Positions 1-64,000 of a DNA stretch of 64,000 nt are shown here, piece by piece; position 1 is the stretch's first letter, and every line of letters begins with the position of its first letter. The DNA is taken from contig NZ_JAUFQF010000004.1 of NCBI RefSeq assembly GCF_030409635.1, positions 2,824,241 to 2,888,240 on the forward strand. Reading direction: 5' to 3'. The stretch is from Vibrio agarivorans (lineage in GTDB: Bacteria; Pseudomonadota; Gammaproteobacteria; Enterobacterales; Vibrionaceae). The notes under the pieces are model-generated. The model had not been told where the DNA came from, did not search any database, and saw nothing but the letters and a program-made list of their open reading frames with translations. Position numbers and translations under genes: made by a program.

Positions 1-10
1 GAGGCTACGC

Positions 11-2833
11 ATGGCATCTCCTCGTTTTTTAGTCGGCATCGACTTAGGTACGACCAACACCGTTGTCGCCTACTGCGAAATTTCTGAAGATCTACAACAA
101 TCCCCTGTTACACTGTTTGAAGTTGATCAACTTATCGGTGCAGGAGAAGTAGTTCGTAAACCCCTCCTCCCCTCTTTCCGTTATCACCCAGCTCAAGGCC
201 AAATCGCTGCCACTGACCTAACCCTACCTTGGGAGTCTCAGTCTGTTGAAGGTGACGCAGAGCAAGTCATCATCGGCGAGTGGGCAAGAGAGCTTGGGGC
301 CAAAGTTGAAGGTCGCCAAGTCTCAAGCGCCAAGAGTTGGCTATCTCATCAAGGGGTAGACCGCAACTCTGAAATTTTACCTTGGGCCGGCGCTAATGAC
401 GTGGAGAAGGTGTCTCCGGTTGTCGCAAGCGCGAGTTACTTGAACCACATTCGACAGGCATGGAACTACCGTAACCCAAGCAACAAGCTCGAAGATCAGG
501 AGGTCGTGGTGACTGTCCCTGCTTCATTTGATGAAACCGCACGCCAACTGACACTAGAGGCAGCGAGGCTAGCGGGTCTCTCCTCGATTATGCTTCTCGA
601 AGAGCCTCAAGCGGTATGCTACGACTGGTATGCTCGTCATCAAGACACGGCCGCTGACAAACTGAAAGATCTTCCGCTCATGTTGGTATGTGATGTAGGT
701 GGTGGTACGACCGACTTGAGCTTGATTCAAGCGCAATATCATAACAACGAACTGAGCCTCGATCGAATCGGTGTGGGTGAGCACTTGATGCTCGGGGGGG
801 ATAACCTTGATCTAGCTCTAGCTCATCTTGCTGAGCAGCGCTTTGATAATTCGAAAAAGCTCAACGCTTCAAGTCTGACCAAGCTCATCCAGCAAACTCG
901 AGCGGCCAAAGAGCAGCTACTCTCAACCAAAGCTCCTGAAGAAATCAAAATCACGATGCTAGGAAGTGGCTCAAAACTGCTTGGTGGCACCAAAAGTATC
1001 GGACTGACGAAACAAGAAGTGCATCAAATTGCTCTTGATGGCTTCTTCCCAATGACTGACTTTTCCGCCATACCAGACAAACGCCGCAGTGCTGTGGTCG
1101 AGTTTGGTCTACCGTATGTCGCTGATCCTGCAGTCAGCAAGCACGTGGCTGAATTCTTAACCCAGCACCAGCAAGTGTCGTTGGCTGCACTAAACAGCAA
1201 TGAGGCAACCTCGGTCTCTGACTCTCAACCGGCAATACCGGTTGGTTTGCTGCTCAACGGTGGTGTCTTCAATAGTTCGCTGGTCACAGAGCGTGTCACA
1301 ACGCTGCTTGAACACTGGCGCGGAGCTCCGGTAACCGTCCTTGATAATCCACATCCAGACTGGTCTGTCGCCTTGGGCGCTGTTGCTTATGGTAAGGCGA
1401 GACGTGGTGCACAGCTTAAAATTGGTGGTGGTGCTGCGCGCTCCTATTTCCTTCACCTGCAAGAAAAGAACAGCATGGGTAAAGCGCTTTGCTTGCTGGC
1501 AAAGGGCACGGATGAAGGGCATGAAATTCGCCTCACTGGCCGTCGATTTGCGCTTACTTTAGGCGAGCCTGTCAGATTCAACTTATTAACCTCGACTCAT
1601 GATACCCTGAGCAATGAGACCAAAATACAAAATGGCTTGATCAGTGACATCGACCCTGACCTCTTCACGCCACTGCCGCCTTACATATCAACATTAGGTA
1701 GCCAAGGTATCGACCTTAAAGCCAACCAAAAAGAACGCGTTGAAGTACAACTCGCTTGCCAGTTGACAGAAGTCGGCACATTAAAAATGGAGTGTGTCAG
1801 CGTAGAGGATGACGCTCAGCGCTGGCAACTCGAATTTGAAGTCAGAAACCAAAAAGCCGACGATGATGACAAGGTGCAGCTTCACCCTAGACTCGCTGAA
1901 TGTCAGGAGATCGTCACACGCCTTTATAGCGGCAACAAAAAGAGCGCTGACACTAAAGAGATCAAAACACTAAGTAAAGATCTTGAGAAACGACTAGGAA
2001 AGCGTGAAGAGTGGGACTTTGTCACATTACGTCAGCTATTTGATACTTTCTCACAAGGTCGGAAGCGCCGTAGACGCTCAGAGCAACACGAGAAAAACTG
2101 GCTAAGATTGTCTGGCTACTGTCTACGCCCAGGTTTCGGCGACCCCACCGACTCATGGCGAATTGAACAGATTTGGGCTTTGTATCAGCAAGGCATACAG
2201 TTTAAAAACCATCAGGGTTACAGTGACTGGTGGGTATTTTGGCGCCGTGTATCGGGTGGTTTAAATCAAGAGCAGCAAGAGACCATATTGGCTGATATCG
2301 CCAAATATCTGCACCCAGGGGCGATGAAAAATCCCAAGTCTGCCCAAGCAGCGCAAGATATGGGATACGAGGCTATGGTGAGACTTTCCGCTTCGCTAGA
2401 AAACCTCGATGTAGAAGATAAAACCTTACTCGCTTCTTGGTTTTTGAGTAAAGCAACCACGCAGAACCAATTCATTCAAGCACACTGGTGGGCGTTTGGT
2501 CGCCTCGCTTCACGAACGCCACTCTACGGCAGTCAGCACAACGTTATTGCTCGTGAGCAAGCTGAGCAATGGTTACCTAAGTTGCTAGAACAAGACTGGA
2601 ATAAAGAGACCATGATAGGTTTTGCAGCCGTGATGATGTGCAGAAAGACCGGAGACAGAAAACTGGATATCTCTGATCACTTCCGCGAACAGGTCATTGC
2701 CAAGCTCAAAGGCAGCAAAGTCCCTGATTCTTGGTTTCCTATGGTCGAAAGTGTGCAAAGCCTATCGCAGAGCGATTCAAAACGACTGTTTGGCGATACA
2801 CTGCCAAGTGGGCTTACCGTTATCTCTCATTAA
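11..2833 (+). CDS. Hsp70-family (DnaK-like) protein with long C-terminal extension
   Basis: The 940-residue protein starts with the Hsp70/actin-fold phosphate-1 motif GIDLGTTNTVVAY (about residues 9-21), has a phosphate-2 motif LMLVCDVGGGTTDLSLI (about 224-240) and an adenosine-type motif LLLNGGVFNSS (about 414-424), so an ATPase domain fills roughly the first 480 residues. DnaK is about 640 residues; here the canonical substrate-binding domain is not recognisable and is replaced by some 450 residues with a very basic patch (GRKRRRRSEQ, near residue 680) and Trp-rich helices, as in the DUF3731-type Hsp70 homologues. The ATG lies just after a GAGG-type ribosome site at the window edge, so an upstream partner gene (these proteins are often encoded beside a second Hsp70-like gene) would be outside the window. 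Likely a cytoplasmic specialised chaperone; clients unknown. Confidence 0.85.
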   Translation: MASPRFLVGIDLGTTNTVVAYCEISEDLQQSPVTLFEVDQLIGAGEVVRKPLLPSFRYHPAQGQIAATDLTLPWESQSVEGDAEQVIIGEWARELGAKVEGRQVSSAKSWLSHQGVDRNSEILPWAGANDVEKVSPVVASASYLNHIRQAWNYRNPSNKLEDQEVVVTVPASFDETARQLTLEAARLAGLSSIMLLEEPQAVCYDWYARHQDTAADKLKDLPLMLVCDVGGGTTDLSLIQAQYHNNELSLDRIGVGEHLMLGGDNLDLALAHLAEQRFDNSKKLNASSLTKLIQQTRAAKEQLLSTKAPEEIKITMLGSGSKLLGGTKSIGLTKQEVHQIALDGFFPMTDFSAIPDKRRSAVVEFGLPYVADPAVSKHVAEFLTQHQQVSLAALNSNEATSVSDSQPAIPVGLLLNGGVFNSSLVTERVTTLLEHWRGAPVTVLDNPHPDWSVALGAVAYGKARRGAQLKIGGGAARSYFLHLQEKNSMGKALCLLAKGTDEGHEIRLTGRRFALTLGEPVRFNLLTSTHDTLSNETKIQNGLISDIDPDLFTPLPPYISTLGSQGIDLKANQKERVEVQLACQLTEVGTLKMECVSVEDDAQRWQLEFEVRNQKADDDDKVQLHPRLAECQEIVTRLYSGNKKSADTKEIKTLSKDLEKRLGKREEWDFVTLRQLFDTFSQGRKRRRRSEQHEKNWLRLSGYCLRPGFGDPTDSWRIEQIWALYQQGIQFKNHQGYSDWWVFWRRVSGGLNQEQQETILADIAKYLHPGAMKNPKSAQAAQDMGYEAMVRLSASLENLDVEDKTLLASWFLSKATTQNQFIQAHWWAFGRLASRTPLYGSQHNVIAREQAEQWLPKLLEQDWNKETMIGFAAVMMCRKTGDRKLDISDHFREQVIAKLKGSKVPDSWFPMVESVQSLSQSDSKRLFGDTLPSGLTVISH

Positions 2834-2877
2834 TCTTAGATAACTCATTAACCTCAAACGCCCAGCGCCTGAAAACA

Positions 2878-2922
2878 ACGTAGGCGCTTTAAACTCTCAT
2901 TGATAGTTTTTAGCGCCTACGT
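2878..2922. repeat. Inverted repeat downstream of the Hsp70-like gene
   Basis: Arms ACGTAGGCGCT (2878-2888) and AGCGCCTACGT (2912-2922) are perfectly complementary. The 23-base loop itself contains AAACT/AGTTT, so the hairpin can extend inward. There is no T-tract on either side, so it is not a textbook terminator, though it sits between convergent genes and could end or stabilise both transcripts. Confidence 0.6.
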
Positions 2923-2952
2923 ATGAATGTGCCACTGACATTGCTAGGTATA

Positions 2953-3786
2953 TTACCAAACCATCTCAACGCAGCATTTTCCTTCACTATTGAGTAAGTA
3001 GCCCCGAGTATCTTCCTGCAGTATATGAGCACTTTGTGGAAGCAACAACGGTCTTTTAAACTTGACGCGCATTTGCTTGTCACTGCCAACATTTCTCTTA
3101 TAACAATAGGCATAGAGGGATGCGACAGAATACATTCCATGCAAGATAGGTTGTTTAAAGCCAAACAGCCGAGACAACACTGCATGAATGTGGATGGGGT
3201 TGTAGTCACCCGATATTTTCGCGTATTTACGGGCTTTCGCCACGTTGTAGTCGACTTGACGCGTATCGACTAATTCAAAAGGACGATCGTCAGAAACCGC
3301 CCTTTTAGCTTCACTCGTTTTGTCTCGCACCTTTGGAGCCAAACTCAAGTACTCACTTTCGATAGTGACAACTGGATTGCCTTTATTTTGTATGACAATA
3401 AGTAGTGAGATTTGCTTACCCTTGGCGACACTGTGACAGGCTTTTACCGAGACATTAACCTGGTAGTCATCCCCTATTTCCCCGACTGTATGACGCTCAA
3501 TCACCAATCCAGTGTGAACTAATCCCATCGCAGACACAGGAAACTCAGGGTGATTAAACAACGCTAGTTGCGCGGGTTGAGAAAAAACAAACCAGAAAGG
3601 TAATGGAATAGCATCATTCACAAAAGCAAAATAGCGATTGTAAGCGTCGAGTTGTGCGTGATCTATACGGGCTGATTGTACAGTAATGTCAGGAAATGAC
3701 AGTGAAGACAGCTCTTTTTTCTTCCTACTAAACAGCACCTTAAGTAGTTCTTTGTGATATTTTGGCATCGTAGATAGCACGGCCAT
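2953..3786 (-). CDS. MaoC-like acyl dehydratase domain protein
   Basis: A 277-residue protein with a C-terminal hot-dog MaoC-type hydratase segment: the signature SGDYNPIHIH followed by LFGFKQPILHGMYS carries the usual Asp/His catalytic pair of R-specific enoyl-CoA hydratases. The N-terminal half probably forms the second, degenerate hot-dog of a double-hot-dog fold. The start is set at the ATG at 3786 because AAGGAAAGG lies just upstream; the frame could extend 14 codons further but without a ribosome site. Substrate cannot be told from sequence; a role in acyl-CoA or hydroxyacyl metabolism is inferred. It is the last minus-strand gene before the convergent Hsp70-like gene. Confidence 0.8.
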   Translation of the reverse strand: MAVLSTMPKYHKELLKVLFSRKKKELSSLSFPDITVQSARIDHAQLDAYNRYFAFVNDAIPLPFWFVFSQPAQLALFNHPEFPVSAMGLVHTGLVIERHTVGEIGDDYQVNVSVKACHSVAKGKQISLLIVIQNKGNPVVTIESEYLSLAPKVRDKTSEAKRAVSDDRPFELVDTRQVDYNVAKARKYAKISGDYNPIHIHAVLSRLFGFKQPILHGMYSVASLYAYCYKRNVGSDKQMRVKFKRPLLLPQSAHILQEDTRGYLLNSEGKCCVEMVW

Positions 3787-3872
3787 ACGCTTCCCTTTCC
3801 TTGTTTCCCCACAACCAATGTGGTCCATGTGACCTTATTGTGACTCATCTCGGTCAGTTGTGCTATGAACAA

Positions 3873-3910
3873 ACAAAAAAAAGCCTAGCACCCTACAAGA
3901 GGTGCTAGGC
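3873..3910 (-). terminator. Rho-independent terminator after the small LexA-box gene
   Basis: Stem GCCTAGCACC / GGTGCTAGGC (3883-3892 and 3901-3910) with an 8-base loop. Read on the minus strand it is followed by a run of eight T. It would end the transcript of the 4043-4264 gene and insulates it from the MaoC-like gene. Confidence 0.85.
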
Positions 3911-4042
3911 ACAATACTTCCGTGTCAACTACATTTAACTATCGGTGATTATAATGGCACAACTAAAACGTAAATTTGGAATAACGCCGATTACATTTTT
4001 ACACTTAACTTGTCAGACAAGTTAACTATTCTAGTTCTAGTT

Positions 4043-4264
4043 CTAGTGATGAGTGCTTTCATGTTGACCAACATCTACGCCTTGATAGATATCCGATAGT
4101 GATCGAGCCGCACGTGATTTGTATTGACGCTTTTTCGCTTCATTCACAGCCTTATCGGCGTGCTCTAAGGCTTTCTGATGTTCTTGTGCCGCTTTGAGAA
4201 ACTCTGGATTATTCATTGCTTCTTTACGAAGGCGATTGATTCGCTCTAGTTTGTCTAACAACAT
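4043..4264 (-). CDS. Small helical protein of unknown function, probable SOS (LexA) regulon member
   Basis: A 73-residue charged protein I do not recognise. It begins MLLDKLERINRLRKEAMNN, is almost all predicted helix with heptad-like spacing (LEHADKAVNEAKKRQ), and ends in a His-rich tail (HESTHH). No signal peptide, membrane segment or Cys. The ATG at 4264 is supported by GGAGGT seven bases upstream; an in-frame TTG at 4276 overlaps that ribosome site and is unlikely. It is monocistronic: HD-GYP stop upstream, strong terminator downstream. The short upstream region contains two LexA-like boxes and a matching promoter, so DNA-damage induction is the main functional hint. It does not resemble DinI, YebG or SulA by eye. 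Confidence 0.75.
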   Translation of the reverse strand: MLLDKLERINRLRKEAMNNPEFLKAAQEHQKALEHADKAVNEAKKRQYKSRAARSLSDIYQGVDVGQHESTHH

Positions 4265-4276
4265 AAGCACCTCCAA

Positions 4277-4296
4277 TACTGGCTTTATATACAGTA
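4277..4296 (-). promoter_or_regulatory. LexA-type box 1 (promoter-proximal)
   Basis: TACTGG-N8-ACAGTA, which matches the gammaproteobacterial LexA consensus TACTGT-N8-ACAGTA at 11 of the 12 arm positions, with an AT-rich spacer as is typical. It begins 12 bases upstream of the ATG at 4264 and overlaps the candidate -10 hexamer, where LexA binding would exclude RNA polymerase. Confidence 0.65.
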
Positions 4297-4320
4297 TAGG
4301 AGATGGTCGAAGTTATGCAA
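4293..4320 (-). promoter_or_regulatory. Candidate sigma-70 promoter of the SOS-like small gene
   Basis: On the minus strand TTGCAT (4315-4320) lies 16 bases before TATACT (4293-4298), a five-of-six match to the -10 consensus. The -10 overlaps LexA box 1 and the -35 lies between the two boxes, a usual layout for a LexA-repressed promoter. Confidence 0.55.
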
Positions 4321-4325
4321 TGTTT

Positions 4326-4345
4326 TACTGTGATTTTATACAGTA
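4326..4345 (-). promoter_or_regulatory. LexA-type box 2 (promoter-distal)
   Basis: TACTGT-N8-ACAGTA with both arms perfect and an AT-rich spacer (GATTTTAT). It lies 49 bases from box 1 (start to start) in the gap between the HD-GYP stop codon and the small gene. The two boxes face only the small gene, because the HD-GYP gene is transcribed in the same direction and ends here. Confidence 0.75.
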
Positions 4346-4356
4346 ACCTTGTTAGG

Positions 4357-5574
4357 CTACTCGTCGTAGAACGGAGCAGAATCAACTTTAAGCGATTTAG
4401 GAGAGACTGCTTTAACGATCTTGTGTGATGATCCTTTAAGATCGAGATAGGTCACTTCGGTATAGCGTTGATATTTGTTGGAGTAGAAGCACTTGATCAC
4501 TGGCTTAAGCGGATCAGATTGATTCGACGTCCAGACAATACCTACCCTTCCGTCGCTCAACTCCACCAATGAACCGACCGGATACATACCAATACAGTTG
4601 ATAAACTTATAGACCAGCTCTCGGTCGAGGTGATTAGGTGTAAGAGAGAGCAAGATTTTAAACGCTTCGGCAGAACTCATGCCCGCCTTATAACAACGGT
4701 CGGCGGTAAGTGCATCATAGATATCAACAATACTGCTCATCCTACCGACAGTCGGCAACTGATCTTCTTTTAAGCCGTTCGGGTATCCTGTCCCATCGAG
4801 TTTTTCATGGTGCATCAAGCAAACATCACGACTCACAGGACTCAAACCACGTACTCCGTGAATGATTTCTTGCGCATACACCTGATGCAACTTCATGTGC
4901 TCAAACTCTTCTGATGTTAATCTACCTGGTTTGTGCAGCACCTCGTCATCCACTTTTACTTTGCCGACATCGTGAATAATGCCCCCAATAGCAAGCGACT
5001 TGAGTGTTTCACTGTCCATCTTAAGGTGCTTACCAAACGTTACTAATAAACAGGCGACATTAACCGAGTGTTCAAGTAAATAGCTGTCTTTGCTACGCAG
5101 TGCAGAAACACAATGAAGCGCATCAGAGTCCACCAGCGCGACTTCGATCAGTTCATCAGCCCACTGATCGATCTCTTCAACATCTAGCGGCTGACTGTTA
5201 AACGTTACGTTTAATAATCGCTGTGCTAACGTTTTCGCTTCTTTAATCAGTTTCTTAGCTTGTTTCTGTTGCGAGGCTCGAGAATAACGGCGAGGTGTTC
5301 GTTTCGTGGTTTCCGTTTGCTCTGAAGCGGGTGCAGGCTCGACCCCTTCATCTTCCGACAATGGTTTAATAACACAACCTTTCATCGAGAGGTTTTGATC
5401 AACATAGACATACTTAATGTCATTACTGACAAGACGCTCAATGCCGGCCTGGTTACTTACACGACCCGCATTGGATAAATTGACACGTTTGTTATTTTCT
5501 ATCCCGGTAACAAACATTCCGACCGAAAGATCGTCTATCGAGATCTTGACCGATTCTTCTGGGTTGTACAGCAT
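4357..5574 (-). CDS. HD-GYP domain cyclic-di-GMP phosphodiesterase
   Basis: A 405-residue cytoplasmic protein with an N-terminal DUF3391-like segment (about 1-100), a basic linker (RRYSRASQQKQAKK) and a C-terminal HD-GYP domain. Visible signatures are HSVNVACL, IIHDVGKVKVDD (metal-binding HD), HHEKLDGTGYPNGL (the GYP loop) and DIYDALTADRCYK, all intact, so c-di-GMP hydrolysis is expected. Such enzymes lower c-di-GMP and favour motility over biofilm. A good CRP site lies about 185 bases upstream of the start, which would tie the gene to carbon status. Monocistronic by spacing. Confidence 0.92.
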   Translation of the reverse strand: MLYNPEESVKISIDDLSVGMFVTGIENNKRVNLSNAGRVSNQAGIERLVSNDIKYVYVDQNLSMKGCVIKPLSEDEGVEPAPASEQTETTKRTPRRYSRASQQKQAKKLIKEAKTLAQRLLNVTFNSQPLDVEEIDQWADELIEVALVDSDALHCVSALRSKDSYLLEHSVNVACLLVTFGKHLKMDSETLKSLAIGGIIHDVGKVKVDDEVLHKPGRLTSEEFEHMKLHQVYAQEIIHGVRGLSPVSRDVCLMHHEKLDGTGYPNGLKEDQLPTVGRMSSIVDIYDALTADRCYKAGMSSAEAFKILLSLTPNHLDRELVYKFINCIGMYPVGSLVELSDGRVGIVWTSNQSDPLKPVIKCFYSNKYQRYTEVTYLDLKGSSHKIVKAVSPKSLKVDSAPFYDE

Positions 5575-6026
5575 TCTAAATAGTATTCAAAGTTTTACTG
5601 ACGCCTCAAACTGTCACTTCGACTCAAATTTGGTCTCAGTGTCAGTGCACTACCTGTCAGTTGTTATTGTCAACATCAAAGGTCATTTTTGTTATCAAAC
5701 ATGGTATTAACCATATAAATAGTCAGCCTTTCGATGCATATCATATTGTATGTGAAGATTATCACTTTATTACAACATGTAACAACGACATATTAAAAAT
5801 AAAACGAGATCCGTATAGCATTCCTTTAACCGCTCAATACAAAACTATATTCGTAAAACCCGGCAACTATTCATAGGTAGGTGTGTAACTATGAGGAAAA
5901 GAATATCGAACACATTGCTGTGTAGGGATTTGATGGAAATTTGACTTGTTTGTTCCGTCAATTAAAAGCCTAATTGAAGCTACTAATATAGCTGCCAATT
6001 TATTATATAACTTATTGTTTATATAA
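5575..6026. other. Long AT-rich upstream region of the HD-GYP gene
   Basis: About 450 bases without a convincing gene; short frames here lack ribosome sites and coding character. It holds the candidate CRP site at 5748-5769 and presumably the HD-GYP promoter. The rest is AT-rich and otherwise featureless to me. Confidence 0.6.
5748..5769 (-). promoter_or_regulatory. Candidate CRP (cAMP receptor protein) site
   Basis: TGTGA-N6-TCACT, nine of ten matches to the CRP half-sites with correct spacing and an AT-rich surround. It lies about 175-195 bases upstream of the HD-GYP start; the transcription start is unknown, so activation or repression cannot be decided. Confidence 0.5.
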
Positions 6027-6027
6027 T

Positions 6028-6055
6028 AAAAAACGGCCTAAAAAGGCCGTTTTTT
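6028..6055 (-). terminator. Terminator of the small basic protein gene
   Basis: AAAAAACGGCC (6028-6038) pairs with GGCCGTTTTTT (6045-6055), giving an 11-bp stem with T-tracts in both directions. It lies 18 bases after the stop of the 6074-6442 gene. Confidence 0.88.
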
Positions 6056-6073
6056 AAATCAAGTATCTCAAGA

Positions 6074-6442
6074 TTAAGCTGTCTTGTAGATAACCTTATT
6101 ACCTGCTAGTTGCTCTTTTACTACCAAGTTTTCTTCAAGTAGTTTTTTAAGTGCGCCTGTTGCCCAAGAAGCCGCTTTAGCATCTTCTTGACCAGCCGCT
6201 AGGCCGATACCTTTCGGGTTAATACCTTCAGCGTTTTTCGCTACGATATCGAAAACCTGTTGTTGCTTAGGAGTCAGTGAAACGTTTGATGCCACTTTAG
6301 GTTGTGCGACTTCTTTTACGACAGCTTGTGCTGGTGCTTCTTTAACTGGCGCTACTTTCTTAGCAGACGCAACATTTGCTACGGTTGCTTTGATGTATTT
6401 TTGTAGTTTCGCTTGTACCTTACGCTTGTGAGCAAGTCTCAT
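6074..6442 (-). CDS. Small basic protein with C-terminal winged-helix-like region
   Basis: A 122-residue protein of unknown function. The N-terminus is strongly basic (RLAHKRKVQAKLQKYIK), followed by an Ala/Val/Lys/Pro-rich low-complexity linker (about 25-55) reminiscent of histone-like tails. The C-terminal 65 residues (LTPKQQQVFDIVAKNAEGINPKG... through VVKEQLAGNKVIYK) look like a MarR/winged-helix fold: helix, turn, recognition helix and beta wing. DNA binding is inferred. The ATG is preceded by GGAGAG and, further up, by a small palindrome that could form a leader hairpin. Monocistronic with its own terminator. Confidence 0.75.
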   Translation of the reverse strand: MRLAHKRKVQAKLQKYIKATVANVASAKKVAPVKEAPAQAVVKEVAQPKVASNVSLTPKQQQVFDIVAKNAEGINPKGIGLAAGQEDAKAASWATGALKKLLEENLVVKEQLAGNKVIYKTA

Positions 6443-6458
6443 TAATATCTCTCCGCTT

Positions 6459-6475
6459 CACTGCATCATGCAGTG
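6459..6475 (-). repeat. Palindrome in the leader of the small basic protein gene
   Basis: CACTGCAT-C-ATGCAGTG, a 17-base near-perfect palindrome, starts about 17 bases upstream of the ATG at 6442, just above the GGAGAG ribosome site. In RNA it would give a six-pair stem with a five-base loop; in DNA it could be a dimeric operator. Its role is unknown. Confidence 0.45.
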
Positions 6476-6722
6476 GTCAAAAATTAATAGCGCGTTTTAT
6501 ACCAAAAAAATTGGACGATTTGTAGGGTAGCGAGTTGAATTGCTGCCAAATGCAGCCAAGTCACCTCAATTTATTAACAACCACTGTATCGATAATCAGT
6601 GAAATGATCTTATTTTCGTCACTTTAGTAGTAATTAAGGATACGGTTAGACAACGCGTTCAAGGCAAGAAACGATAACACCTTCTACTACACTTAATTCA
6701 GATATCTTAAAGAGCGTAGACG

Positions 6723-7400
6723 ATGAAAACTTTACACCTAAGTAATCGTGAGAGAATCACCCAATCAATGGTCCTCAAACTGATCGGCATTATGATCGGG
6801 GTCGCTCTGCTGTTTCTCTTTTTAACATCGCCCAGCATCAACACCGCTCTCATATCCTTGTTGGTCGCGGTTGCTGCGGTCGCAATGACCTACCACATCA
6901 TGCGCAAGGCCTATAATGGTTTCACCTTGACACCTACTCACTTGCAACAGCACAGAGTCAAAGGAGGCTGGGTCTTGTCGTGGCACAATATAGAGCGGAT
7001 AGGTCAGTGTGAGGAAGAGGTCGATGGTTGGAAGCGCCCACTTCCTTGGGTCGGAATTAGAATTAAGGACTATCAGCCGTTTGTTGACTCTATTTGTCCT
7101 CGACTTGCCGTAGAGCTCCTTATGGAGCAACGTGCACTACTATATGTAGGTGTCGCGGGAAACAATCGAGAGAAATTTCAAGATATGGTTTTGGACTCTA
7201 AACGCTATCAATCAGGTGACCGTTGTTTCAAAGGCCTGCAAGCGACAGTGGCGAACAGAATGCACCATATGCGAACCGCCTATGGCTATGATGTTTTTAT
7301 TGCTGAGGGTGATTTAGATAGGCCAATAGAAGAATTTATCGGCCTATCTCGACGTTATCTCGCAGCCGTAGAGCCAGTGTCAGATAAGACGGACAATTAG
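6723..7400 (+). CDS. DUF2982 family membrane protein
   Basis: A 225-residue protein with two closely spaced transmembrane helices near the N-terminus (about residues 18-37 and 42-62) and a cytosolic C-terminal domain containing WHNIERIGQ and RPLPWVGIRIKDY. Overall it fits the DUF2982 family of marine gammaproteobacteria, for which no function is known. It stands alone on the plus strand, convergent with the following hydrolase gene. The ATG sits after AAAGAGCG, a modest ribosome site. Confidence 0.75.
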   Translation: MKTLHLSNRERITQSMVLKLIGIMIGVALLFLFLTSPSINTALISLLVAVAAVAMTYHIMRKAYNGFTLTPTHLQQHRVKGGWVLSWHNIERIGQCEEEVDGWKRPLPWVGIRIKDYQPFVDSICPRLAVELLMEQRALLYVGVAGNNREKFQDMVLDSKRYQSGDRCFKGLQATVANRMHHMRTAYGYDVFIAEGDLDRPIEEFIGLSRRYLAAVEPVSDKTDN

Positions 7401-7424
7401 CGCCTGTGCCTTTGAGAACAGCAG

Positions 7425-8081
7425 TTAGAACATTGGCATTTCGTCTGCCACAAATGGATTGGTTTTACGCTCATAGCCAAATGTGGACTCTGGGCCATGA
7501 CCTGGAACAAAGCGCACTTCATTACCCAGTGGCCAAAGCTTCTCTTTGATAGAAGCAATCAGTGTATTAAAGTCGCCTTGAGGGAAGTCAGTGCGTCCAA
7601 TTGCGCCATTGAACAAGACATCACCGACAAACGCCAACTTCGCCTCATCGCTGAACAGTACGACGTGTCCCGGCGTATGGCCTGGCGTATGTATAACATC
7701 TAACTTCTGCTGACCAAATGTGACAACGTCACCCTCATCTAACCATTGATTAGGCTCGAATGCTTCTGTTAGTGGAAATCCGAACATTTGGCTTTGACCT
7801 TCCAGCCCTTGTAGCCAGAAATTGTCTGCCTTATGTGGGCCGACAATCTCAATATCACCAAGTGCCTTTGCCAGAGGTTCTGTCCCACCGACATGATCCA
7901 GATGGCCGTGTGTCAATACTAAACGCTCAACACTTATACCGAGCTCTTTAATCAGCATTTCAAGTTGTTTAACGTCACCGCCGGGATCAATGACTACCCC
8001 TTTCATAGTTTCGTCACACCATACGATAGAACAGTTTTGAGAAAATGAAGTGACTGGCACTACTTGGTATTTGAGAGACAT
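7425..8081 (-). CDS. MBL-fold hydrolase, glyoxalase II-like (YcbL/GloC type)
   Basis: 218 residues with the metallo-beta-lactamase metal motif THGHLDHVGG (about 58-67), a second His in HTPGHTPGHVVLFSD and a third in PGHGPESTFG. The compact size, shorter than GloB (about 250), and the absence of the GloB C-terminal domain match the YcbL/GloC type, which hydrolyses S-lactoylglutathione to D-lactate and glutathione. Cytoplasmic. The ribosome site is GGGTAAG. The leader contains a long perfect inverted repeat whose edge lies 12 bases before the start codon. Confidence 0.88.
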   Translation of the reverse strand: MSLKYQVVPVTSFSQNCSIVWCDETMKGVVIDPGGDVKQLEMLIKELGISVERLVLTHGHLDHVGGTEPLAKALGDIEIVGPHKADNFWLQGLEGQSQMFGFPLTEAFEPNQWLDEGDVVTFGQQKLDVIHTPGHTPGHVVLFSDEAKLAFVGDVLFNGAIGRTDFPQGDFNTLIASIKEKLWPLGNEVRFVPGHGPESTFGYERKTNPFVADEMPMF

Positions 8082-8093
8082 AACTTACCCTAT

Positions 8094-8131
8094 AAATGTC
8101 ATAGTCTTTTGCTGCACAGACTATGACATTT
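8094..8131. repeat. Perfect 14-bp inverted repeat between the transpeptidase and hydrolase genes
   Basis: AAATGTCATAGTCT (8094-8107) and AGACTATGACATTT (8118-8131) are exact complements separated by ten bases. It lies 36 bases past the stop of the L,D-transpeptidase gene and ends just upstream of the ribosome site of the hydrolase gene, both on the minus strand. The following TTTATA is a poor T-tract, so it may be a terminator, a leader hairpin or an operator. Confidence 0.7.
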
Positions 8132-8167
8132 CGACACGGGTTTGACAATGCTAAAGGATGGGATGAG

Positions 8168-9772
8168 TTAGCGCTTAGGGGTTACTGAAACGATTTCGAG
8201 CGTCCTGGGATGACTCGCCATATATGGCGAGTCTAGGTCGTAAATGTCATCACGATAATGCACTTCGCCGTTCTCAAGCCACGCCGTTTGATAAATGATG
8301 AAAACTGGTATCTGTTGATTAAATTGAATGTGTTTATTTGAGCGCGCGGTGCTCAATCGATTTCTTTCAATGCCTTGATAGTCGAGTAGCACCTCTGCAA
8401 ACTCCTCTGCATGCTCTACACGTATACAGCCAGAACTAAAGGCACGCATGTCTTGGTTAAATAGATTCTTGCTCGGTGTGTCATGCAAATAGATGGCACG
8501 TGCATTAGGTGTATTGAACTTATAGAGACCAAGTGCATTCTTGTATCCCGAACGCTGACGCATTCTGTATGGAAACGAACGAGGATTCATCGTCGCCCAA
8601 TTAATACTCTCATATGGGATAATGCGGTTCGACGTCCAGCTCTCAAGAATATCGATCCCCTGACGTTGTAAGTAACTCGGATCTCTCTTCGCCTTGGGAA
8701 CGATATCTTCAACCATGATTTTCCATGGGATATTCCACGTGGGGTTCAAAACGACAGACTGCATATGAATCTGCATGATCGGTGTCGGTCTGCGTAACTT
8801 ACCCACCACGACTTTCGATTCAAAGACCTGCTCCCCTGAATGTGAATATCGCATCTCAAAGCTCGGCACATTTACAACAATCTGTGTAGCATTACCTTTG
8901 TTCCACAAACGTGACCGCTCTACGTTAAGCGCTAACTTGGTCATTCGATAACGTGGAGACACATTGAACCACTTGGTTGTCTTGGGGCCAATAACACCAT
9001 CTTGTTTCAACCCATGAATGCGTTGAAACTCAAGAATCGCCGCTTCTAATGACTCGTCATACCAATCAAGATCTGGTGTCACCATTGACGTATCAACAGC
9101 CGCCATCGAAATACGTTCGATGATAATGTCTCTTTCAGGAAGAAGATCACCAGTACGCTTTAAGCCATCGTAGCCAACCAAAGGGACCGACTCTGTAAGG
9201 TATTGGCGTAAATCATTGAGCGCAATATCGATATCGTCATAGTCAATATGCGGAGCGCGGTAGTACTCAATGAATTGTGACAACGCATTCATTTCAACCG
9301 CTTTCTCGAGCGCTAGAACTGCATCTTTACTCGGTGCAGTCGTCTGCTTGACCATAGGTGATTCATAAAACCACTCTTGACCCATTTCAGAAATGTTCTC
9401 GGTATAGCTCACATAAAGCAACAAGGTATCGCTGGCTAGCAGATCATACGCGATCCAGTTCTCTTCCTTAGCAAACTGCTTGAGCTGCTCAGAACGCGTT
9501 TTAATGACTGGACTGACCCCTGAAAGCGCGACAACATCAAGCTGCACTTCGAGCAGAAAGCGGTTGTCTGGCTCGATCCAGAGTGGTGTTTCCAATTGAT
9601 CAAACTTCGCCACAAGATCGGGATAATAGAGCTTAATTCCCTCTACGTAGATCGGTTCTTGAACATAGTTGTCTTGTTGTTGATCATTTAGGATAGGCTC
9701 AACAAGTTCTGTTTCCACTGCATTCGCGTGGAGCGTCATTAGCAACAATGCGCATCCTGTTATTATTCTCAT
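8168..9772 (-). CDS. L,D-transpeptidase, YcbB/LdtD-like, periplasmic
   Basis: 534 residues from the chosen ATG at 9772, which has GGGAGG eight bases upstream and starts a clear signal peptide (MRIITGCALLLMTLHANA, cut before VETEL). The frame is open 41 codons further up, but that part has no ribosome site. A peptidoglycan-binding helix bundle (SLEAAILEFQRIHGLKQDG) precedes the YkuD catalytic domain with HDTP (His near 430) and SSGCIRVEHAEEF (catalytic Cys near 449). It would make 3-3 crosslinks in peptidoglycan or attach proteins to it, outside the inner membrane. Apparently monocistronic. Confidence 0.9.
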   Translation of the reverse strand: MRIITGCALLLMTLHANAVETELVEPILNDQQQDNYVQEPIYVEGIKLYYPDLVAKFDQLETPLWIEPDNRFLLEVQLDVVALSGVSPVIKTRSEQLKQFAKEENWIAYDLLASDTLLLYVSYTENISEMGQEWFYESPMVKQTTAPSKDAVLALEKAVEMNALSQFIEYYRAPHIDYDDIDIALNDLRQYLTESVPLVGYDGLKRTGDLLPERDIIIERISMAAVDTSMVTPDLDWYDESLEAAILEFQRIHGLKQDGVIGPKTTKWFNVSPRYRMTKLALNVERSRLWNKGNATQIVVNVPSFEMRYSHSGEQVFESKVVVGKLRRPTPIMQIHMQSVVLNPTWNIPWKIMVEDIVPKAKRDPSYLQRQGIDILESWTSNRIIPYESINWATMNPRSFPYRMRQRSGYKNALGLYKFNTPNARAIYLHDTPSKNLFNQDMRAFSSGCIRVEHAEEFAEVLLDYQGIERNRLSTARSNKHIQFNQQIPVFIIYQTAWLENGEVHYRDDIYDLDSPYMASHPRTLEIVSVTPKR

Positions 9773-9993
9773 ACATTCGCCTCCCCCGAACATAATGTAT
9801 GAGATAAGTATGGCAAAGAATAAAGTGAATGTTGTATTAAACCTTAGAAACTTAAGTCTAATATGTTGGTGGGTTTTGTCTCTAGAGATTATCAATGAAT
9901 ATCATATGGTTATCTTATTGCCATTGACGTGACTGGGCTTTCTCTACAACTTTAGCAGTATGATTTTGAATCTCACCAAGCCCTGAAGACACA

Positions 9994-10028
9994 AAAAAAG
10001 CACCGTACTGCTCAGTATGGTGCTTTTT
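9994..10028 (-). terminator. ribA terminator
   Basis: Stem AAGCACCGTACTG / CAGTATGGTGCTT with a CTC loop, flanked by A and T runs, so it works on both strands. It lies just after the ribA stop on the minus strand. Confidence 0.85.
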
Positions 10029-10045
10029 CAAAACAGGATAGATTT

Positions 10046-10642
10046 CTACATCGGCAGTTTATGTTTACCGTGCGAGACTTTGGCTTTCAGGTAATCTTCA
10101 TTTCCGGACTTGATATGTGCAGATGTATGAACCACTTCCACAATCTCGATGCCATTGTCTTGAAGTTCTTTGATCTTTTTAGGGTTATTGGTCACAAGGC
10201 GGATCTTTGTTACGCCGAGTGCGTTAAGCATTTGTGCCGCTTCGGTAAAATCACGCAAATCATCGCCAAAACCCAAATGGTTGTTCGCCTCGTAAGTGTT
10301 CATACCCTCACTTTGCAAACGGTAAGCATCGATTTTGTTATAGAGCCCTATCCCTCGCCCTTCTTGGCGTAAGTAAAGAATGATGCCACCATGCTCACCC
10401 ATCTTGTTGATGGTTTCATCTAATTGCTCGCCGCAATCACAGCGAGATGAGTGGAACACATCACCCGTAAGGCACTCAGAGTGCATTCTTACCAAAGGTA
10501 GGTCTTGAGTTTGGTCTGCCTGCTGGAATATCACTGCAACGTGCTCTTTGTCTGTTTTCAAACCATGAAACGACAAAAGCTCCGCTTCGATATCACTTTG
10601 TTGGCCGACTTTAAAATTCACTCTGGCTCGAACTTCCGCCAT
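10046..10642 (-). CDS. ribA: GTP cyclohydrolase II
   Basis: A 198-residue single-domain enzyme that opens GTP to 2,5-diamino-6-ribosylamino-pyrimidinone phosphate, the first step of riboflavin synthesis. Seen: the zinc-binding cysteines in [16 protein letters not shown], the substrate loop [14 protein letters not shown], and [15 protein letters not shown] near the C-terminus. Its length equals E. coli RibA (196), so it is not the bifunctional RibBA form. No FMN riboswitch-like leader is apparent. The ATG follows a GAGAGAGAG-type ribosome site. Confidence 0.96.
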
Positions 10643-10945
10643 AACTCTCTCTCTAATGATTATCGCAACGAGGTTAGCCTCATTTGCTGATGATTGTCAT
10701 GTAGTTGCACGACATCCGTGCCCTATATATGAGGTCACTTACAAAAAGTTCAATAGATAAAACGACATTCGTAGCAAACTCATACTGTTATAATATAACA
10801 ATTGTAAACAAAGAGACGCAGAATACCAACACTAAAGTGACGTGCTAGCGAAATGAAAAACAGGACATTAAGACCTTATTTTGTGTAAGGAAATAGTTTG
10901 GGCGTTCTCTTTACCAAAAAAAAACGTAATGAAGAGGGGTGAAGT
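10643..10945. other. ribA upstream region
   Basis: About 300 bases with no gene I can support. It contains a 15-base palindrome (10786-10800) and, next to the ribA start, a partial Fur-like match (minus strand GATAATCATTAG, 10655-10666) that I consider weak. The ribA promoter should lie here. Confidence 0.5.
10786..10800. promoter_or_regulatory. 15-base palindrome upstream of ribA, possible operator
   Basis: TGTTATA-A-TATAACA is perfectly symmetric around one base. It lies about 150 bases upstream of the ribA ATG in AT-rich sequence. The size and symmetry fit a small dimeric repressor, but AT-rich palindromes can arise by chance, and I cannot name a regulator. Confidence 0.3.
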
Positions 10946-11131
10946 TTAGAGGTTAGTCGGAAGTTGTTTCTTTTTCCAAATAGAGAGTTGTACCCACGCT
11001 GACTCTAATTCTGAAAGCTCTTCCGGTGTCAACAAAGAGAGTGTCGGCTCGGAATGCGGCAAGGTGGCAGATTGAAATGCACTCAGTTGAGTATAAAATT
11101 CTTTTTTCAATTGAGTGATCAAGGTTTCCAC
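10946..11131 (-). CDS. Small conserved-looking hypothetical protein
   Basis: A 61-residue protein starting with GTG, which has AGGGA seven bases upstream. It is helical and amphipathic (LITQLKKEFYTQLSAFQ; LTPEELSELESAWVQLSIWKKKQ) with no Cys and no membrane segment. I do not recognise the family. The acidic middle and basic ends suggest a small soluble or protein-binding helical pair. It stands alone between ribA and the DUF2947 gene. Confidence 0.5.
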   Translation of the reverse strand: METLITQLKKEFYTQLSAFQSATLPHSEPTLSLLTPEELSELESAWVQLSIWKKKQLPTNL

Positions 11132-11315
11132 GACAACATCCCTGCAGTAAACAAATTAAAAATCCTTTCTAATTGGTGGAAATAATATCAGAATAAAACG
11201 TTATTGCACGACTTATCTTGTAAAAAACCGTTAATTTGAGGCCTTACTTCAAACTATTGTAATAATGAATATCTAAATTCGAAATCAGTTAAATAATGTT
11301 CGTAAATACGCACAA

Positions 11316-11331
11316 GATCATTTTAATGATC
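11316..11331. repeat. Short palindrome GATCATT-TT-AATGATC
   Basis: Seven-base perfect arms around TT, about 185 bases upstream of the small gene at 10946-11131 and about 80 past the DUF2947 stop. It could be an operator of the small gene; evidence is limited to the symmetry. Confidence 0.25.
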
Positions 11332-11367
11332 GAACCAAAGGGTTCTACTAGTGACAATCGGGGAAAT

Positions 11368-11404
11368 AAAGCCCTTTGTTATTTATAGTCACTTAAAGGG
11401 CTTT
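11368..11404 (-). terminator. Terminator of the tyrR-GNAT-HD-DUF2947 run
   Basis: AAAGCCCTTT (11368-11377) pairs with AAAGGGCTTT (11395-11404) across a 17-base loop. Read on the minus strand it is followed by ATTT. It lies eight bases past the DUF2947 stop. The loop is long, so efficiency is uncertain. Confidence 0.6.
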
Positions 11405-11411
11405 AATTGCT

Positions 11412-11885
11412 CTATCTGCGTTGGCCTAACTTTACCGTACCATCTTCTTGAAACCAAAGGGCTTGTGCACGTTTTTTACCAATAAGTATCGGACCGTCAT
11501 CATAGAACAAAAAGTTCTTCCAGTGCTTTTTAAATATCGACCACTTAGTTTCTAAGATGTTGTATTTTTCATAACAAAAATACACCGTCACGTCATCTTG
11601 CCAGTCAATATACTGCAATAATGCTGGTGGCATGTCATTTTCATCAGAGTCCCATTCGATCATCCAATTAATCGTTTCACTCCAGTTCGATTCTTTAGCC
11701 GGCCAGTCTTGAGAACTAAATCGCGCAGCATCTGGGCTAGTCGCACTCACTTGCTCCTTCCACAGTTGCGCAGCTCGCGCTTGAGACATTGGCTTGATAA
11801 GTTCAAGATCTGCCTCAGGCAGCGGCATAGACTGATGAGTGAAAATCCACTTGCGACTGTATTCATGAATTGATGTATATGACAT
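11412..11885 (-). CDS. DUF2947 family protein
   Basis: A 157-residue soluble protein, rich in Trp and Tyr, containing RKWIFTHQSMPLPEADL near the start and WSIFKKHWKNFLFYDDGPILIG near the end; this matches the DUF2947 family of Vibrio and relatives. Function unknown. It starts three bases after the stop of the HD-domain gene, so it is translated in the same operon. The C-terminal WFQEDGTVKLGQR looks like a short beta hairpin. Confidence 0.75.
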   Translation of the reverse strand: MSYTSIHEYSRKWIFTHQSMPLPEADLELIKPMSQARAAQLWKEQVSATSPDAARFSSQDWPAKESNWSETINWMIEWDSDENDMPPALLQYIDWQDDVTVYFCYEKYNILETKWSIFKKHWKNFLFYDDGPILIGKKRAQALWFQEDGTVKLGQRR

Positions 11886-11888
11886 AAA

Positions 11889-12482
11889 TTAATCCGCCTT
11901 CAACCATCCCTGAGACACTGCATTATCAACAATTTGTTGCGCTTTTTGCCACAGAGATTGTGAGCCATCTTCTATACGACGATTCACTTTTAATACTTGT
12001 TCTTTGTGTACACCATGCTCTTTCCAGCTTTGGCCATCATTATGATGATTCAACAGCATAGGAATAATACGGTCCAGTGCTTTGGCATATTTTGCATCTG
12101 CCGTTTGTGCCGCTTCAAATTCACGCCAAATAGAAAATAGCTCCTCACCCTGATCGTCAGGTAATAAACCGAACAGACGCTGTGCACACTCCAGCTCTTT
12201 TTGTTCTTGCTCTAAAGATGCCACCGCGTCGTACACGAACGTATCGCCAGCATCAATTTCAACAATATCATGCAGCAGAAGCATTTTTATCACACGGGAA
12301 AGATCCACGGGTTCATTGGCATGCTCTTCAAACAGCATGGCCATTAATGCAACATGCCAACTGTGCTCTGCACTGTTCTCTAATCGGCCGTCCGCGCTTT
12401 TTACACGTGTGCGGCGCAGCACTGACTTGAGCTGATCAAGCTCCATTAATAGCGTCAGTTGCTTTTCTAATCGGTTTGACAT
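11889..12482 (-). CDS. HD-domain hydrolase (5'-deoxynucleotidase-like)
   Basis: 197 residues with an HD metal-binding pattern: NSAEHSWHVALMAMLF, then LLLHDIVEIDAGD, and a distal Asp in AKALDRIIPMLLNH. The layout resembles the HDDC2/YfbR group, which removes phosphate from deoxynucleoside 5'-monophosphates, so a nucleotide-pool role is likely but the substrate is not proven. The start is the ATG at 12482, one base after the GNAT stop; the longer frame overlapping the previous gene lacks support. Operon with the acetyltransferase and DUF2947 genes. Confidence 0.8.
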   Translation of the reverse strand: MSNRLEKQLTLLMELDQLKSVLRRTRVKSADGRLENSAEHSWHVALMAMLFEEHANEPVDLSRVIKMLLLHDIVEIDAGDTFVYDAVASLEQEQKELECAQRLFGLLPDDQGEELFSIWREFEAAQTADAKYAKALDRIIPMLLNHHNDGQSWKEHGVHKEQVLKVNRRIEDGSQSLWQKAQQIVDNAVSQGWLKAD

Positions 12483-12483
12483 G

Positions 12484-13053
12484 TTAGTCTCTCTTTTTCC
12501 AACTCGGATTAACAATGGCGGTCAATATATGATCCTGCCAGTTTCCATCAATCAATATATATTCAGGTGCGAAGCCTTCTTTAATAAAGCCCACACGTTG
12601 TAATACTGCCGCACTTCTTTGGTTGTGCGGCATATAAGCGGCACTAATACGGTGAATATTCTGCGCTTCAAACATGTATCGCACGGCCAGAGCAAGCGCT
12701 TTAGTCATAATGCCACGTCCAACACTCGCTTCTGCTAATGAATACCCCACACTGCAGCTGTGAACCGGGAAACGGGTCACGCTACTAAATGAGACTGTCC
12801 CCATCATAGCGCCGGTCTCAAGGTCAATGATCAAGAGGTAAAAACCCAGACCAAGCCGGTGTAACTCTTGTAATTTAATGAGCTTTCTCTGCCAGCCTTC
12901 CTGAGTATAAAACTCGGCTTCTCGCTCTGGCTCCCACGGTTTCAAGAACGCTTTATTATCAGTGAAGTAATCACTAATTAATTGAGCATCAGCAATATTT
13001 GCACTGCGTAGAATGAAGCCTTCCCCTGCTCGATACACCTCTCCTAACACCAC
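12484..13053 (-). CDS. GNAT N-acetyltransferase, RimJ/RimL type
   Basis: 189 residues with GNAT fold motifs: GTVSFSSV (beta-4), VGYSLAEASVGRGIMTKAL (acetyl-CoA pyrophosphate loop, R/Q-x-x-G-x-G/A variant VGRGI), and the C-terminal YMPHNQRSAAVLQRVGFIKEG. It fits the ribosomal-protein alanine acetyltransferase group. The start is GTG (two adjacent GTG codons) after AGGAAGG, which lies inside the 3' end of tyrR; the gap is nine bases, so it is probably cotranscribed with tyrR. The acceptor substrate is unknown. Confidence 0.85.
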   Translation of the reverse strand: MVLGEVYRAGEGFILRSANIADAQLISDYFTDNKAFLKPWEPEREAEFYTQEGWQRKLIKLQELHRLGLGFYLLIIDLETGAMMGTVSFSSVTRFPVHSCSVGYSLAEASVGRGIMTKALALAVRYMFEAQNIHRISAAYMPHNQRSAAVLQRVGFIKEGFAPEYILIDGNWQDHILTAIVNPSWKKRD

Positions 13054-13062
13054 AATGCCTTC

Positions 13063-14607
13063 CTATTGCTTGCGGATACTGTAGTCGCGAAGCTTATTAG
13101 CGATAGAGGTATGAGAAACATCCAAGCGCTTGGCAAGTTTACGACTCGATGGGTAAGTCTGAAATAGGTGTTCTAGAATCTGTGCTTCGTAGTTTTTCAT
13201 GATGTCATCCAGTGAACCATCAAGTTGCTGACTGTTAAACGAAGCAGGTAGCTTTTCATTGCTCGGTAACTGGAAGCTTTCTGCCCTCAGCTCTTCATCC
13301 TCTAATTGAGTCAGTGCGCGCAAAACCATGTTTTCTAATTGGCGCATATTCCCCGGCCAATGATAAGTCGAAAGCTGGCTAACAAGCTCTGATGACCATT
13401 TCGGGATCATCATGTTCATGTGATGAGCGTGCTTGGCTACAAATAGATCCAACAGCGGCGATATATCACTTGCTCGCTCTCGTAGTGGCGGGATAGTCAG
13501 TGTCAGTACGTTCAGGCGATAATATAAATCTTCACGGAAGGATCCTGCCTCTGCTAAATCAGACAGGTTGTGGCGTGTAGACGCAATGACGCGCACATCC
13601 ACATGCATCTCTTGCTCTTCTCCAACTCGGCGGAAGGTGCCGTCTTGCAGCAAGCGAAGAAGCTTTATCTGAATATGCGGGCTCATCTCGCCAATTTCAT
13701 CGAGAAAGACCGTGCCACCATCTGCTTGCTCAAAAATGCCTTTATGTCCGTTTTCATCATTGAATGATCCTGGCGCATTACCAAACAACTCGGTTTCGGC
13801 TACATCGTCAGGCATCGAGGCACAGCTCAACACTAAGAAAGGCTGAGACGAACGATGAGAACGATTGTGACACGCACGTGCGAGCATCTCTTTGCCCGTC
13901 CCAGTTTCCCCTTCGATAAGGAGCGGCTGATCCAGCATAGCGAGCTTCTTCGCTTGTTGAATCAGCGCTTTATGGCGGTTTGAGATCCCAACAAAGTGCT
14001 CAAAGCCAAGCTCTTGGCTCGGGCTTAATATGTCTGAGTTATGGGAAACCTCTGCCGCTGGGCGCAGTGCTAATACCGCACTGACTAAGGTCTGCTCTTT
14101 ATCATCGCCAGAAATAAATACCGGCATCAGTTCAAGTATGTAGTCTAAACCATTGTGAACGACGTTTTCGCGAACACGCGTGCGTTGACCGTCCAACCAG
14201 TCACTAAAGTCAAAATTCGGCAGTAACTGGGCGATGGAGCGACCGATTAGCGTATCTGAATCAGCACTGAAAAGAGCGTTTGCAGCATGGTTCGCGGTAT
14301 CAACGTATCCCTTGAGGTTAACGGATAAGACGGGCGATGGAAGACTATCAAGAACCGCAAGCAGCTCGTAGTTTTGGCGCTCCATTGGCATGAACTGAAT
14401 TTTACGTACATCTTTGACGCCTGAAATTCGACGAATTTCAGTCATCAACTCGCTAAACGTATCAAAGTCGATATCTGGGCAGTTGAGGTAAATAATCCCT
14501 GTTACATCAATTTCGATGCCGCGTAAATCAATACTACGCTTTGCCAAAATTTCCAGTAGTTCACGAGTCAAACCCAATCGGTCTTCACAAAAGACTTCTA
14601 GACGCAC
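13063..14607 (-). CDS. tyrR: Aromatic amino-acid regulator TyrR
   Basis: 514 residues, the usual TyrR length. Domains in order: an N-terminal ACT domain (MRLEVFCEDRLGLTRELLEI), a PAS domain (about 80-190, LLAVLDSLPSPVLSV), a sigma-54-type AAA+ core with Walker A GETGTGKEML and Walker B GGTVFLDEIGEM, and a Fis-like helix-turn-helix (RKLAKRLDVSHTSIANKLRDY). The GAFTGA loop needed to contact sigma-54 is replaced by NAPGSFN, as known for TyrR, which works with sigma-70. It senses Tyr, Phe and Trp and controls their synthesis and transport. GTG start after AGGAT. Confidence 0.95.
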   Translation of the reverse strand: MRLEVFCEDRLGLTRELLEILAKRSIDLRGIEIDVTGIIYLNCPDIDFDTFSELMTEIRRISGVKDVRKIQFMPMERQNYELLAVLDSLPSPVLSVNLKGYVDTANHAANALFSADSDTLIGRSIAQLLPNFDFSDWLDGQRTRVRENVVHNGLDYILELMPVFISGDDKEQTLVSAVLALRPAAEVSHNSDILSPSQELGFEHFVGISNRHKALIQQAKKLAMLDQPLLIEGETGTGKEMLARACHNRSHRSSQPFLVLSCASMPDDVAETELFGNAPGSFNDENGHKGIFEQADGGTVFLDEIGEMSPHIQIKLLRLLQDGTFRRVGEEQEMHVDVRVIASTRHNLSDLAEAGSFREDLYYRLNVLTLTIPPLRERASDISPLLDLFVAKHAHHMNMMIPKWSSELVSQLSTYHWPGNMRQLENMVLRALTQLEDEELRAESFQLPSNEKLPASFNSQQLDGSLDDIMKNYEAQILEHLFQTYPSSRKLAKRLDVSHTSIANKLRDYSIRKQ

Positions 14608-14705
14608 GAATTAATCCTATCAATGGTGTCACGAAAAGTTGACAGTAGTTTCTCCCACCCTGTATCTAGCGTCAAGAACAGTCGTTATTTGCTGCGTTAA
14701 AACGC

Positions 14706-15737
14706 TCATTTCATGGTCAAAGCTGCCACTTTTGCGACAATTTGTTTGCGAATGTTGCCTAAAGTGACCCTGCGTTCTTCATGCCAAGGCGTCGGACGCA
14801 ATAACTCCATTGATTTCAACCCCAGCCTTGCAGTTAGAATCCCAATCCCGAGCCCCTGCCCTGCGCGCACCGACAACTTACCTGCTAGGTCCATCGACAT
14901 CATATCCATTGAGGCATCAATTGCGAGCTCACTTGCCCCTGCTGCGGCCATATTGACAAACACAGAGCGTAGTAATTGTATTCGTGACCAATAACCTAAC
15001 TCCAAGCCATAGACCTCCGATAGCGCATTGATCATTTTGATATTCCGCCACACCACCAGCAACATATCAGCCGCAGCCAACGGGCTAATCGCCACCAATG
15101 CAGCTGATTCTGTTGCGTGTTGCGTCACCACTTTAACCGCTTGCTTATCCAGTTGAGACACCACCATTGAGTCATACATATCAAGAATTTCTGCATCACT
15201 GTGGGTCGGTTGAACTTGGTTCTGCCAACGCTCATACGGGGTGTACTCATCAGTTAAGCCACTCTCTTTGGCGAGCTGATGGCAAAAGTTAACCCCTTTG
15301 CCGACAGAATCTGTCGCTATGAGCTGCTCTGCTTGCTCTTGAACACTAAAGTGGCCTTTAAGCCTACGCAATTTAAAATACTCTTTGGTCAGAGCTACAC
15401 CGCCTAATGTACTCAACCCTGCGATAAAACCGCTCCAGCCAAGTGATAGCCAATCTCCTGTAGCGATCGCCGTTGTGACATTATCAAACAGTTGCCAACC
15501 AACCAGTCCGGCAAAACTCACAGCGCCAGCTAGCCACAACTTTGAGCGCGACTTAGTTGGGCGAATAATGCCCTCCAACTCATCAACAGCTTGATCGGTG
15601 GGTGAAGGCGTTACCTCTGCTGGTACAAATTTTTCTTGCTCTGAGAACTGTTGAGAGCGCTCAAACAAACTATCAACCTGGGCAGGTTCAGCCTCATCAT
15701 GTTCATGGTAAATCGTTTTCGGTTGGTGGTCGCTCAT
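14706..15737 (-). CDS. ycjF: YcjF/TIGR01620 family inner-membrane protein
   Basis: 343 residues, close to E. coli YcjF (353). A charged cytosolic N-terminus (about 1-65) is followed by two membrane segments (about 68-85 and 95-120) and a DUF697-like helical domain ([25 protein letters not shown]). Its ATG overlaps the ycjX stop (ATGA), so the two are translationally coupled. The pair belongs to the envelope-stress (phage-shock-associated) neighbourhood in enterobacteria; here no psp genes are next to it. Molecular role unknown. Confidence 0.9.
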
Positions 15738-17110
15738 CGTAACTTATCCCCTAAAACGTAGTCGATTACCTTGTCCATACGAATATGCGGTAATGGCTGA
15801 TGATCCTCGAGCTGCTGTGGACGAAATGCGGCAAAATCAAATCGATTTTCATGCCAAAATCTCACATCTGGCAGTGACTTGGGAACACTTCCGGGGAACA
15901 CAGTGATTTTGTCGCCTTGCATTGTTGCCCCTTTTAATACGCTCTGCATTTTGCCGTCAGCATACACATGCCCAGCGTTAGTCGCCTCAATCGAAGCGAT
16001 ACTCATACACTGCATATCTATGTGTTCATAAGCGGCTTGCTGCCATACCTTGTGCACCATCTTTTGTAACAGTGAAACCAAAGGGGGATGTTGCTCTGGG
16101 GTAACATGATCCGCTTTGGTAGCAGCAAACAATACCTTATCAATCTTGGGTGCAAACAGTCTTGATAACAGGCTAGAGCGGCCATAACGGTAGCTTTGCA
16201 TAATTTGTTCGATAGCAAAGCGCATATCTTGAAAACTTTCTCGCCCTGAGTTGAGTGGCGTCAGGCAATCCACTAAAACAATCTGGCGATCAAACGAGGA
16301 AAAGTAGTCTTTATAAAAGCGCTTCACCACACTCGTTTGATACTCTTTGTAGCGTGACAATAGCATCTCAAGGTTCGAGCCTTTGACGACCGAATCGAGA
16401 TCATGCTTTTTTATGGGAAAAAACTGCAGCACTGGAGCGCCTTTCAAGTCACCCGGCAAAACAAATCGTCCGGGTTGTACCCAGTGATAGCCTACATCTT
16501 TACAATCCAGTAAATATTGCGTGTAAGCTTCACTTATGGCTTGAAGTTTCGCTTCATTCGCAGGCGCATCCAAGTCAAGTTGATCAATGCACTCTAACCA
16601 ACCTTCTGCCAACACGCTACGTTGCCCACTCAGTGCAGCAAGCTGACTTTCAGACCATACAAAATAATCTTGCTCAAGCAGAGGCAAATCCAGTAGCCAT
16701 TCACCGGGGTAATCGACAATATCAATATGTAACGTTGAGGTTTTTGACAGCAACCGACGCGTTTTACTTTTTGGCCTATATTTGACCGCCAAACGAATTT
16801 CACTGACATCGCGCGTTGGCGTCGGCCATGCGGGTGTTTCGCCAGAAAGTTGCTCCATCGCTTCATCATACGCAAACCGAGGGACTAACAAGTTTTTCTG
16901 AGGAACACGCTTAGCACCAATTAAGCGCCCTTCTCGAGCAACACTCAAAAGTGGCAAGTTATCGTGTGTCGAGCTGTTGAGTAACTGGTTCACTAGAGAG
17001 GTGATGAATGCGGTTTTCCCCGCCGTCGATAACCCTGTGACAGCAACACGAACGTGTGCATCTAAGCTTCGATTGACTAAATCAGATACGTCTCGTGTGA
17101 TACTTCTCAT
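15734..17110 (-). CDS. ycjX: YcjX family P-loop protein (DUF463)
   Basis: 458 residues with a P-loop [17 protein letters not shown] (about 25-41) and a [14 protein letters not shown] segment in the Walker B/switch region, as in the YcjX/DUF463 family of predicted GTP-binding proteins. FAATKADHV is a good match to the (N/T)KxD guanine-specificity motif. It is paired with YcjF through a stop-start overlap. Likely membrane-associated through YcjF. The upstream region shows only an imperfect sigma-54-like sequence, so PspF control is not supported here. Confidence 0.9.
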
Positions 17111-17197
17111 ACAACCTCTATGCCTTCAACCTTTGTGCCTTCAAACTCTCTTTTTGAGAATAAATAGCACCTTAAAAACAAATAGCCCCTTAAGAGC

Positions 17198-17220
17198 AAA
17201 AAACCCCGGATAATCCGAGG
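17198..17220 (-). terminator. Terminator of the small membrane protein gene
   Basis: Read on the minus strand: CCTCGGATTATCCGGGG followed by TTTTTT. Short GC-rich stem with a T-tract, 36 bases past the stop of the 17257-17442 gene. Confidence 0.8.
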
Positions 17221-17256
17221 CTAATTCAACCAAACTGTCCGTGAAAAACACGTGAA

Positions 17257-17442
17257 TCAGTCTTCTTCTATCAGTTTGTAAATCACAAACAGTGCGATTT
17301 CAAGTAGAACAAATAGCGCACAAGTGATCGTGACGTATTTCTCATTGAAGATACTGACCCCATGAAGGATCAAATCATAACCGACAAAAAACAAAATCAC
17401 GACCGCGATAATGATTTGCAAAACCTGCACGAAACGTGGCAT
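17257..17442 (-). CDS. Small two-helix membrane protein of unknown function
   Basis: 61 residues with two hydrophobic helices: VLQIIIAVVILFFVGYDLIL (about 7-26) and VTITCALFVLLEIALFVIY (about 37-55), and an acidic tail (KLIEED). No catalytic residues. It lies between fumarase and ycjX-ycjF with its own terminator, so cotranscription with ycjX is unlikely. Not a recognisable PspG or PspD. A stress- or membrane-associated microprotein is the best description. Confidence 0.6.
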   Translation of the reverse strand: MPRFVQVLQIIIAVVILFFVGYDLILHGVSIFNEKYVTITCALFVLLEIALFVIYKLIEED

Positions 17443-17502
17443 GCCATACTCCCTTATTTTTCTCGTTTTTCCATAAACTTAGTGCCACTAGTAAACCTAG
17501 AC

Positions 17503-17536
17503 TACCCCAATTAAGCTAGCAAGTCTTATTGGGGTA
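17503..17536. repeat. Inverted repeat after the fumarase gene
   Basis: TACCCCAAT (17503-17511) and ATTGGGGTA (17528-17536) are perfect complements with a 16-base loop. It lies just past the fumarase stop on the minus strand. Without a T-tract it may be a weak terminator or a 3' stabilising hairpin. Confidence 0.5.
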
Positions 17537-17544
17537 AATAGCGA

Positions 17545-19062
17545 CTAAGCCTCTGCCTCGGCAATTTTCACTTTCCAAGTATCTGGCCCGATTTGGTGGG
17601 CATTAGCACCACTTGAGTCCACCGCGACGGTCACTGGCATATCTTCGACTTCAAACTCATAAATCGCTTCCATACCCAAATCTTCAAATGCAACAACACG
17701 CGCTTTCTTAATCGCTTTTGCCACTAAGTAAGCCGCACCGCCAACCGCCATCAGATAAACTGACTTATGCTTCTTAATCGACTCAACAGTTGCCGGGCCA
17801 CGCTCTGCTTTACCAATCATCCCCATAATGCCGGTTTCTTCAAGCATCATGTCGGTGAACTTATCCATACGCGTGGAAGTCGTCGGACCGGCCGGGCCAA
17901 CCGCTTCATCTCCTACCGCATCAACAGGGCCAACGTAATAGATAAACTTACCTTTAAGGTCAACGCCTTCAGGTAAGCTTTCACCATTATCGAGCATGGT
18001 TTGAATGCGCTTATGAGCCGCATCACGACCCGTTAGCATCTTACCGCTCAGCAATAGCGTTTCGCCTGTTTTCCAATCTTGAGCTTCTTCTTGAGTGATT
18101 GTATCAAGGTTCACACGGCGTGTGTTTTCGCCCATTTCCCACGTAATATCTGGCCAGTCTTCCAGTTTAGGTGGCTGTAGATCCGCAGGGCCTGTGCCAT
18201 CTAGCGTAAAGTGTACATGACGCGTTGCCGCACAGTTTGGAATCATACACACAGGTTTTGATGCGGCATGCGTCGGTGCTGTTTTTATTTTGACATCCAC
18301 GACTGTGGTTAAACCGCCGAGGCCCTGTGCGCCAATACCCAGTTTGTTTACTCGGTTGAAGATATCAAGACGTAGCTCTTCTTCGGCATTTTGTGGACCA
18401 CGTTCAATCAACTCTTGAATGTCGATGTGCTCCATTAGCGATTCTTTGGCTAAAACTGCGGCTTTTTCTGCTGTGCCACCGATACCAATACCGAGCATGC
18501 CAGGAGGACACCATCCCGCCCCCATTGTTGGGAGCGTCTTCTCTACCCATTCAGCAATGTCATCTGAAGGGTTGAGCATGACCATCTTGGTTTTATTTTC
18601 ACTGCCGCCACCTTTGGCCGCAATTTGAATTTCAACCTTATCACCCGGCACCATATTGATGTGAACAACTGCGGGGGTGTTGTCTTTGGTATTAATGCGT
18701 TTGCCCGCTGGATCCATCAAGACTGAAGCGCGCAGCGGATTATCTGGGTTGGTGTAAGCTTGACGAACGCCCTCATCGACCATTTGTTGAACCGTCATAT
18801 CGGTGTCATCCCATTGAACACCCATCCCCACATTCACAAAACAGGTGACAATGCCGGTATCTTGGCAGATCGGTCGATGCCCTTCTGCAGACATACGAGA
18901 GTTGATTAGAATTTGTGCGATGGCATCTTTTGCAGCTTGGCTCTCTTCCTTATGGTAAGCCTGCTCAAGTGCTTGGACGAAATCGAGTGGATGATAGTAA
19001 GAAATGTACTGAAGTGCATCAGCGACACTGCTGATCACGTCTTCCCTTTTTATAACCGTCAT
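17545..19062 (-). CDS. Class I (4Fe-4S) fumarate hydratase
   Basis: 505 residues, the size of oxygen-sensitive class I fumarases (FumA/FumB), which convert fumarate and L-malate in the TCA cycle. The three cluster-ligand regions are visible: RPICQDTG, GAGWCPPGMLGIG and CMIPNCAATRH. The C-terminal domain carries YYVGPVDA and GPTTSTRMDKFTD, typical of the family. The ATG at 19062 is chosen because AAGAGGAA precedes it; six codons upstream there is another ATG without such a site. FumA or FumB cannot be assigned from sequence. Monocistronic, divergent from pabB. Confidence 0.93.
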   Translation of the reverse strand: MTVIKREDVISSVADALQYISYYHPLDFVQALEQAYHKEESQAAKDAIAQILINSRMSAEGHRPICQDTGIVTCFVNVGMGVQWDDTDMTVQQMVDEGVRQAYTNPDNPLRASVLMDPAGKRINTKDNTPAVVHINMVPGDKVEIQIAAKGGGSENKTKMVMLNPSDDIAEWVEKTLPTMGAGWCPPGMLGIGIGGTAEKAAVLAKESLMEHIDIQELIERGPQNAEEELRLDIFNRVNKLGIGAQGLGGLTTVVDVKIKTAPTHAASKPVCMIPNCAATRHVHFTLDGTGPADLQPPKLEDWPDITWEMGENTRRVNLDTITQEEAQDWKTGETLLLSGKMLTGRDAAHKRIQTMLDNGESLPEGVDLKGKFIYYVGPVDAVGDEAVGPAGPTTSTRMDKFTDMMLEETGIMGMIGKAERGPATVESIKKHKSVYLMAVGGAAYLVAKAIKKARVVAFEDLGMEAIYEFEVEDMPVTVAVDSSGANAHQIGPDTWKVKIAEAEA

Positions 19063-19310
19063 TGCGTTCCTCTTGCTCAAGTATTTGTCTCAGATAAGGT
19101 TCTGATGACGAATTGTTTTTTCACCATGATAACGACTATCGTCACGGGCAACTAGATCACAGTGCACATATTCAGGCGGGTCGTAGAAAAGATGCGCGAT
19201 TCTTGCGCTTTCTATCACTCGAGGCGAGCAATCGCTTGCTCTTGGCTTGCTATTCATCACTACATCAGGAAAAATTGCGCCTAATTTCGTTATTAGAAGC
19301 CTTCACTGCT

Positions 19311-20669
19311 ATGCCTTTAACTCGCGTTGAACCAAATATTCTTCCACTTGAGTATCAGCCAACACTGGCCTGTGACTACTTTTCACGCGTAGAGCATCTG
19401 CCATGGGCGATGTTGCTGCGCTCTGCGTCTAAAGATCATGTTGATAGTCGATTCGATATTCTGGTGGCAGAGCCTGTTGTGACAATAACGACCGTCGGTA
19501 ATGAGAGCACTGTAACGACACCTGACGAAAAAACACATTCTAGTGAAGACCCATTTGCGCTGATTCAAGCGCTTTCTGAACAATACCTTCCCACTATCGA
19601 AAGTGATAGTGAGTTACCGTTTCTTGGCGGATCGCTTGGCTACTTTAGTTATGACTTAGGTCGTCGAGTAGAGAACATGCCCGAGCTCGCCACAAAAGAT
19701 CTCACAACACCTGACATGGCGATTGGTTTGTATGACTGGGCAATGATTGTTGACCACCAGCAGCAGGCGGCCTATATGGTGGCAGATAACCCACGCAAGA
19801 AACTACAGTGGCTTACTGAGCAGCACAGCCCACAATCTAAGACATTCGCTTTAACCTCTGATTGGCAGGCTAATATGTCACAACAAGACTATGCCGATAA
19901 ATTTGCTGCCATCCATGACTATCTTTTGTCGGGCGACTGCTATCAAATCAATTTAGCTCAGCGCTGGAAAGCGCAATATCAGGGTAGCGAGTGGCAAGCT
20001 TATCAAAAACTTGAGCAAGTTAATGGTGCGCCTTTTTCGGCTTTTATTCGCCTAGAAGAGAGTGCGATTCTGAGTATCTCTCCTGAGAGATTTATTCAGC
20101 TTAAACAAGAGCTCATCGAAACGAAGCCGATCAAGGGAACCCGCCCACGCTTCGAATCAACTGAGCAAGACAAACAGTCGGCTAATGAACTGGCCAGCGC
20201 AGAAAAAGATCAGGCAGAAAACCTGATGATTGTCGATCTATTGCGAAACGATATTGGCCGAGTAGCCAAACCTGGTAGTGTCCATGTGCCGAAGCTGTTT
20301 GATATTGAGAGCTTTCCAGCTGTACATCACCTCGTTAGCACAGTCAGAGCAGAGCTCGATGCACAATATAGCCCTAGTGAGCTTTTGCGCGCCTGCTTCC
20401 CTGGCGGCTCAATTACTGGTGCTCCTAAGGTCAGAGCAATGGAGATTATTGAAGAGCTTGAACCTCACAGACGCAGTGCCTATTGCGGAAGTATCGGCTA
20501 TATAAGCCGTCATGGTCAGATGGACACCAGTATCACCATCAGAACACTGGTGGCAGAAAATGGTGCTTTACATGCGTGGGCAGGCGGCGGCATCGTAGCA
20601 GACAGTGTGTGTGAGAGTGAATATCAAGAAACCTTCGATAAGGTCAGCAAAATTCTGCCTGTACTATAG
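19311..20669 (+). CDS. pabB: Aminodeoxychorismate synthase component I
   Basis: From the ATG at 19311 the protein has 452 residues, essentially the length of E. coli PabB (453); the frame is open 66 codons further, but that part has no homology I recognise. It joins chorismate and ammonia (from PabA) to 4-amino-4-deoxychorismate for folate. Signature segments: LSGDCYQINLAQRW, ETKPIKGTRPR (PabB-type loop with the active-site Lys), DLLRNDIGRV, FPGGSITGAPKVRAME and WAGGGIVADS. The order pabB-nudL before the serine genes matches enterobacteria. Confidence 0.93.
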   Translation: MPLTRVEPNILPLEYQPTLACDYFSRVEHLPWAMLLRSASKDHVDSRFDILVAEPVVTITTVGNESTVTTPDEKTHSSEDPFALIQALSEQYLPTIESDSELPFLGGSLGYFSYDLGRRVENMPELATKDLTTPDMAIGLYDWAMIVDHQQQAAYMVADNPRKKLQWLTEQHSPQSKTFALTSDWQANMSQQDYADKFAAIHDYLLSGDCYQINLAQRWKAQYQGSEWQAYQKLEQVNGAPFSAFIRLEESAILSISPERFIQLKQELIETKPIKGTRPRFESTEQDKQSANELASAEKDQAENLMIVDLLRNDIGRVAKPGSVHVPKLFDIESFPAVHHLVSTVRAELDAQYSPSELLRACFPGGSITGAPKVRAMEIIEELEPHRRSAYCGSIGYISRHGQMDTSITIRTLVAENGALHAWAGGGIVADSVCESEYQETFDKVSKILPVL

Positions 20670-20770
20670 TTTATTCATTAGAAATGACTTTGACTCAGTA
20701 AACAAGATACACACGCACATTCAAGGACGAATGACGTCGCCCACTGACACAGCTAACTAAGGAGAGAGAC

Positions 20771-21385
20771 ATGACCATAACGCGCCAAGATCTATTGACG
20801 CACTTTAGCCTCTCTCCACAAAGACACTACCATCCTCAATCCCTTGGACGTTTAGCCACTATGCCTATCGAGCAGTTTCGTGCTGCAGCGGTACTCATCG
20901 GCTTTATTGAACGCCCTGTAGGTTTATCTGTGCTGTTAACTAAACGAGCGCAGCACCTTCGCCATCATCCTGGGCAAATAAGCTTCCCGGGAGGAAAACA
21001 AGATCCAACTGACCACTCCTTACTTGAAACGGCGATTCGAGAAACGGAAGAAGAGGTCGGTATCCCTTCATCAAAGATTACACCTATCGGAACGCTCCCC
21101 CCTCTCCCGACAATCAGTCAATTCAACGTAACGCCGATTTTGGCTTTTATCGATGACAATCATCAATTGACCATCAACCGCGATGAGGTCGCGGAAGTGA
21201 TAGAAATTCCGGTGGTTAAATTACTCGATCCGAGTGTTCTCAAAACCACCACCGTCACCATTAAACGCACTCATCACCGCCTGTTTGGCATTAGCTACAA
21301 GAATCATTTCATTTGGGGTGTGACAGGACAAATACTGCATAACCTCGCCCTGCACCTGTCATTTATCGATGAGCAGCATATTTAA
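20771..21385 (+). CDS. nudL: Nudix CoA pyrophosphatase
   Basis: 204 residues with the full Nudix box GGKQDPTDHSLLETAIRETEEEVGI and, just before it, the CoA-type motif LTKRAQHLRHHPGQISFPGG. NudL (YeaB) proteins hydrolyse CoA and its derivatives to 3',5'-ADP and phosphopantetheine. The ribosome site is AAGGAGAG. It is 101 bases behind pabB on the same strand and may be cotranscribed. Confidence 0.88.
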   Translation: MTITRQDLLTHFSLSPQRHYHPQSLGRLATMPIEQFRAAAVLIGFIERPVGLSVLLTKRAQHLRHHPGQISFPGGKQDPTDHSLLETAIRETEEEVGIPSSKITPIGTLPPLPTISQFNVTPILAFIDDNHQLTINRDEVAEVIEIPVVKLLDPSVLKTTTVTIKRTHHRLFGISYKNHFIWGVTGQILHNLALHLSFIDEQHI

Positions 21386-21447
21386 TAAAAACACGCTAAA
21401 TCAGCAGTTTACACAAGCAACCCAGTGGTAATATTGTATTACAAGAA

Positions 21448-21463
21448 AAGTAAACGTTTGCTT
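21448..21463. promoter_or_regulatory. PurR/LacI-family-like operator
   Basis: The 16-mer AAGTAAACGTTTGCTT matches the PurR box (ACGCAAACGTTTNCNT) at 14 positions, with the AAACGTTT core intact. It lies about 235 bases upstream of sdaC, far for direct repression; another LacI-family regulator could use it. Confidence 0.35.
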
Positions 21464-21603
21464 AAATTCATTTTAATCCGCTCAAATATCATCGCAAAGT
21501 TAATTAGTTTTTCTAATGTCAAAAAATAACAACCCTAATGCTGTAGCACGTAAAAATATGACACAGGACAACTTTTGCAAAAACACTGAAACGCCCGCTT
21601 ACA

Positions 21604-21625
21604 TTATGTGATCTAGATCTAATAA
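21604..21625 (+). promoter_or_regulatory. Candidate CRP site upstream of sdaC
   Basis: TTATGTGATCTAGATC followed by TAATAA: 14 consecutive bases equal the ideal CRP palindrome, while the second outer half-site is degraded. It is centred about 80 bases upstream of the ATG, a plausible activator position. CRP control of serine uptake is known in E. coli. Confidence 0.55.
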
Positions 21626-21628
21626 TTT

Positions 21629-21645
21629 TGCAATTTTAAATTGCA
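21629..21645. promoter_or_regulatory. 17-base palindrome next to the CRP site
   Basis: TGCAATTT-T-AAATTGCA is perfectly symmetric and lies four bases downstream of the CRP site, about 50-65 bases before the sdaC start. This is where an operator would be expected. The cognate regulator is unknown to me. Confidence 0.4.
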
Positions 21646-21695
21646 GAATTGGCGCCGATTATTTCCTGTTCCCAAAATAATGAGTAATCTAAATC

Positions 21696-22946
21696 ATGAC
21701 TATTTCTACTAATACAGCGACTGCTGTAAACACAAGTAAGTTCACTTACAAAGACTTCACATGGTGTCTATCACTATTCGGTACGGCAGTAGGTGCTGGT
21801 GTTCTTTTCTTACCAATCCGTGCTGGTGCAGGTGGTTTCTGGACTCTGGCTATTCTTGCATTGATCGCGTTCCCAATGACTTGGTTCGCACACAAATCTC
21901 TCGCTCGCTTCGTGCTTTCTGCAAAGAATCCAAACGCAGACATCAGTGAAACCGTTGAAGAGCACTTTGGTAAAACTGGCGCAAACCTCATCACTTTCGC
22001 TTACTTCTTTGCGATTTACCCTATCGTGCTTATCTACGGTGTTGGTATCACAAACACCGTGGATTCATTCCTAGTCAACCAGATGGGTATGGAATCGATT
22101 CCACGTCCCCTTCTTTCTGGTGCACTGATTGCAATGATGACTACGGGCATCTTATTCGGTAAAGAGCTGATGCTTAAAGCAACATCGGCATTAGTTTACC
22201 CACTGGTGATCATCCTGCTTGCTCTCTCTTTCTACCTAATCCCTGATTGGAACACATCAATGATGTCTGTTAGCCCAGACTGGAGCTCAATGCCTTCAAT
22301 GATCTGGCTTGCGCTTCCAATGATCGTATTCTCATTCAACCACAGCCCAATCATCAGCCAGTTCACTAAAGAGCAGCGCCTTGCGCACGGTGACAACGCT
22401 GTTAAGAAGACAGATGCTATTACTGGCGGTGCTGCCGTAATGCTAATGGGCTTCGTTATGTTCTTTGTATTCTCTGTTGTACTTTCTCTATCTCCAGAGC
22501 AACTCGCAGAAGCACAAGCGCAAAACATCAGTGTTTTGTCTTACTTGGCGAATATCCACGAATCACCACTGATTTCAACCCTTGGCCCTATCGTTGCGTT
22601 TGCGGCGATCACTTCGAGCTACTTTGGTCACTTCCTAGGTGCTCAAGAAGGCCTAGTGGGTCTAGTGAAGTCTCGCTCTAGCATGCCAGAATCTAAAATC
22701 GAAAAAGGCTCAATTCTCTTCATCGTGCTAACAACTTGGGCTGTGGCTATCATCAATCCAGATATCTTGGGTATGATCGAGGAACTTGGCGCTCCAATGA
22801 TCGCAGCGATTCTGTTCTTGCTACCTATCTACACAATGAACAAAGTGCCTGCGATGGCGAAGCTGAAAACTTCAAAAGCGGCACAAATCTTCACCGCCAT
22901 CTGTGGTCTAGCAGCGGTAACATCTGCAATTAACGGTATTTTCTAA
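21696..22946 (+). CDS. sdaC: Serine/proton symporter
   Basis: 416 residues with about 11 transmembrane helices; begins with the amino-acid permease signature FGTAVGAGVLFLPIRAG and contains SFNHSPIISQF and SSYFGHFLGAQEG, typical of the SdaC/HAAAP family. It imports L-serine with protons across the inner membrane. Directly upstream of sdaA, its product feeds the deaminase. Upstream region suggests CRP control. Confidence 0.93.
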   Translation: MTISTNTATAVNTSKFTYKDFTWCLSLFGTAVGAGVLFLPIRAGAGGFWTLAILALIAFPMTWFAHKSLARFVLSAKNPNADISETVEEHFGKTGANLITFAYFFAIYPIVLIYGVGITNTVDSFLVNQMGMESIPRPLLSGALIAMMTTGILFGKELMLKATSALVYPLVIILLALSFYLIPDWNTSMMSVSPDWSSMPSMIWLALPMIVFSFNHSPIISQFTKEQRLAHGDNAVKKTDAITGGAAVMLMGFVMFFVFSVVLSLSPEQLAEAQAQNISVLSYLANIHESPLISTLGPIVAFAAITSSYFGHFLGAQEGLVGLVKSRSSMPESKIEKGSILFIVLTTWAVAIINPDILGMIEELGAPMIAAILFLLPIYTMNKVPAMAKLKTSKAAQIFTAICGLAAVTSAINGIF

Positions 22947-22990
22947 TCTTCTCATTAGAATAAATCCGATATAAACTACCGCCCTTCAAT

Positions 22991-23016
22991 TGGCCCCAGT
23001 AGTGGGGCCATTTTTA
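22991..23016 (+). terminator. Terminator between sdaC and sdaA
   Basis: TGGCCCC-AGTAGT-GGGGCCA followed by TTTTTA. The hairpin ends only about 14-20 bases before the sdaA start codon, so it separates the two genes or attenuates readthrough. Confidence 0.8.
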
Positions 23017-23029
23017 TTCGAGGTTGAAC

Positions 23030-24391
23030 ATGATTAGTGTTTTCGATGTCTATAAAATTGGTGTTGGCCCTTCTAGCTCGCATACAGTAGGTCCAATGAA
23101 AGCGGGTAAAGAATTTGTTGATGATTTGCGCTCAATGGAGAAGCTGCAAACCATCACAAAAATTACCGTTGACGTTTATGGCTCATTATCACTGACAGGG
23201 AAAGGTCACCACACAGATATCGCTATCATTATGGGCTTAGGAGGAAACAGCCCTGAGAGCGTTGATATAGATTCTATTCCAAGCTTTATTGCCAATGTTG
23301 AGGCTACAGAGAAGCTTGCACTTGATCACGGTAGCCATACTGTTGATTTCCCTCGTGAAGGCGGTATGAATTTCCATACTTCAAACCTTTCTCTACACGA
23401 GAATGGTATGCAGATTCACGCATGGGCGGGTGATGAGTTAGCGTATTCTAAAACTTATTACTCTATCGGCGGTGGGTTCATCGTTGACGAAGAGAACTTT
23501 GGTAAGACAGAAGAAAACCCTATTCAAGTGCCTTACGCATTCAACTCAGCTGAAACACTGGTTGCTCAATGTAAAGAGAGCGGCCTGTCTATCAGTGGTT
23601 TGGTGATGCACAATGAACGCGCGCTAAACGCGGAAGAAACCATTCGCACTAACTACGCAAATATCTGGCAAACCATGCATGAGTGTATGGAGCGCGGTAT
23701 GAACACCGAAGGTATTCTGCCGGGTCCACTTCGTGTGCCTCGCCGTGCCTCTGCACTTCGTCAGCAACTTCTGACGAGCGAGAAGACCAGTACAGATCCA
23801 ATGGCAGTTGTCGATTGGGTCAACATGTTTGCGTTCGCTGTCAATGAAGAAAACGCTGCAGGTGGTCGCGTCGTAACGGCTCCAACCAATGGTGCGTGTG
23901 GCATCATCCCTGCGGTATTAGCTTACTATGACAAGTTCATTCAGCAGGTTACTGAAAAAGACTACACGCGTTACTTTGCTGCTTCTGGTGCTATCGGCTC
24001 TCTTTACAAGATGAACGCGTCTATTTCGGGTGCTGAAGTCGGATGCCAGGGTGAAGTGGGTGTGGCCTGCTCAATGGCGGCGGCCGGCCTAGCAGAGCTG
24101 ATGGGTGGCAGCCCTGAGCAAGTGTGTATGGCAGCAGAAATCGCTATGGAGCACAACCTTGGCCTGACTTGTGACCCTGTTGCTGGTCAAGTTCAAGTCC
24201 CTTGTATCGAACGCAATGGCATCGCTGCGGTTAAGGCGATTAACTCTACGCGTATGGCACTGCGCCGTTCATCAGACCCTCGTGTATCGTTAGATAAAGT
24301 TATCGAGACGATGCTTGAAACGGGTAAAGATATGAACGCCAAATACCGTGAAACCTCTCAAGGTGGACTGGCAATTAAAGTGATTTGCTAG
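23030..24391 (+). CDS. sdaA: L-serine ammonia-lyase (deaminase)
   Basis: 453 residues; converts L-serine to pyruvate and ammonia with an oxygen-sensitive 4Fe-4S cluster. Visible: the N-terminal [40 protein letters not shown] and the cluster region with [14 protein letters not shown] and [12 protein letters not shown]. The start is the ATG at 23030 with GAGGTT upstream; the TTG two codons before is disfavoured. Separated from sdaC by a terminator hairpin, so its expression depends on readthrough or on its own promoter. Confidence 0.95.
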
Positions 24392-24409
24392 TTTAAACCA
24401 CACATAAAG

Positions 24410-24462
24410 AACAAAGAGCAGCAAGGCTTGACGACACAGTTAAGACACTGCTCTTTTTGTTT
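24410..24462. terminator. Convergent terminator between sdaA and the DUF3316 gene
   Basis: AACAAAGAGCAG (24410-24421) can pair with CTGCTCTTTTTGTT (24448-24461) over a 26-base loop, with A/T tracts on both outer sides. It serves sdaA on the plus strand and probably the DUF3316 gene, whose stop it abuts, on the minus strand. Confidence 0.65.
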
Positions 24463-24463
24463 A

Positions 24464-24817
24464 CTAATTGTAGTCGCGATAATCGTATTGATACTTATAA
24501 CTGACTTCTGGTTTGAACACTTTATTTCCCTTTTCGTCAAACTGTGACAGAACCTTAACGTCAGATTTCGTCACCTCGAACGAACGATTATTGACAGTCA
24601 CCACCCTTGTTCTTTGTGACTTACTCAACTCATATGAGGTTTGACTTAGTAACTGTGACTCCAGCGTCTTGCCTTCCTGTAAAGCCTCTTCTTGCGTGCT
24701 ATGTTCTTGACCTAAAATGACATCGGAACTCACCTGCGTGGCATATCGCGCGTTAGCATAGGCACTTCCAGAGAGCACACTAATCAATAGGACTTGGTAA
24801 AGGGTCTTCATTTCCAT
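24464..24817 (-). CDS. DUF3316 family exported protein
   Basis: 117 residues from the ATG at 24817, which has GGGAGG five bases upstream. Signal peptide LYQVLLISVLSGSAYA, then a small domain with TQVSSDVILGQEHSTQEEAL and a Tyr-rich C-terminus (VSYKYQYDYRDYN). Matches the DUF3316 family, periplasmic proteins of unknown function common in Vibrio. Monocistronic. Confidence 0.72.
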   Translation of the reverse strand: MEMKTLYQVLLISVLSGSAYANARYATQVSSDVILGQEHSTQEEALQEGKTLESQLLSQTSYELSKSQRTRVVTVNNRSFEVTKSDVKVLSQFDEKGNKVFKPEVSYKYQYDYRDYN

Positions 24818-24965
24818 AAAAGCCTCCCGACTTTTCCGTATTGCAAATATGGATATAGGTGTTGGCAATAATCATTTAAACGCATATACACGCGTTCGAT
24901 GTTAGTGTCGCGTAAAAACACGACATGATATACACAAGAAGTACGCATTAACTGCAAGTTTGATG

Positions 24966-24994
24966 CAAAAAAGCGCCGACTAAAAGCCGGCGCT
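24966..24994 (-). terminator. Terminator of the beta-barrel protein gene
   Basis: On the minus strand AGCGCCG-loop-CGGCGCT is followed by TTTTT. It lies about 40 bases past the stop of the 25033-25659 gene. Confidence 0.82.
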
Positions 24995-25032
24995 AATTGA
25001 AATGTCATCAAAGACTATTTAGGGAAATCTTA

Positions 25033-25659
25033 TTATTTCACTTTTTTCAGAGTGCTCGAATCAGTGTGGGCAAATTGATTGCCATAGATATCAAGACCAG
25101 TGCTTTGAGTGTAAGTTAGCGTCTCTTCATCGAACTTAATGTTCATCGTAAATGACGTTGTTGATGCGTTTTCGGTCATGTAATTCGATTCCGCGATACC
25201 ACGTCCTGAAGCAACTAGTGTCATGTCGTTCCCTGCAGGGCCTTCAGCTGTAACACAGGTAGTACGAGGTACACAGTAAGAGTTATATACGATTTGGTTT
25301 TTAGCATCATAGATAAAGTAACCACGTTGGTCATGGAACTTGCTGTCATCGGCTTTGCGGAATACTTCTTGTTTGTAATATAACGCAACTAGCATCTGAT
25401 CACTTGCATTTACCGCATCAGCAGCCACTTCAAAGGTGATCGTTTCATAAAAAGGGGTTACTGCAGGACCGCCTTTGCCAACATCGCTCCCCTCTTGACC
25501 TGGAGAAATGTCGACACCACCAGCGTCAACCGATTGCCATGTGCCGACTAGCTTCGCTAGTGGGCCAAAATCAAGACCATCAATCACAGTGTGATCGGCG
25601 AGTGCTGGAAGAGTGATTAGTGCAGACAAAGAAGCTGCGATTAGAGTTTTCGTTTTCAT
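25033..25659 (-). CDS. Exported heme-binding beta-barrel-like protein
   Basis: 208 residues from the ATG at 25659, the first residues of a clear signal peptide (MKTKTLIAASLSALITLPALA). The mature part starts with LDFGPLAKLVGTWQS and has alternating beta-strand patterns; the GTW motif near the start resembles the nitrobindin/THAP4-like heme-binding barrel (DUF1794) group. Two Cys (SYCVPRTTC) could form a disulfide in the periplasm. Heme binding is inferred. The frame is open 26 codons upstream without support. Confidence 0.6.
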   Translation of the reverse strand: MKTKTLIAASLSALITLPALADHTVIDGLDFGPLAKLVGTWQSVDAGGVDISPGQEGSDVGKGGPAVTPFYETITFEVAADAVNASDQMLVALYYKQEVFRKADDSKFHDQRGYFIYDAKNQIVYNSYCVPRTTCVTAEGPAGNDMTLVASGRGIAESNYMTENASTTSFTMNIKFDEETLTYTQSTGLDIYGNQFAHTDSSTLKKVK

Positions 25660-25813
25660 AATTATATTAATTCCATTTGGGCTGATTAGAGCGACAAAGC
25701 AACTTACCTTGTCGCTTACTAGTGCAACATTACTCAATCCAAATACGAAACTTATTGCGCAAGATCAACTCTACTAGCACAGTTACAATCCGTTACAGAC
25801 TTTATTATCGCCG

Positions 25814-25839
25814 TAAAAAAACCAGAGTAATAACTCTGG
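25814..25839 (-). terminator. rnd terminator
   Basis: On the minus strand CCAGAGT-TATT-ACTCTGG is followed by seven T. It lies about 30 bases past the rnd stop. Confidence 0.88.
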
Positions 25840-25867
25840 CTTTATCAATATTTATGGCTGATTTATT

Positions 25868-26988
25868 TTATCTTTTCAGTAACTTAACCAAACGTTCTTC
25901 AAAGCATTCTGCTCGCCAACCTTTCATCACATCCGGTTTACGCTCAACAGACATGTCATAGTCTTTCACCCAGCGGATAAACTGATTCAGTTGCTTCTTA
26001 GACGCTAAAAACTCAGTCGCAAGCCCAGTTTTGGCACTGGCTTTTTTCACTTCGTCTTTAAGCAACTTGAACTCTTGTTTATAACCCGGGAGATCAACCA
26101 CTCGAGTAATCGATGCTGGGTAACTCTCTTTAGACACGTTTTGTGCCTTCTTAACGATCTGAACGATTCTCTCGCCATGACGACGAATAGAGCGTGGGTC
26201 TATCCCCATCCCTTCCATCGTTTTGGTTGAAGTGACACCATTACTCGCGATATCCAGCAGCTCATTCTCTTTGAAGATGAAGTTTAATGCCAAATCACGC
26301 TTCACCGCCTCTTTATAGCGCCAAGCGGCGAGAGGCTGCAAAATAGCGAGCTGCTTTGGCTTTAGTTGCCAAGCGCCTTTTATGTCACGGTAAAGTTTAG
26401 TCGGCTCAATTGTTTTTATACGCTTAGCTGCCAGCGATGCCGATTCGTCTTGCGCAGCTGCCTGCCACGGGGTTTGTGATAACTTCTGTGCCAACTTTCG
26501 TACAGCGGCCACAAATAGTGTACGTCTGCTGCGGCGTAGTCTAGCTGCTTTTGCGTTAATGGGCGGGCTGTCCAATCAGCTCTCGATTCTGATTTATCTA
26601 ACTCAACCCCGAGGTATTCGTTGACCAAGCTAGCAAAGCCAGTGGATAAACCGTGGCCAAGAAACGCCGCCATGATTTGTGTATCGAGCATCGGTGTTGG
26701 CAAACAGCCTAAGTCATTTTGAAACACCTCTAGATCTTCGCCGCAGGCATGAAGTACTTTTAGTACAGATTCATCACGTAGCAACTCAGCTAAAGGTTCT
26801 AAATCGTGCAGTTCTAGTGGATCAATCAATGACAGTTGTTCACCGTCAAACAACTGAACTAAGCCCAGCTTAGGAAAGTAAGAACGAATACGTACAAACT
26901 CGGTATCCAACATGACCTTTTCTGCTCGGCGAGCGGCCTCGCAGACCGACACTAGTGCTTCCTGACTCTTAACGATTTGGTATTTCAC
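25868..26988 (-). pseudogene. rnd: Ribonuclease D, interrupted by a one-base frameshift
   Basis: RNase D is a 3'-5' exoribonuclease that trims tRNA ends. The first part (26988 down to about 26500) has the DEDD exonuclease motifs MLDTEFVRI (motif I), HACGEDLEVFQND (motif II) and LDYAAADVHYLWPLYE (motif III). The rest continues in another frame from KLAQKLSQTPWQ, with the two HRDC domains (AWQLKPKQLAIL and ATEFLASKKQLNQ). The join is the AAA run (plus-strand TTT at 26496-26498), where one more A would restore a 373-residue protein, as in E. coli (375). As written, the first frame ends in about 24 foreign residues. Assembly error or true mutation cannot be decided here. Confidence 0.85.
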
Positions 26989-27011
26989 TCAAAATTCTCT
27001 TTGTGGGGGCT

Positions 27012-27048
27012 GTAAAAATAAAAATGCCAGCATGTGTGCTGGCATTTT
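27012..27048 (-). terminator. fadD terminator
   Basis: AAAATGCCAGCA-TGTG-TGCTGGCATTTT, a 12-bp perfect stem, with further T on the minus side. It lies about 20 bases past the corrected fadD stop and about 30 upstream of rnd. Confidence 0.9.
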
Positions 27049-27066
27049 ATCAAAACGAACAACGAA

Positions 27067-28759
27067 TTACGCTGACTCTTTTTTGCTAACTCAGCATCAT
27101 TCTCTTCGCGAAGTACGCGACGAAGAATCTTACCGACGTTGGTCTTTGGTAGATCTTCTTTAAACTCTACCAGCTTCGGCACTTTATAGCCTGTTAGATG
27201 CTGGCGACAGTGAGCAATGATTTCATCTTTGGTTAAGCTAGGATCACGCTTAACCACATAAATTTTCACCAGTTCACCCGATACTTCATGTGGCTGACCG
27301 ATTGCTGCAACTTCCAACACCTTACCATGAAGTGCGACAACGTCTTCGATTTCGTTAGGATACACGTTGAAGCCCGATACTAAGATCATGTCTTTTTACG
27401 GTCAACAATATGCAAGAAGCCATCTTCATCAAACTTCACGATATCGCCAGTTGATAGCCAACCTTCGCTGTTAATCACCTCTTTGGTTGCTTCTGGACGC
27501 TGCCAGTAGCCTTGCATTACTTGAGGACCACGAACCTGAAGCTCACCCACCTCAGTATTAGCTAAAGGATTACCCTCTTCATCAACAATACGGACTTCTG
27601 TTGACGGTACAGGCAGGCCAATAGAGCCATTGTATTTCACGAGATCATGCGGGTAAGCTGCAACCAGTGGAGAACACTCAGTTAGGCCATAGCCTTCAAG
27701 AAGGTAACAACCCGTCGTACGCTGCCAGCTCTCTGCCACAGCGCGCTGAACCGCCATGCCACCACCTACAGCCAAACGCAGGTTGCTGAAATCGAGCTCA
27801 TGGAAGTCTTCATTGTTAACCAGCGCATTAAACAGTGTGTTTACACCGGTAATGGCAGTAAATGGGTGCTGTTTAAGCTCTTTAATAAAGCCTGGAATAT
27901 CACGTGGGTTCGTGATCAATAGGTTACGACCACCCATTTCAATGAACAGTAGGCAGTTTACTGTCAGCGCGAAGACGTGATAAAGCGGCAGTGCCGTTAC
28001 AACGAGTTCACGACCTTCAGACAGAACAGGCCCATATGCACCTTTTGCTTGCATCACGTTTGCAATCATATTGCGGTGAGTCAGAATCGCGCCTTTTGCG
28101 ACACCAGTAGTACCGCCCGTATATTGTAAAAACGCGATATCATCGCCAGACATAAACGGCTTAACATATTGCAGGCGACGACCTTTGTGTAACGCTTGGC
28201 GCATTGAGATAGCACCTGGCAGGTTGTACTTAGGCACCATGCCTTTTACGTACTTAACCACAAAGTCAACAATTGTGCCTTTCGCGCGTGGCAGCATTTG
28301 ACCAAGGCTTGTTAGCACAACGTGTTTAATTGGCGTGTTGTCTACGACTTGCTCAAGCGTGTTCGCAAAATTGGACACAATGACAATTGCTTTTGCATCA
28401 GCATCATTCAACTGATGTTCAAGCTCACGAGGCGTATAAAGTGGGTTCACATTGACAGCAATCATACCCGCACGCAGCACACCAAGCAGGGCGACTGGAT
28501 ATTGGAGTAAATTTGGCATCATCAGAGCAACGCGGTCGCCCTTTTTAAGCTTCAGTTCATTCTGTAAGTAGGCAGCAAAGGCACGGCTGCGCTCTTCTAA
28601 CTTACGGAACGTCATCACCGAGCCCATATTCATAAAGGCGGGTTGGTCAGCGTATTTCTGAACAGACTGCTCAAACATCTCAACCAATGATTCGTACTGG
28701 TCAGGGTTAATGCTCTCGGGTACATCGCTTGGGTAGCGAGAAAGCCAAGGTTTATCCAC
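27067..28759 (-). pseudogene. fadD: Long-chain acyl-CoA synthetase FadD, interrupted by two one-base frameshifts
   Basis: Activates imported fatty acids to acyl-CoA with ATP. The start is GTG at 28759 with GAGGAG upstream ([13 protein letters not shown]). AMP-binding motifs [24 protein letters not shown] and GWLSTGDIV are intact up to HIVDRKK, then the frame stops; it resumes as [19 protein letters not shown] in the next frame. The join is an A5 run (plus-strand T5 at 27393-27397). A second shift lies at an A6 run (27079-27084): with one more A the protein would end AELAKKESA and stop at 27067, giving 564 residues (E. coli 561). As written the gene is broken twice. A weak Fur-like stretch (28789-28799) lies upstream; no clear FadR site. 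Confidence 0.85.
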
Positions 28760-28852
28760 GTTAAAACTCCTCGTTATTAGTACAGCTGTTATCATTATCG
28801 TGCTATTACACCATAGCGTAGGATGGAGAGCACGAATCACTCAAACAACTGT

Positions 28853-29734
28853 TTAAATTTTGTTAACTAAGCCACTAATTATGGTTGCAACCTGTTGAGG
28901 TTGCTCTAAATGACAATGGTGCCCGCCATTGATTGTCACTACCTTGTCTGCATCAAGATAGCTCTTCCATTGAGATTTGAGTGTTGGATAACCCTGACTT
29001 CCTAAAATCAATATCCACGGACACTGAACTTGCTCTACGATTGCCTGTGCGTGCTCGGGCGACATGCGATAAATTGATTCCGCCAATAAGCGGCGATCAT
29101 GACGCCAAAACCAACGTCCTTCGTGCTCGACTGTCCCTCGCGCAACGATGGGCGTTATCTGCTCCGGTGTCAGTTGATTAGCGCGAGTGCGTTTAGCTAT
29201 CGCACTCGCAAAACTGTCCATGCTCTTTTGCGACTTCTGCCGAATCCGCTGTCGACTGATCACTGCTTGTCGAATGCGAGTAGCATGATTATCTGGATTT
29301 TCGGCTATCGGTAATAAGCCTTCAATTTGCACCAGACCCATCACATGCTCAGGAAAGGCGGAACTATAGCAACTTGCTAGCAAAGCACCAAGAGAATGCC
29401 CTACTATCAAACACCTATTTGCTGATAACTTAGACAATAGTTGCGAAAAGTCGTCTAAGTATTCATGAAATCCGTAGTATTGACCTAATGATTTATGGTC
29501 CGACCAGCCGTGACCGGCTAAATCAACCGCAATACACCGTATATTCGGTAGTAATTTAATCAGTTCGACAATTGTAGAATCAAAGCTGGCGGCATTATCT
29601 AGCCAGCCATGCAGAAACACCACTGTCGGCGTATTTAGATCAGCTTGAGCAGGTTGATAGTCTCGATAGGCAAGGCTGCCCCACTCCAACTGCACTTTTT
29701 TGTTGATGTGACACTCAGATAGACGAAACGACAC
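28853..29734 (-). CDS. Alpha/beta hydrolase
   Basis: 293 residues with the alpha/beta-hydrolase pattern: oxyanion HGWLDNAASF, nucleophile elbow GHSLG (in CLIVGHSLGALL), and the catalytic His in GGHHCHLEQP near the C-terminus. No signal peptide. Substrate unknown; esterase or lipase-like. In E. coli the slot between tsaB and fadD holds yeaY, so this gene is a different tenant of a conserved neighbourhood. Confidence 0.85.
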   Translation of the reverse strand: MSFRLSECHINKKVQLEWGSLAYRDYQPAQADLNTPTVVFLHGWLDNAASFDSTIVELIKLLPNIRCIAVDLAGHGWSDHKSLGQYYGFHEYLDDFSQLLSKLSANRCLIVGHSLGALLASCYSSAFPEHVMGLVQIEGLLPIAENPDNHATRIRQAVISRQRIRQKSQKSMDSFASAIAKRTRANQLTPEQITPIVARGTVEHEGRWFWRHDRRLLAESIYRMSPEHAQAIVEQVQCPWILILGSQGYPTLKSQWKSYLDADKVVTINGGHHCHLEQPQQVATIISGLVNKI

Positions 29735-29784
29735 AAAGCGTCCTTGATTTGAAATGAATAGAAAGTGAAAGGAATCGATGGGGA

Positions 29785-30090
29785 TCAGATGTACACGTCG
29801 ACACCCAACATTTGCGACAACTCTTCGCGACGAGCTTGGTTCATCACATCCATATACTCTTGCATTGCCTTTCGTCCACGTCCTTCCGGCAAGTCATATT
29901 GGATACGTGCACGGTGAAGATCAGATTCGTTGATGTCACGAATAGAATGAGAGACCGCATTGGCAACTTTACTTGGTTGACCAACCGCCGTCTTACCTTG
30001 AGACTTTTGAACTTGCTTGTTGTTCTTTGCCTTACCTACACGTCGATTATTGGGTATCGACGAAGGGGGTAATCCACCAATGGAAACCAT
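29785..30090 (-). CDS. Conserved hypothetical basic protein
   Basis: 101 residues I cannot assign. The N-terminal half is low-complexity and basic (RRVGKAKNNKQVQKSQGKT), the C-terminal half is ordered and helical (LHRARIQYDLPEGRGRKAMQEYMDVMNQARREELSQMLGVDVYI). No membrane segment. It sits between tsaB and the alpha/beta hydrolase on the same strand, with short gaps, so it may belong to the yoaA-tsaB transcript. The ATG has an AGAG-type ribosome site. Confidence 0.6.
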   Translation of the reverse strand: MVSIGGLPPSSIPNNRRVGKAKNNKQVQKSQGKTAVGQPSKVANAVSHSIRDINESDLHRARIQYDLPEGRGRKAMQEYMDVMNQARREELSQMLGVDVYI

Positions 30091-30167
30091 ATTTACCTCT
30101 ACGGACTCTCTCTAGCGAATCACTTCGCTACTAACGCGCTCAGGACAGTTACTGACGGTCAAGCCTG

Positions 30168-30869
30168 CTACTCACGACCTGGCAGTTTTTTCCAAGCCAC
30201 CTTATCACGCAGATAAACTGGGCTAGCACTTTCTGCTTCGACCGTATTACCCTGCTCAAGTTCAAATTTGGCCAAAACAACCATATCTTGCGCATCAGGA
30301 TACAAGACGTCGCCTTTTGATAAGCTCAAAGACAAATCACTCAAAGCCTCGCTGTAAGCATCCCAGCCCGTACCTGCGGTTTTCCACGTCAGTGGTGACG
30401 AATCGAGCAGCCCATTGACTTCTTGTGGTGGAATCACACACTCTGGTACAACCGCAATCCAATCACCGCTTTCTAGTCGTTGATATTGACCTAGGTAAAC
30501 TTCGCTCATTCGAGCATCAATCGCTGCGATGACTTGCTCTGTTCCGTGAACGCGGTAAGAAGCTTGCGCCATCGCTTTTAGGGTGGAGATACCGATCATC
30601 GGTAGCTCCGCACCAAAGCCTAACCCTTGGGCAATACCAATACCAATTCGCACACCGGTAAAGCTGCCAGGCCCTTGACCAAAGGCCAATGCATCAAGGT
30701 CCGTTAGAGCTAGATCAGCCTCTTTCAATACTTCATCGACCATAGGCAGAATTTTCTTGGTATGGTCTCTTGGCGCAACTTCGCTGCGACTGTAGACTTT
30801 ATCGCCCACAAGTAGGGCAACCGAACAGTTCTCAGTAGCTGTGTCGACAGCCAATATTTTAACGCTCAT
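30168..30869 (-). CDS. tsaB: tRNA threonylcarbamoyladenosine biosynthesis protein TsaB
   Basis: 233 residues, family length. Begins [16 protein letters not shown] and contains [20 protein letters not shown], typical of the inactive Kae1-like TsaB that bridges TsaD and TsaE in making t6A37 on ANN-decoding tRNAs. Essential and cytoplasmic. It starts eight bases after the yoaA stop, so they are one operon. Confidence 0.95.
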
Positions 30870-30877
30870 GTAAATCT

Positions 30878-32800
30878 CTAATCTTGGTTTTGTTCAACGG
30901 TCAAAAAGTCCGTAATGACACGTAAATCTCGCGTTCTTGGAATAGGTGGTAAACTGGATAGAAACACACCACCATAATCACGCGTGACCATGCGATTATC
31001 ACACAAGATCAACGCACCACGATCTTTCTTATCTCGAATCAGACGCCCAACCCCCTGTTTCAGCGTAATGACCGCATCAGGAATTTGAACATCACTGAAA
31101 GGATCGCCGCCTTTCAAGCGACAATCTTCTATTCGTGCCTTAAGCAGCGGATCATCCGGTGCTGTAAAGGGTAATTTATCAATAATAACACAGCTAAGCG
31201 CGTCGCCCCTAACATCAATCCCCTCCCAGAATGCCCCTGTTGCGACCAATAGAGCATTGCCGAGCTCCATAAACTCTGCCAAGGTTTTTTGTTTCGTGGT
31301 TTCACCTTGCATCAACACAGGAATGGTCAATGTTTCACGAAAGCCTTCTGTCAGCTCTCTCATCATCGAATGGGATGTGCACAAAAAGAAGCAACGGCCT
31401 CGGTTATGCTCAATCACCGGGGCAAGCAAATCCACCAGCCTATTTGCAAGGCCGGGGCTGTTAGGTTCGGGTAGGTATTTGGGCACACAAAGACGCGCTT
31501 GGTTTTGATAATCAAATGGACTTGGCAAAGAGAACTGTTTAGTGGGTTTTAAGCCCAAGCGCGCAGAAAAGTGGTCAAAATTACCATTAACCGCAAGCGT
31601 AGCAGAGGTGAAAATCCAAGCGCCCTGCTTGAGCTCAATCTGCTCGTAAAACTTATCTGCCACCGAAAGTGGGGTAATGTGTAGGGCAAAATGACGATTA
31701 GTGGTTTCATACCAATAGCTATACCCCGTAATCGACACATCACACACCCGCTCTATTCGGTTGGCGATGGTTGTCGCTCGCTCAAAAGCAGAATCGAGAA
31801 TTTGGCTGCGCCCCAAGGCCAGTTTGAGTACCTCTAGCGCAAAATCGAGTGATTCCGTTAAGCGACCGATAGCCAGGCTTATCGCTGGTGAGTTCACCGC
31901 TTCACGCCAGTTGCCACGAAATCCAGCGTTGCCAAGGTTGATACGCAGATCCATCGCCGTTTGCACCAGTTGCTCAGACACTTTGCTTAACTGCTTCATG
32001 TCTTTGGCTTCAGTGCGATAGCCAATTTCGATATCTTTGGCGAGCTCGTGAATCATTCGACTCGAGATGGTTTGACCAAAATACTGGCTGGCGATATCAG
32101 GGATCTGATGGGCTTCATCAAAGATGAACACCTCCGCTTCTGGGATTAACTCACCAAACCCGGTCTCTTTGATGGCAAGATCAGCAAGAAACAGATGGTG
32201 ATTCACCACCACAATATCGGCATCCATGGCACGCTTGCGCGCCTTTAACACAAAGCAATCGGTATAACTTGGGCACTCTTTGCCTAAACAATTATCGTTG
32301 GTGGAGGTTATAGTCGGGATGATTGGGCTATCTTCGGCTATGTCTTCGCACTCACCCAAATCACCACTCTTGGTGGATGAAGACCATGCTCGCACCTTGA
32401 TAAGCTGACTCAGTGCGTCATTCTCCACTTGAATATTATGCACCTCGACCATTTGGCGGCTCAGTCTATCGAGGCACAAATAGTTGGCTCTCCCTTTTAA
32501 TAGGGCGACCGAGCCATAATATCCAAGCGCATCGACCATCAGCGGTAAGTCTCGGTGAAACAGCTGCTCTTGCAGGTTTTTCGAGCCCGTACTAATAATG
32601 ACCTTTTTCCCACTCATCAGCGCAGGCACTAAATAGGCAAACGTCTTTCCTGTTCCCGTTCCAGCCTCAACCACCAGTTGACTCTGGTTTTGAATCGCAT
32701 CGTGGGCGGCTTGCGCCATATCGAGCTGTGGTTGGCGAGGCTGAAAGCCTGGAATAGCTTTACCTAACGCGCCGTCTGCGGAAAAGGTCTTGTCGATCAT
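30878..32800 (-). CDS. yoaA: DinG-family ATP-dependent helicase YoaA
   Basis: 640 residues (E. coli YoaA 636). XPD/DinG-like SF2 helicase: Walker [24 protein letters not shown] box [12 protein letters not shown]-terminal motif [16 protein letters not shown]. Four Cys in the iron-sulfur domain position (YLC in [12 protein letters not shown], and C in [13 protein letters not shown]) fit a 4Fe-4S helicase. In E. coli YoaA works with the polymerase III chi subunit in repair. No LexA-type box is visible at its start. Confidence 0.93.
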
Positions 32801-32997
32801 TGCTCTGGATGTTTGATGAAATGAGTAGCGATTATGGCAGCTTTAAGACGGCCGTGCGACATTCTTTGGTTGAAACAAAGTCGAGAATAGATTAATTATT
32901 AGAGTCAATTAGCCTCACTCCGACACTCGACTGAAAAAAATCACAATCGTTGGAGTGGCTGAACGGAATGTAAATTAATCATGGAAGTATTTCGTCA

Positions 32998-33831
32998 ATG
33001 GAAAAGAAAACACTATTAACCCATTGCAGTGACGCGCCGGGACTGATCTCAAAGATCACCAATATCTGTTATAAACATCAGCTAAACATCATTCACAACA
33101 ATGAGTTCGTGGATAATACCAGTGGCCATTTCTTTATGCGCACGGAGCTTGAAGGCTATTTTAACGATCAAACGTTTCTCGCCGATTTAGATCAAGCACT
33201 GCCCGATGGTGCTAACCGCAAGTTGGTTGATTCGTCACGTAAGAAAGTCGTTATCCTAGTGACCAAAGAAGCCCACTGCTTAGGTGATATTTTGATGAAA
33301 ACCTACGACGGTAGCTTAGATGTTGATATCGCTGCTGTGGTTGGTAACTACGACACACTGCAATCTCTGACTGAAAAGTTTGATATTCCCTACCACCATG
33401 TCTCTCACCAAGAACTTAATCGCGAAGAGCACGAGAAAAAGATGTTAGAGGTGGTAGAGCAATACCAACCAGATTACCTAGTACTTGCTAAATATATGCG
33501 CGTGTTAACACCGGGCTTTGTTGAAAAGTATCATCACAAAATCATCAACATCCACCACAGCTTCTTACCGGCCTTTATTGGCGCCAAGCCTTATCAACAA
33601 GCGTATGAGCGTGGTGTGAAGATCATCGGTGCGACTGCGCACTTTGTTACCAACGACCTCGATGAAGGCCCGATCATCAAACAAGATGTGATTCCCGTCG
33701 ATCATAACTTCAGTGCCAAAGACATGGCGCAGGCGGGTCGAGATGTTGAGAAGAATGTACTTAGTAAAGCACTGAATAAAGTGCTTAATGACCACGTTTT
33801 CGTCTACGGAAATAAGACTGTTATTCTTTAA
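32998..33831 (+). CDS. purU: Formyltetrahydrofolate deformylase
   Basis: 277 residues (E. coli 280). N-terminal ACT domain (LTHCSDAPGLISKITNICYKH, about 5-80) and a formyltransferase-like catalytic domain with LAKYMRVLTP, NIHHSFLPAFIGAKPY and the catalytic Asp region NDLDEGPII. It releases formate from 10-formyl-THF to balance one-carbon and purine supply. Divergent from yoaA. The ATG follows GGAAG. Confidence 0.95.
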   Translation: MEKKTLLTHCSDAPGLISKITNICYKHQLNIIHNNEFVDNTSGHFFMRTELEGYFNDQTFLADLDQALPDGANRKLVDSSRKKVVILVTKEAHCLGDILMKTYDGSLDVDIAAVVGNYDTLQSLTEKFDIPYHHVSHQELNREEHEKKMLEVVEQYQPDYLVLAKYMRVLTPGFVEKYHHKIINIHHSFLPAFIGAKPYQQAYERGVKIIGATAHFVTNDLDEGPIIKQDVIPVDHNFSAKDMAQAGRDVEKNVLSKALNKVLNDHVFVYGNKTVIL

Positions 33832-33971
33832 CATCATTTGTCGTGCCGTGTTTCTCTACACGGCACTTTCTCACCGTAATGCCTCGTCAAATCACACTCT
33901 TTACTCTTTCTCTACCCACTCATAGTAATTTTGGTTATTATCGTTGGATACAAACCAAAAGGTAATACAAT

Positions 33972-34736
33972 ATGACTAACGAATTTAAACTTGCTGCTTC
34001 AGAGCTGCTAAGCCGCCGCGTGCCAGGTACCAAAGCGCCACGTCTTGAAGAAACACAGCGCCCAAGCAACGTTGAAGATGCATTGGCTATCCAGTCATCA
34101 ATGATTGACCTACATAGTGACAAAGTGGGCGGTTGGAAGTGTCTTCTGCCACTGGCTGACGACAGGTTTGTTGTTGCACCTATCTTTGCTGACAGCATCC
34201 AACAAGGTGAGAAGTGTGAGCTTTTTGCTGACAACAACGCTGCTCGCGTCGAACCTGAGATCGCATTTGTACTAAACAAAGCGCTACCTGCTAACCCAAA
34301 TGGTTACAGCGAAGCAGAGATCAACGACGCAATCGGTTCATGCCACATGGCACTTGAACTAATGCAAGCTCGTTTTGCAGATGACAGCGGCGCAGAGTTC
34401 TTCGAGAAGCTGGCTGACTGCCTAGTGAACCAAGGCATGTTCATCGGTCCAGAAATCGAGCGTGAGAAAGCATTCGCAGCAGCAAATATTGATATCACAG
34501 TAACGCAAGAAGGCAATGTACAAACCTTCGCTGGCACACACCCTAACTCACTAGCGCAAACGCCAATCTACTGGTTAATCAACTACATGACGCGTCGCGG
34601 CACAGATTTCGCTGCCGGTGAAGCCATCATCACAGGCTCTTACTGTGGCATCGTAGAAGTTGAGTTCAACAAGCCAACAACGATTGAATACGCGGGTATT
34701 GGTTCTTACCAAGTGACGTTTGCTGAAAAGCAGTAA
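33972..34736 (+). CDS. 2-keto-4-pentenoate hydratase/fumarylacetoacetase-family protein
   Basis: 254 residues with the FAH/MhpD fold features: VEPEIAFVLN (metal-binding Glu pair), CHMALELMQARF, and GSYCGIVEVEF near the end. The family includes hydratases and decarboxylases of aromatic meta-cleavage pathways, but no other pathway genes are here, so the physiological substrate is open. Codon use looks high-expression. Ends before a convergent terminator. Confidence 0.82.
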   Translation: MTNEFKLAASELLSRRVPGTKAPRLEETQRPSNVEDALAIQSSMIDLHSDKVGGWKCLLPLADDRFVVAPIFADSIQQGEKCELFADNNAARVEPEIAFVLNKALPANPNGYSEAEINDAIGSCHMALELMQARFADDSGAEFFEKLADCLVNQGMFIGPEIEREKAFAAANIDITVTQEGNVQTFAGTHPNSLAQTPIYWLINYMTRRGTDFAAGEAIITGSYCGIVEVEFNKPTTIEYAGIGSYQVTFAEKQ

Positions 34737-34743
34737 GGTTAAT

Positions 34744-34780
34744 AAACCCGCGCCCTCGATATGAAGTGCGCGGTTTTGTT
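34744..34780 (+). terminator. Terminator after the hydratase gene
   Basis: AAACCCGCGC pairs with GCGCGGTTTT with one mismatch, then TTGTT. It stands between the plus-strand hydratase and the convergent wzc gene. Confidence 0.65.
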
Positions 34781-34829
34781 CTCATCAGCAGATATCAAAC
34801 GAAGAATGAATTACTAATACACATAATTG

Positions 34830-36974
34830 TTAATTTCTATCAGTATAAGCGTAGCCATAGCTGTAATAACCATAACCATTTGAACGCTTGTCCTCGACAG
34901 CATTAAAAATCACACCTTTTACATCAACACCAGCTTGTTCAAATCGAGCTTTTGATACTTCTAACTCTTTCGCTGTATTTACACCATAGCGAGCAACTAA
35001 CATAGTTGTGCCTGCCATCGCACCTACCACACTGGGATCTGTTACTGCAAGTATTGGCGGCGTATCGACAATAACAAGATCATACCTTTGGTTTGCCCAC
35101 TCTAGTAACTCACTAAATCGAGCACTCATTAACAACTCAGATGGATTCGGTGGCGTCGTACCCCTTGTAATAACGTCTCCATTAAATGACTGAGTGCTCT
35201 CAATAATTTGTTCGGCTGAGGCCGACCCGATTAAGTAGTCCGACAACCCATTTTCTTGTTCTAGCCCCATGGGTTTGTGTATTTGGCCTTTACGCATATC
35301 ACCATCAATCAGCAATACGCGTTGACCAGACTGTGCAGCGACACTCGCAAAGTTCGTGGCAACAAAAGACTTACCAATATTTGGACAAGGCCCAGATATA
35401 ACAACAATATTATTTTTTGCTTCAAGCATCGCGAAGTGTAAACTTGTTCTTAATGACCGCAAAGCTTCCACAGATATATCAGCTGGATTTACGTGTGCTA
35501 AAACAGCTTTGACATATTTGTTTTTTCCTTTCAGGGTCAACTCCTGTTGCTGCTTTGACTTCGGCACGCATGCATAAACGGCGATACCGAGCTCCTCTAT
35601 TTCATCCGGGGATACAATTCCTCTGTAAAACGCTAACTTAACAAGCACAGCCGCAACACTCAACATACTACCAAGCAAGGTCGCCAATACTACAATGAGT
35701 GCTTTTTTAGGTTTGACTGGATGAAGAGATGACTGAGCATCGTCAATAATACGTACATTACCTACCGTACCTGCCTTTAGAATATTCAGTTCTTGAACTT
35801 TATTGAGTAGCTGAACATAAATTTGCTGATTTACTTCAACATCGCGCGTTAGTCGAAGTACTTCGCGTTGTGTCCTAGGTAGCCGTTGTATCTGCTTATT
35901 CAGACGTTCCTTCTCTGCCAACAACGTTTGTCTTTGTTGCAATAAAGAGACGTATGCGGGATGGTCAGGAGTGTAGCGCTGTGAGACCTCAATTTCCTTG
36001 AAAGACAGCTCGTTTAATTGGGCTTCCAACTGCACCATCACTTGAAGTGTCGAACGCGCCTCTAAACTCAAATCAACCGACTCTTGATCTTGACGATATT
36101 CATTCAATAGATCTTCAGCTTGGTTCAATGCACTCTGTACCTCAGGGAGGTGTTGATGCAAAAAGAGCAAACTCTTTTCCGCTTCAGCCTGTTGCCGGGA
36201 CACATTCTGGCTCAAGTAGTTAACGCTAATATCGTCTAGAATTCGTTCAATTTGCGCTTGGTTCGTCCCCTCTAGAGAAAGCTGTAAAATTCCACTTTGA
36301 TTCCCACGCTCGCTAACAGAAAGACTATTTTGCAAGCGACTTACCGCATCGACTCTAGAGCCCCTCGACACTATAAACTCTTGCCCGTTCTCAGCGACTA
36401 AATCTACCACAAAGATCGCTACCTCATCATTTGCCGTAGACATTTCTCCAACTCGGCCATTTAGTAGATGCTTACCTTGTAAGTCATAAAGAGCGTAATC
36501 AAACTTAACATTATCAATTTTAACCAATAGAAAATCTTCTGACCTATGTGACAAATGCTCTATGTAGCCGACATCCGCAAACGCATTAAGACCAAGTGCT
36601 CTCGCTGTCGCTTGACCTCCTAAAAATGAGTATTGGGGCTCTACAGAGATATCTAAGCCCAGTTTATCCACCGTATTACCTAATACCATCCTAGACTTTA
36701 GAATTTCTACCTCAGTTGTTGCTGACGAGTCAAAGTGAAACATATCACCGAACCCATCACTTACTAACGAGCTAACCCCTGAAGACTTCTGCTCAACGTG
36801 AATCAGCGCATCAGCCTTATAGATAGGTGTTAAAACCCACGCATAAATACCTCCAATAGCAGTGAAACTCACTGTCAAAATTATAATAAACCACCAATGC
36901 TCCATTAGATGAGAAAACAGACGACCTAAATCTATTTCATCTTCAGTTTGGGTACGGTTAATACTCTCTGCCAT
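34830..36974 (-). CDS. wzc: Polysaccharide copolymerase/tyrosine autokinase (Wzc type)
   Basis: 714 residues. N-terminal Wzz domain with first membrane helix (about 30-52), a long periplasmic coiled-coil part with LPEVQSALNQAEDLLNEYRQD, second membrane helix (about 430-450), then a cytosolic BY-kinase: Walker A SGPCPNIGKSF, Walker A' VLLIDGDMRKG, Walker B YDLVIVDTPP. The C-terminus GYGYYSYGYAY is a six-Tyr cluster for autophosphorylation. It controls chain length and export of surface polysaccharide together with Wza and the phosphatase Wzb, encoded just upstream. Confidence 0.93.
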   Translation of the reverse strand: MAESINRTQTEDEIDLGRLFSHLMEHWWFIIILTVSFTAIGGIYAWVLTPIYKADALIHVEQKSSGVSSLVSDGFGDMFHFDSSATTEVEILKSRMVLGNTVDKLGLDISVEPQYSFLGGQATARALGLNAFADVGYIEHLSHRSEDFLLVKIDNVKFDYALYDLQGKHLLNGRVGEMSTANDEVAIFVVDLVAENGQEFIVSRGSRVDAVSRLQNSLSVSERGNQSGILQLSLEGTNQAQIERILDDISVNYLSQNVSRQQAEAEKSLLFLHQHLPEVQSALNQAEDLLNEYRQDQESVDLSLEARSTLQVMVQLEAQLNELSFKEIEVSQRYTPDHPAYVSLLQQRQTLLAEKERLNKQIQRLPRTQREVLRLTRDVEVNQQIYVQLLNKVQELNILKAGTVGNVRIIDDAQSSLHPVKPKKALIVVLATLLGSMLSVAAVLVKLAFYRGIVSPDEIEELGIAVYACVPKSKQQQELTLKGKNKYVKAVLAHVNPADISVEALRSLRTSLHFAMLEAKNNIVVISGPCPNIGKSFVATNFASVAAQSGQRVLLIDGDMRKGQIHKPMGLEQENGLSDYLIGSASAEQIIESTQSFNGDVITRGTTPPNPSELLMSARFSELLEWANQRYDLVIVDTPPILAVTDPSVVGAMAGTTMLVARYGVNTAKELEVSKARFEQAGVDVKGVIFNAVEDKRSNGYGYYSYGYAYTDRN

Positions 36975-37001
36975 GCCAGTTCTCTTGATTATTTATAAAA
37001 C

Positions 37002-38102
37002 TTACCAGTTTCGAATTCTATTCGTGCCTTCGGTTAAACTATTAAAACCACTAATTGTCGGGATTAGTTGGGCAATGACCCTATTCCAGCGAGATACAGG
37101 CGCAGCTGTTACATAAACGATATCGTAAGGCTTTAGTTCAAACTCTGTGCCGATCACCAAAGCGGTTGCATCTTGAATATCAAGCTGATAAATATCTGCC
37201 AAATTGTCTTGATACATCGAGGCTGAACGCACAACAAACACACCCGTAGCATCCGCAGACAGCTCGTTAATCCCTCCTACCGCACTTAATGCTTCCGTAA
37301 GACTCATTCCCGCTCGATCAATTTTGAGAAGCTGTGGTGAGTTGACTTCACCCATCACAAATACTTTTTGACTGTCGTTTCTTGGAATATGAACAATATC
37401 ACCATGGTGGAGTAATCGATTATGCTTCAGATCCCCAGATTGAATGAGGGCGGAGAGTGAAATAACTTCCTCACTCCCATCGCGTGTCAAAACAACATTT
37501 CTCCAATCAGCATCCTGTGATAATCCACCAGCTACATTTATCGCATCTAACAATGTAAGAGGAATATTGGTGAGACTCTGTTGGCTCGGTAAGTTAACTT
37601 CACCTGTGATATAAACTTTTTGAGAACGAAATGCAGCAACGTTTACATCAATTTGTGGGCTCTCAATGTAAAGCGCGAGCTTTTCAGCCAAGACGTCTCT
37701 TACTTGAGTTACCGTTTTACCTGCTACATTCACTGTACCTACATATGGGTAGAATATGCTTCCATCAGAATGGACCCAACTTCCCGCCTCTTCTGAGCTC
37801 CTGTAAGAGCCTGCTGGAATGGTAAGTTCAGGGTGGTCCCAAACGACGATATTAAGTACATCCCCCACCCCAATTCGATATTCATAACTCTGTATCTGCT
37901 GTTCAAGGATTGGATTAGATTGGGCAAGTACCTTTTCAGACGCAAACTGAATAATATTCTCGGAGCTAAGCTTGATGACTGTTACCTCACTTTGAGCAGT
38001 TCTAGCTCCAGTATCAACATCGATATGAGATCCTGGAATAGTGCACGCTTGAATAAGAAATATTGCCAATAACGCGAGACTATTCTTTAATACGCCAGTC
38101 AT
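37002..38102 (-). CDS. wza: Outer-membrane polysaccharide export lipoprotein (Wza type)
   Basis: 366 residues from the ATG at 38102, eight bases after the wzb stop. Lipobox LIQAC near residue 20, then a poly-export domain (EYRIGVGDVLNIVVWDHPEL) and SLBB repeats (KVYITGEVNLPSQQSL and KVFVMGEVNSPQLLKI). It ends in TISGFNSLTEGTNRIRNW, consistent with the C-terminal amphipathic helix that forms the outer-membrane pore in Wza. Forms the translocation channel for capsule or exopolysaccharide. Confidence 0.93.
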   Translation of the reverse strand: MTGVLKNSLALLAIFLIQACTIPGSHIDVDTGARTAQSEVTVIKLSSENIIQFASEKVLAQSNPILEQQIQSYEYRIGVGDVLNIVVWDHPELTIPAGSYRSSEEAGSWVHSDGSIFYPYVGTVNVAGKTVTQVRDVLAEKLALYIESPQIDVNVAAFRSQKVYITGEVNLPSQQSLTNIPLTLLDAINVAGGLSQDADWRNVVLTRDGSEEVISLSALIQSGDLKHNRLLHHGDIVHIPRNDSQKVFVMGEVNSPQLLKIDRAGMSLTEALSAVGGINELSADATGVFVVRSASMYQDNLADIYQLDIQDATALVIGTEFELKPYDIVYVTAAPVSRWNRVIAQLIPTISGFNSLTEGTNRIRNW

Positions 38103-38110
38103 GCGTTGTC

Positions 38111-38545
38111 TCACTGCGGGATTTTTGATGACCAAGCATTTACGGACTGCTCGATCAATTTGTAAACATGGTCAAAAGCTTCTCTGCTTTTATTGTACGG
38201 ATCAGGGATCTCTGCATCACTAAGCCACTTGCCTAATAAAAATGCTTTCCCTCGTGCTTCTGGCGCGAGATGAGACAATAAGGTGAGATGTTCTTTCTCC
38301 ATAACTAGAATTAAATCGTAGCTAGCACACATTTCGCGAGTCAACTTAGTCGCCTTATGGTTTTGAATGTCAAAACCATTGTTTGAGCTCACTTGGATCG
38401 CTAAGTCATCAGCTTTACGACCAGCCACAGCTTCAATTCCTGCAGAATTGATCTGTTTATTAGGAAAAAGTCGCTTTAGAAGTGACTCTGCGGCTGGAGA
38501 ACGGCATATATTGCCGACACAAACAATCAGTATTCTATCAAACAT
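38111..38545 (-). CDS. wzb: Low-molecular-weight protein tyrosine phosphatase (Wzb type)
   Basis: 144 residues. The active-site loop VCVGNICRSP (C-X5-R-S) lies at the N-terminus and the general-acid loop is EIPDPYNKS. It dephosphorylates the Wzc Tyr cluster. The ATG at 38545 is preceded by GAGGAAG; the longer frame lacks a ribosome site. First gene of the wzb-wza-wzc set. Confidence 0.93.
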   Translation of the reverse strand: MFDRILIVCVGNICRSPAAESLLKRLFPNKQINSAGIEAVAGRKADDLAIQVSSNNGFDIQNHKATKLTREMCASYDLILVMEKEHLTLLSHLAPEARGKAFLLGKWLSDAEIPDPYNKSREAFDHVYKLIEQSVNAWSSKIPQ

Positions 38546-38959
38546 GGTTAATGCTTCCTCTCTGGGTCTGCTTTGCCTAAACTTCAAAAACAATGCAATA
38601 TGCACGAAATTGGTTCTTTTTTTTGAAGCAAGGCCTCATTTATGTTTATTTTTTCTATTCAAATCACTGTAATACAACTAACGTGACGCAACTGTTAGAG
38701 ATTTAAAGTCAATTCATCAAATCAATGCAGTTACACTGCGACATATCACACCTCAATAAGTCGCATATCTTGCTTTTGTGCTATACTGAAAACAACCAGA
38801 TCAATCACAGCAATTTGTAACAAAATAAAACACCCCGAACTCCAGGTGACTCCTAAGCATTTGTTTTTTTGGTAAAAAATATTTTGATTTAGTACTTAAA
38901 TTTATTGTTCTCAAAAAAAAGGCGGGCAACACTGCCCGCCTTTTTAGTTATCAATTGAT
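38546..38959. other. Promoter region of wzb-wza-wzc
   Basis: About 370 AT-rich bases without a gene between wzb and the fadH terminator. I see no JUMPstart/ops element and no strong operator. AT-richness suggests possible H-NS silencing (inference). Confidence 0.5.
38913..38945 (-). terminator. fadH terminator
   Basis: GGCGGGCA-ACAC-TGCCCGCC between A8 and T5 runs; works on both strands. It lies 15 bases past the fadH stop on the minus strand. Confidence 0.92.
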
Positions 38960-41029
<2,070 letters not shown>

Positions 41030-41035
41030 TTATAG

Positions 41036-41052
41036 TTATGGTCTGACCAGAA
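41036..41052 (-). promoter_or_regulatory. Candidate FadR operator in the fadH-sppA gap
   Basis: Core TGGTCTGACCAG (41039-41050) reproduces the FadR palindrome TGGTNNGACCAG; the full 17-mer matches the E. coli fadB-type site at 12 positions by my alignment. It lies just upstream of fadH, known in E. coli to be a FadR target, and fadR is in this window. Confidence 0.6.
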
Positions 41053-41210
41053 TAGGCAGGCAAAAACTAAAAATCAAACATGCGTTTACATTTTTGCAAC
41101 AACGATCAATGTCAGTTTTTCACCTAAAGTTGTTAGATAGCTCGGCATCACGTAGGATTAGGGGCTCTCTCCCTGTACAGACAGGATGCGGACTTCACTG
41201 TGGAGATATA

Positions 41211-43067
41211 ATGAAAACTCTGTTTAAGTTTATCGGCATGATATTCAAAGGCTTTTGGAAAGCGATAACCTTCATCCGAATGGCGCTTGCCAACCTACTT
41301 TTCTTGGTATTTATTGCCGTTCTTTTCTTTACCTTTAAACAAGCTGAGCAGGTCACAGCATTGCCAGAAGTGAAAAAAGAGTCAGCGCTTATTGTTAACA
41401 TTTCAGGACCAATCGTAGAAGAGCGCTCTTACCTTAACCCGATGGACTCGATTACAGGCTCTCTTCTTGGCAGCGAAATGCCACGCGAAAACGTGCTGTT
41501 TGATATTGTCGACACCATCCGCCATGCGCAGGATGATCCACAAATCACAGGCATTGTGCTTGCGCTCAATGAAATGCCAGAAACCAACCTCACAAAGCTT
41601 CGCTATATCGCTAAAGCGCTGACAGAGTTTCGCACTTCGGGTAAACCTGTCTATGCAGCTGGCGGTATGTACAACCAAAGCCAGTACTCCCTCGCAAGCT
41701 ATGCCGATAAGATTTTTCTCTCTCCTGATGGCGGCGTTATGCTAAAAGGCTACAGCGCCTACAACCTGTATTACAAAGCGCTGTTAGAGAAGCTCGATGT
41801 TAACACTCATGTATTCCGAGTCGGTACTTACAAATCTGCGATTGAGCCCTTTACTCGTGATGACATGTCACCAGAGGCGAAAGAAGCAGCTTCACGTTGG
41901 TTGAGCCAAATGTGGGGAGCGTATGTTGATGATGTGGCAAGCAACCGTGACATCAAACCGGAAGCTCTAAACCCTTCTATGGAAGAGTTCTTGGCGTTGA
42001 TGAAAGAAGTCAATGGCGATGTCGCTGCTCTTGCACTGAAAATCGGTTTAGTTGATGAGCTGGCAACGCGCCAAGAGATCCGCGCTCAAATGGCGGATGT
42101 TTTTGGAGCAAAAGGCAAAGACAGCTATAACGCAATTGGTTTCTACGAATACCAGAACACCTTCTTTAACGATTACTCAAGCGCCAGCGATGACATCGCC
42201 GTTGTGGTGGTAAGTGGTGCGATTATGGATGGCCGTCAACAGCGTAATACTGTGGGTGGTGATACAACAGCTGCGCTTCTTCGCCAAGCACGCAACGATG
42301 ATGACGTCAAAGCTGTGGTATTGCGAGTCGATAGCCCGGGTGGTAGCGCATTTGCTTCGGAAGTGATTCGTCACGAAGTGGTCGCCTTGCGTCAGGCCGG
42401 TAAGCCTGTTGTCGTCTCAATGTCGAGTTTGGCGGCATCCGGTGGTTACTGGGTTTCAATGAGCGCCGATAAGATAATCGCTCAACCAACCACTCTCACC
42501 GGCTCTATCGGTGTCTTTAGTGTGATTACCACCTTCGAGAAAGGCCTAGATAATATTGGCGTGAATACTGATGGCATCGGCACCTCACCGTTTTCGGGTG
42601 TGGGCGTGACAACCGGCCTGTCTGATGGCGCTTCACAGGCGATTCAGCTAGGCGTAGAGCATGCCTATAGTCGCTTTACTGGTCTGGTTGCAGAAGGTCG
42701 TAACATCGATATCAACGAGATGCAAAAGATTGCAGAAGGCCGAGTTTGGACTGGTCAAGATGCGATGAACCTAGGTCTGGTTGATGAGATGGGTGATTTC
42801 GATGATGCCCTAGCCGCAGCGGCTGAGTTAGCCGAGTTAGACGACTACAATGTGCATTGGGTGCAAGAGCCTCTCTCTCCTGTTCAACAGTTCCTCAATG
42901 AAATGTTCAATCAAGTTTCTATTGCTGCATTCGAGCATTTTAATGTCTCGCTTCCATCAGCGATTACGCCGATCACCGAGCAAATGACTCAGGATGCAAA
43001 CCTGCTAAATAGTTTCAATGACCCTAAAGGTCATTATGCCTTGTGCTTGAACTGTAACCTGCTCTAG
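41211..43067 (+). CDS. sppA: Signal peptide peptidase SppA (protease IV)
   Basis: 618 residues from the ATG at 41211 with GGAGAT upstream, the same length as E. coli SppA. N-terminal membrane anchor (LANLLFLVFIAVLFFTF), two tandem S49 peptidase domains. The catalytic Lys is in FRVGTYKSAIEPF of the first and the Ser in LAASGGYWVSM of the second, as in the family. It degrades signal peptides left in the inner membrane. Confidence 0.94.
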   Translation: MKTLFKFIGMIFKGFWKAITFIRMALANLLFLVFIAVLFFTFKQAEQVTALPEVKKESALIVNISGPIVEERSYLNPMDSITGSLLGSEMPRENVLFDIVDTIRHAQDDPQITGIVLALNEMPETNLTKLRYIAKALTEFRTSGKPVYAAGGMYNQSQYSLASYADKIFLSPDGGVMLKGYSAYNLYYKALLEKLDVNTHVFRVGTYKSAIEPFTRDDMSPEAKEAASRWLSQMWGAYVDDVASNRDIKPEALNPSMEEFLALMKEVNGDVAALALKIGLVDELATRQEIRAQMADVFGAKGKDSYNAIGFYEYQNTFFNDYSSASDDIAVVVVSGAIMDGRQQRNTVGGDTTAALLRQARNDDDVKAVVLRVDSPGGSAFASEVIRHEVVALRQAGKPVVVSMSSLAASGGYWVSMSADKIIAQPTTLTGSIGVFSVITTFEKGLDNIGVNTDGIGTSPFSGVGVTTGLSDGASQAIQLGVEHAYSRFTGLVAEGRNIDINEMQKIAEGRVWTGQDAMNLGLVDEMGDFDDALAAAAELAELDDYNVHWVQEPLSPVQQFLNEMFNQVSIAAFEHFNVSLPSAITPITEQMTQDANLLNSFNDPKGHYALCLNCNLL

Positions 43068-43114
43068 ACAGTTCAACTAAAAAGCCGTGTCAGGCTGGCG
43101 ATTTGCTCTAGACT

Positions 43115-43149
43115 AAAAGGACGCTGGTTATATAATTAGCGTCCTTTTT
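43115..43149 (+). terminator. sppA terminator
   Basis: AAAAGGACGCT pairs with AGCGTCCTTTTT over a 12-base loop. It ends about 20 bases before the ansA ATG, so ansA needs readthrough or a promoter in the stem region. Confidence 0.85.
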
Positions 43150-43168
43150 CCTATTCTGAAGCAGCCCT

Positions 43169-44182
43169 ATGACTAGAAAGCATATCTACATCGCATACAC
43201 TGGCGGCACCATCGGCATGCAAAAGTCCGATCATGGTTATATTCCTGTTGCTGGTTTTATGGAGAAACAACTGGCAAGCATGCCAGAGTTCCATAGACCA
43301 GAAATGCCAGAATATACGATCCATGAGTATGAGCCATTGATCGACTCATCAGATATGACGCCAAAGGACTGGCAACAGATTGCAGATGATATTCGCGACA
43401 ACTACGACAAGTATGATGGCTTTGTGATTTTGCACGGCACAGATACGATGGCTTACACCGCGTCTGCACTGTCATTTATGCTAGAAAATCTCGCAAAACC
43501 GGTTATCGTCACTGGCTCACAAATTCCGCTTGCAGAGCTTCGTTCTGATGGCCAGGCAAACCTACTCAATGCCCTGCATATTGCTGCGAATTACCCAATC
43601 AATGAAGTGACCCTGTTTTTCAACAATCAATTGATGCGTGGCAACCGCAGTACAAAATCTCACGCTGATGGTTTTAGTGCTTTCACCTCACCGAACTTGC
43701 CCGCACTTTTAGAAGCTGGGATCAGCATAAAAGTCAGTAATGGTGTTGAAGTCAATGAAAGGCCTGAAGGTGAGTTCACCGTGCATAACATCACACCACA
43801 ACCGATTGGCGTGATTACCATGTATCCTGGTATCTCTCACGAAGTCATTCGCAATACCCTTCGCCAACCCGTCAATGCGATGATCCTATTGACCTTTGGT
43901 GTCGGCAACGCACCGCAAAATCCCGAACTTCTTGCTCACCTAAAAGAAGCCTCGGAGCGAGGTGTTATTGTCGTCAACTTGACTCAGTGTTTGGCAGGTA
44001 AAGTCAACATGGGTGGTTACGCGACCGGTTGTGCTCTTGCAGATGCCGGCGTGATCAGTGGCTTTGACATGACACCCGAAGCAGCTCTGGCTAAGTTGCA
44101 TTACTTACTCAGCCAAAATTTGGGTTATGAAGAGATCAAACAACAGATGCAGCAAGTCTTGCGTGGCGAGATGAGTCTGTAA
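43169..44182 (+). CDS. ansA: L-asparaginase I, cytoplasmic
   Basis: 337 residues (E. coli AnsA 338). Has the N-terminal asparaginase motif YTGGTIGMQ and the second motif FVILHGTDTMAYTASALSFM. No signal peptide, so the low-affinity cytoplasmic type I enzyme that makes aspartate and ammonia. Ribosome site is weak. Confidence 0.94.
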   Translation: MTRKHIYIAYTGGTIGMQKSDHGYIPVAGFMEKQLASMPEFHRPEMPEYTIHEYEPLIDSSDMTPKDWQQIADDIRDNYDKYDGFVILHGTDTMAYTASALSFMLENLAKPVIVTGSQIPLAELRSDGQANLLNALHIAANYPINEVTLFFNNQLMRGNRSTKSHADGFSAFTSPNLPALLEAGISIKVSNGVEVNERPEGEFTVHNITPQPIGVITMYPGISHEVIRNTLRQPVNAMILLTFGVGNAPQNPELLAHLKEASERGVIVVNLTQCLAGKVNMGGYATGCALADAGVISGFDMTPEAALAKLHYLLSQNLGYEEIKQQMQQVLRGEMSL

Positions 44183-44254
44183 CCCTTTTAGTTAATTTCT
44201 CACACAAATAAGATAGAAAAGACACTTTATGTGCTTTTTTATGACCAATTTGCT

Positions 44255-44287
44255 AAAAAAGGTAGCCATTGTGGCTACCTTTTTTTT
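44255..44287. terminator. Convergent terminator between ansA and yeaC
   Basis: AAAAAAGGTAGCC-ATTGT-GGCTACCTTTTTTT, a strong symmetric hairpin with A and T tracts, serving ansA and yeaC. Confidence 0.92.
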
Positions 44288-44317
44288 ATCATCACGTCAC
44301 AACAAAAGAGAAACGGC

Positions 44318-44608
44318 TCAAGCCTCGCTTTCAGAAACCTTAAAGCGAGCAATGTCTTCCTGCTGTGCTTGAAACTGGCGCTTCAACTCACTCTTAGATT
44401 TAAACGCAATATCACCACCGGCTGCGACTGTCATGTGCTGTGCTTCGGTGTTGTGTTTGGATTGATATAGCATCACGGCTTGCATACAAGAGTCGCGCTG
44501 AGCTTGCGTTAATGTTTGGCCTTCTGGCCAACGACCAGTCTCTACAGCATAGCTTAATCGCTGATAGACCTCTGGAGTGATTGCTTCAAGAAGTTGGTTT
44601 ACATCCAT
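44318..44608 (-). CDS. yeaC: YeaC family protein (DUF1315)
   Basis: 96 residues from the ATG at 44608, with AAGGA eight bases upstream. Sequence MDVNQLLEAITPEVYQRLSYAVETGRWPEG and QAVMLYQSKHN match the DUF1315 family. Soluble, function unknown. Close to msrB-gapA-yeaD here, as in enterobacteria. Confidence 0.85.
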   Translation of the reverse strand: MDVNQLLEAITPEVYQRLSYAVETGRWPEGQTLTQAQRDSCMQAVMLYQSKHNTEAQHMTVAAGGDIAFKSKSELKRQFQAQQEDIARFKVSESEA

Positions 44609-44775
44609 AATAAGAATCCTTGTTATCACGGTATCTTTATTAAACGTATATTCAACCTCTACAGTTCAATTGGATACCTTTAATGCACATCTGAAATCTT
44701 TTGTTACAAAAACAATAACTCGCTGGTAAAACCAGTCAACCGTCAGACAATTAATAAGCGGAATTGATCACGCAT

Positions 44776-45597
44776 ATGATGAATCAGTTGGCAAAAATAG
44801 GCGCGATGATCGCCTCTCTTACCCTCCTCAATGGGTGCTTTGATAACACAACCGATACAGATAGGTTGTGTCAAGACAACCCTGCTTTGCAGTGTGAATA
44901 TCTCAATATGGATGATGGACAATGCCGCATCCCACGAACCGATCTGGTGTGGCACAAATATGAGGTACAAAAACACCCGACTGATGTTAACAAAATTAAA
45001 GAGATCGAACTTGTTTCAGCATATCGTGGTTGCTTAGAACTATCAGCTCAAATCGAGCCAATTGATGGCCGCGATAGAAAAACCCACCGTGTAGAAACCA
45101 TGATCTACATGGGGGAGGAGCAAGCTCGCCTCACAGAAAACCTAAAATCACGCAATTCTGCAGAAGTGCTGTATTTCCTTTGGTCGAAAACAGGAGATGA
45201 AAGCGCTCGCCGACAATTTCTGCAACGTGAAGGACATCCAGAGCTAGACACCGCGTCAATGCAATACGCTCTCGCCACATTTTACAGTTCAAGAAACGAA
45301 CAAAAAACAGAACAACTCCTGCACCGATCACTAGAGCTAACAGGAGCCACTGCGCCTAATGTTGAGATTTTCAAAACCCTTAGTAGCTTGTATTACCGAA
45401 ACAAAAAAGCGGAGCAAGCCTACTTATGGTCAATGATCGCGAAAGCACATGGCGTTCCAATTGCATCAGATGAAGAGTTGTCTTACTTATATCGTGACCT
45501 AGATTCAGCTCAGAAAACCGAACTCAACAAGCAAGTTGACGTAATTTTGCAAGAAGTTGAACTCGGGTCCTACCAAAGCCGCAGTATTAAGTTATAG
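44776..45597 (+). CDS. DUF2989 family lipoprotein
   Basis: 273 residues. Lipobox LLNGC after a short signal peptide, then a Cys-containing N-terminal part (RLCQDNPALQCEYLNMDDGQC) and Sel1/TPR-like helical repeats (ALATFYSSRNEQKTEQLLHRSLE; LYYRNKKAEQAYLWSMIAKAHG). Matches DUF2989. Probably periplasmic face of a membrane, protein-binding. The ATG at 44776 or the next codon may be the start. Confidence 0.75.
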   Translation: MMNQLAKIGAMIASLTLLNGCFDNTTDTDRLCQDNPALQCEYLNMDDGQCRIPRTDLVWHKYEVQKHPTDVNKIKEIELVSAYRGCLELSAQIEPIDGRDRKTHRVETMIYMGEEQARLTENLKSRNSAEVLYFLWSKTGDESARRQFLQREGHPELDTASMQYALATFYSSRNEQKTEQLLHRSLELTGATAPNVEIFKTLSSLYYRNKKAEQAYLWSMIAKAHGVPIASDEELSYLYRDLDSAQKTELNKQVDVILQEVELGSYQSRSIKL

Positions 45598-45651
45598 GTT
45601 CAAAAGAGTCGCCACTTTAGGCAACTCTAGATTGTGGCAACCTAATGACAA

Positions 45652-46050
45652 TCAGCTTTCAGTTTTGTCAAAAATTAACGAAACTGAATTGACGCAAAAA
45701 CGCTCGCCGGTTGTCGGAGGGCCATCAGGAAAAACATGGCCTAGATGGCTATCGCAGCGAGCACAGCGGATCTCTGTACGCACCATTCCGTGACTGGTAT
45801 CACTCAAGTAACGAATTGCCTCGCTATTTATCGGGGCATCGAAACTCGGCCAGCCACAGCCTGAATCAAACTTGTTGTCAGACTCAAATAGCGGGGCCTC
45901 ACAACAGGTGCAGTTATAGACACCAGTATCACGGTTATGCAGTAACGTTCCCGAGAATGGTGGCTCCGTGCCCTGCTCTCGGCAAACTCGAAATTCTTCC
46001 TCACTCAGTTCCTGACGCCATACGGCATCAGGCTTCTCTATCTTTTCCAT
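45652..46050 (-). CDS. msrB: Peptide-methionine (R)-S-oxide reductase
   Basis: 132 residues. Zinc ligands in CTCCEAPLF and [10 protein letters not shown], catalytic Cys in [11 protein letters not shown], and [14 protein letters not shown]. Repairs methionine-R-sulfoxide in oxidised proteins. Divergent from gapA, an arrangement shared with enterobacteria. The ATG at 46050 is favoured over an upstream TTG. Confidence 0.95.
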
Positions 46051-47413
<1,363 letters not shown>

Positions 47414-47452
47414 TTACTTAGATTAAGCGTTTAGCATAGAATTATGTTGAAG

Positions 47453-47478
47453 AAAGGCGACTTTAGGGTCGCCTTTTT
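47453..47478 (+). terminator. gapA terminator
   Basis: AAAGGCGAC-TTTAGG-GTCGCCTTTTT. Compact stem with a T-tract, about 40 bases past the gapA stop. Confidence 0.92.
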
Positions 47479-47581
47479 AGTGCCTGTAATTTGCGTTTAG
47501 TCTCAATAGCAATGGGACACATCTTCACCCATTGCTCTTTAGATTATTATCGTTATTACCTTGCCCTTTGGAGTGAAAACA

Positions 47582-48463
47582 ATGGACTACTCAACTCTCC
47601 CAACCGTTAGTGCCCTATCTGATTGCGTGACCATCGCACAGCTTGAAGACATTAAAATCGTTCGCGTTCAACATGAAAAAGCCTCTGCGGCGATATCTCT
47701 TCACGGCGGTCATGTGATGTCATTTATCCCAACAGGCAAGCCAGATTTAATTTGGATGAGCAAAGAAGCGAAATTCGATGGCAAAGCTGCCCTTCGTGGC
47801 GGTATCCCTGTTTGCTGGCCTTGGTTTGGTCGCATTGCCACGCCTGCGCACGGCTTTGCCCGCACTACACAATGGGAGCTAGTAGAGCATCGTGAAAACG
47901 ACAATGGTGTGATTGTTGAGCTTGCTCTTTACCCTTCTGAAGAGACTCATGACATTTGGCCACATATGTTTGACGCACGATTGATTGTCGAGGTCTCTGA
48001 TGTGTTGAAGGTGTCACTGCATGTGACCAACATTGACGACCAAGCCTGGACTTTCTCTGGCGCTCTACACACTTACCTTAATGTTGGCGATATTCTTAAC
48101 ACTCAAACGCGCGGCATGGGGCTTGAGTACATAGATAGCTTGCAAAACGGTAAAGTGTGCCAAGGTGAAGATACACTGATCCTCAGCGATACGATTGATC
48201 GCGTCTACACCCAACCAGAGGCGCAAATTGTGGTTGAAGATCCAGCCCTTGAGCGTAACATTAGTGTCGAAAACCAAGGTCATAACTCCGCCGTACTATG
48301 GAACCCATGGGCGGAAGGCGCAAAAGGGATGGGCGACATGAACGATGATGGTTATCAGACTATGCTGTGTGTTGAATCGACTGTACACGCGAATAGCCTT
48401 GAACAAGGGATGACTTTGCAGCCAGGCGAGTCGCATGTTTTAGCAACGATTATCTCGGCATAA
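47582..48463 (+). CDS. yeaD: D-hexose-6-phosphate mutarotase
   Basis: 293 residues from the ATG at 47582, with GGAGTG upstream. Aldose-1-epimerase fold: RGGIPVCWPWFG, HGFARTTQWEL and the Glu in CVESTVHANSLEQG-type segment near the end. It interconverts anomers of glucose-6-phosphate and feeds glycolysis beside gapA, as in E. coli. Confidence 0.92.
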   Translation: MDYSTLPTVSALSDCVTIAQLEDIKIVRVQHEKASAAISLHGGHVMSFIPTGKPDLIWMSKEAKFDGKAALRGGIPVCWPWFGRIATPAHGFARTTQWELVEHRENDNGVIVELALYPSEETHDIWPHMFDARLIVEVSDVLKVSLHVTNIDDQAWTFSGALHTYLNVGDILNTQTRGMGLEYIDSLQNGKVCQGEDTLILSDTIDRVYTQPEAQIVVEDPALERNISVENQGHNSAVLWNPWAEGAKGMGDMNDDGYQTMLCVESTVHANSLEQGMTLQPGESHVLATIISA

Positions 48464-48474
48464 ACCCTCGCATT

Positions 48475-48503
48475 GGGGCTATGCTGATGCTTTAGCCCCT
48501 TTT
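48475..48503 (+). terminator. yeaD terminator
   Basis: GGGGCTA-loop-TAGCCCC followed by TTTT, 12 bases past the yeaD stop. Confidence 0.82.
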
Positions 48504-48548
48504 CAATTCCTGTTAGACTTAGCGCACTTTTTCTAACGATTGTATGCT

Positions 48549-49355
48549 ATGTCTTACCAATGCCCCCTTTGTCATCTGTCCCTCAGTCTCACCGAACGCA
48601 CCTATCGTTGCGCCAATAATCACAGCTTCGACTTAGCCAAAGAAGGTTATGTCAACCTTATGCCTGTGCAGCACAAACGCTCTAAAGATCCGGGTGATAA
48701 CAAAGAGATGATGCAGGCAAGACGTCGCTTTCTTGAGCACGACTACTACGCACCGTTGCGTGATAGCGTTGCAAAACTGTGTTTAGAAAATAACCAATCT
48801 GATCAGCCTACGATTCTCGATATTGGCTGTGGTGAAGGCTACTACACAGCTTACATCGCCGAGAAAACCCAAGCGCAGGTTTATGGACTTGATATCTCAA
48901 AAGCGATGGTTAAGCATGCCGCAAAACGCTACCGCGAGGTTGATTTTACTGTCGCCTCTAGTCAGCGGCTACCTTTTGCTGACAACACATTGAGTACCAT
49001 TGTGCGTATCTATGCCCCTTGTCAGCACGATGAACTCTATCGCACGCTGAAAGATCAAGGGATCATTATCACCGTAACACCAGCGGCAAGACACCTCTAT
49101 CAACTGCGTGAACTGATTTACAGTGATGTTCGCCTACATGATGAGCAACCGGAAGTCATCGAAGGTTTTGAGTTAGAATCGGACGAAAAATTGAGCTACC
49201 CAATGCACCTTTCGGGATCAGATGCGTATGACCTATTGCAGATGACACCATTTGCGTGGAAAGCCACGCCCGAAGTCGTCAATAACCTCAAAGCAAGTGA
49301 GACCTTCATCTGCGAAACGGATTTTTCAGTCAGAGTTTATCGAAAAACAAACTAA
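48549..49355 (+). CDS. rlmA: 23S rRNA (guanine-745-N1)-methyltransferase
   Basis: 268 residues (E. coli RlmA 269). N-terminal zinc ligands Cys5, Cys8, Cys21 and His25 (YQCPLCHL; CANNHSF) and a SAM-binding motif ILDIGCGEGYY. It methylates G745 in helix 35 of 23S rRNA. The ATG at 48549 is favoured; the ribosome site is weak. Confidence 0.93.
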   Translation: MSYQCPLCHLSLSLTERTYRCANNHSFDLAKEGYVNLMPVQHKRSKDPGDNKEMMQARRRFLEHDYYAPLRDSVAKLCLENNQSDQPTILDIGCGEGYYTAYIAEKTQAQVYGLDISKAMVKHAAKRYREVDFTVASSQRLPFADNTLSTIVRIYAPCQHDELYRTLKDQGIIITVTPAARHLYQLRELIYSDVRLHDEQPEVIEGFELESDEKLSYPMHLSGSDAYDLLQMTPFAWKATPEVVNNLKASETFICETDFSVRVYRKTN

Positions 49356-49422
49356 GTAGCTTGAACACCAATTCGGTGCGAATTAAGCAAAAGCTCGCTG
49401 CTCTGTTTGCCAATATGTTGCG

Positions 49423-49451
49423 CCTCTCTTAGACTGAACAGAAAAGAGAGG
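49423..49451. repeat. Inverted repeat upstream of the ChaN-like gene
   Basis: CCTCTCTT (49423-49430) and AAGAGAGG (49444-49451) are complementary, loop 13 bases. It lies 23 bases before the ATG of the ChaN-like gene and has no T-tract, so a leader hairpin or operator is possible. Confidence 0.4.
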
Positions 49452-49473
49452 TTCGATGTGAAAGGAAAACACC

Positions 49474-50421
49474 ATGGCAACAGTGCACTCAAAAACAACG
49501 CTAATACTCACCTTCTCTCTGTTTCTTGGTGGTTGCACACAATCGAACCATGCTCCAGCGCAACCGCCTAGTGTTGCCCATTACTACGACTACCAACTTT
49601 TACGTCAACAAGCCCCTGTCACACTCAATACGCTGCCAACTGATGTTCTTGAAGCAGATGTCATTTTGGTGGGTGAATGGCACACCCATTCAGCAGTACA
49701 TCGATTTCAGACCGATTTGTACTACCAACTGCTGAAACAAAACCACAATGTTACATTATCAATGGAACAGTTCAGTCGAGATAAGCAATCACTTATGGAC
49801 GCCTATCTCAAAGGCACCATTGGAGAGCAGTTTCTCAAGCGTAAGGCGAATGCGTGGCCAAATTATGAAAGCGACTATAGAAGCTTGGTCGAGCTTGCAA
49901 AGAGCCACCAGCAAAAGGTCATTGCTGCCAATGCCCCGAGAGACATCGTAAAGTGCGTTGGTTATCATGGTGCCAAACATCTAGACAACTTGCCCGAGAG
50001 CCAGCGCCAATGGGTAGCTCAAGATATTGATTTGAGTGATAACCCATACAAGTCAAAATTTCTGTCGTCAATGCACCATGGTGACCCAGCGATGAATGAG
50101 CGACAGTATGCGGCGCAAGCAACTTGGGACGAAACGATGGCAGAGAGCATAGTCAACGCTTTACGCGTCTCACCTAAAACACAAGTCATGCATATCGCTG
50201 GCGACTTCCACATCAACAAAGGCTTAGGCATTGGCCGAGTAATCCAACGCTTAAACCCTGATTTAAAGGTGGTTACGATCAGTCCATCAGCAGAAATAGA
50301 ATCCGGTAGCGATTACACTTTACTTGTCCTTTCCCCTCCTAAACGCTATGTGCAAGAGAAGCATCAGATGGAAGCCTATCATTCTATGGGGCACACCTTT
50401 AAGGCTCCAGATTGCCAGTGA
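49474..50421 (+). CDS. ChaN family lipoprotein
   Basis: 315 residues. Lipobox FLGGC, then the ChaN/DUF399 motif ADVILVGEWHTHSAVHRFQ and HIAGDFHINKGLGIGR near the end, with several His for heme or metal. Members of this family are iron-regulated heme-binding lipoproteins in other bacteria. No clear Fur box is visible here. The ribosome site is AAAGGAAAA. Confidence 0.8.
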   Translation: MATVHSKTTLILTFSLFLGGCTQSNHAPAQPPSVAHYYDYQLLRQQAPVTLNTLPTDVLEADVILVGEWHTHSAVHRFQTDLYYQLLKQNHNVTLSMEQFSRDKQSLMDAYLKGTIGEQFLKRKANAWPNYESDYRSLVELAKSHQQKVIAANAPRDIVKCVGYHGAKHLDNLPESQRQWVAQDIDLSDNPYKSKFLSSMHHGDPAMNERQYAAQATWDETMAESIVNALRVSPKTQVMHIAGDFHINKGLGIGRVIQRLNPDLKVVTISPSAEIESGSDYTLLVLSPPKRYVQEKHQMEAYHSMGHTFKAPDCQ

Positions 50422-50544
50422 AAAACTAGAAGATTACTTTGCAGTGCAAAAGTTAGGCACTTAACTTGCTAGCTTATCTTTGCCAAATGTTACTGCATGT
50501 AATTTTTGCCACAAGTTTTTCACATACAGGTCGATATAATAGTT

Positions 50545-50589
50545 AGCGAGACCATAGCCGAATGTTTAGGCTTTAACCGCGTGGTCGCT
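50545..50589 (+). ncRNA. Structured leader hairpin of the 50605 gene
   Basis: AGCGAGACCA pairs (with a bulge) with TGGTCGCT, and inside it AGCC pairs with GGCT. The outer stem ends two bases before the AGGAGGG ribosome site of the following gene, so it could influence its translation. This is a fold proposed by eye, not a known RNA family. Confidence 0.3.
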
Positions 50590-50604
50590 ATTTAGGAGGG
50601 AGTC

Positions 50605-50955
50605 GTGAATCCTGTTCAATCTAATTCTACCAACGCTTATCTGGCTCAACAGAACGCGGCAGCGCCAAAGTCAGATTCTTCTGCTACTAAGCAAGAGCAG
50701 GCGACACAAAGCTCAACTCATGGGCAGCAAGACAAAGTGACGCTGTCCAATGAGTCGGTACAACTGTCACAACAAGCACCAAAAGACGCCGAAATGAAGG
50801 AAGAAAAAGGCGGCAGCGTAGAGGCATTTGCTTACGGCGCTCTCGGTATGGATCACCCAGATGTGGTCAAAGAGCAGAACGACCCTTCTTATACTGCCGG
50901 GCAATATATTTCCGCAGCGGCAACGATTGGTGGGCTTATCTTGATGCTGGCGTAA
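50605..50955 (+). CDS. Hypothetical protein with disordered N-terminus and C-terminal hydrophobic helix
   Basis: 116 residues starting with GTG behind a strong AGGAGGG. The first two thirds are Gln/Ser/Lys-rich and disordered (SATKQEQATQSSTHGQQDKVTLSNESVQLSQ), the end is hydrophobic (YISAAATIGGLILMLA). A DKVTLSNESVQLS stretch recalls flagellar-linked FlgM/FlgN-type sequences but this is not sufficient. Function unknown. Confidence 0.6.
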   Translation: MNPVQSNSTNAYLAQQNAAAPKSDSSATKQEQATQSSTHGQQDKVTLSNESVQLSQQAPKDAEMKEEKGGSVEAFAYGALGMDHPDVVKEQNDPSYTAGQYISAAATIGGLILMLA

Positions 50956-50967
50956 ACACCATAAATA

Positions 50968-50993
50968 ACAAAACCGCTCGAAAAAGCGGCTTT
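50968..50993 (-). terminator. ndh terminator
   Basis: CCGCT-loop-AGCGG between A and T runs, read on the minus strand as GCCGCTTTTTCGAGCGGT then TTTG. It lies between the convergent 50605 gene and ndh. Confidence 0.75.
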
Positions 50994-51017
50994 GTCTGTT
51001 CAGTATATGACTTAGTA

Positions 51018-52307
51018 TTAGTGCAACTTAAGATTTGGACGCAATACTCGGTTGATACGCCCCACCAGCATCATAAGGCCTGTTTTCATCACGCCATGCA
51101 GCGCCATTTGGTGCATGCGGTAGAGTGAAATATAGACAACGCGAGCGATGCGCCCTTCAACCATCATTGAGCCTTTGGTTAAGTTACCCATCAAGCTACC
51201 TACGGTAGAAAAACGACTCAGAGAAACTAAAGAGCCGTGGTCTTGATACTCATACGCTTTAAGCTCGCGACCATTCATTTGCGCAACGATGTTTTTATAC
51301 GCTTGTGAAGCCATTTGATGAGCCGCTTGTGCGCGAGGTGGTACAAATGAACCGTCTGCTTGAGTGCACTGCGCAAGATCACCGATCACAAAAATACTGT
51401 CGTCTCGTGTGGTTTGAAGCGTGTCTTTCACCACAAGCTGATTAATACGGTTGGTTTCTAGGCCAGCAATCTCTTTCATGAAATCTGGCGCTTTGATACC
51501 TGCAGCCCAAACCATGATTTGAGCTGGAATTTTCTCACCGTCTTTGGTGGTCAAGCCATCTTTGTCAGCCTGTGTCACCATTGTCGCTGTGCGAACATTG
51601 ACACCGAGTTTCGTCAGCTCACTGTGGGCTGCTGATGAAATGCGTGGTGGCAGTGCAGGTAGAATACGCTCACCCGCTTCAACGAGGTTTACATTCAGTT
51701 TGCTTGAGTCTAGGTCGCCAAATCCGTATGTACGTAATTCTTTTACAGCATTATGTAACTCAGCAGATAATTCCACACCCGTTGCACCCGCACCGACAAT
51801 AGCGATATCAACAGTGCCTTGACCATTGTTCGCGTGTAGCTTCAAGAACTCATTGTTCATCTCAGTACGGAAGCGATGCGCCTGCTCTGGGCTATCTAGG
51901 AAGATACAGTTGTCACGAACACCGGGAGTGTTAAAGTCATTCGACGTCGAGCCAATCGCAAGCACTAACACGTCATAGGCGATAGTACGGCTTGGCATTA
52001 ACAACTCACCCTGCTCATCTTTAAGCTCGCTTAGAGTAATAAACTTCTGCTCGCGATCGATGTTTTCAAGGCTACCCATTTGGAAATCAAAACCGTGGTT
52101 TTTAGCGTGAGCGCGATAGCTTAGAGCATCAACACCCTCATCCAGAGACCCAGTGGCTACCTCGTGTAACAAAGGCTTCCATAGATGACTGGCTTTTCTA
52201 TCAACCAGTGTTACTTTCGCTTTGTCTTTACGACCTAGTGTACGACCTAATTTGGTAGCGAGCTCCAGTCCCCCTGCGCCGCCACCGACAACTACAATAC
52301 TAGTCAC
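51018..52307 (-). CDS. ndh: NADH:quinone dehydrogenase type II
   Basis: 429 residues (E. coli 434). Two Rossmann motifs ([18 protein letters not shown] and [18 protein letters not shown]), FAD-binding segment [11 protein letters not shown], and a C-terminal membrane-anchor segment. Non-proton-pumping oxidation of NADH to quinone. A perfect FNR box lies about 190-205 bases upstream. Confidence 0.95.
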
Positions 52308-52623
52308 AATACACTTCCTCTTAATTTTTTTACTTCAAAATTTTCATCGACAGACAGGCTCTATCGACTCGAAACTGGTTATTCCCTTAGCCTAAAGCTG
52401 TGAGCATGTTAAGCGGTGCTCATCTAAGTTCTGACTTTACGCTGCCGTTTCCTGAGACAGTCTTAATGGCATTATTGTATGCCTTATTCAACTTTTATTG
52501 ATATTTATCAATTTTTTTTAGTTTCGGTCATTATATAGGGCTTGGCCCAACGCGCAAGGGAAACGCGGAAGAATTTCATTATTATTTTTACGGTTTTGTA
52601 AATTTATTACTCGTAATGCTAAC
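52308..52623. other. ndh upstream region
   Basis: About 315 bases without a gene; contains the FNR box (52498-52511) and presumably the ndh promoter. No other strong motif seen. Confidence 0.6.
52498..52511 (-). promoter_or_regulatory. Candidate FNR box upstream of ndh
   Basis: TTGAT-ATTT-ATCAA matches the FNR consensus TTGAT-N4-ATCAA at every conserved position. FNR represses ndh in E. coli. The centre is about 197 bases upstream of the start codon, so the promoter would have to lie well up from the gene. Confidence 0.65.
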
Positions 52624-52655
52624 AAAAAAAGCGATGCTACAAGAGCATCGCTTTT
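52624..52655 (-). terminator. ycfP terminator
   Basis: AAAAGCGATGCT-loop-AGCATCGCTTTT between A and T runs; lies 24 bases past the ycfP stop. Confidence 0.92.
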
Positions 52656-52679
52656 CTAAATGATTCCACATGACATAAG

Positions 52680-53219
52680 CTAGGCTTGTTTAAAGGCCTT
52701 CATAGCTTGCAAGTGCTGAGAGATCTTTTTGAATTTATGAGTCTGGGTATCATCCCAAGTCACTTGATAGTATGGCTCTAATTCAGCAGCACTCTTTGAG
52801 TTATCGTGAATCTCATCTTCTTTTGATAAGACTACCATGCAGCGCAATTTGTTCTTTTCACGGAATTTCTCTACGCATTTGGTGGCAATATCTTCATACT
52901 CTTCAGGGCGGTCAATACGCCCTTGCATGGTTTTCTCAGGATGTAGATTCGGATTAAACATCACCTGTTTGATTCCACACAAGAATCCGATACGTTCAGA
53001 CCAGTATGCCCCCAAGCCAACACCACAAATCAGCGCGTTCTTGTCCCCAGATTGCTCGATTACTTTAGAGACTTCTTTGAGAAGGTGTTGCATATCATGT
53101 TTAGGATGAAGTGTGCTGTAGTTGATGAAGCGAACATCTTCATCGATAAACTGCAGCTGAAGTACTTTTTCATGGTTACCAGGGCTTGTTGAATCAAAAC
53201 CATGCAAATAAATAATCAT
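52680..53219 (-). CDS. ycfP: YcfP family esterase-like protein
   Basis: 179 residues (E. coli YcfP 180, UPF0227). Opens [18 protein letters not shown] with an alpha/beta-hydrolase oxyanion motif; nucleophile elbow is degenerate (CGVGLGAYW instead of GxSxG). Cytoplasmic, function unknown. In E. coli nagZ sits between thiK and ycfP; here it does not. Confidence 0.88.
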
Positions 53220-53420
53220 AAGGCATTCCCTTGTTCTTGCTCATTGAGCCTACTTGAAAGCGTGACTCTTAAAACGGTATTTCAGCATTTCATTTCCCTC
53301 AATCTACCATGATTACTAGGGTTTAAAATGAATTGTGAATGAAATTGTGCTACTTGATTATCAAAAAGTGATCTCTTTATCACAAATGATAGAGGGTGAC
53401 TCAAAAATAACCATTTAAAC

Positions 53421-54287
53421 TTACGCAGTTAATTGAGCAATCAACGCCAACGCGGAATCCCTATACAAGGGTTGCTGATAGTGTTGATGAGCAAGCAGAT
53501 ACCAGAGTATAGCCATGTACCTCGAGTGATTAAGCCATGCTTGCACGCCACAGTGATAACTCTGCATTTCGCTTCGAGTTAACCCGCGGTTGCTTAAGTA
53601 GCGTTCAACCACAGAGTAGGAAACTTCACCTACCATATCCAGCGCCATTGCAAGATCTAAACGCGGATCGGCAATAGCCGCATATTCCCAATCGATGACT
53701 TTGAGCCCCTCTTGCGCTTGCACGATGTTGTGAACACCGAAATCAAGGTGGCACAGTGCCGGCTCGACAACAGGCAGAACGGGTTGATGTTGATACTTTA
53801 GGTTCAGCTCTCGCAAAGCCTGTGAATGATACTTCGGGTCTAGCTGCTGCCAATAGTGTTCGATACGTTGCTCGTAATCAAACGAGGCTAACTTATGCCC
53901 TTGCGGTAACTTTGTTTTATGAATGGTCGACAATAAGTCGACCAACTGATTCACTCTGACTGTGCTATTGCTGTCTGTGACTTCCCCTTCTAACCAGGAC
54001 ACTAATAAACCCCGTGACGTACAGTCGATTGCTTTAGGAGCCCAACTAACCTCATCGAGAAGTTTCAGTACTTGAAATTCTTGTTTCCTGGTTAAACCAA
54101 ACACATCTAGAATTAGTGAGTTCGGACGCCAAACATACTGATTATCACTTGAGTCCTTTAACTTCCAACATCGATTGGTTAAACCACCACTTAACGGAGA
54201 TGCTTCAACAAAGGTGGTTTCCAATCTTGAAGCTAATGCCTTGAGGTTCACATCAACGGCGGGGTTTTGATTTCGATTCATTCTCAT
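53421..54287 (-). CDS. thiK: Thiamine kinase-like aminoglycoside phosphotransferase-fold protein
   Basis: 288 residues from the ATG at 54287. APH-fold kinase: catalytic loop CHLDFGVHNIV and metal-binding KVIDWEYAAIADPRLDLA. Position after lpoB matches ThiK (thiamine kinase) of enterobacteria (274 residues). The longer frame runs into the lpoB terminator, so it is not used. Substrate thiamine is inferred from synteny. Confidence 0.8.
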   Translation of the reverse strand: MRMNRNQNPAVDVNLKALASRLETTFVEASPLSGGLTNRCWKLKDSSDNQYVWRPNSLILDVFGLTRKQEFQVLKLLDEVSWAPKAIDCTSRGLLVSWLEGEVTDSNSTVRVNQLVDLLSTIHKTKLPQGHKLASFDYEQRIEHYWQQLDPKYHSQALRELNLKYQHQPVLPVVEPALCHLDFGVHNIVQAQEGLKVIDWEYAAIADPRLDLAMALDMVGEVSYSVVERYLSNRGLTRSEMQSYHCGVQAWLNHSRYMAILWYLLAHQHYQQPLYRDSALALIAQLTA

Positions 54288-54320
54288 CACTTGATGACGG
54301 GTGATTGCTAGATTGACAGC

Positions 54321-54349
54321 AAAAAAAAGCTGCACATTCTGTGCAGCTT
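54321..54349 (-). terminator. lpoB terminator
   Basis: AAGCTGCACA-TTC-TGTGCAGCTT, then eight T on the minus strand. It ends the hinT-COG3014-ycfL-lpoB transcript before thiK. Confidence 0.93.
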
Positions 54350-54366
54350 CTTGTCACTTTCAGCGA

Positions 54367-54957
54367 TTATAGCCCTAAGAAACTTTTTGATTCTTGCTTA
54401 CGAATCTCTGTTTCATCGGCCCACTCGATGAGACCCGTTTCTAAATCCATTAAACGCATCGTCATTTTGTAGTAAACGTCTTTATCATTGCCCGCTTGCT
54501 TATTGATGCTCGATAAATTGCCATACAACATGTATTGCGCGCCGACCATTTTACCAAATTGAATCGCTGTACTTTGATTGACAAGCTCATCATTGTTTTG
54601 GAAGTTTAGCTGTTCACGAACAGATTCAACACGGTCCATATCAACAAAGCGGAACTTACCAGAATTCAGCATTTTCGTCGCGATACTATCAGTGATAGAT
54701 TCGGTATCGATGTGTTCTGGCGTTTTATTCTTGATGCGCTCAACGAATACAATCGGGCGTTCTTCACGCGTAATTGCCGCTACAGAACCTGACATGAGCA
54801 TGCTATCCACCATCTCACCCACGATGGTTTGAAGATCCGTTGAACCAAAATCAATGGTCGTTGTTTCAACTGCTTGAGCATCGCCATAGCTGACTTTATT
54901 TGAACAGCCACCGAGAATAACGGCTAGGCCGAGCATAGCAATTACACTTTTTTTCAT
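54367..54957 (-). CDS. lpoB: Penicillin-binding protein activator LpoB
   Basis: 196 residues. Lipobox LGGCSNK, a short linker and an ordered domain with TESITDSIATKMLNSGKFRFVD and AQYMLYGNLSSI. LpoB from the outer membrane activates PBP1b peptidoglycan synthase. The linker is much shorter than in E. coli LpoB (213), which may mean a different reach. Operon with ycfL. Confidence 0.88.
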   Translation of the reverse strand: MKKSVIAMLGLAVILGGCSNKVSYGDAQAVETTTIDFGSTDLQTIVGEMVDSMLMSGSVAAITREERPIVFVERIKNKTPEHIDTESITDSIATKMLNSGKFRFVDMDRVESVREQLNFQNNDELVNQSTAIQFGKMVGAQYMLYGNLSSINKQAGNDKDVYYKMTMRLMDLETGLIEWADETEIRKQESKSFLGL

Positions 54958-55000
54958 CTTACTTTCCTACTTATAAAATTGAGCGTCGCTGTCACGATGC

Positions 55001-55384
55001 TTAGTCTGCTTGTCTAATTTGAACACGGAACTGACGACCGTTTGGATTCACTGTCACTTCGGAAATCGTTACGATCTCTTCACCACGCACCACAATCTGC
55101 TTCCACGGAGCCAACTTGGTGTTGACCTCTAAACCTTGATCGTCATACCAGTAGAAGCGGTATTGAATATTTTGATCGCCTTTATAAAAGCTTTCCAACG
55201 TCACCACACCACGTGTGCGCCCATCAACTTCTGTGGTGATGATATCATTCACTTGTAATCGTTGACCTAAAACATTGTCACCAAAAATGACATTCTGTTG
55301 TTTGCTGTCGATTCTCAAACCAGCGGTGGGGGTTGTACACCCTGCCAGAATAACCAACATCAATGCGACCCATACTTTTTTCAT
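55001..55384 (-). CDS. ycfL: YcfL family lipoprotein
   Basis: 127 residues. Signal peptide with lipobox ILAGC and a beta-sandwich domain (RTRGVVTLESFYKGDQNIQYRFYWYDDQGLEV). YcfL-like, function unknown, conserved next to lpoB. Its ATG overlaps the stop of the COG3014 gene (TGATG). Confidence 0.85.
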   Translation of the reverse strand: MKKVWVALMLVILAGCTTPTAGLRIDSKQQNVIFGDNVLGQRLQVNDIITTEVDGRTRGVVTLESFYKGDQNIQYRFYWYDDQGLEVNTKLAPWKQIVVRGEEIVTISEVTVNPNGRQFRVQIRQAD

Positions 55385-56784
55385 CACAAATTACCTAACT
55401 GCTTATGCCAGACGACTGGCTGATTTCCATGACGAGAAGCCCATACTAGGACTGTTCTTCCTGCCTCTACTGTAAATGGATACTCGACGCCATCCACTCG
55501 TACTGTTTGTTTACCCGCCGGAACGCGTAATTCACTCCCCACCACATATTGTGGTAAAGACTGCCATGAACGTGTATCAGGCTGTTCTGTCACTGCATTC
55601 CACACACTGAACAGAGCGTTGCCAACATCATCGTCACCCGCGGTTCTTTTGCGGATACGGTCTTTTAGCCAAACGCGTATCGCTTGGCGAGTTACAACGC
55701 CAAGAATCTCTTCAGACAGCGCTTGCTGCGCCATCGCGTCTACATCCACCAACAAATCATTAGAACTTGAAAATCCGTTGACCATCAGTGGCGGCCATGA
55801 CTGTTGAGTTTGCCCAGTATAGTATGGGAGTGCGATAGAATAGATCGCTAAGTTATCTCGACTGTCATAGATGGGTAAATCTAGTCGCCATCCCTTCATT
55901 GCTTCGACGACACCGCGTTCTTCTAGCACAATGACTCGAGCTTGGCCTTTTGCCAACGTTGGTGTTTGTCCGTATTTCTGCTCTAATAGCTCAAGATCTT
56001 GGCGCATGCCTAAACGCTGCGCCACACGCCTTGCACCGTCAATAATCGCTTGGTTGTTAGGCATTACTGCCAACGCGCGTCGATAATCGACATAAGCACT
56101 GTTAAGATCTCTTTCTGCTTCGTACAAAAGCGCAGACAGATAAAAGAGATAGCCGTTTTGTACCGCTTGCAGTTTCTTTCCCGCATTTGGGTAACGTGAC
56201 AATACGCTGCCTAAATTAGGTTGAATCCCCTGCGATTTAAGCTCACTTTCCGCTGACTTTAAGCTTTTTTCACGCTTCTGTTTCGCCGCTTCTTGAACTT
56301 GATTAGCACGACGGACTTCAACTAATGCGCCCTCTAAGTCATTGCTATAAATATAGTTGAGACCCAGATAAAGATGAAGAAACCCGAGTTCGTAATCGCG
56401 AGGATGGTAATCGGTAAGATTGTCATTAACGGCAAGCGCACCGGCACTAGATAAGCTATCTGAGACAGAAATAACTGGTTTATCTTGCCACTGACGAACT
56501 TGTGTGTCCGAACGTTGCAGCGATGTAAAGGCAAGGTCAGGCTGTTGATTAAGAAATGAGACGCGACCCAGTTCAAATCCACCCAGCATCGTTTGATCGG
56601 CACGACTTTCTATCGATTTTTGTGCGGCACTGTAGTCGCCCTTGACCAGTGCATTTCGTGCAGGCTGATTGGCCACGGAATAGTGACTGAATAGATTACT
56701 CACTGACAAGTTACTACAAGCAACCAAACCGACCGTTGCTAACAGCAATACCGCTTTGCGAGAGTATGATTTCAATGAAAGCCT
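55384..56784 (-). CDS. COG3014 family lipoprotein
   Basis: 466 residues from the ATG at 56784. Lipobox GLVAC, then a TPR-like helical part (LGLNYIYSNDLEGALVEVRRANQVQEAAKQ; YVDYRRALAVMPNNQAI) and a C-terminal beta domain with LVDVDAMAQQALSEEI. Function unknown; cell-envelope role inferred from its place between hinT and ycfL-lpoB. Confidence 0.78.
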   Translation of the reverse strand, partial: RLSLKSYSRKAVLLLATVGLVACSNLSVSNLFSHYSVANQPARNALVKGDYSAAQKSIESRADQTMLGGFELGRVSFLNQQPDLAFTSLQRSDTQVRQWQDKPVISVSDSLSSAGALAVNDNLTDYHPRDYELGFLHLYLGLNYIYSNDLEGALVEVRRANQVQEAAKQKREKSLKSAESELKSQGIQPNLGSVLSRYPNAGKKLQAVQNGYLFYLSALLYEAERDLNSAYVDYRRALAVMPNNQAIIDGARRVAQRLGMRQDLELLEQKYGQTPTLAKGQARVIVLEERGVVEAMKGWRLDLPIYDSRDNLAIYSIALPYYTGQTQQSWPPLMVNGFSSSNDLLVDVDAMAQQALSEEILGVVTRQAIRVWLKDRIRKRTAGDDDVGNALFSVWNAVTEQPDTRSWQSLPQYVVGSELRVPAGKQTVRVDGVEYPFTVEAGRTVLVWASRHGNQPVVWHKQLGNL

Positions 56785-56852
56785 CATGAATAGAAAACAC
56801 ATAAGCGCTGCATGCAGCGCTTAACTTTTATCTTAGCTCATCAATCGCTATT

Positions 56853-57203
56853 TTAGCTCATTAATAGCGGTCCTAGTGGACGACCACCAACAAGGTGCAT
56901 ATGAATATGATATACCTCTTGGCCACCATGAGAATTGCAGTTCATTATCAAACGGAAACCGTCTTCTGCAATCCCTTCCTCTTTGGCGATTTTCTTAGCC
57001 ACGGTAAACAAGCGTCCCATCACTAACTCATCGTCAGCTTGGATATCGTTAACCGTCGGAATCAATTTATTAGGGATGATCAAAACGTGAACAGGAGCAC
57101 GAGGGGTGATATCTCTAAAAGCTGTAACCAAATCATCTTGGTAAACGATGTCCGATGGAATCTCTTTACGAATGATCTTACTAAAAATGGTTTCTTCAGC
57201 CAT
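56853..57203 (-). CDS. hinT: HIT-family purine nucleoside phosphoramidase
   Basis: 116 residues with the HIT motif HIHMHLVGG near the end and the N-terminal [18 protein letters not shown]. HinT hydrolyses AMP-lysine and other phosphoramidates. The ATG follows AAGGAG. First gene of the lpoB cluster, as in E. coli. Confidence 0.93.
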
Positions 57204-57459
57204 GGGAGCTCCTTGAAATTGATAGATTTAATCGCCGTTGAGTATGCGCTATCTCCCTTGAAAGCACAATATGAACCCGCTCAATGACTCATTTATCAAC
57301 ATTGATATGAAAATGGATGAAATATTTGTATAGCTCGTCAAAAACTGTGCGCCCTCTCCGGTTTAAACTAAGGCAAATTTTGATATACCAAAAAACTATT
57401 CAAGATTTCTATTTTTCAGCCGTTTTGGTTGATATACGTTGTTATACATGGAGAGAAAA

Positions 57460-59451
57460 ATGAAAGGTTCGGTTATACGCCGTATGTATGCCGGTTTTAC
57501 TGTCATTATCGTTTTGTTTGTTATTTCGACTTACATGATGATCAGTGGCATGAACCAAATCCATACCAACTTCAAGTCTGTTTCTGATGTTGCCCTACCA
57601 TTGGTATCCCAATCCAATGAAACATCGGTTCGTCTACTATCTGCAGATAAATCATTTAAGGACTATCTCACAACCGAAAATCCAGACCGCATGGCAGAAG
57701 CGCGTGAGCAATTTAACCAAGCGCGTGAAGAGTTTAATCAGTCATTCCAAGATTTATCCGCAATCAGTGGCAACAACGCTCAGCTGTCTCAGCAAATCAA
57801 ACAGCTACAAGAGATAGAAGCGCGTTACTTCACTGAAGCGAATTCGGCCATGGACAATTACGTTGCCATGTTTGCTGCTCAAGAAACAGTTCAAGAATCT
57901 ACACGCAGATTCCAGCGCCTGCATACAGAACTAGGCGTAGGTATGAAAGAGTATGTCGATGATGCGGAAAGTGCTTCTGTAAAGTTTCTCGCAAAAAGTT
58001 ACTTCTTGAGATTACGTGACGCAGAAGTGATCACTTCTGATGCATTAGCAAGCAACGATATCAACTTCGTACTTGAGGCGGTCAAAGCAAATAAAAAAGC
58101 AGTGACGCATCTTAACGACTCTTTTAATGGCCTTGCGAGTCAGATGCCTCGTCTGAAGAACAATTTCGGTAGTTCGGTTGATACATTTACACGCGATATC
58201 GGCCAAAAAGGCGGCGTGCTTGATCAACATAACCAGTATCTACAATCACGCTTTGCACTGTATGAAAACATCGCCAATTTGGCGGCCGATATTGACTCTG
58301 CAATGGCTGTACTAGAGTCATTCAGTGCCGAGGCATCTTCGGGCCTTGATGCATCTCTTGTTGAAGCAGGTAACGTTTACGACCAGGGTGTCATTCGCAG
58401 TATTGGTTCACTCGTTCTGGTCGTATTGATGGCAACGGCGATTGGTTACCACATTGCAAACAGCGTGCGCGAGCCACTGACACGTATCCTGAAATCTCTT
58501 GAGAGCCTAACTAAAGGCGACCTAACCAATCGCATTGAGATTCGTTATAATAATGAGTTTAGCCGTGTCAGCGGACACATCAACTCATTAGCCGACAACT
58601 TGCACGACATTCTTCAACGTCTAAACAGTGCATCCGATGAACTGACACAAACGGCTTCAAGTAACGAAAATACATCAAACAGTGCGAAAACAAGCCTTAA
58701 CACTCAACGTGAGCAAACATCCAGTGTGGCGACCGCAATGACGGAGATGTCACATTCGGTGCAAGAAGTCGCGAATAGTGCGCAAAACTCTCTGACCATG
58801 GTAAAAGAAGTCGAAACCGCTTCTGACTCTGGCCGCAAGATCATGAGTGAAAACATCAGCACGATTAATCAACTTGAGACGCGTTTGAACGACTCTGTTG
58901 ATGCGGTAGGCGAATTGCAAAAGATGAGTAGCCAAATCGGGTCTATCCTTGATGTCATTCGTAATATTGCCGAGCAAACTAACCTCCTTGCGCTGAACGC
59001 GGCGATTGAGGCAGCGCGCGCAGGCGAACAAGGCCGTGGCTTTGCCGTTGTTGCTGATGAAGTCAGAGTACTTGCGCAACGTACAACGGAATCAACCACA
59101 GAGATCGAGAATATGATCAGCAACCTACAGAGCAGTTCATCGTCAGCTAGCTCTGTGATTGAAAGCTGTATGAGCGATATGGAGCGCTCAGTACAACAAG
59201 CTTCAAGTGCAAACAGTGCGATGGAAGAGATTCAGGCGCTGATCTTAGAAATCAGTCAAATGAGCTCTTACATCTCACAAGCAGCCGGAGAGCAGAGTCA
59301 GACGACTGCGGGTATTGCTCAAAACATCGAAGAGATCAACGCGATTGCCGATGAAAGCTTCCAAGCGATGTCGCAGATTGCACAAACCAGTGTCAATCTA
59401 ACACGCCTTGCAGAGACACAAAGCGAACTCGTACACCGCTTCAAACTCTAA
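57460..59451 (+). CDS. Methyl-accepting chemotaxis protein
   Basis: 663 residues from the ATG at 57460, GGAGAG upstream. TM1 (about 9-30), a long helical periplasmic sensor with no Cache/PAS signature (to about 310), TM2 (about 313-333), a HAMP domain ([23 protein letters not shown]) and the signalling hairpin [33 protein letters not shown]. No C-terminal CheR pentapeptide. Ligand unknown. A terminator follows, so it is separate from the DUF1887 gene. Confidence 0.93.
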
Positions 59452-59504
59452 GCAACATGAGCAAATAACACGTAACAAGTGTTTATTTTGTGCAAACAAC
59501 GTAA

Positions 59505-59541
59505 AAGGGTAGTCATCTTTGATAGCTACCCTTGTTTTTTT
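59505..59541 (+). terminator. Chemoreceptor gene terminator
   Basis: AAGGGTAG-loop-CTACCCTT followed by GTTTTTTT, 54 bases past the stop. Confidence 0.88.
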
Positions 59542-59744
59542 ATCTTCACGCCTTTATATCTCTTATTAGTATTCGTTATGTTTTTCGACCAGTGGTGCTG
59601 CTCTGGACAATGCAAACCATTGGCAAAAATGAATGATATGTGCAGGAGAGTTCCCCAAGACAACCTTACCACTCGCATATCATCGTTTTTACATCTAACG
59701 AACGCTTATAATCAATACGCCGTTTTATAATAACGAGGATAATT

Positions 59745-60914
59745 ATGGCAATTCATGTTGGGATCATTGACCAAGACCCTATCCGTCTGGTCACCCCATT
59801 ACTTGATGACCGAAGCGTAGGTCGTCACATCATTTTTATTGGCGATAAAAGCCAAGAAACGATGTTTCAACGCTTAACAAGCGTGTTGGCTAAACGTGAG
59901 ATAACTACTGAGTTTTACCCTATCCCTGAAGTGACCAACTCTTCTCTCATTAAACAGTCTGTCACTCAGTTGGCTGAAACTCTGAAACAGCGAGGCGAAG
60001 ATGTAAAGCTGAACGCTAGCTGTGGCTTAAGACATCGACTGCTTTCCGTTTATGAAGTATTCCGCTCTTATCGCTGGCCAATTTTTGTCGTCGAGCCAAA
60101 TAGCGATACTCTATGCTGGCTCTACCCAGATGGGAAGAATGACGCACAAGTTCAAGACCATATAACGATCTCGGACTACCTAACCATTTTTGGCGCGCGA
60201 GCAGAGTTCAATGACTATGAGCTTCCCCCTACACTGGATCAAAAACTTTATCAGTTAGGTGAAAAGTGGGCGAGCAATGCGCTTGAACTTGGGCCTGGCC
60301 TTGCGACACTGAATTACCTTGCGACCACCTGTCGTAAAGAGCAATGCCTTGATGTGGAGCTATCAGAGAAACAACAAGGCTATCGCGAGCTCAATATGCT
60401 GCTTGATGATCTTGTCGAAGCAAAAATCGCGAGTTATGAGAAAGGCGTTCTGACTTTCGTCAGTGAAGATGCTCGTCGTTTTTCCAATGGTGAGTGGCTA
60501 GAAACCTTAGTCCATAGTACCGTTAAACAGATCCAAGATACGATGCCAACCATTCAAGATCGCTCTTTAAACGTTCAAGTCTATCGCCAGTTAGGTGAAC
60601 GTGAAGTGCGAAACGAGCTCGATGTCGCTTCGGTGGTGAACAACAAACTGCACATCATTGAATGTAAAACCAAAGGCATGCGTGATGACGGCGATGATAC
60701 GCTATATAAACTAGAGTCACTTAAAGACCTCCTAGGTGGCTTACAAGCACGAGCGATGCTCGTTAGCTTCCGCCCTCTGCGTTATAACGACATTACCCGA
60801 GCAGAAGATTTAGGTTTAGCACTGATTGGGCCTGACGAGCTAAAAGACCTACGCACCCACCTAACCCAATGGTTTAAAGGTGCTGGTGGCGTTGATGCTC
60901 AGATAAATGGCTAA
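59745..60914 (+). CDS. DUF1887 CARF-nuclease-like protein (Can2/Card1 relative)
   Basis: 389 residues. The N-terminal ~150 form a CARF-like Rossmann domain; its conserved loop reads NASCGLRH (90-97). A short helical linker leads to a C-terminal PD-(D/E)xK nuclease core with WLE (251-253), NELDV (290-294; Asp293) and IIECKTKG (304-311; Glu306, Lys308), all intact. The family includes type III CRISPR ancillary nucleases activated by cyclic oligoadenylate; the V. cholerae homologue VC1899 has a known structure. No CRISPR or cas gene is in the window. The ATG follows GAGGA. Confidence 0.88.
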   Translation: MAIHVGIIDQDPIRLVTPLLDDRSVGRHIIFIGDKSQETMFQRLTSVLAKREITTEFYPIPEVTNSSLIKQSVTQLAETLKQRGEDVKLNASCGLRHRLLSVYEVFRSYRWPIFVVEPNSDTLCWLYPDGKNDAQVQDHITISDYLTIFGARAEFNDYELPPTLDQKLYQLGEKWASNALELGPGLATLNYLATTCRKEQCLDVELSEKQQGYRELNMLLDDLVEAKIASYEKGVLTFVSEDARRFSNGEWLETLVHSTVKQIQDTMPTIQDRSLNVQVYRQLGEREVRNELDVASVVNNKLHIIECKTKGMRDDGDDTLYKLESLKDLLGGLQARAMLVSFRPLRYNDITRAEDLGLALIGPDELKDLRTHLTQWFKGAGGVDAQING

Positions 60915-60956
60915 CAGTAGTAAGTAACTAGTCACCATTGTGCTTGAGCACAAATG

Positions 60957-60990
60957 AAAAGACCCCGCACATTCAGAGCGGGGTCTTTTT
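60957..60990. terminator. Convergent terminator between the DUF1887 gene and fadR
   Basis: AAAAGACCCCGC-loop-GCGGGGTCTTTTT, symmetric A/T tracts, serves both genes. Confidence 0.94.
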
Positions 60991-61026
60991 GTAATCTCAT
61001 TAAACTACGTAAATTCTGGGTGATTG

Positions 61027-61866
61027 CTACGCGTCATCTTCAGTGAAATCAGATGGCAGTGTCTTTTTCATCTGATTCCAGATAAGGCTACTCTCAATAC
61101 CATATTTACGCACGACATTTGGAATCTCTTCACGCTGGCCACTTTCACAGATTTCTAGAAGCTTCTTGTAGAAGTTAAGCGCTAAATCACGCGCCTCAGG
61201 ATTAGAGAAATAGTAACTTCCCACACGGTCATAAAGCTTGCGTAAGCCATTAAAAATCAGTCCGTAGATTTGGTTGCCAGAGTGGAATGCTAGACGCTGG
61301 AACAGCATGTAGTCATAAAAATTAAAAGTACGAGCGACAAGCGATGCCTGACGGCGCTCAGCGTTTCGATCACCATCGTCTTTAACTTCTTGTTTAATTT
61401 TATCCGCATACGGTGAGGCTTCTAAGAAACTATCCCACGATTCAGCAGCAAGCAGGCTTTCACAAGACTCAATAATGCTGGTAATCGTACGCTCAGAATT
61501 CTCTTTGTTTGCTTTGAATGCATAACGCATGAAGATAGGACTGATGTTGGTGCGAGCAGCTAACAGGTCTTCAACGATAGACGTCGCATTATCTGCATCG
61601 AGTGTCATCAACGTATCCAAAATATGCAAACCCGATGTTTCCATAAATTGGTTCACTTTCGTTGGTTTACCATGTTGAATCGTCAACCAACCATCGCGAG
61701 CTAGGCGCTGTAATACTTCACGCAAAGTGGTTCGGGTCACACCGATCAGCTCAGACAGTTCACGTTCTGCGGGTAAGATAGAACCTGGGGGAAATCGACC
61801 ATTCCAGATACTTTCAATTATATATTTCTCTGCAAATCCCGCAGGGCTTTTTGCCTTGATTACCAT
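61027..61866 (-). CDS. fadR: Fatty-acid metabolism regulator FadR, Vibrio type
   Basis: 279 residues, 40 longer than E. coli FadR (239). GntR-type winged helix at the N-terminus ([21 protein letters not shown]), then the acyl-CoA-binding domain. The extra residues lie around 140-180 ([18 protein letters not shown] onward), the insertion known in Vibrio FadR to add a second ligand site. Represses fad genes, activates fab genes; released by acyl-CoA. Divergent from nhaB as in E. coli. A possible FadR site lies 33 bases upstream. Confidence 0.96.
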
Positions 61867-61898
61867 TAAGCTCGATCCAATTCATTTATTACATTTCG

Positions 61899-61915
61899 AC
61901 TCATCATACCACTAG
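61899..61915 (-). promoter_or_regulatory. Possible FadR site upstream of fadR
   Basis: On the minus strand TGGTATGATGAGT, which agrees with the E. coli fadD operator as I remember it at 13 of 17 positions. At 33-49 bases from the start codon it could give autoregulation. Moderate match only. Confidence 0.35.
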
Positions 61916-61963
61916 TTCAGTTGATGCGAAAACAAAGTCTTAAGAATCTTTCAACACCCTAAC

Positions 61964-61985
61964 AATTAGAGTTTACACTCTAATT
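61964..61985. repeat. Inverted repeat AATTAGAGT-TTAC-ACTCTAATT
   Basis: Nine-base perfect arms with a four-base loop, about 100 bases upstream of fadR and far upstream of nhaB. Could be an operator or a small hairpin; no regulator can be named. Confidence 0.45.
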
Positions 61986-62541
61986 ACATCCCCCGTAATC
62001 CTCAAATAAAAGCCTGGTTAGAAACTATATCAAGATGTGAAAACTAATGAACACTATCACCAATGAAACCCATCTATTTGTCATACTAAAAAACAAATTA
62101 ACATGGCAACAATTGGGAAAATACACCATATAAAATCATCTTTTTAAGCCTTTATTCATAAGATCAATTAAAATTACCCAAAAGAACAATTTTGCAATAT
62201 TACATTGTTAATTTAAATGCTATTCACCCCTTATGAACTAGTTTACATTCTCTCGCTCGCCTGCAAACAAAAGCGGATTAAGCCCTTCTCTGGCATCAAT
62301 CTCGTGGCTTGGATCGCGTTTCAACAAAAAACGCCTACCCATACATGAGTAAATTGTTAAAAAATCGTTGACTAAAATATTAGTCTCGGTAAAGTTGCGG
62401 GCGAATTTATCTCTCACTCGAATGACGTAGGGAGTGACTTGGCAAGACCACAAAAGCTCAACTGTTGTTTTTCTAAGTCACTGTTTAGAAAAGAATTCAT
62501 GTGATTTTCCAGTCTATTCAAACAACATAAGAGTATTTCCC

Positions 62542-64000
62542 ATGCCAATGACGCTTGGAAACGCGTTTATTAAGAATTTCCTTGGTAAAGCGCCCGATTG
62601 GTACAAAGTTGCCATAGTTGCATTTTTAATCATAAACCCGATTGTTTTCTTTTTTGTTAATCCTTTTGTAGCCGGCTGGCTACTTGTTGCTGAATTTATA
62701 TTTACCCTTGCGATGGCACTCAAATGCTACCCGCTTCAGCCCGGTGGTCTTTTAGCTATCCAAGCGATTATGATCGGCATGACGAGTCCTGAGCAGGTGT
62801 ATCATGAGATTCAAATGAACCTTCCTGTGCTTCTATTGTTGGTTTTCATGGTCGCCGGCATTTACTTCATGAAAGAACTGCTGCTCTTTATCTTTACCAA
62901 AATCCTGTTGGGCATCCGTTCTAAAGTGCTTCTCTCTGTTGCCTTCTGCTTCGCTGCGGCTTTCCTTTCTGCTTTCCTTGATGCCTTAACGGTTATTGCC
63001 GTTATTATCAGTGTAGCCGTTGGCTTTTACGCGATATATCACAAGGTGGTTTCAGGGAAGGGTTCTACTGCCCAGCATGACCATACTCAAGATGATCAGT
63101 TGAATGAGCTTACCCGCGAGGACCTAGAAGACTACCGTGCCTTCCTTCGTTCATTGTTAATGCACGCCGGTGTGGGGACAGCGCTTGGTGGTGTAACCAC
63201 TATGGTAGGTGAACCTCAAAACTTAGTGATTGCAAGCCAAGCAGGCTGGGATTTCGGTGAGTTCATCATGCGTATGCTACCCGTGACGCTGCCTGTCTTT
63301 TTCTGCGGCATCGCAACTTGCGTTATCGTCGAAAAGCTAAAGATTTTCGGCTATGGCTCACAGCTACCCGACAATGTTCGTCAGATATTGGTAGATTTTG
63401 ATAACGAGCAAAAGCAAAAGCGCACCAAGCAAGATGTGGCAAAGCTCTGGATTCAGGGTGCAATTGCAGTTTGGTTGATTTTGGGTCTAGCACTTCACGT
63501 GGCAGAAGTTGGCTTGATTGGTCTTTCGGTGATCATACTAGCGACCGCGTTTACCGGCGTAATTGAAGAGCACTCTATGGGTAAAGCTTTTGAGGAGGCA
63601 CTGCCTTTCACTGCCCTACTCGCAGTCTTCTTCTCTATTGTGGCAGTGATTATTGATCAAGAACTGTTTGCCCCTATCATTGACACCGTTCTCCATATCG
63701 AAGATAGCGGCACACAGCTAGCGCTGTTCTATGTTGCCAATGGTATTCTCTCGATGGTTTCCGACAACGTATTTGTAGGTACGGTTTATATTAATGAAGT
63801 GAAAACGGCGTTAGTGGAAGGTGTGATTAACCGAGATCAGTTTGATCTCCTAGCGGTTGCAATCAACACAGGTACAAACTTACCTTCGGTTGCGACTCCA
63901 AATGGCCAAGCCGCATTTTTATTCCTACTGACCTCGGCACTTGCACCTCTGATCCGCCTATCATACGGACGCATGGTTATTATGGCTCTGCCATACACGA
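62542..64000 (+). CDS. nhaB: Na+/H+ antiporter NhaB (3' end outside window)
   Basis: The first 486 codons are present and open to the window end; E. coli NhaB has 513 residues, so most of the gene is here. Starts [20 protein letters not shown], multi-pass with [40 protein letters not shown] and [19 protein letters not shown], family signatures. Exports sodium in exchange for protons across the inner membrane, important in a marine Vibrio. Divergent from fadR. Confidence 0.96.

Follow-up and report, generated by a model that had tools for sequence, protein, structure and literature searches.

Two LexA-type boxes stand in front of a 73-codon gene in the window analyzed here, a 64,000-nucleotide stretch of the Vibrio agarivorans genome, and raise the question of whether this small gene is a new member of the SOS response, which is best known from E. 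coli, and what its product might do there. An earlier note, made from the letters alone, had proposed a new SOS microprotein, LexA-repressed and damage-induced, that acts as a cell-division inhibitor, repair modulator or similar. The local elements it described were borne out: both boxes are present, each with a perfect LexA core, the small gene has 73 codons and a GGAGGT ribosome site (4274-4269), and a TATACT (4298-4293) overlaps the proximal box. The features of the locus are the following.

3883..3910, minus strand: intrinsic terminator downstream of the gene, an 11-bp stem followed by a T run
4043..4264, minus strand: apparent unfB homologue of 73 codons, with its ATG at 4264-4262 and its stop at 4045-4043
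4269..4274, minus strand: ribosome-binding site GGAGGT, read directly
4277..4296, no strand: proximal LexA box, overlapping the -10 element and the expected transcription start
4293..4298, minus strand: putative -10 element TATACT, from the consensus of the relatives' upstream regions
4315..4320, minus strand: putative -35 element TTGCAT, 16 bp before the -10 element; weak, 3/6
4326..4345, no strand: distal LexA box, directly upstream of the -35 element

LexA boxes and promoter of the 73-codon gene

The distal box, TACTGTGATTTTATACAGTA, and the proximal box, TACTGGCTTTATATACAGTA, share a perfect CTG-N10-CAG core, and the proximal box deviates solely from the longer TACTGT-N8-ACAGTA form. Because up to two mismatches make this long form unexceptional in the window (3 occurrences versus 2.27 expected), we rely on the perfect form together with the position and conservation of the sites. 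Scoring of the window with a weight matrix derived from the sites of the relatives made the two boxes its top two 20-mers, with scores of 23.7 and 21.9 and a next-best score of 13.4, a ranking that slightly favors them because these two sites were themselves included in the matrix. The third-best LexA-like site of the window, CACTGTATCGATAATCAGTG (6582-6601, score 13.4), lies between the divergent frames 6074-6442 (minus strand) and 6723-7400 (plus strand).

The boxes sit in the gap after a gene with HD and DUF3391 domains (HD-GYP-like; 4357-5574, minus strand). A scan for consensus promoters between 3700 and 4500 returned 0 versus 2.1 expected, the -35 element of the window being weak, while terminator-like sites numbered 2 versus 0.4 expected in the same interval. 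Given the terminator that follows the gene, its transcript is probably monocistronic.

Across the 4.9-Mb host genome, the perfect form TACTG-N10-CAGTA occurs at 12 places, versus 6 for a reversed control. Two of these sites are the boxes described here, two precede recN, one precedes uvrA, one precedes a SulA-like gene identified by its match to a SulA-like query, and the six others lie partly inside and partly between frames; recN and uvrA are putative assignments by sequence inspection. Only the promoters of recN and of the window gene carry two such sites. LexA itself is encoded in the same genome, where a 232-codon open frame matches LexA_DNA_bind with an E-value of 2.3e-29.

The earlier note had proposed checking whether the boxes are conserved upstream of Vibrio homologues, and they largely are. 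Among 151 loci drawn from 148 of the 163 matching genomes (the other 15 genomes were left out), in all of which the gene was located by profile search (151/151), a CTG-N10-CAG core lies within 130 bp of the start in 112, and at least two boxes are present in 70 of these. For comparison, 134 of 6423 background windows from these loci are boxed (2%), and 200 composition shuffles of the upstream regions gave a mean of 1.5 and a maximum of 6 boxed. Reduced to 147 distinct upstream regions, the set holds 110 with a box and 68 with two, whose spacing is 48-51 bp in 56 cases and 27-28 bp in 9. The distance from the start of the nearest box to the ATG is 32-42 bases in 101 of the 110 distinct boxed upstream regions; in the remainder, this box starts at -48 to -51 in 6 and at -84 or -88 in 3. 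In the 50 distinct upstream regions with a spacing of 48-50 bp, the distal box is directly followed by TTGA, at the -35 position, and the proximal box is overlapped by TATACT or TATGCT. As judged from these sequences, the two boxes flank and cover the putative promoter. Ribosome sites of the GGAGG or GAGGT type are likewise visible upstream of the relatives. Of the other genera, g101 has a box within 200 bp in 8/8 loci, one of them a broken copy, and g2 has one in 1/3 loci; a weak, broken match outside the genus (L264) was excluded from the count.

Probable identity with unfB and departure from the published distribution

The gene neighborhoods of the relatives connect the window gene with a family that already has a name. 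In V. mimicus, an NMT1-type periplasmic gene and then a GGDEF gene come after the relative (domains checked), and the relative's other side is occupied by a TPR-GGDEF gene on the opposite strand with queC beyond; inspection of the V. metoecus sequence gives the identical order. Because this order is the one published for VC1368-VC1369-VC1370 (PMC5963079), we tentatively identify the family with VC1368, and the window gene appears from its sequence to be the local version of unfB, a gene named in Vibrio already. The identity with VC1368 and VP1428 appears from gene order and annotation, as opposed to a comparison with the locus-tagged sequences. The novelty claimed for the microprotein is accordingly withdrawn: this does not appear to be a new SOS gene, its family having been described as unfB in 2012, as the available text of that report indicates (PMC3323433).

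Previous work on homologues speaks directly to the regulation of the gene. In the available text of Sanchez-Alberola et al. (2012), LexA binds the VP1428 (unfB) promoter of V. parahaemolyticus in a gel shift (PMC3323433). According to the available text of Krin et al. (2018), VC1368 is listed as unfB, is 16-fold up with mitomycin C, and shares a transcript with VC1369 (periplasmic component) and VC1370 (GGDEF); survival of UV is reduced in a V. cholerae unfB mutant, while under mitomycin the only more sensitive mutant was tatABC and not that of unfB (PMC5963079). The proposed LexA repression and damage induction are therefore supported by the conservation of the boxes and, within the available text, by the published data on unfB homologues (PMC3323433, PMC5963079), and would extend to the present gene. 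In the literature searched, we found no description of unfB, VC1368 or VP1428 beyond these two reports, and no Vibrio-titled work appeared among the records listed on SOS-induced small proteins combined with Vibrio and LexA.

UnfB of the window and UnfB of the described species (VC1368, VP1428) are alike in being small Vibrionaceae proteins behind LexA boxes. They differ in context, as the window copy follows the HD-domain/DUF3391 gene whereas V. cholerae VC1368 leads VC1369-1370, and in transcription, as the window copy, judged by its terminator, is probably transcribed alone whereas VC1368 is, in the available text, co-transcribed with VC1369-1370 (PMC5963079).

The species range of the boxed gene is wider than its first description held. 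Boxed relatives were found in V. coralliilyticus, V. pectenicida, V. nereis and V. anguillarum, among others; to our knowledge, these four are not known as human pathogens. Boxed unfB is not confined to human pathogens, a new observation that stands against the 2012 view, and our census corrects the restriction of LexA-sited unfB to human-pathogen species given in the available text of that report (PMC3323433).

Conservation of the gene and a clade that lost the boxes

The 73-codon frame is a real gene. A single-sequence search matched 163 of the 196 genomes of the genus, its own included (158 of the 189 better genomes), with best E-values per genome from 4.3e-31 to about 1e-5 across the 162 others; the same query found no match in the remaining 33 genomes. 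Among 295 genomes of the order, a profile of 13 sequences matched 17, every one of them from the same genus, so that no relative outside the bacterial family was seen in these 295 genomes. With a profile of 100 sequences at E <= 0.01, 200 of 329 genomes of the bacterial family matched, representing 4 of its 13 genera; 12 of the 200 genomes lie outside the genus, and two matches (G497, G529) contain a stop. Database proteins gave 198 matches, and among the best 120 of these every source-named organism was a Vibrio. Across 635 equal-length pairs of relatives whose dS fell between 0.1 and 1, the median dN/dS was 0.08, indicating that the protein is under selection; it was 0.11 over the 76 pairs that remain without the box-less clade described below. 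Copies with a premature stop or an altered tail (L184, L172, L263) suggest that some strains may do without the gene. A damage protein double-locked by LexA and kept in most of the genus Vibrio would be part of the DNA-damage response of these bacteria.

Known families offer little for comparison. The best family matches of the window protein had E-values of 0.19 (Pfam), 0.041 (NCBIfam) and 0.056 (PHROG), the best PDB match of a distant-homology search had an E-value of 0.31, and Pfam searches with 100 relatives reached a best E-value of 0.0021, each family appearing in at most 16 members among the 25 of 58 families listed. UniRef labels two relatives 'Transposase' (among the best 120 of 198 matches); no transposase family backed this label apart from a weak TnsA C-terminal match, found in 4 members with a best E-value of 0.026 among the 25 of 58 families listed.

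A mobile element was rejected, no relatives having been found in viral contigs or phages. The 151 loci show 53 combinations of nearest neighbors, and since the window's upstream HD-domain gene recurs in 27 loci, we read this diversity more as rearrangement than as mobility. Plasmid pTHAF190c_c carries a UnfB relative (L266:2989-3219) that matches over half its length, located two genes after a cytosine methyltransferase, with no LexA box in 200 bp.

The 39 of 151 loci without a box fall into two types, 35 encoding proteins that begin MIW and 4 encoding proteins that begin MLK. The MIW loci (L040-L045 among them) keep unfB and its ribosome site, yet a perfect LexA core is missing from the 130 bp upstream; in 34 of the 35, no LexA-like site within 300 bp scores above the 95% shuffle level, which suggests that these loci retain the gene outside SOS control. 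In a tree of 131 rows, built from few columns and with bootstrap not settled, the MIW rows form one clade (98/99), and the box label changes three times in total. One clade, which we take to be the Splendidus group, lost the boxes; this is a new observation, and a clade that keeps the gene without them offers a natural comparison. The MLK type (L047, L048, L176, L171) is a divergent paralogue without a LexA box, present as a second copy in three genomes and as the only copy among the loci covered in a fourth.

Predicted fold, terminal histidine and possible roles of UnfB

An AlphaFold model of the window protein places helices at residues 2-17, 20-53 and 56-59 with a mean pLDDT of 82.8, a pTM of only 0.44, and pLDDT values of 61 and 49 in the last two blocks. 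The predicted fold, new for this family, pairs a helical hairpin and a flexible tail. In an alignment of 100 rows, N10, R13 and H29 are invariant, and M1, E7, R8, L12, A16, F22, A26, L56, Y60, F65 and H73 nearly so, the F65 position being a valine in the window protein. These conserved residues may form a contact face and are targets for mutation.

The last residue of UnfB is nearly always histidine, which is a new observation. Histidine ends the protein in 136 of 151 loci (the rest being I in 5, T in 4, Y in 3, and L, V and K in one each) and in 119 of the best 120 of 198 database matches, a number that may be favored by a profile that itself ends in histidine; by comparison, among 50 long frames from the window, 2 end in this residue. 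A hydrophobic residue precedes the terminal histidine in 0 of the 136 locus tails and in 1 of the 119 database tails (YH; among the best 120 of 198 matches). A possible resemblance between the UnfB tail and the FtsZ tail peptide was also considered and plays no part in the readings below.

Taken as a whole, these observations are best explained, with a good deal of confidence, by the gene being this species' unfB, repressed by LexA through a double box and encoding an induced UV-survival protein that binds a partner. In undamaged cells, LexA dimers would occupy both boxes, one just upstream of the -35 element and the other over the -10 element and start site, and would shut the promoter tightly. 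Upon damage, RecA-DNA filaments would trigger LexA self-cleavage, releasing a short transcript that would end at the 3883-3910 terminator, and the strong ribosome site would then allow a burst of an 8.5-kDa protein. This protein would be built as a two-helix hairpin, then a basic stretch, then a flexible, conserved tail that nearly always ends in histidine. It would bind its partner stoichiometrically, making contact through both hairpin and tail, to promote survival of UV-type damage. The gene, its boxes and their spacing, the conservation and the predicted fold come from the present analysis. LexA repression, the monocistronic transcript and the partner-binding mode are what we infer for this organism; LexA binding, induction and the UV phenotype were established by others for homologues, in the available text of their reports (PMC3323433, PMC5963079).

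The alternative that survives best, possible if still rather unlikely in our judgment, is that the basic segment of UnfB makes direct contact with nucleic acid or a repair protein and that UnfB aids the processing of UV lesions or stalled forks. The published UV sensitivity of the mutant, in the available text, fits this reading (PMC5963079), as do the basic stretch in the second predicted helix and the pI of 9.4 of the window protein; however, charge is not conserved across the family, in which pI ranges from 5.1 to 10.7 with a median of 7.9, and no convincing match to a DNA-binding family emerged for the window protein or, among the 25 of 58 families listed, for its relatives. The earlier suggestion of a repair modulator or similar thus keeps its compatibility with the published UV sensitivity, as the available text gives it, while its mechanism stays putative (PMC5963079).

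Returning to partner binding, the terminal histidine invites comparison with Lon. In the available texts, a terminal histidine is one main recognition element in SulA and other Lon substrates (PMC11986505), and LarA activates Lon through a His-ended tail (PMC10665427); in these tails the histidine comes after hydrophobic residues. We tried the Lon H-degron (x-L/I-L/I/V-H) on UnfB and rejected it, the terminal histidine being present and the preceding hydrophobic residues absent. Given that absence, we regard Lon as no more than a possible partner and see the tail as a putative docking motif. By description, UnfB resembles LarA, the Caulobacter Lon activator, in being small and stress-induced with a predicted helix and a flexible His-ended tail; however, LarA is under heat-shock and not SOS control, and its tail is described in the available text as rich in hydrophobic residues whereas the last residues of UnfB are polar (PMC10665427). 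We regard as speculative, and on balance improbable, the bolder idea that UnfB represents a new type of SOS effector, a hairpin whose His-closed tail would dock on a Lon-like AAA+ protease, as LarA does, or on a replication or repair complex, would switch its activity during the SOS response, and would then disappear with it.

That UnfB is instead a division inhibitor, an analogue of SulA that holds division during DNA repair, seems to us very unlikely. The two are alike in type of control and small size, the Vibrio SulA-like gene also having a LexA-type box, and both end in a conserved histidine, found in 119 of the best 120 UnfB matches and in 100 of 102 SulA-like proteins of 118-150 aa. However, a Tyr or Phe stands before the last histidine in 89 of these 102 SulA-like proteins whereas UnfB is polar there, with no hydrophobic residue before the histidine in 136 UnfB tails. 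Further, no sequence relation between the two was seen, PF03846 being neither among the matches of the window protein nor among the 25 of 58 families listed for its 100 relatives, and UnfB is predicted to be all-helical whereas SulA has four helices and five strands, as the available text describes it (PMC10743992).

The role of division inhibitor also looks taken. A Vibrio SulA-like query matched 194 of the 196 genomes of the genus, this one included, the two misses being genomes of about 1 Mb, and all 21 loci examined (L236, from the window's own genome, L112-L125 and L267-L272; 19 different places) are preceded by a LexA-type box. A boxed SulA-like gene across the genus disfavors UnfB for this role, and the idea of UnfB as a stand-in for an absent SulA was rejected; we found no evidence for the cell-division inhibitor proposed earlier. 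PF03846 itself is matched at E <= 0.001 in 109 of the 196 genomes and over its cut-off in 96, with some hits falling in longer frames of 215-266 codons.

The SulA-like gene may also have been named before. In 20 of the 21 SulA-like loci, purC (Pfam-checked on L236) lies downstream on the same strand, the exception, L113, being one of two SulA-like copies in its genome. The available text of Krin et al. gives VC1191 as unfA, a 'putative superfamily II DNA and RNA helicase' whose transcript also covers VC1190, a putative PurC (PMC5963079), and some sources apply the same helicase name to SulA-like proteins. From the purC neighbor and the shared name, unfA is probably the Vibrio SulA, an assignment by position and name as distinct from the VC1191 or VP1264 sequence; counting against it, the window genome's own SulA-like copy has no PF03846 match by itself. 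The available main texts of Krin et al. and Sanchez-Alberola et al. do not mention sulA, no work was found on 'SulA-like' in Vibrio, and no other relevant description of unfA, VC1191 or VP1264 appeared among the matches listed. If unfA is the Vibrio SulA, this would place division control in the regulon.

Finally, a chance coincidence of boxes and frame, or a functionless relic, has next to no probability: the long motif with two mismatches is not rare in the window and six of the genome's 12 perfect TACTG-N10-CAGTA sites have no evident meaning, but this reading is already contradicted by conservation, with two perfect sites flanking the promoter, 110 of 147 relatives' upstream regions boxed versus a 2% background, a dN/dS of 0.08, and, in the available text, the published induction and phenotype of a homologue (PMC5963079).
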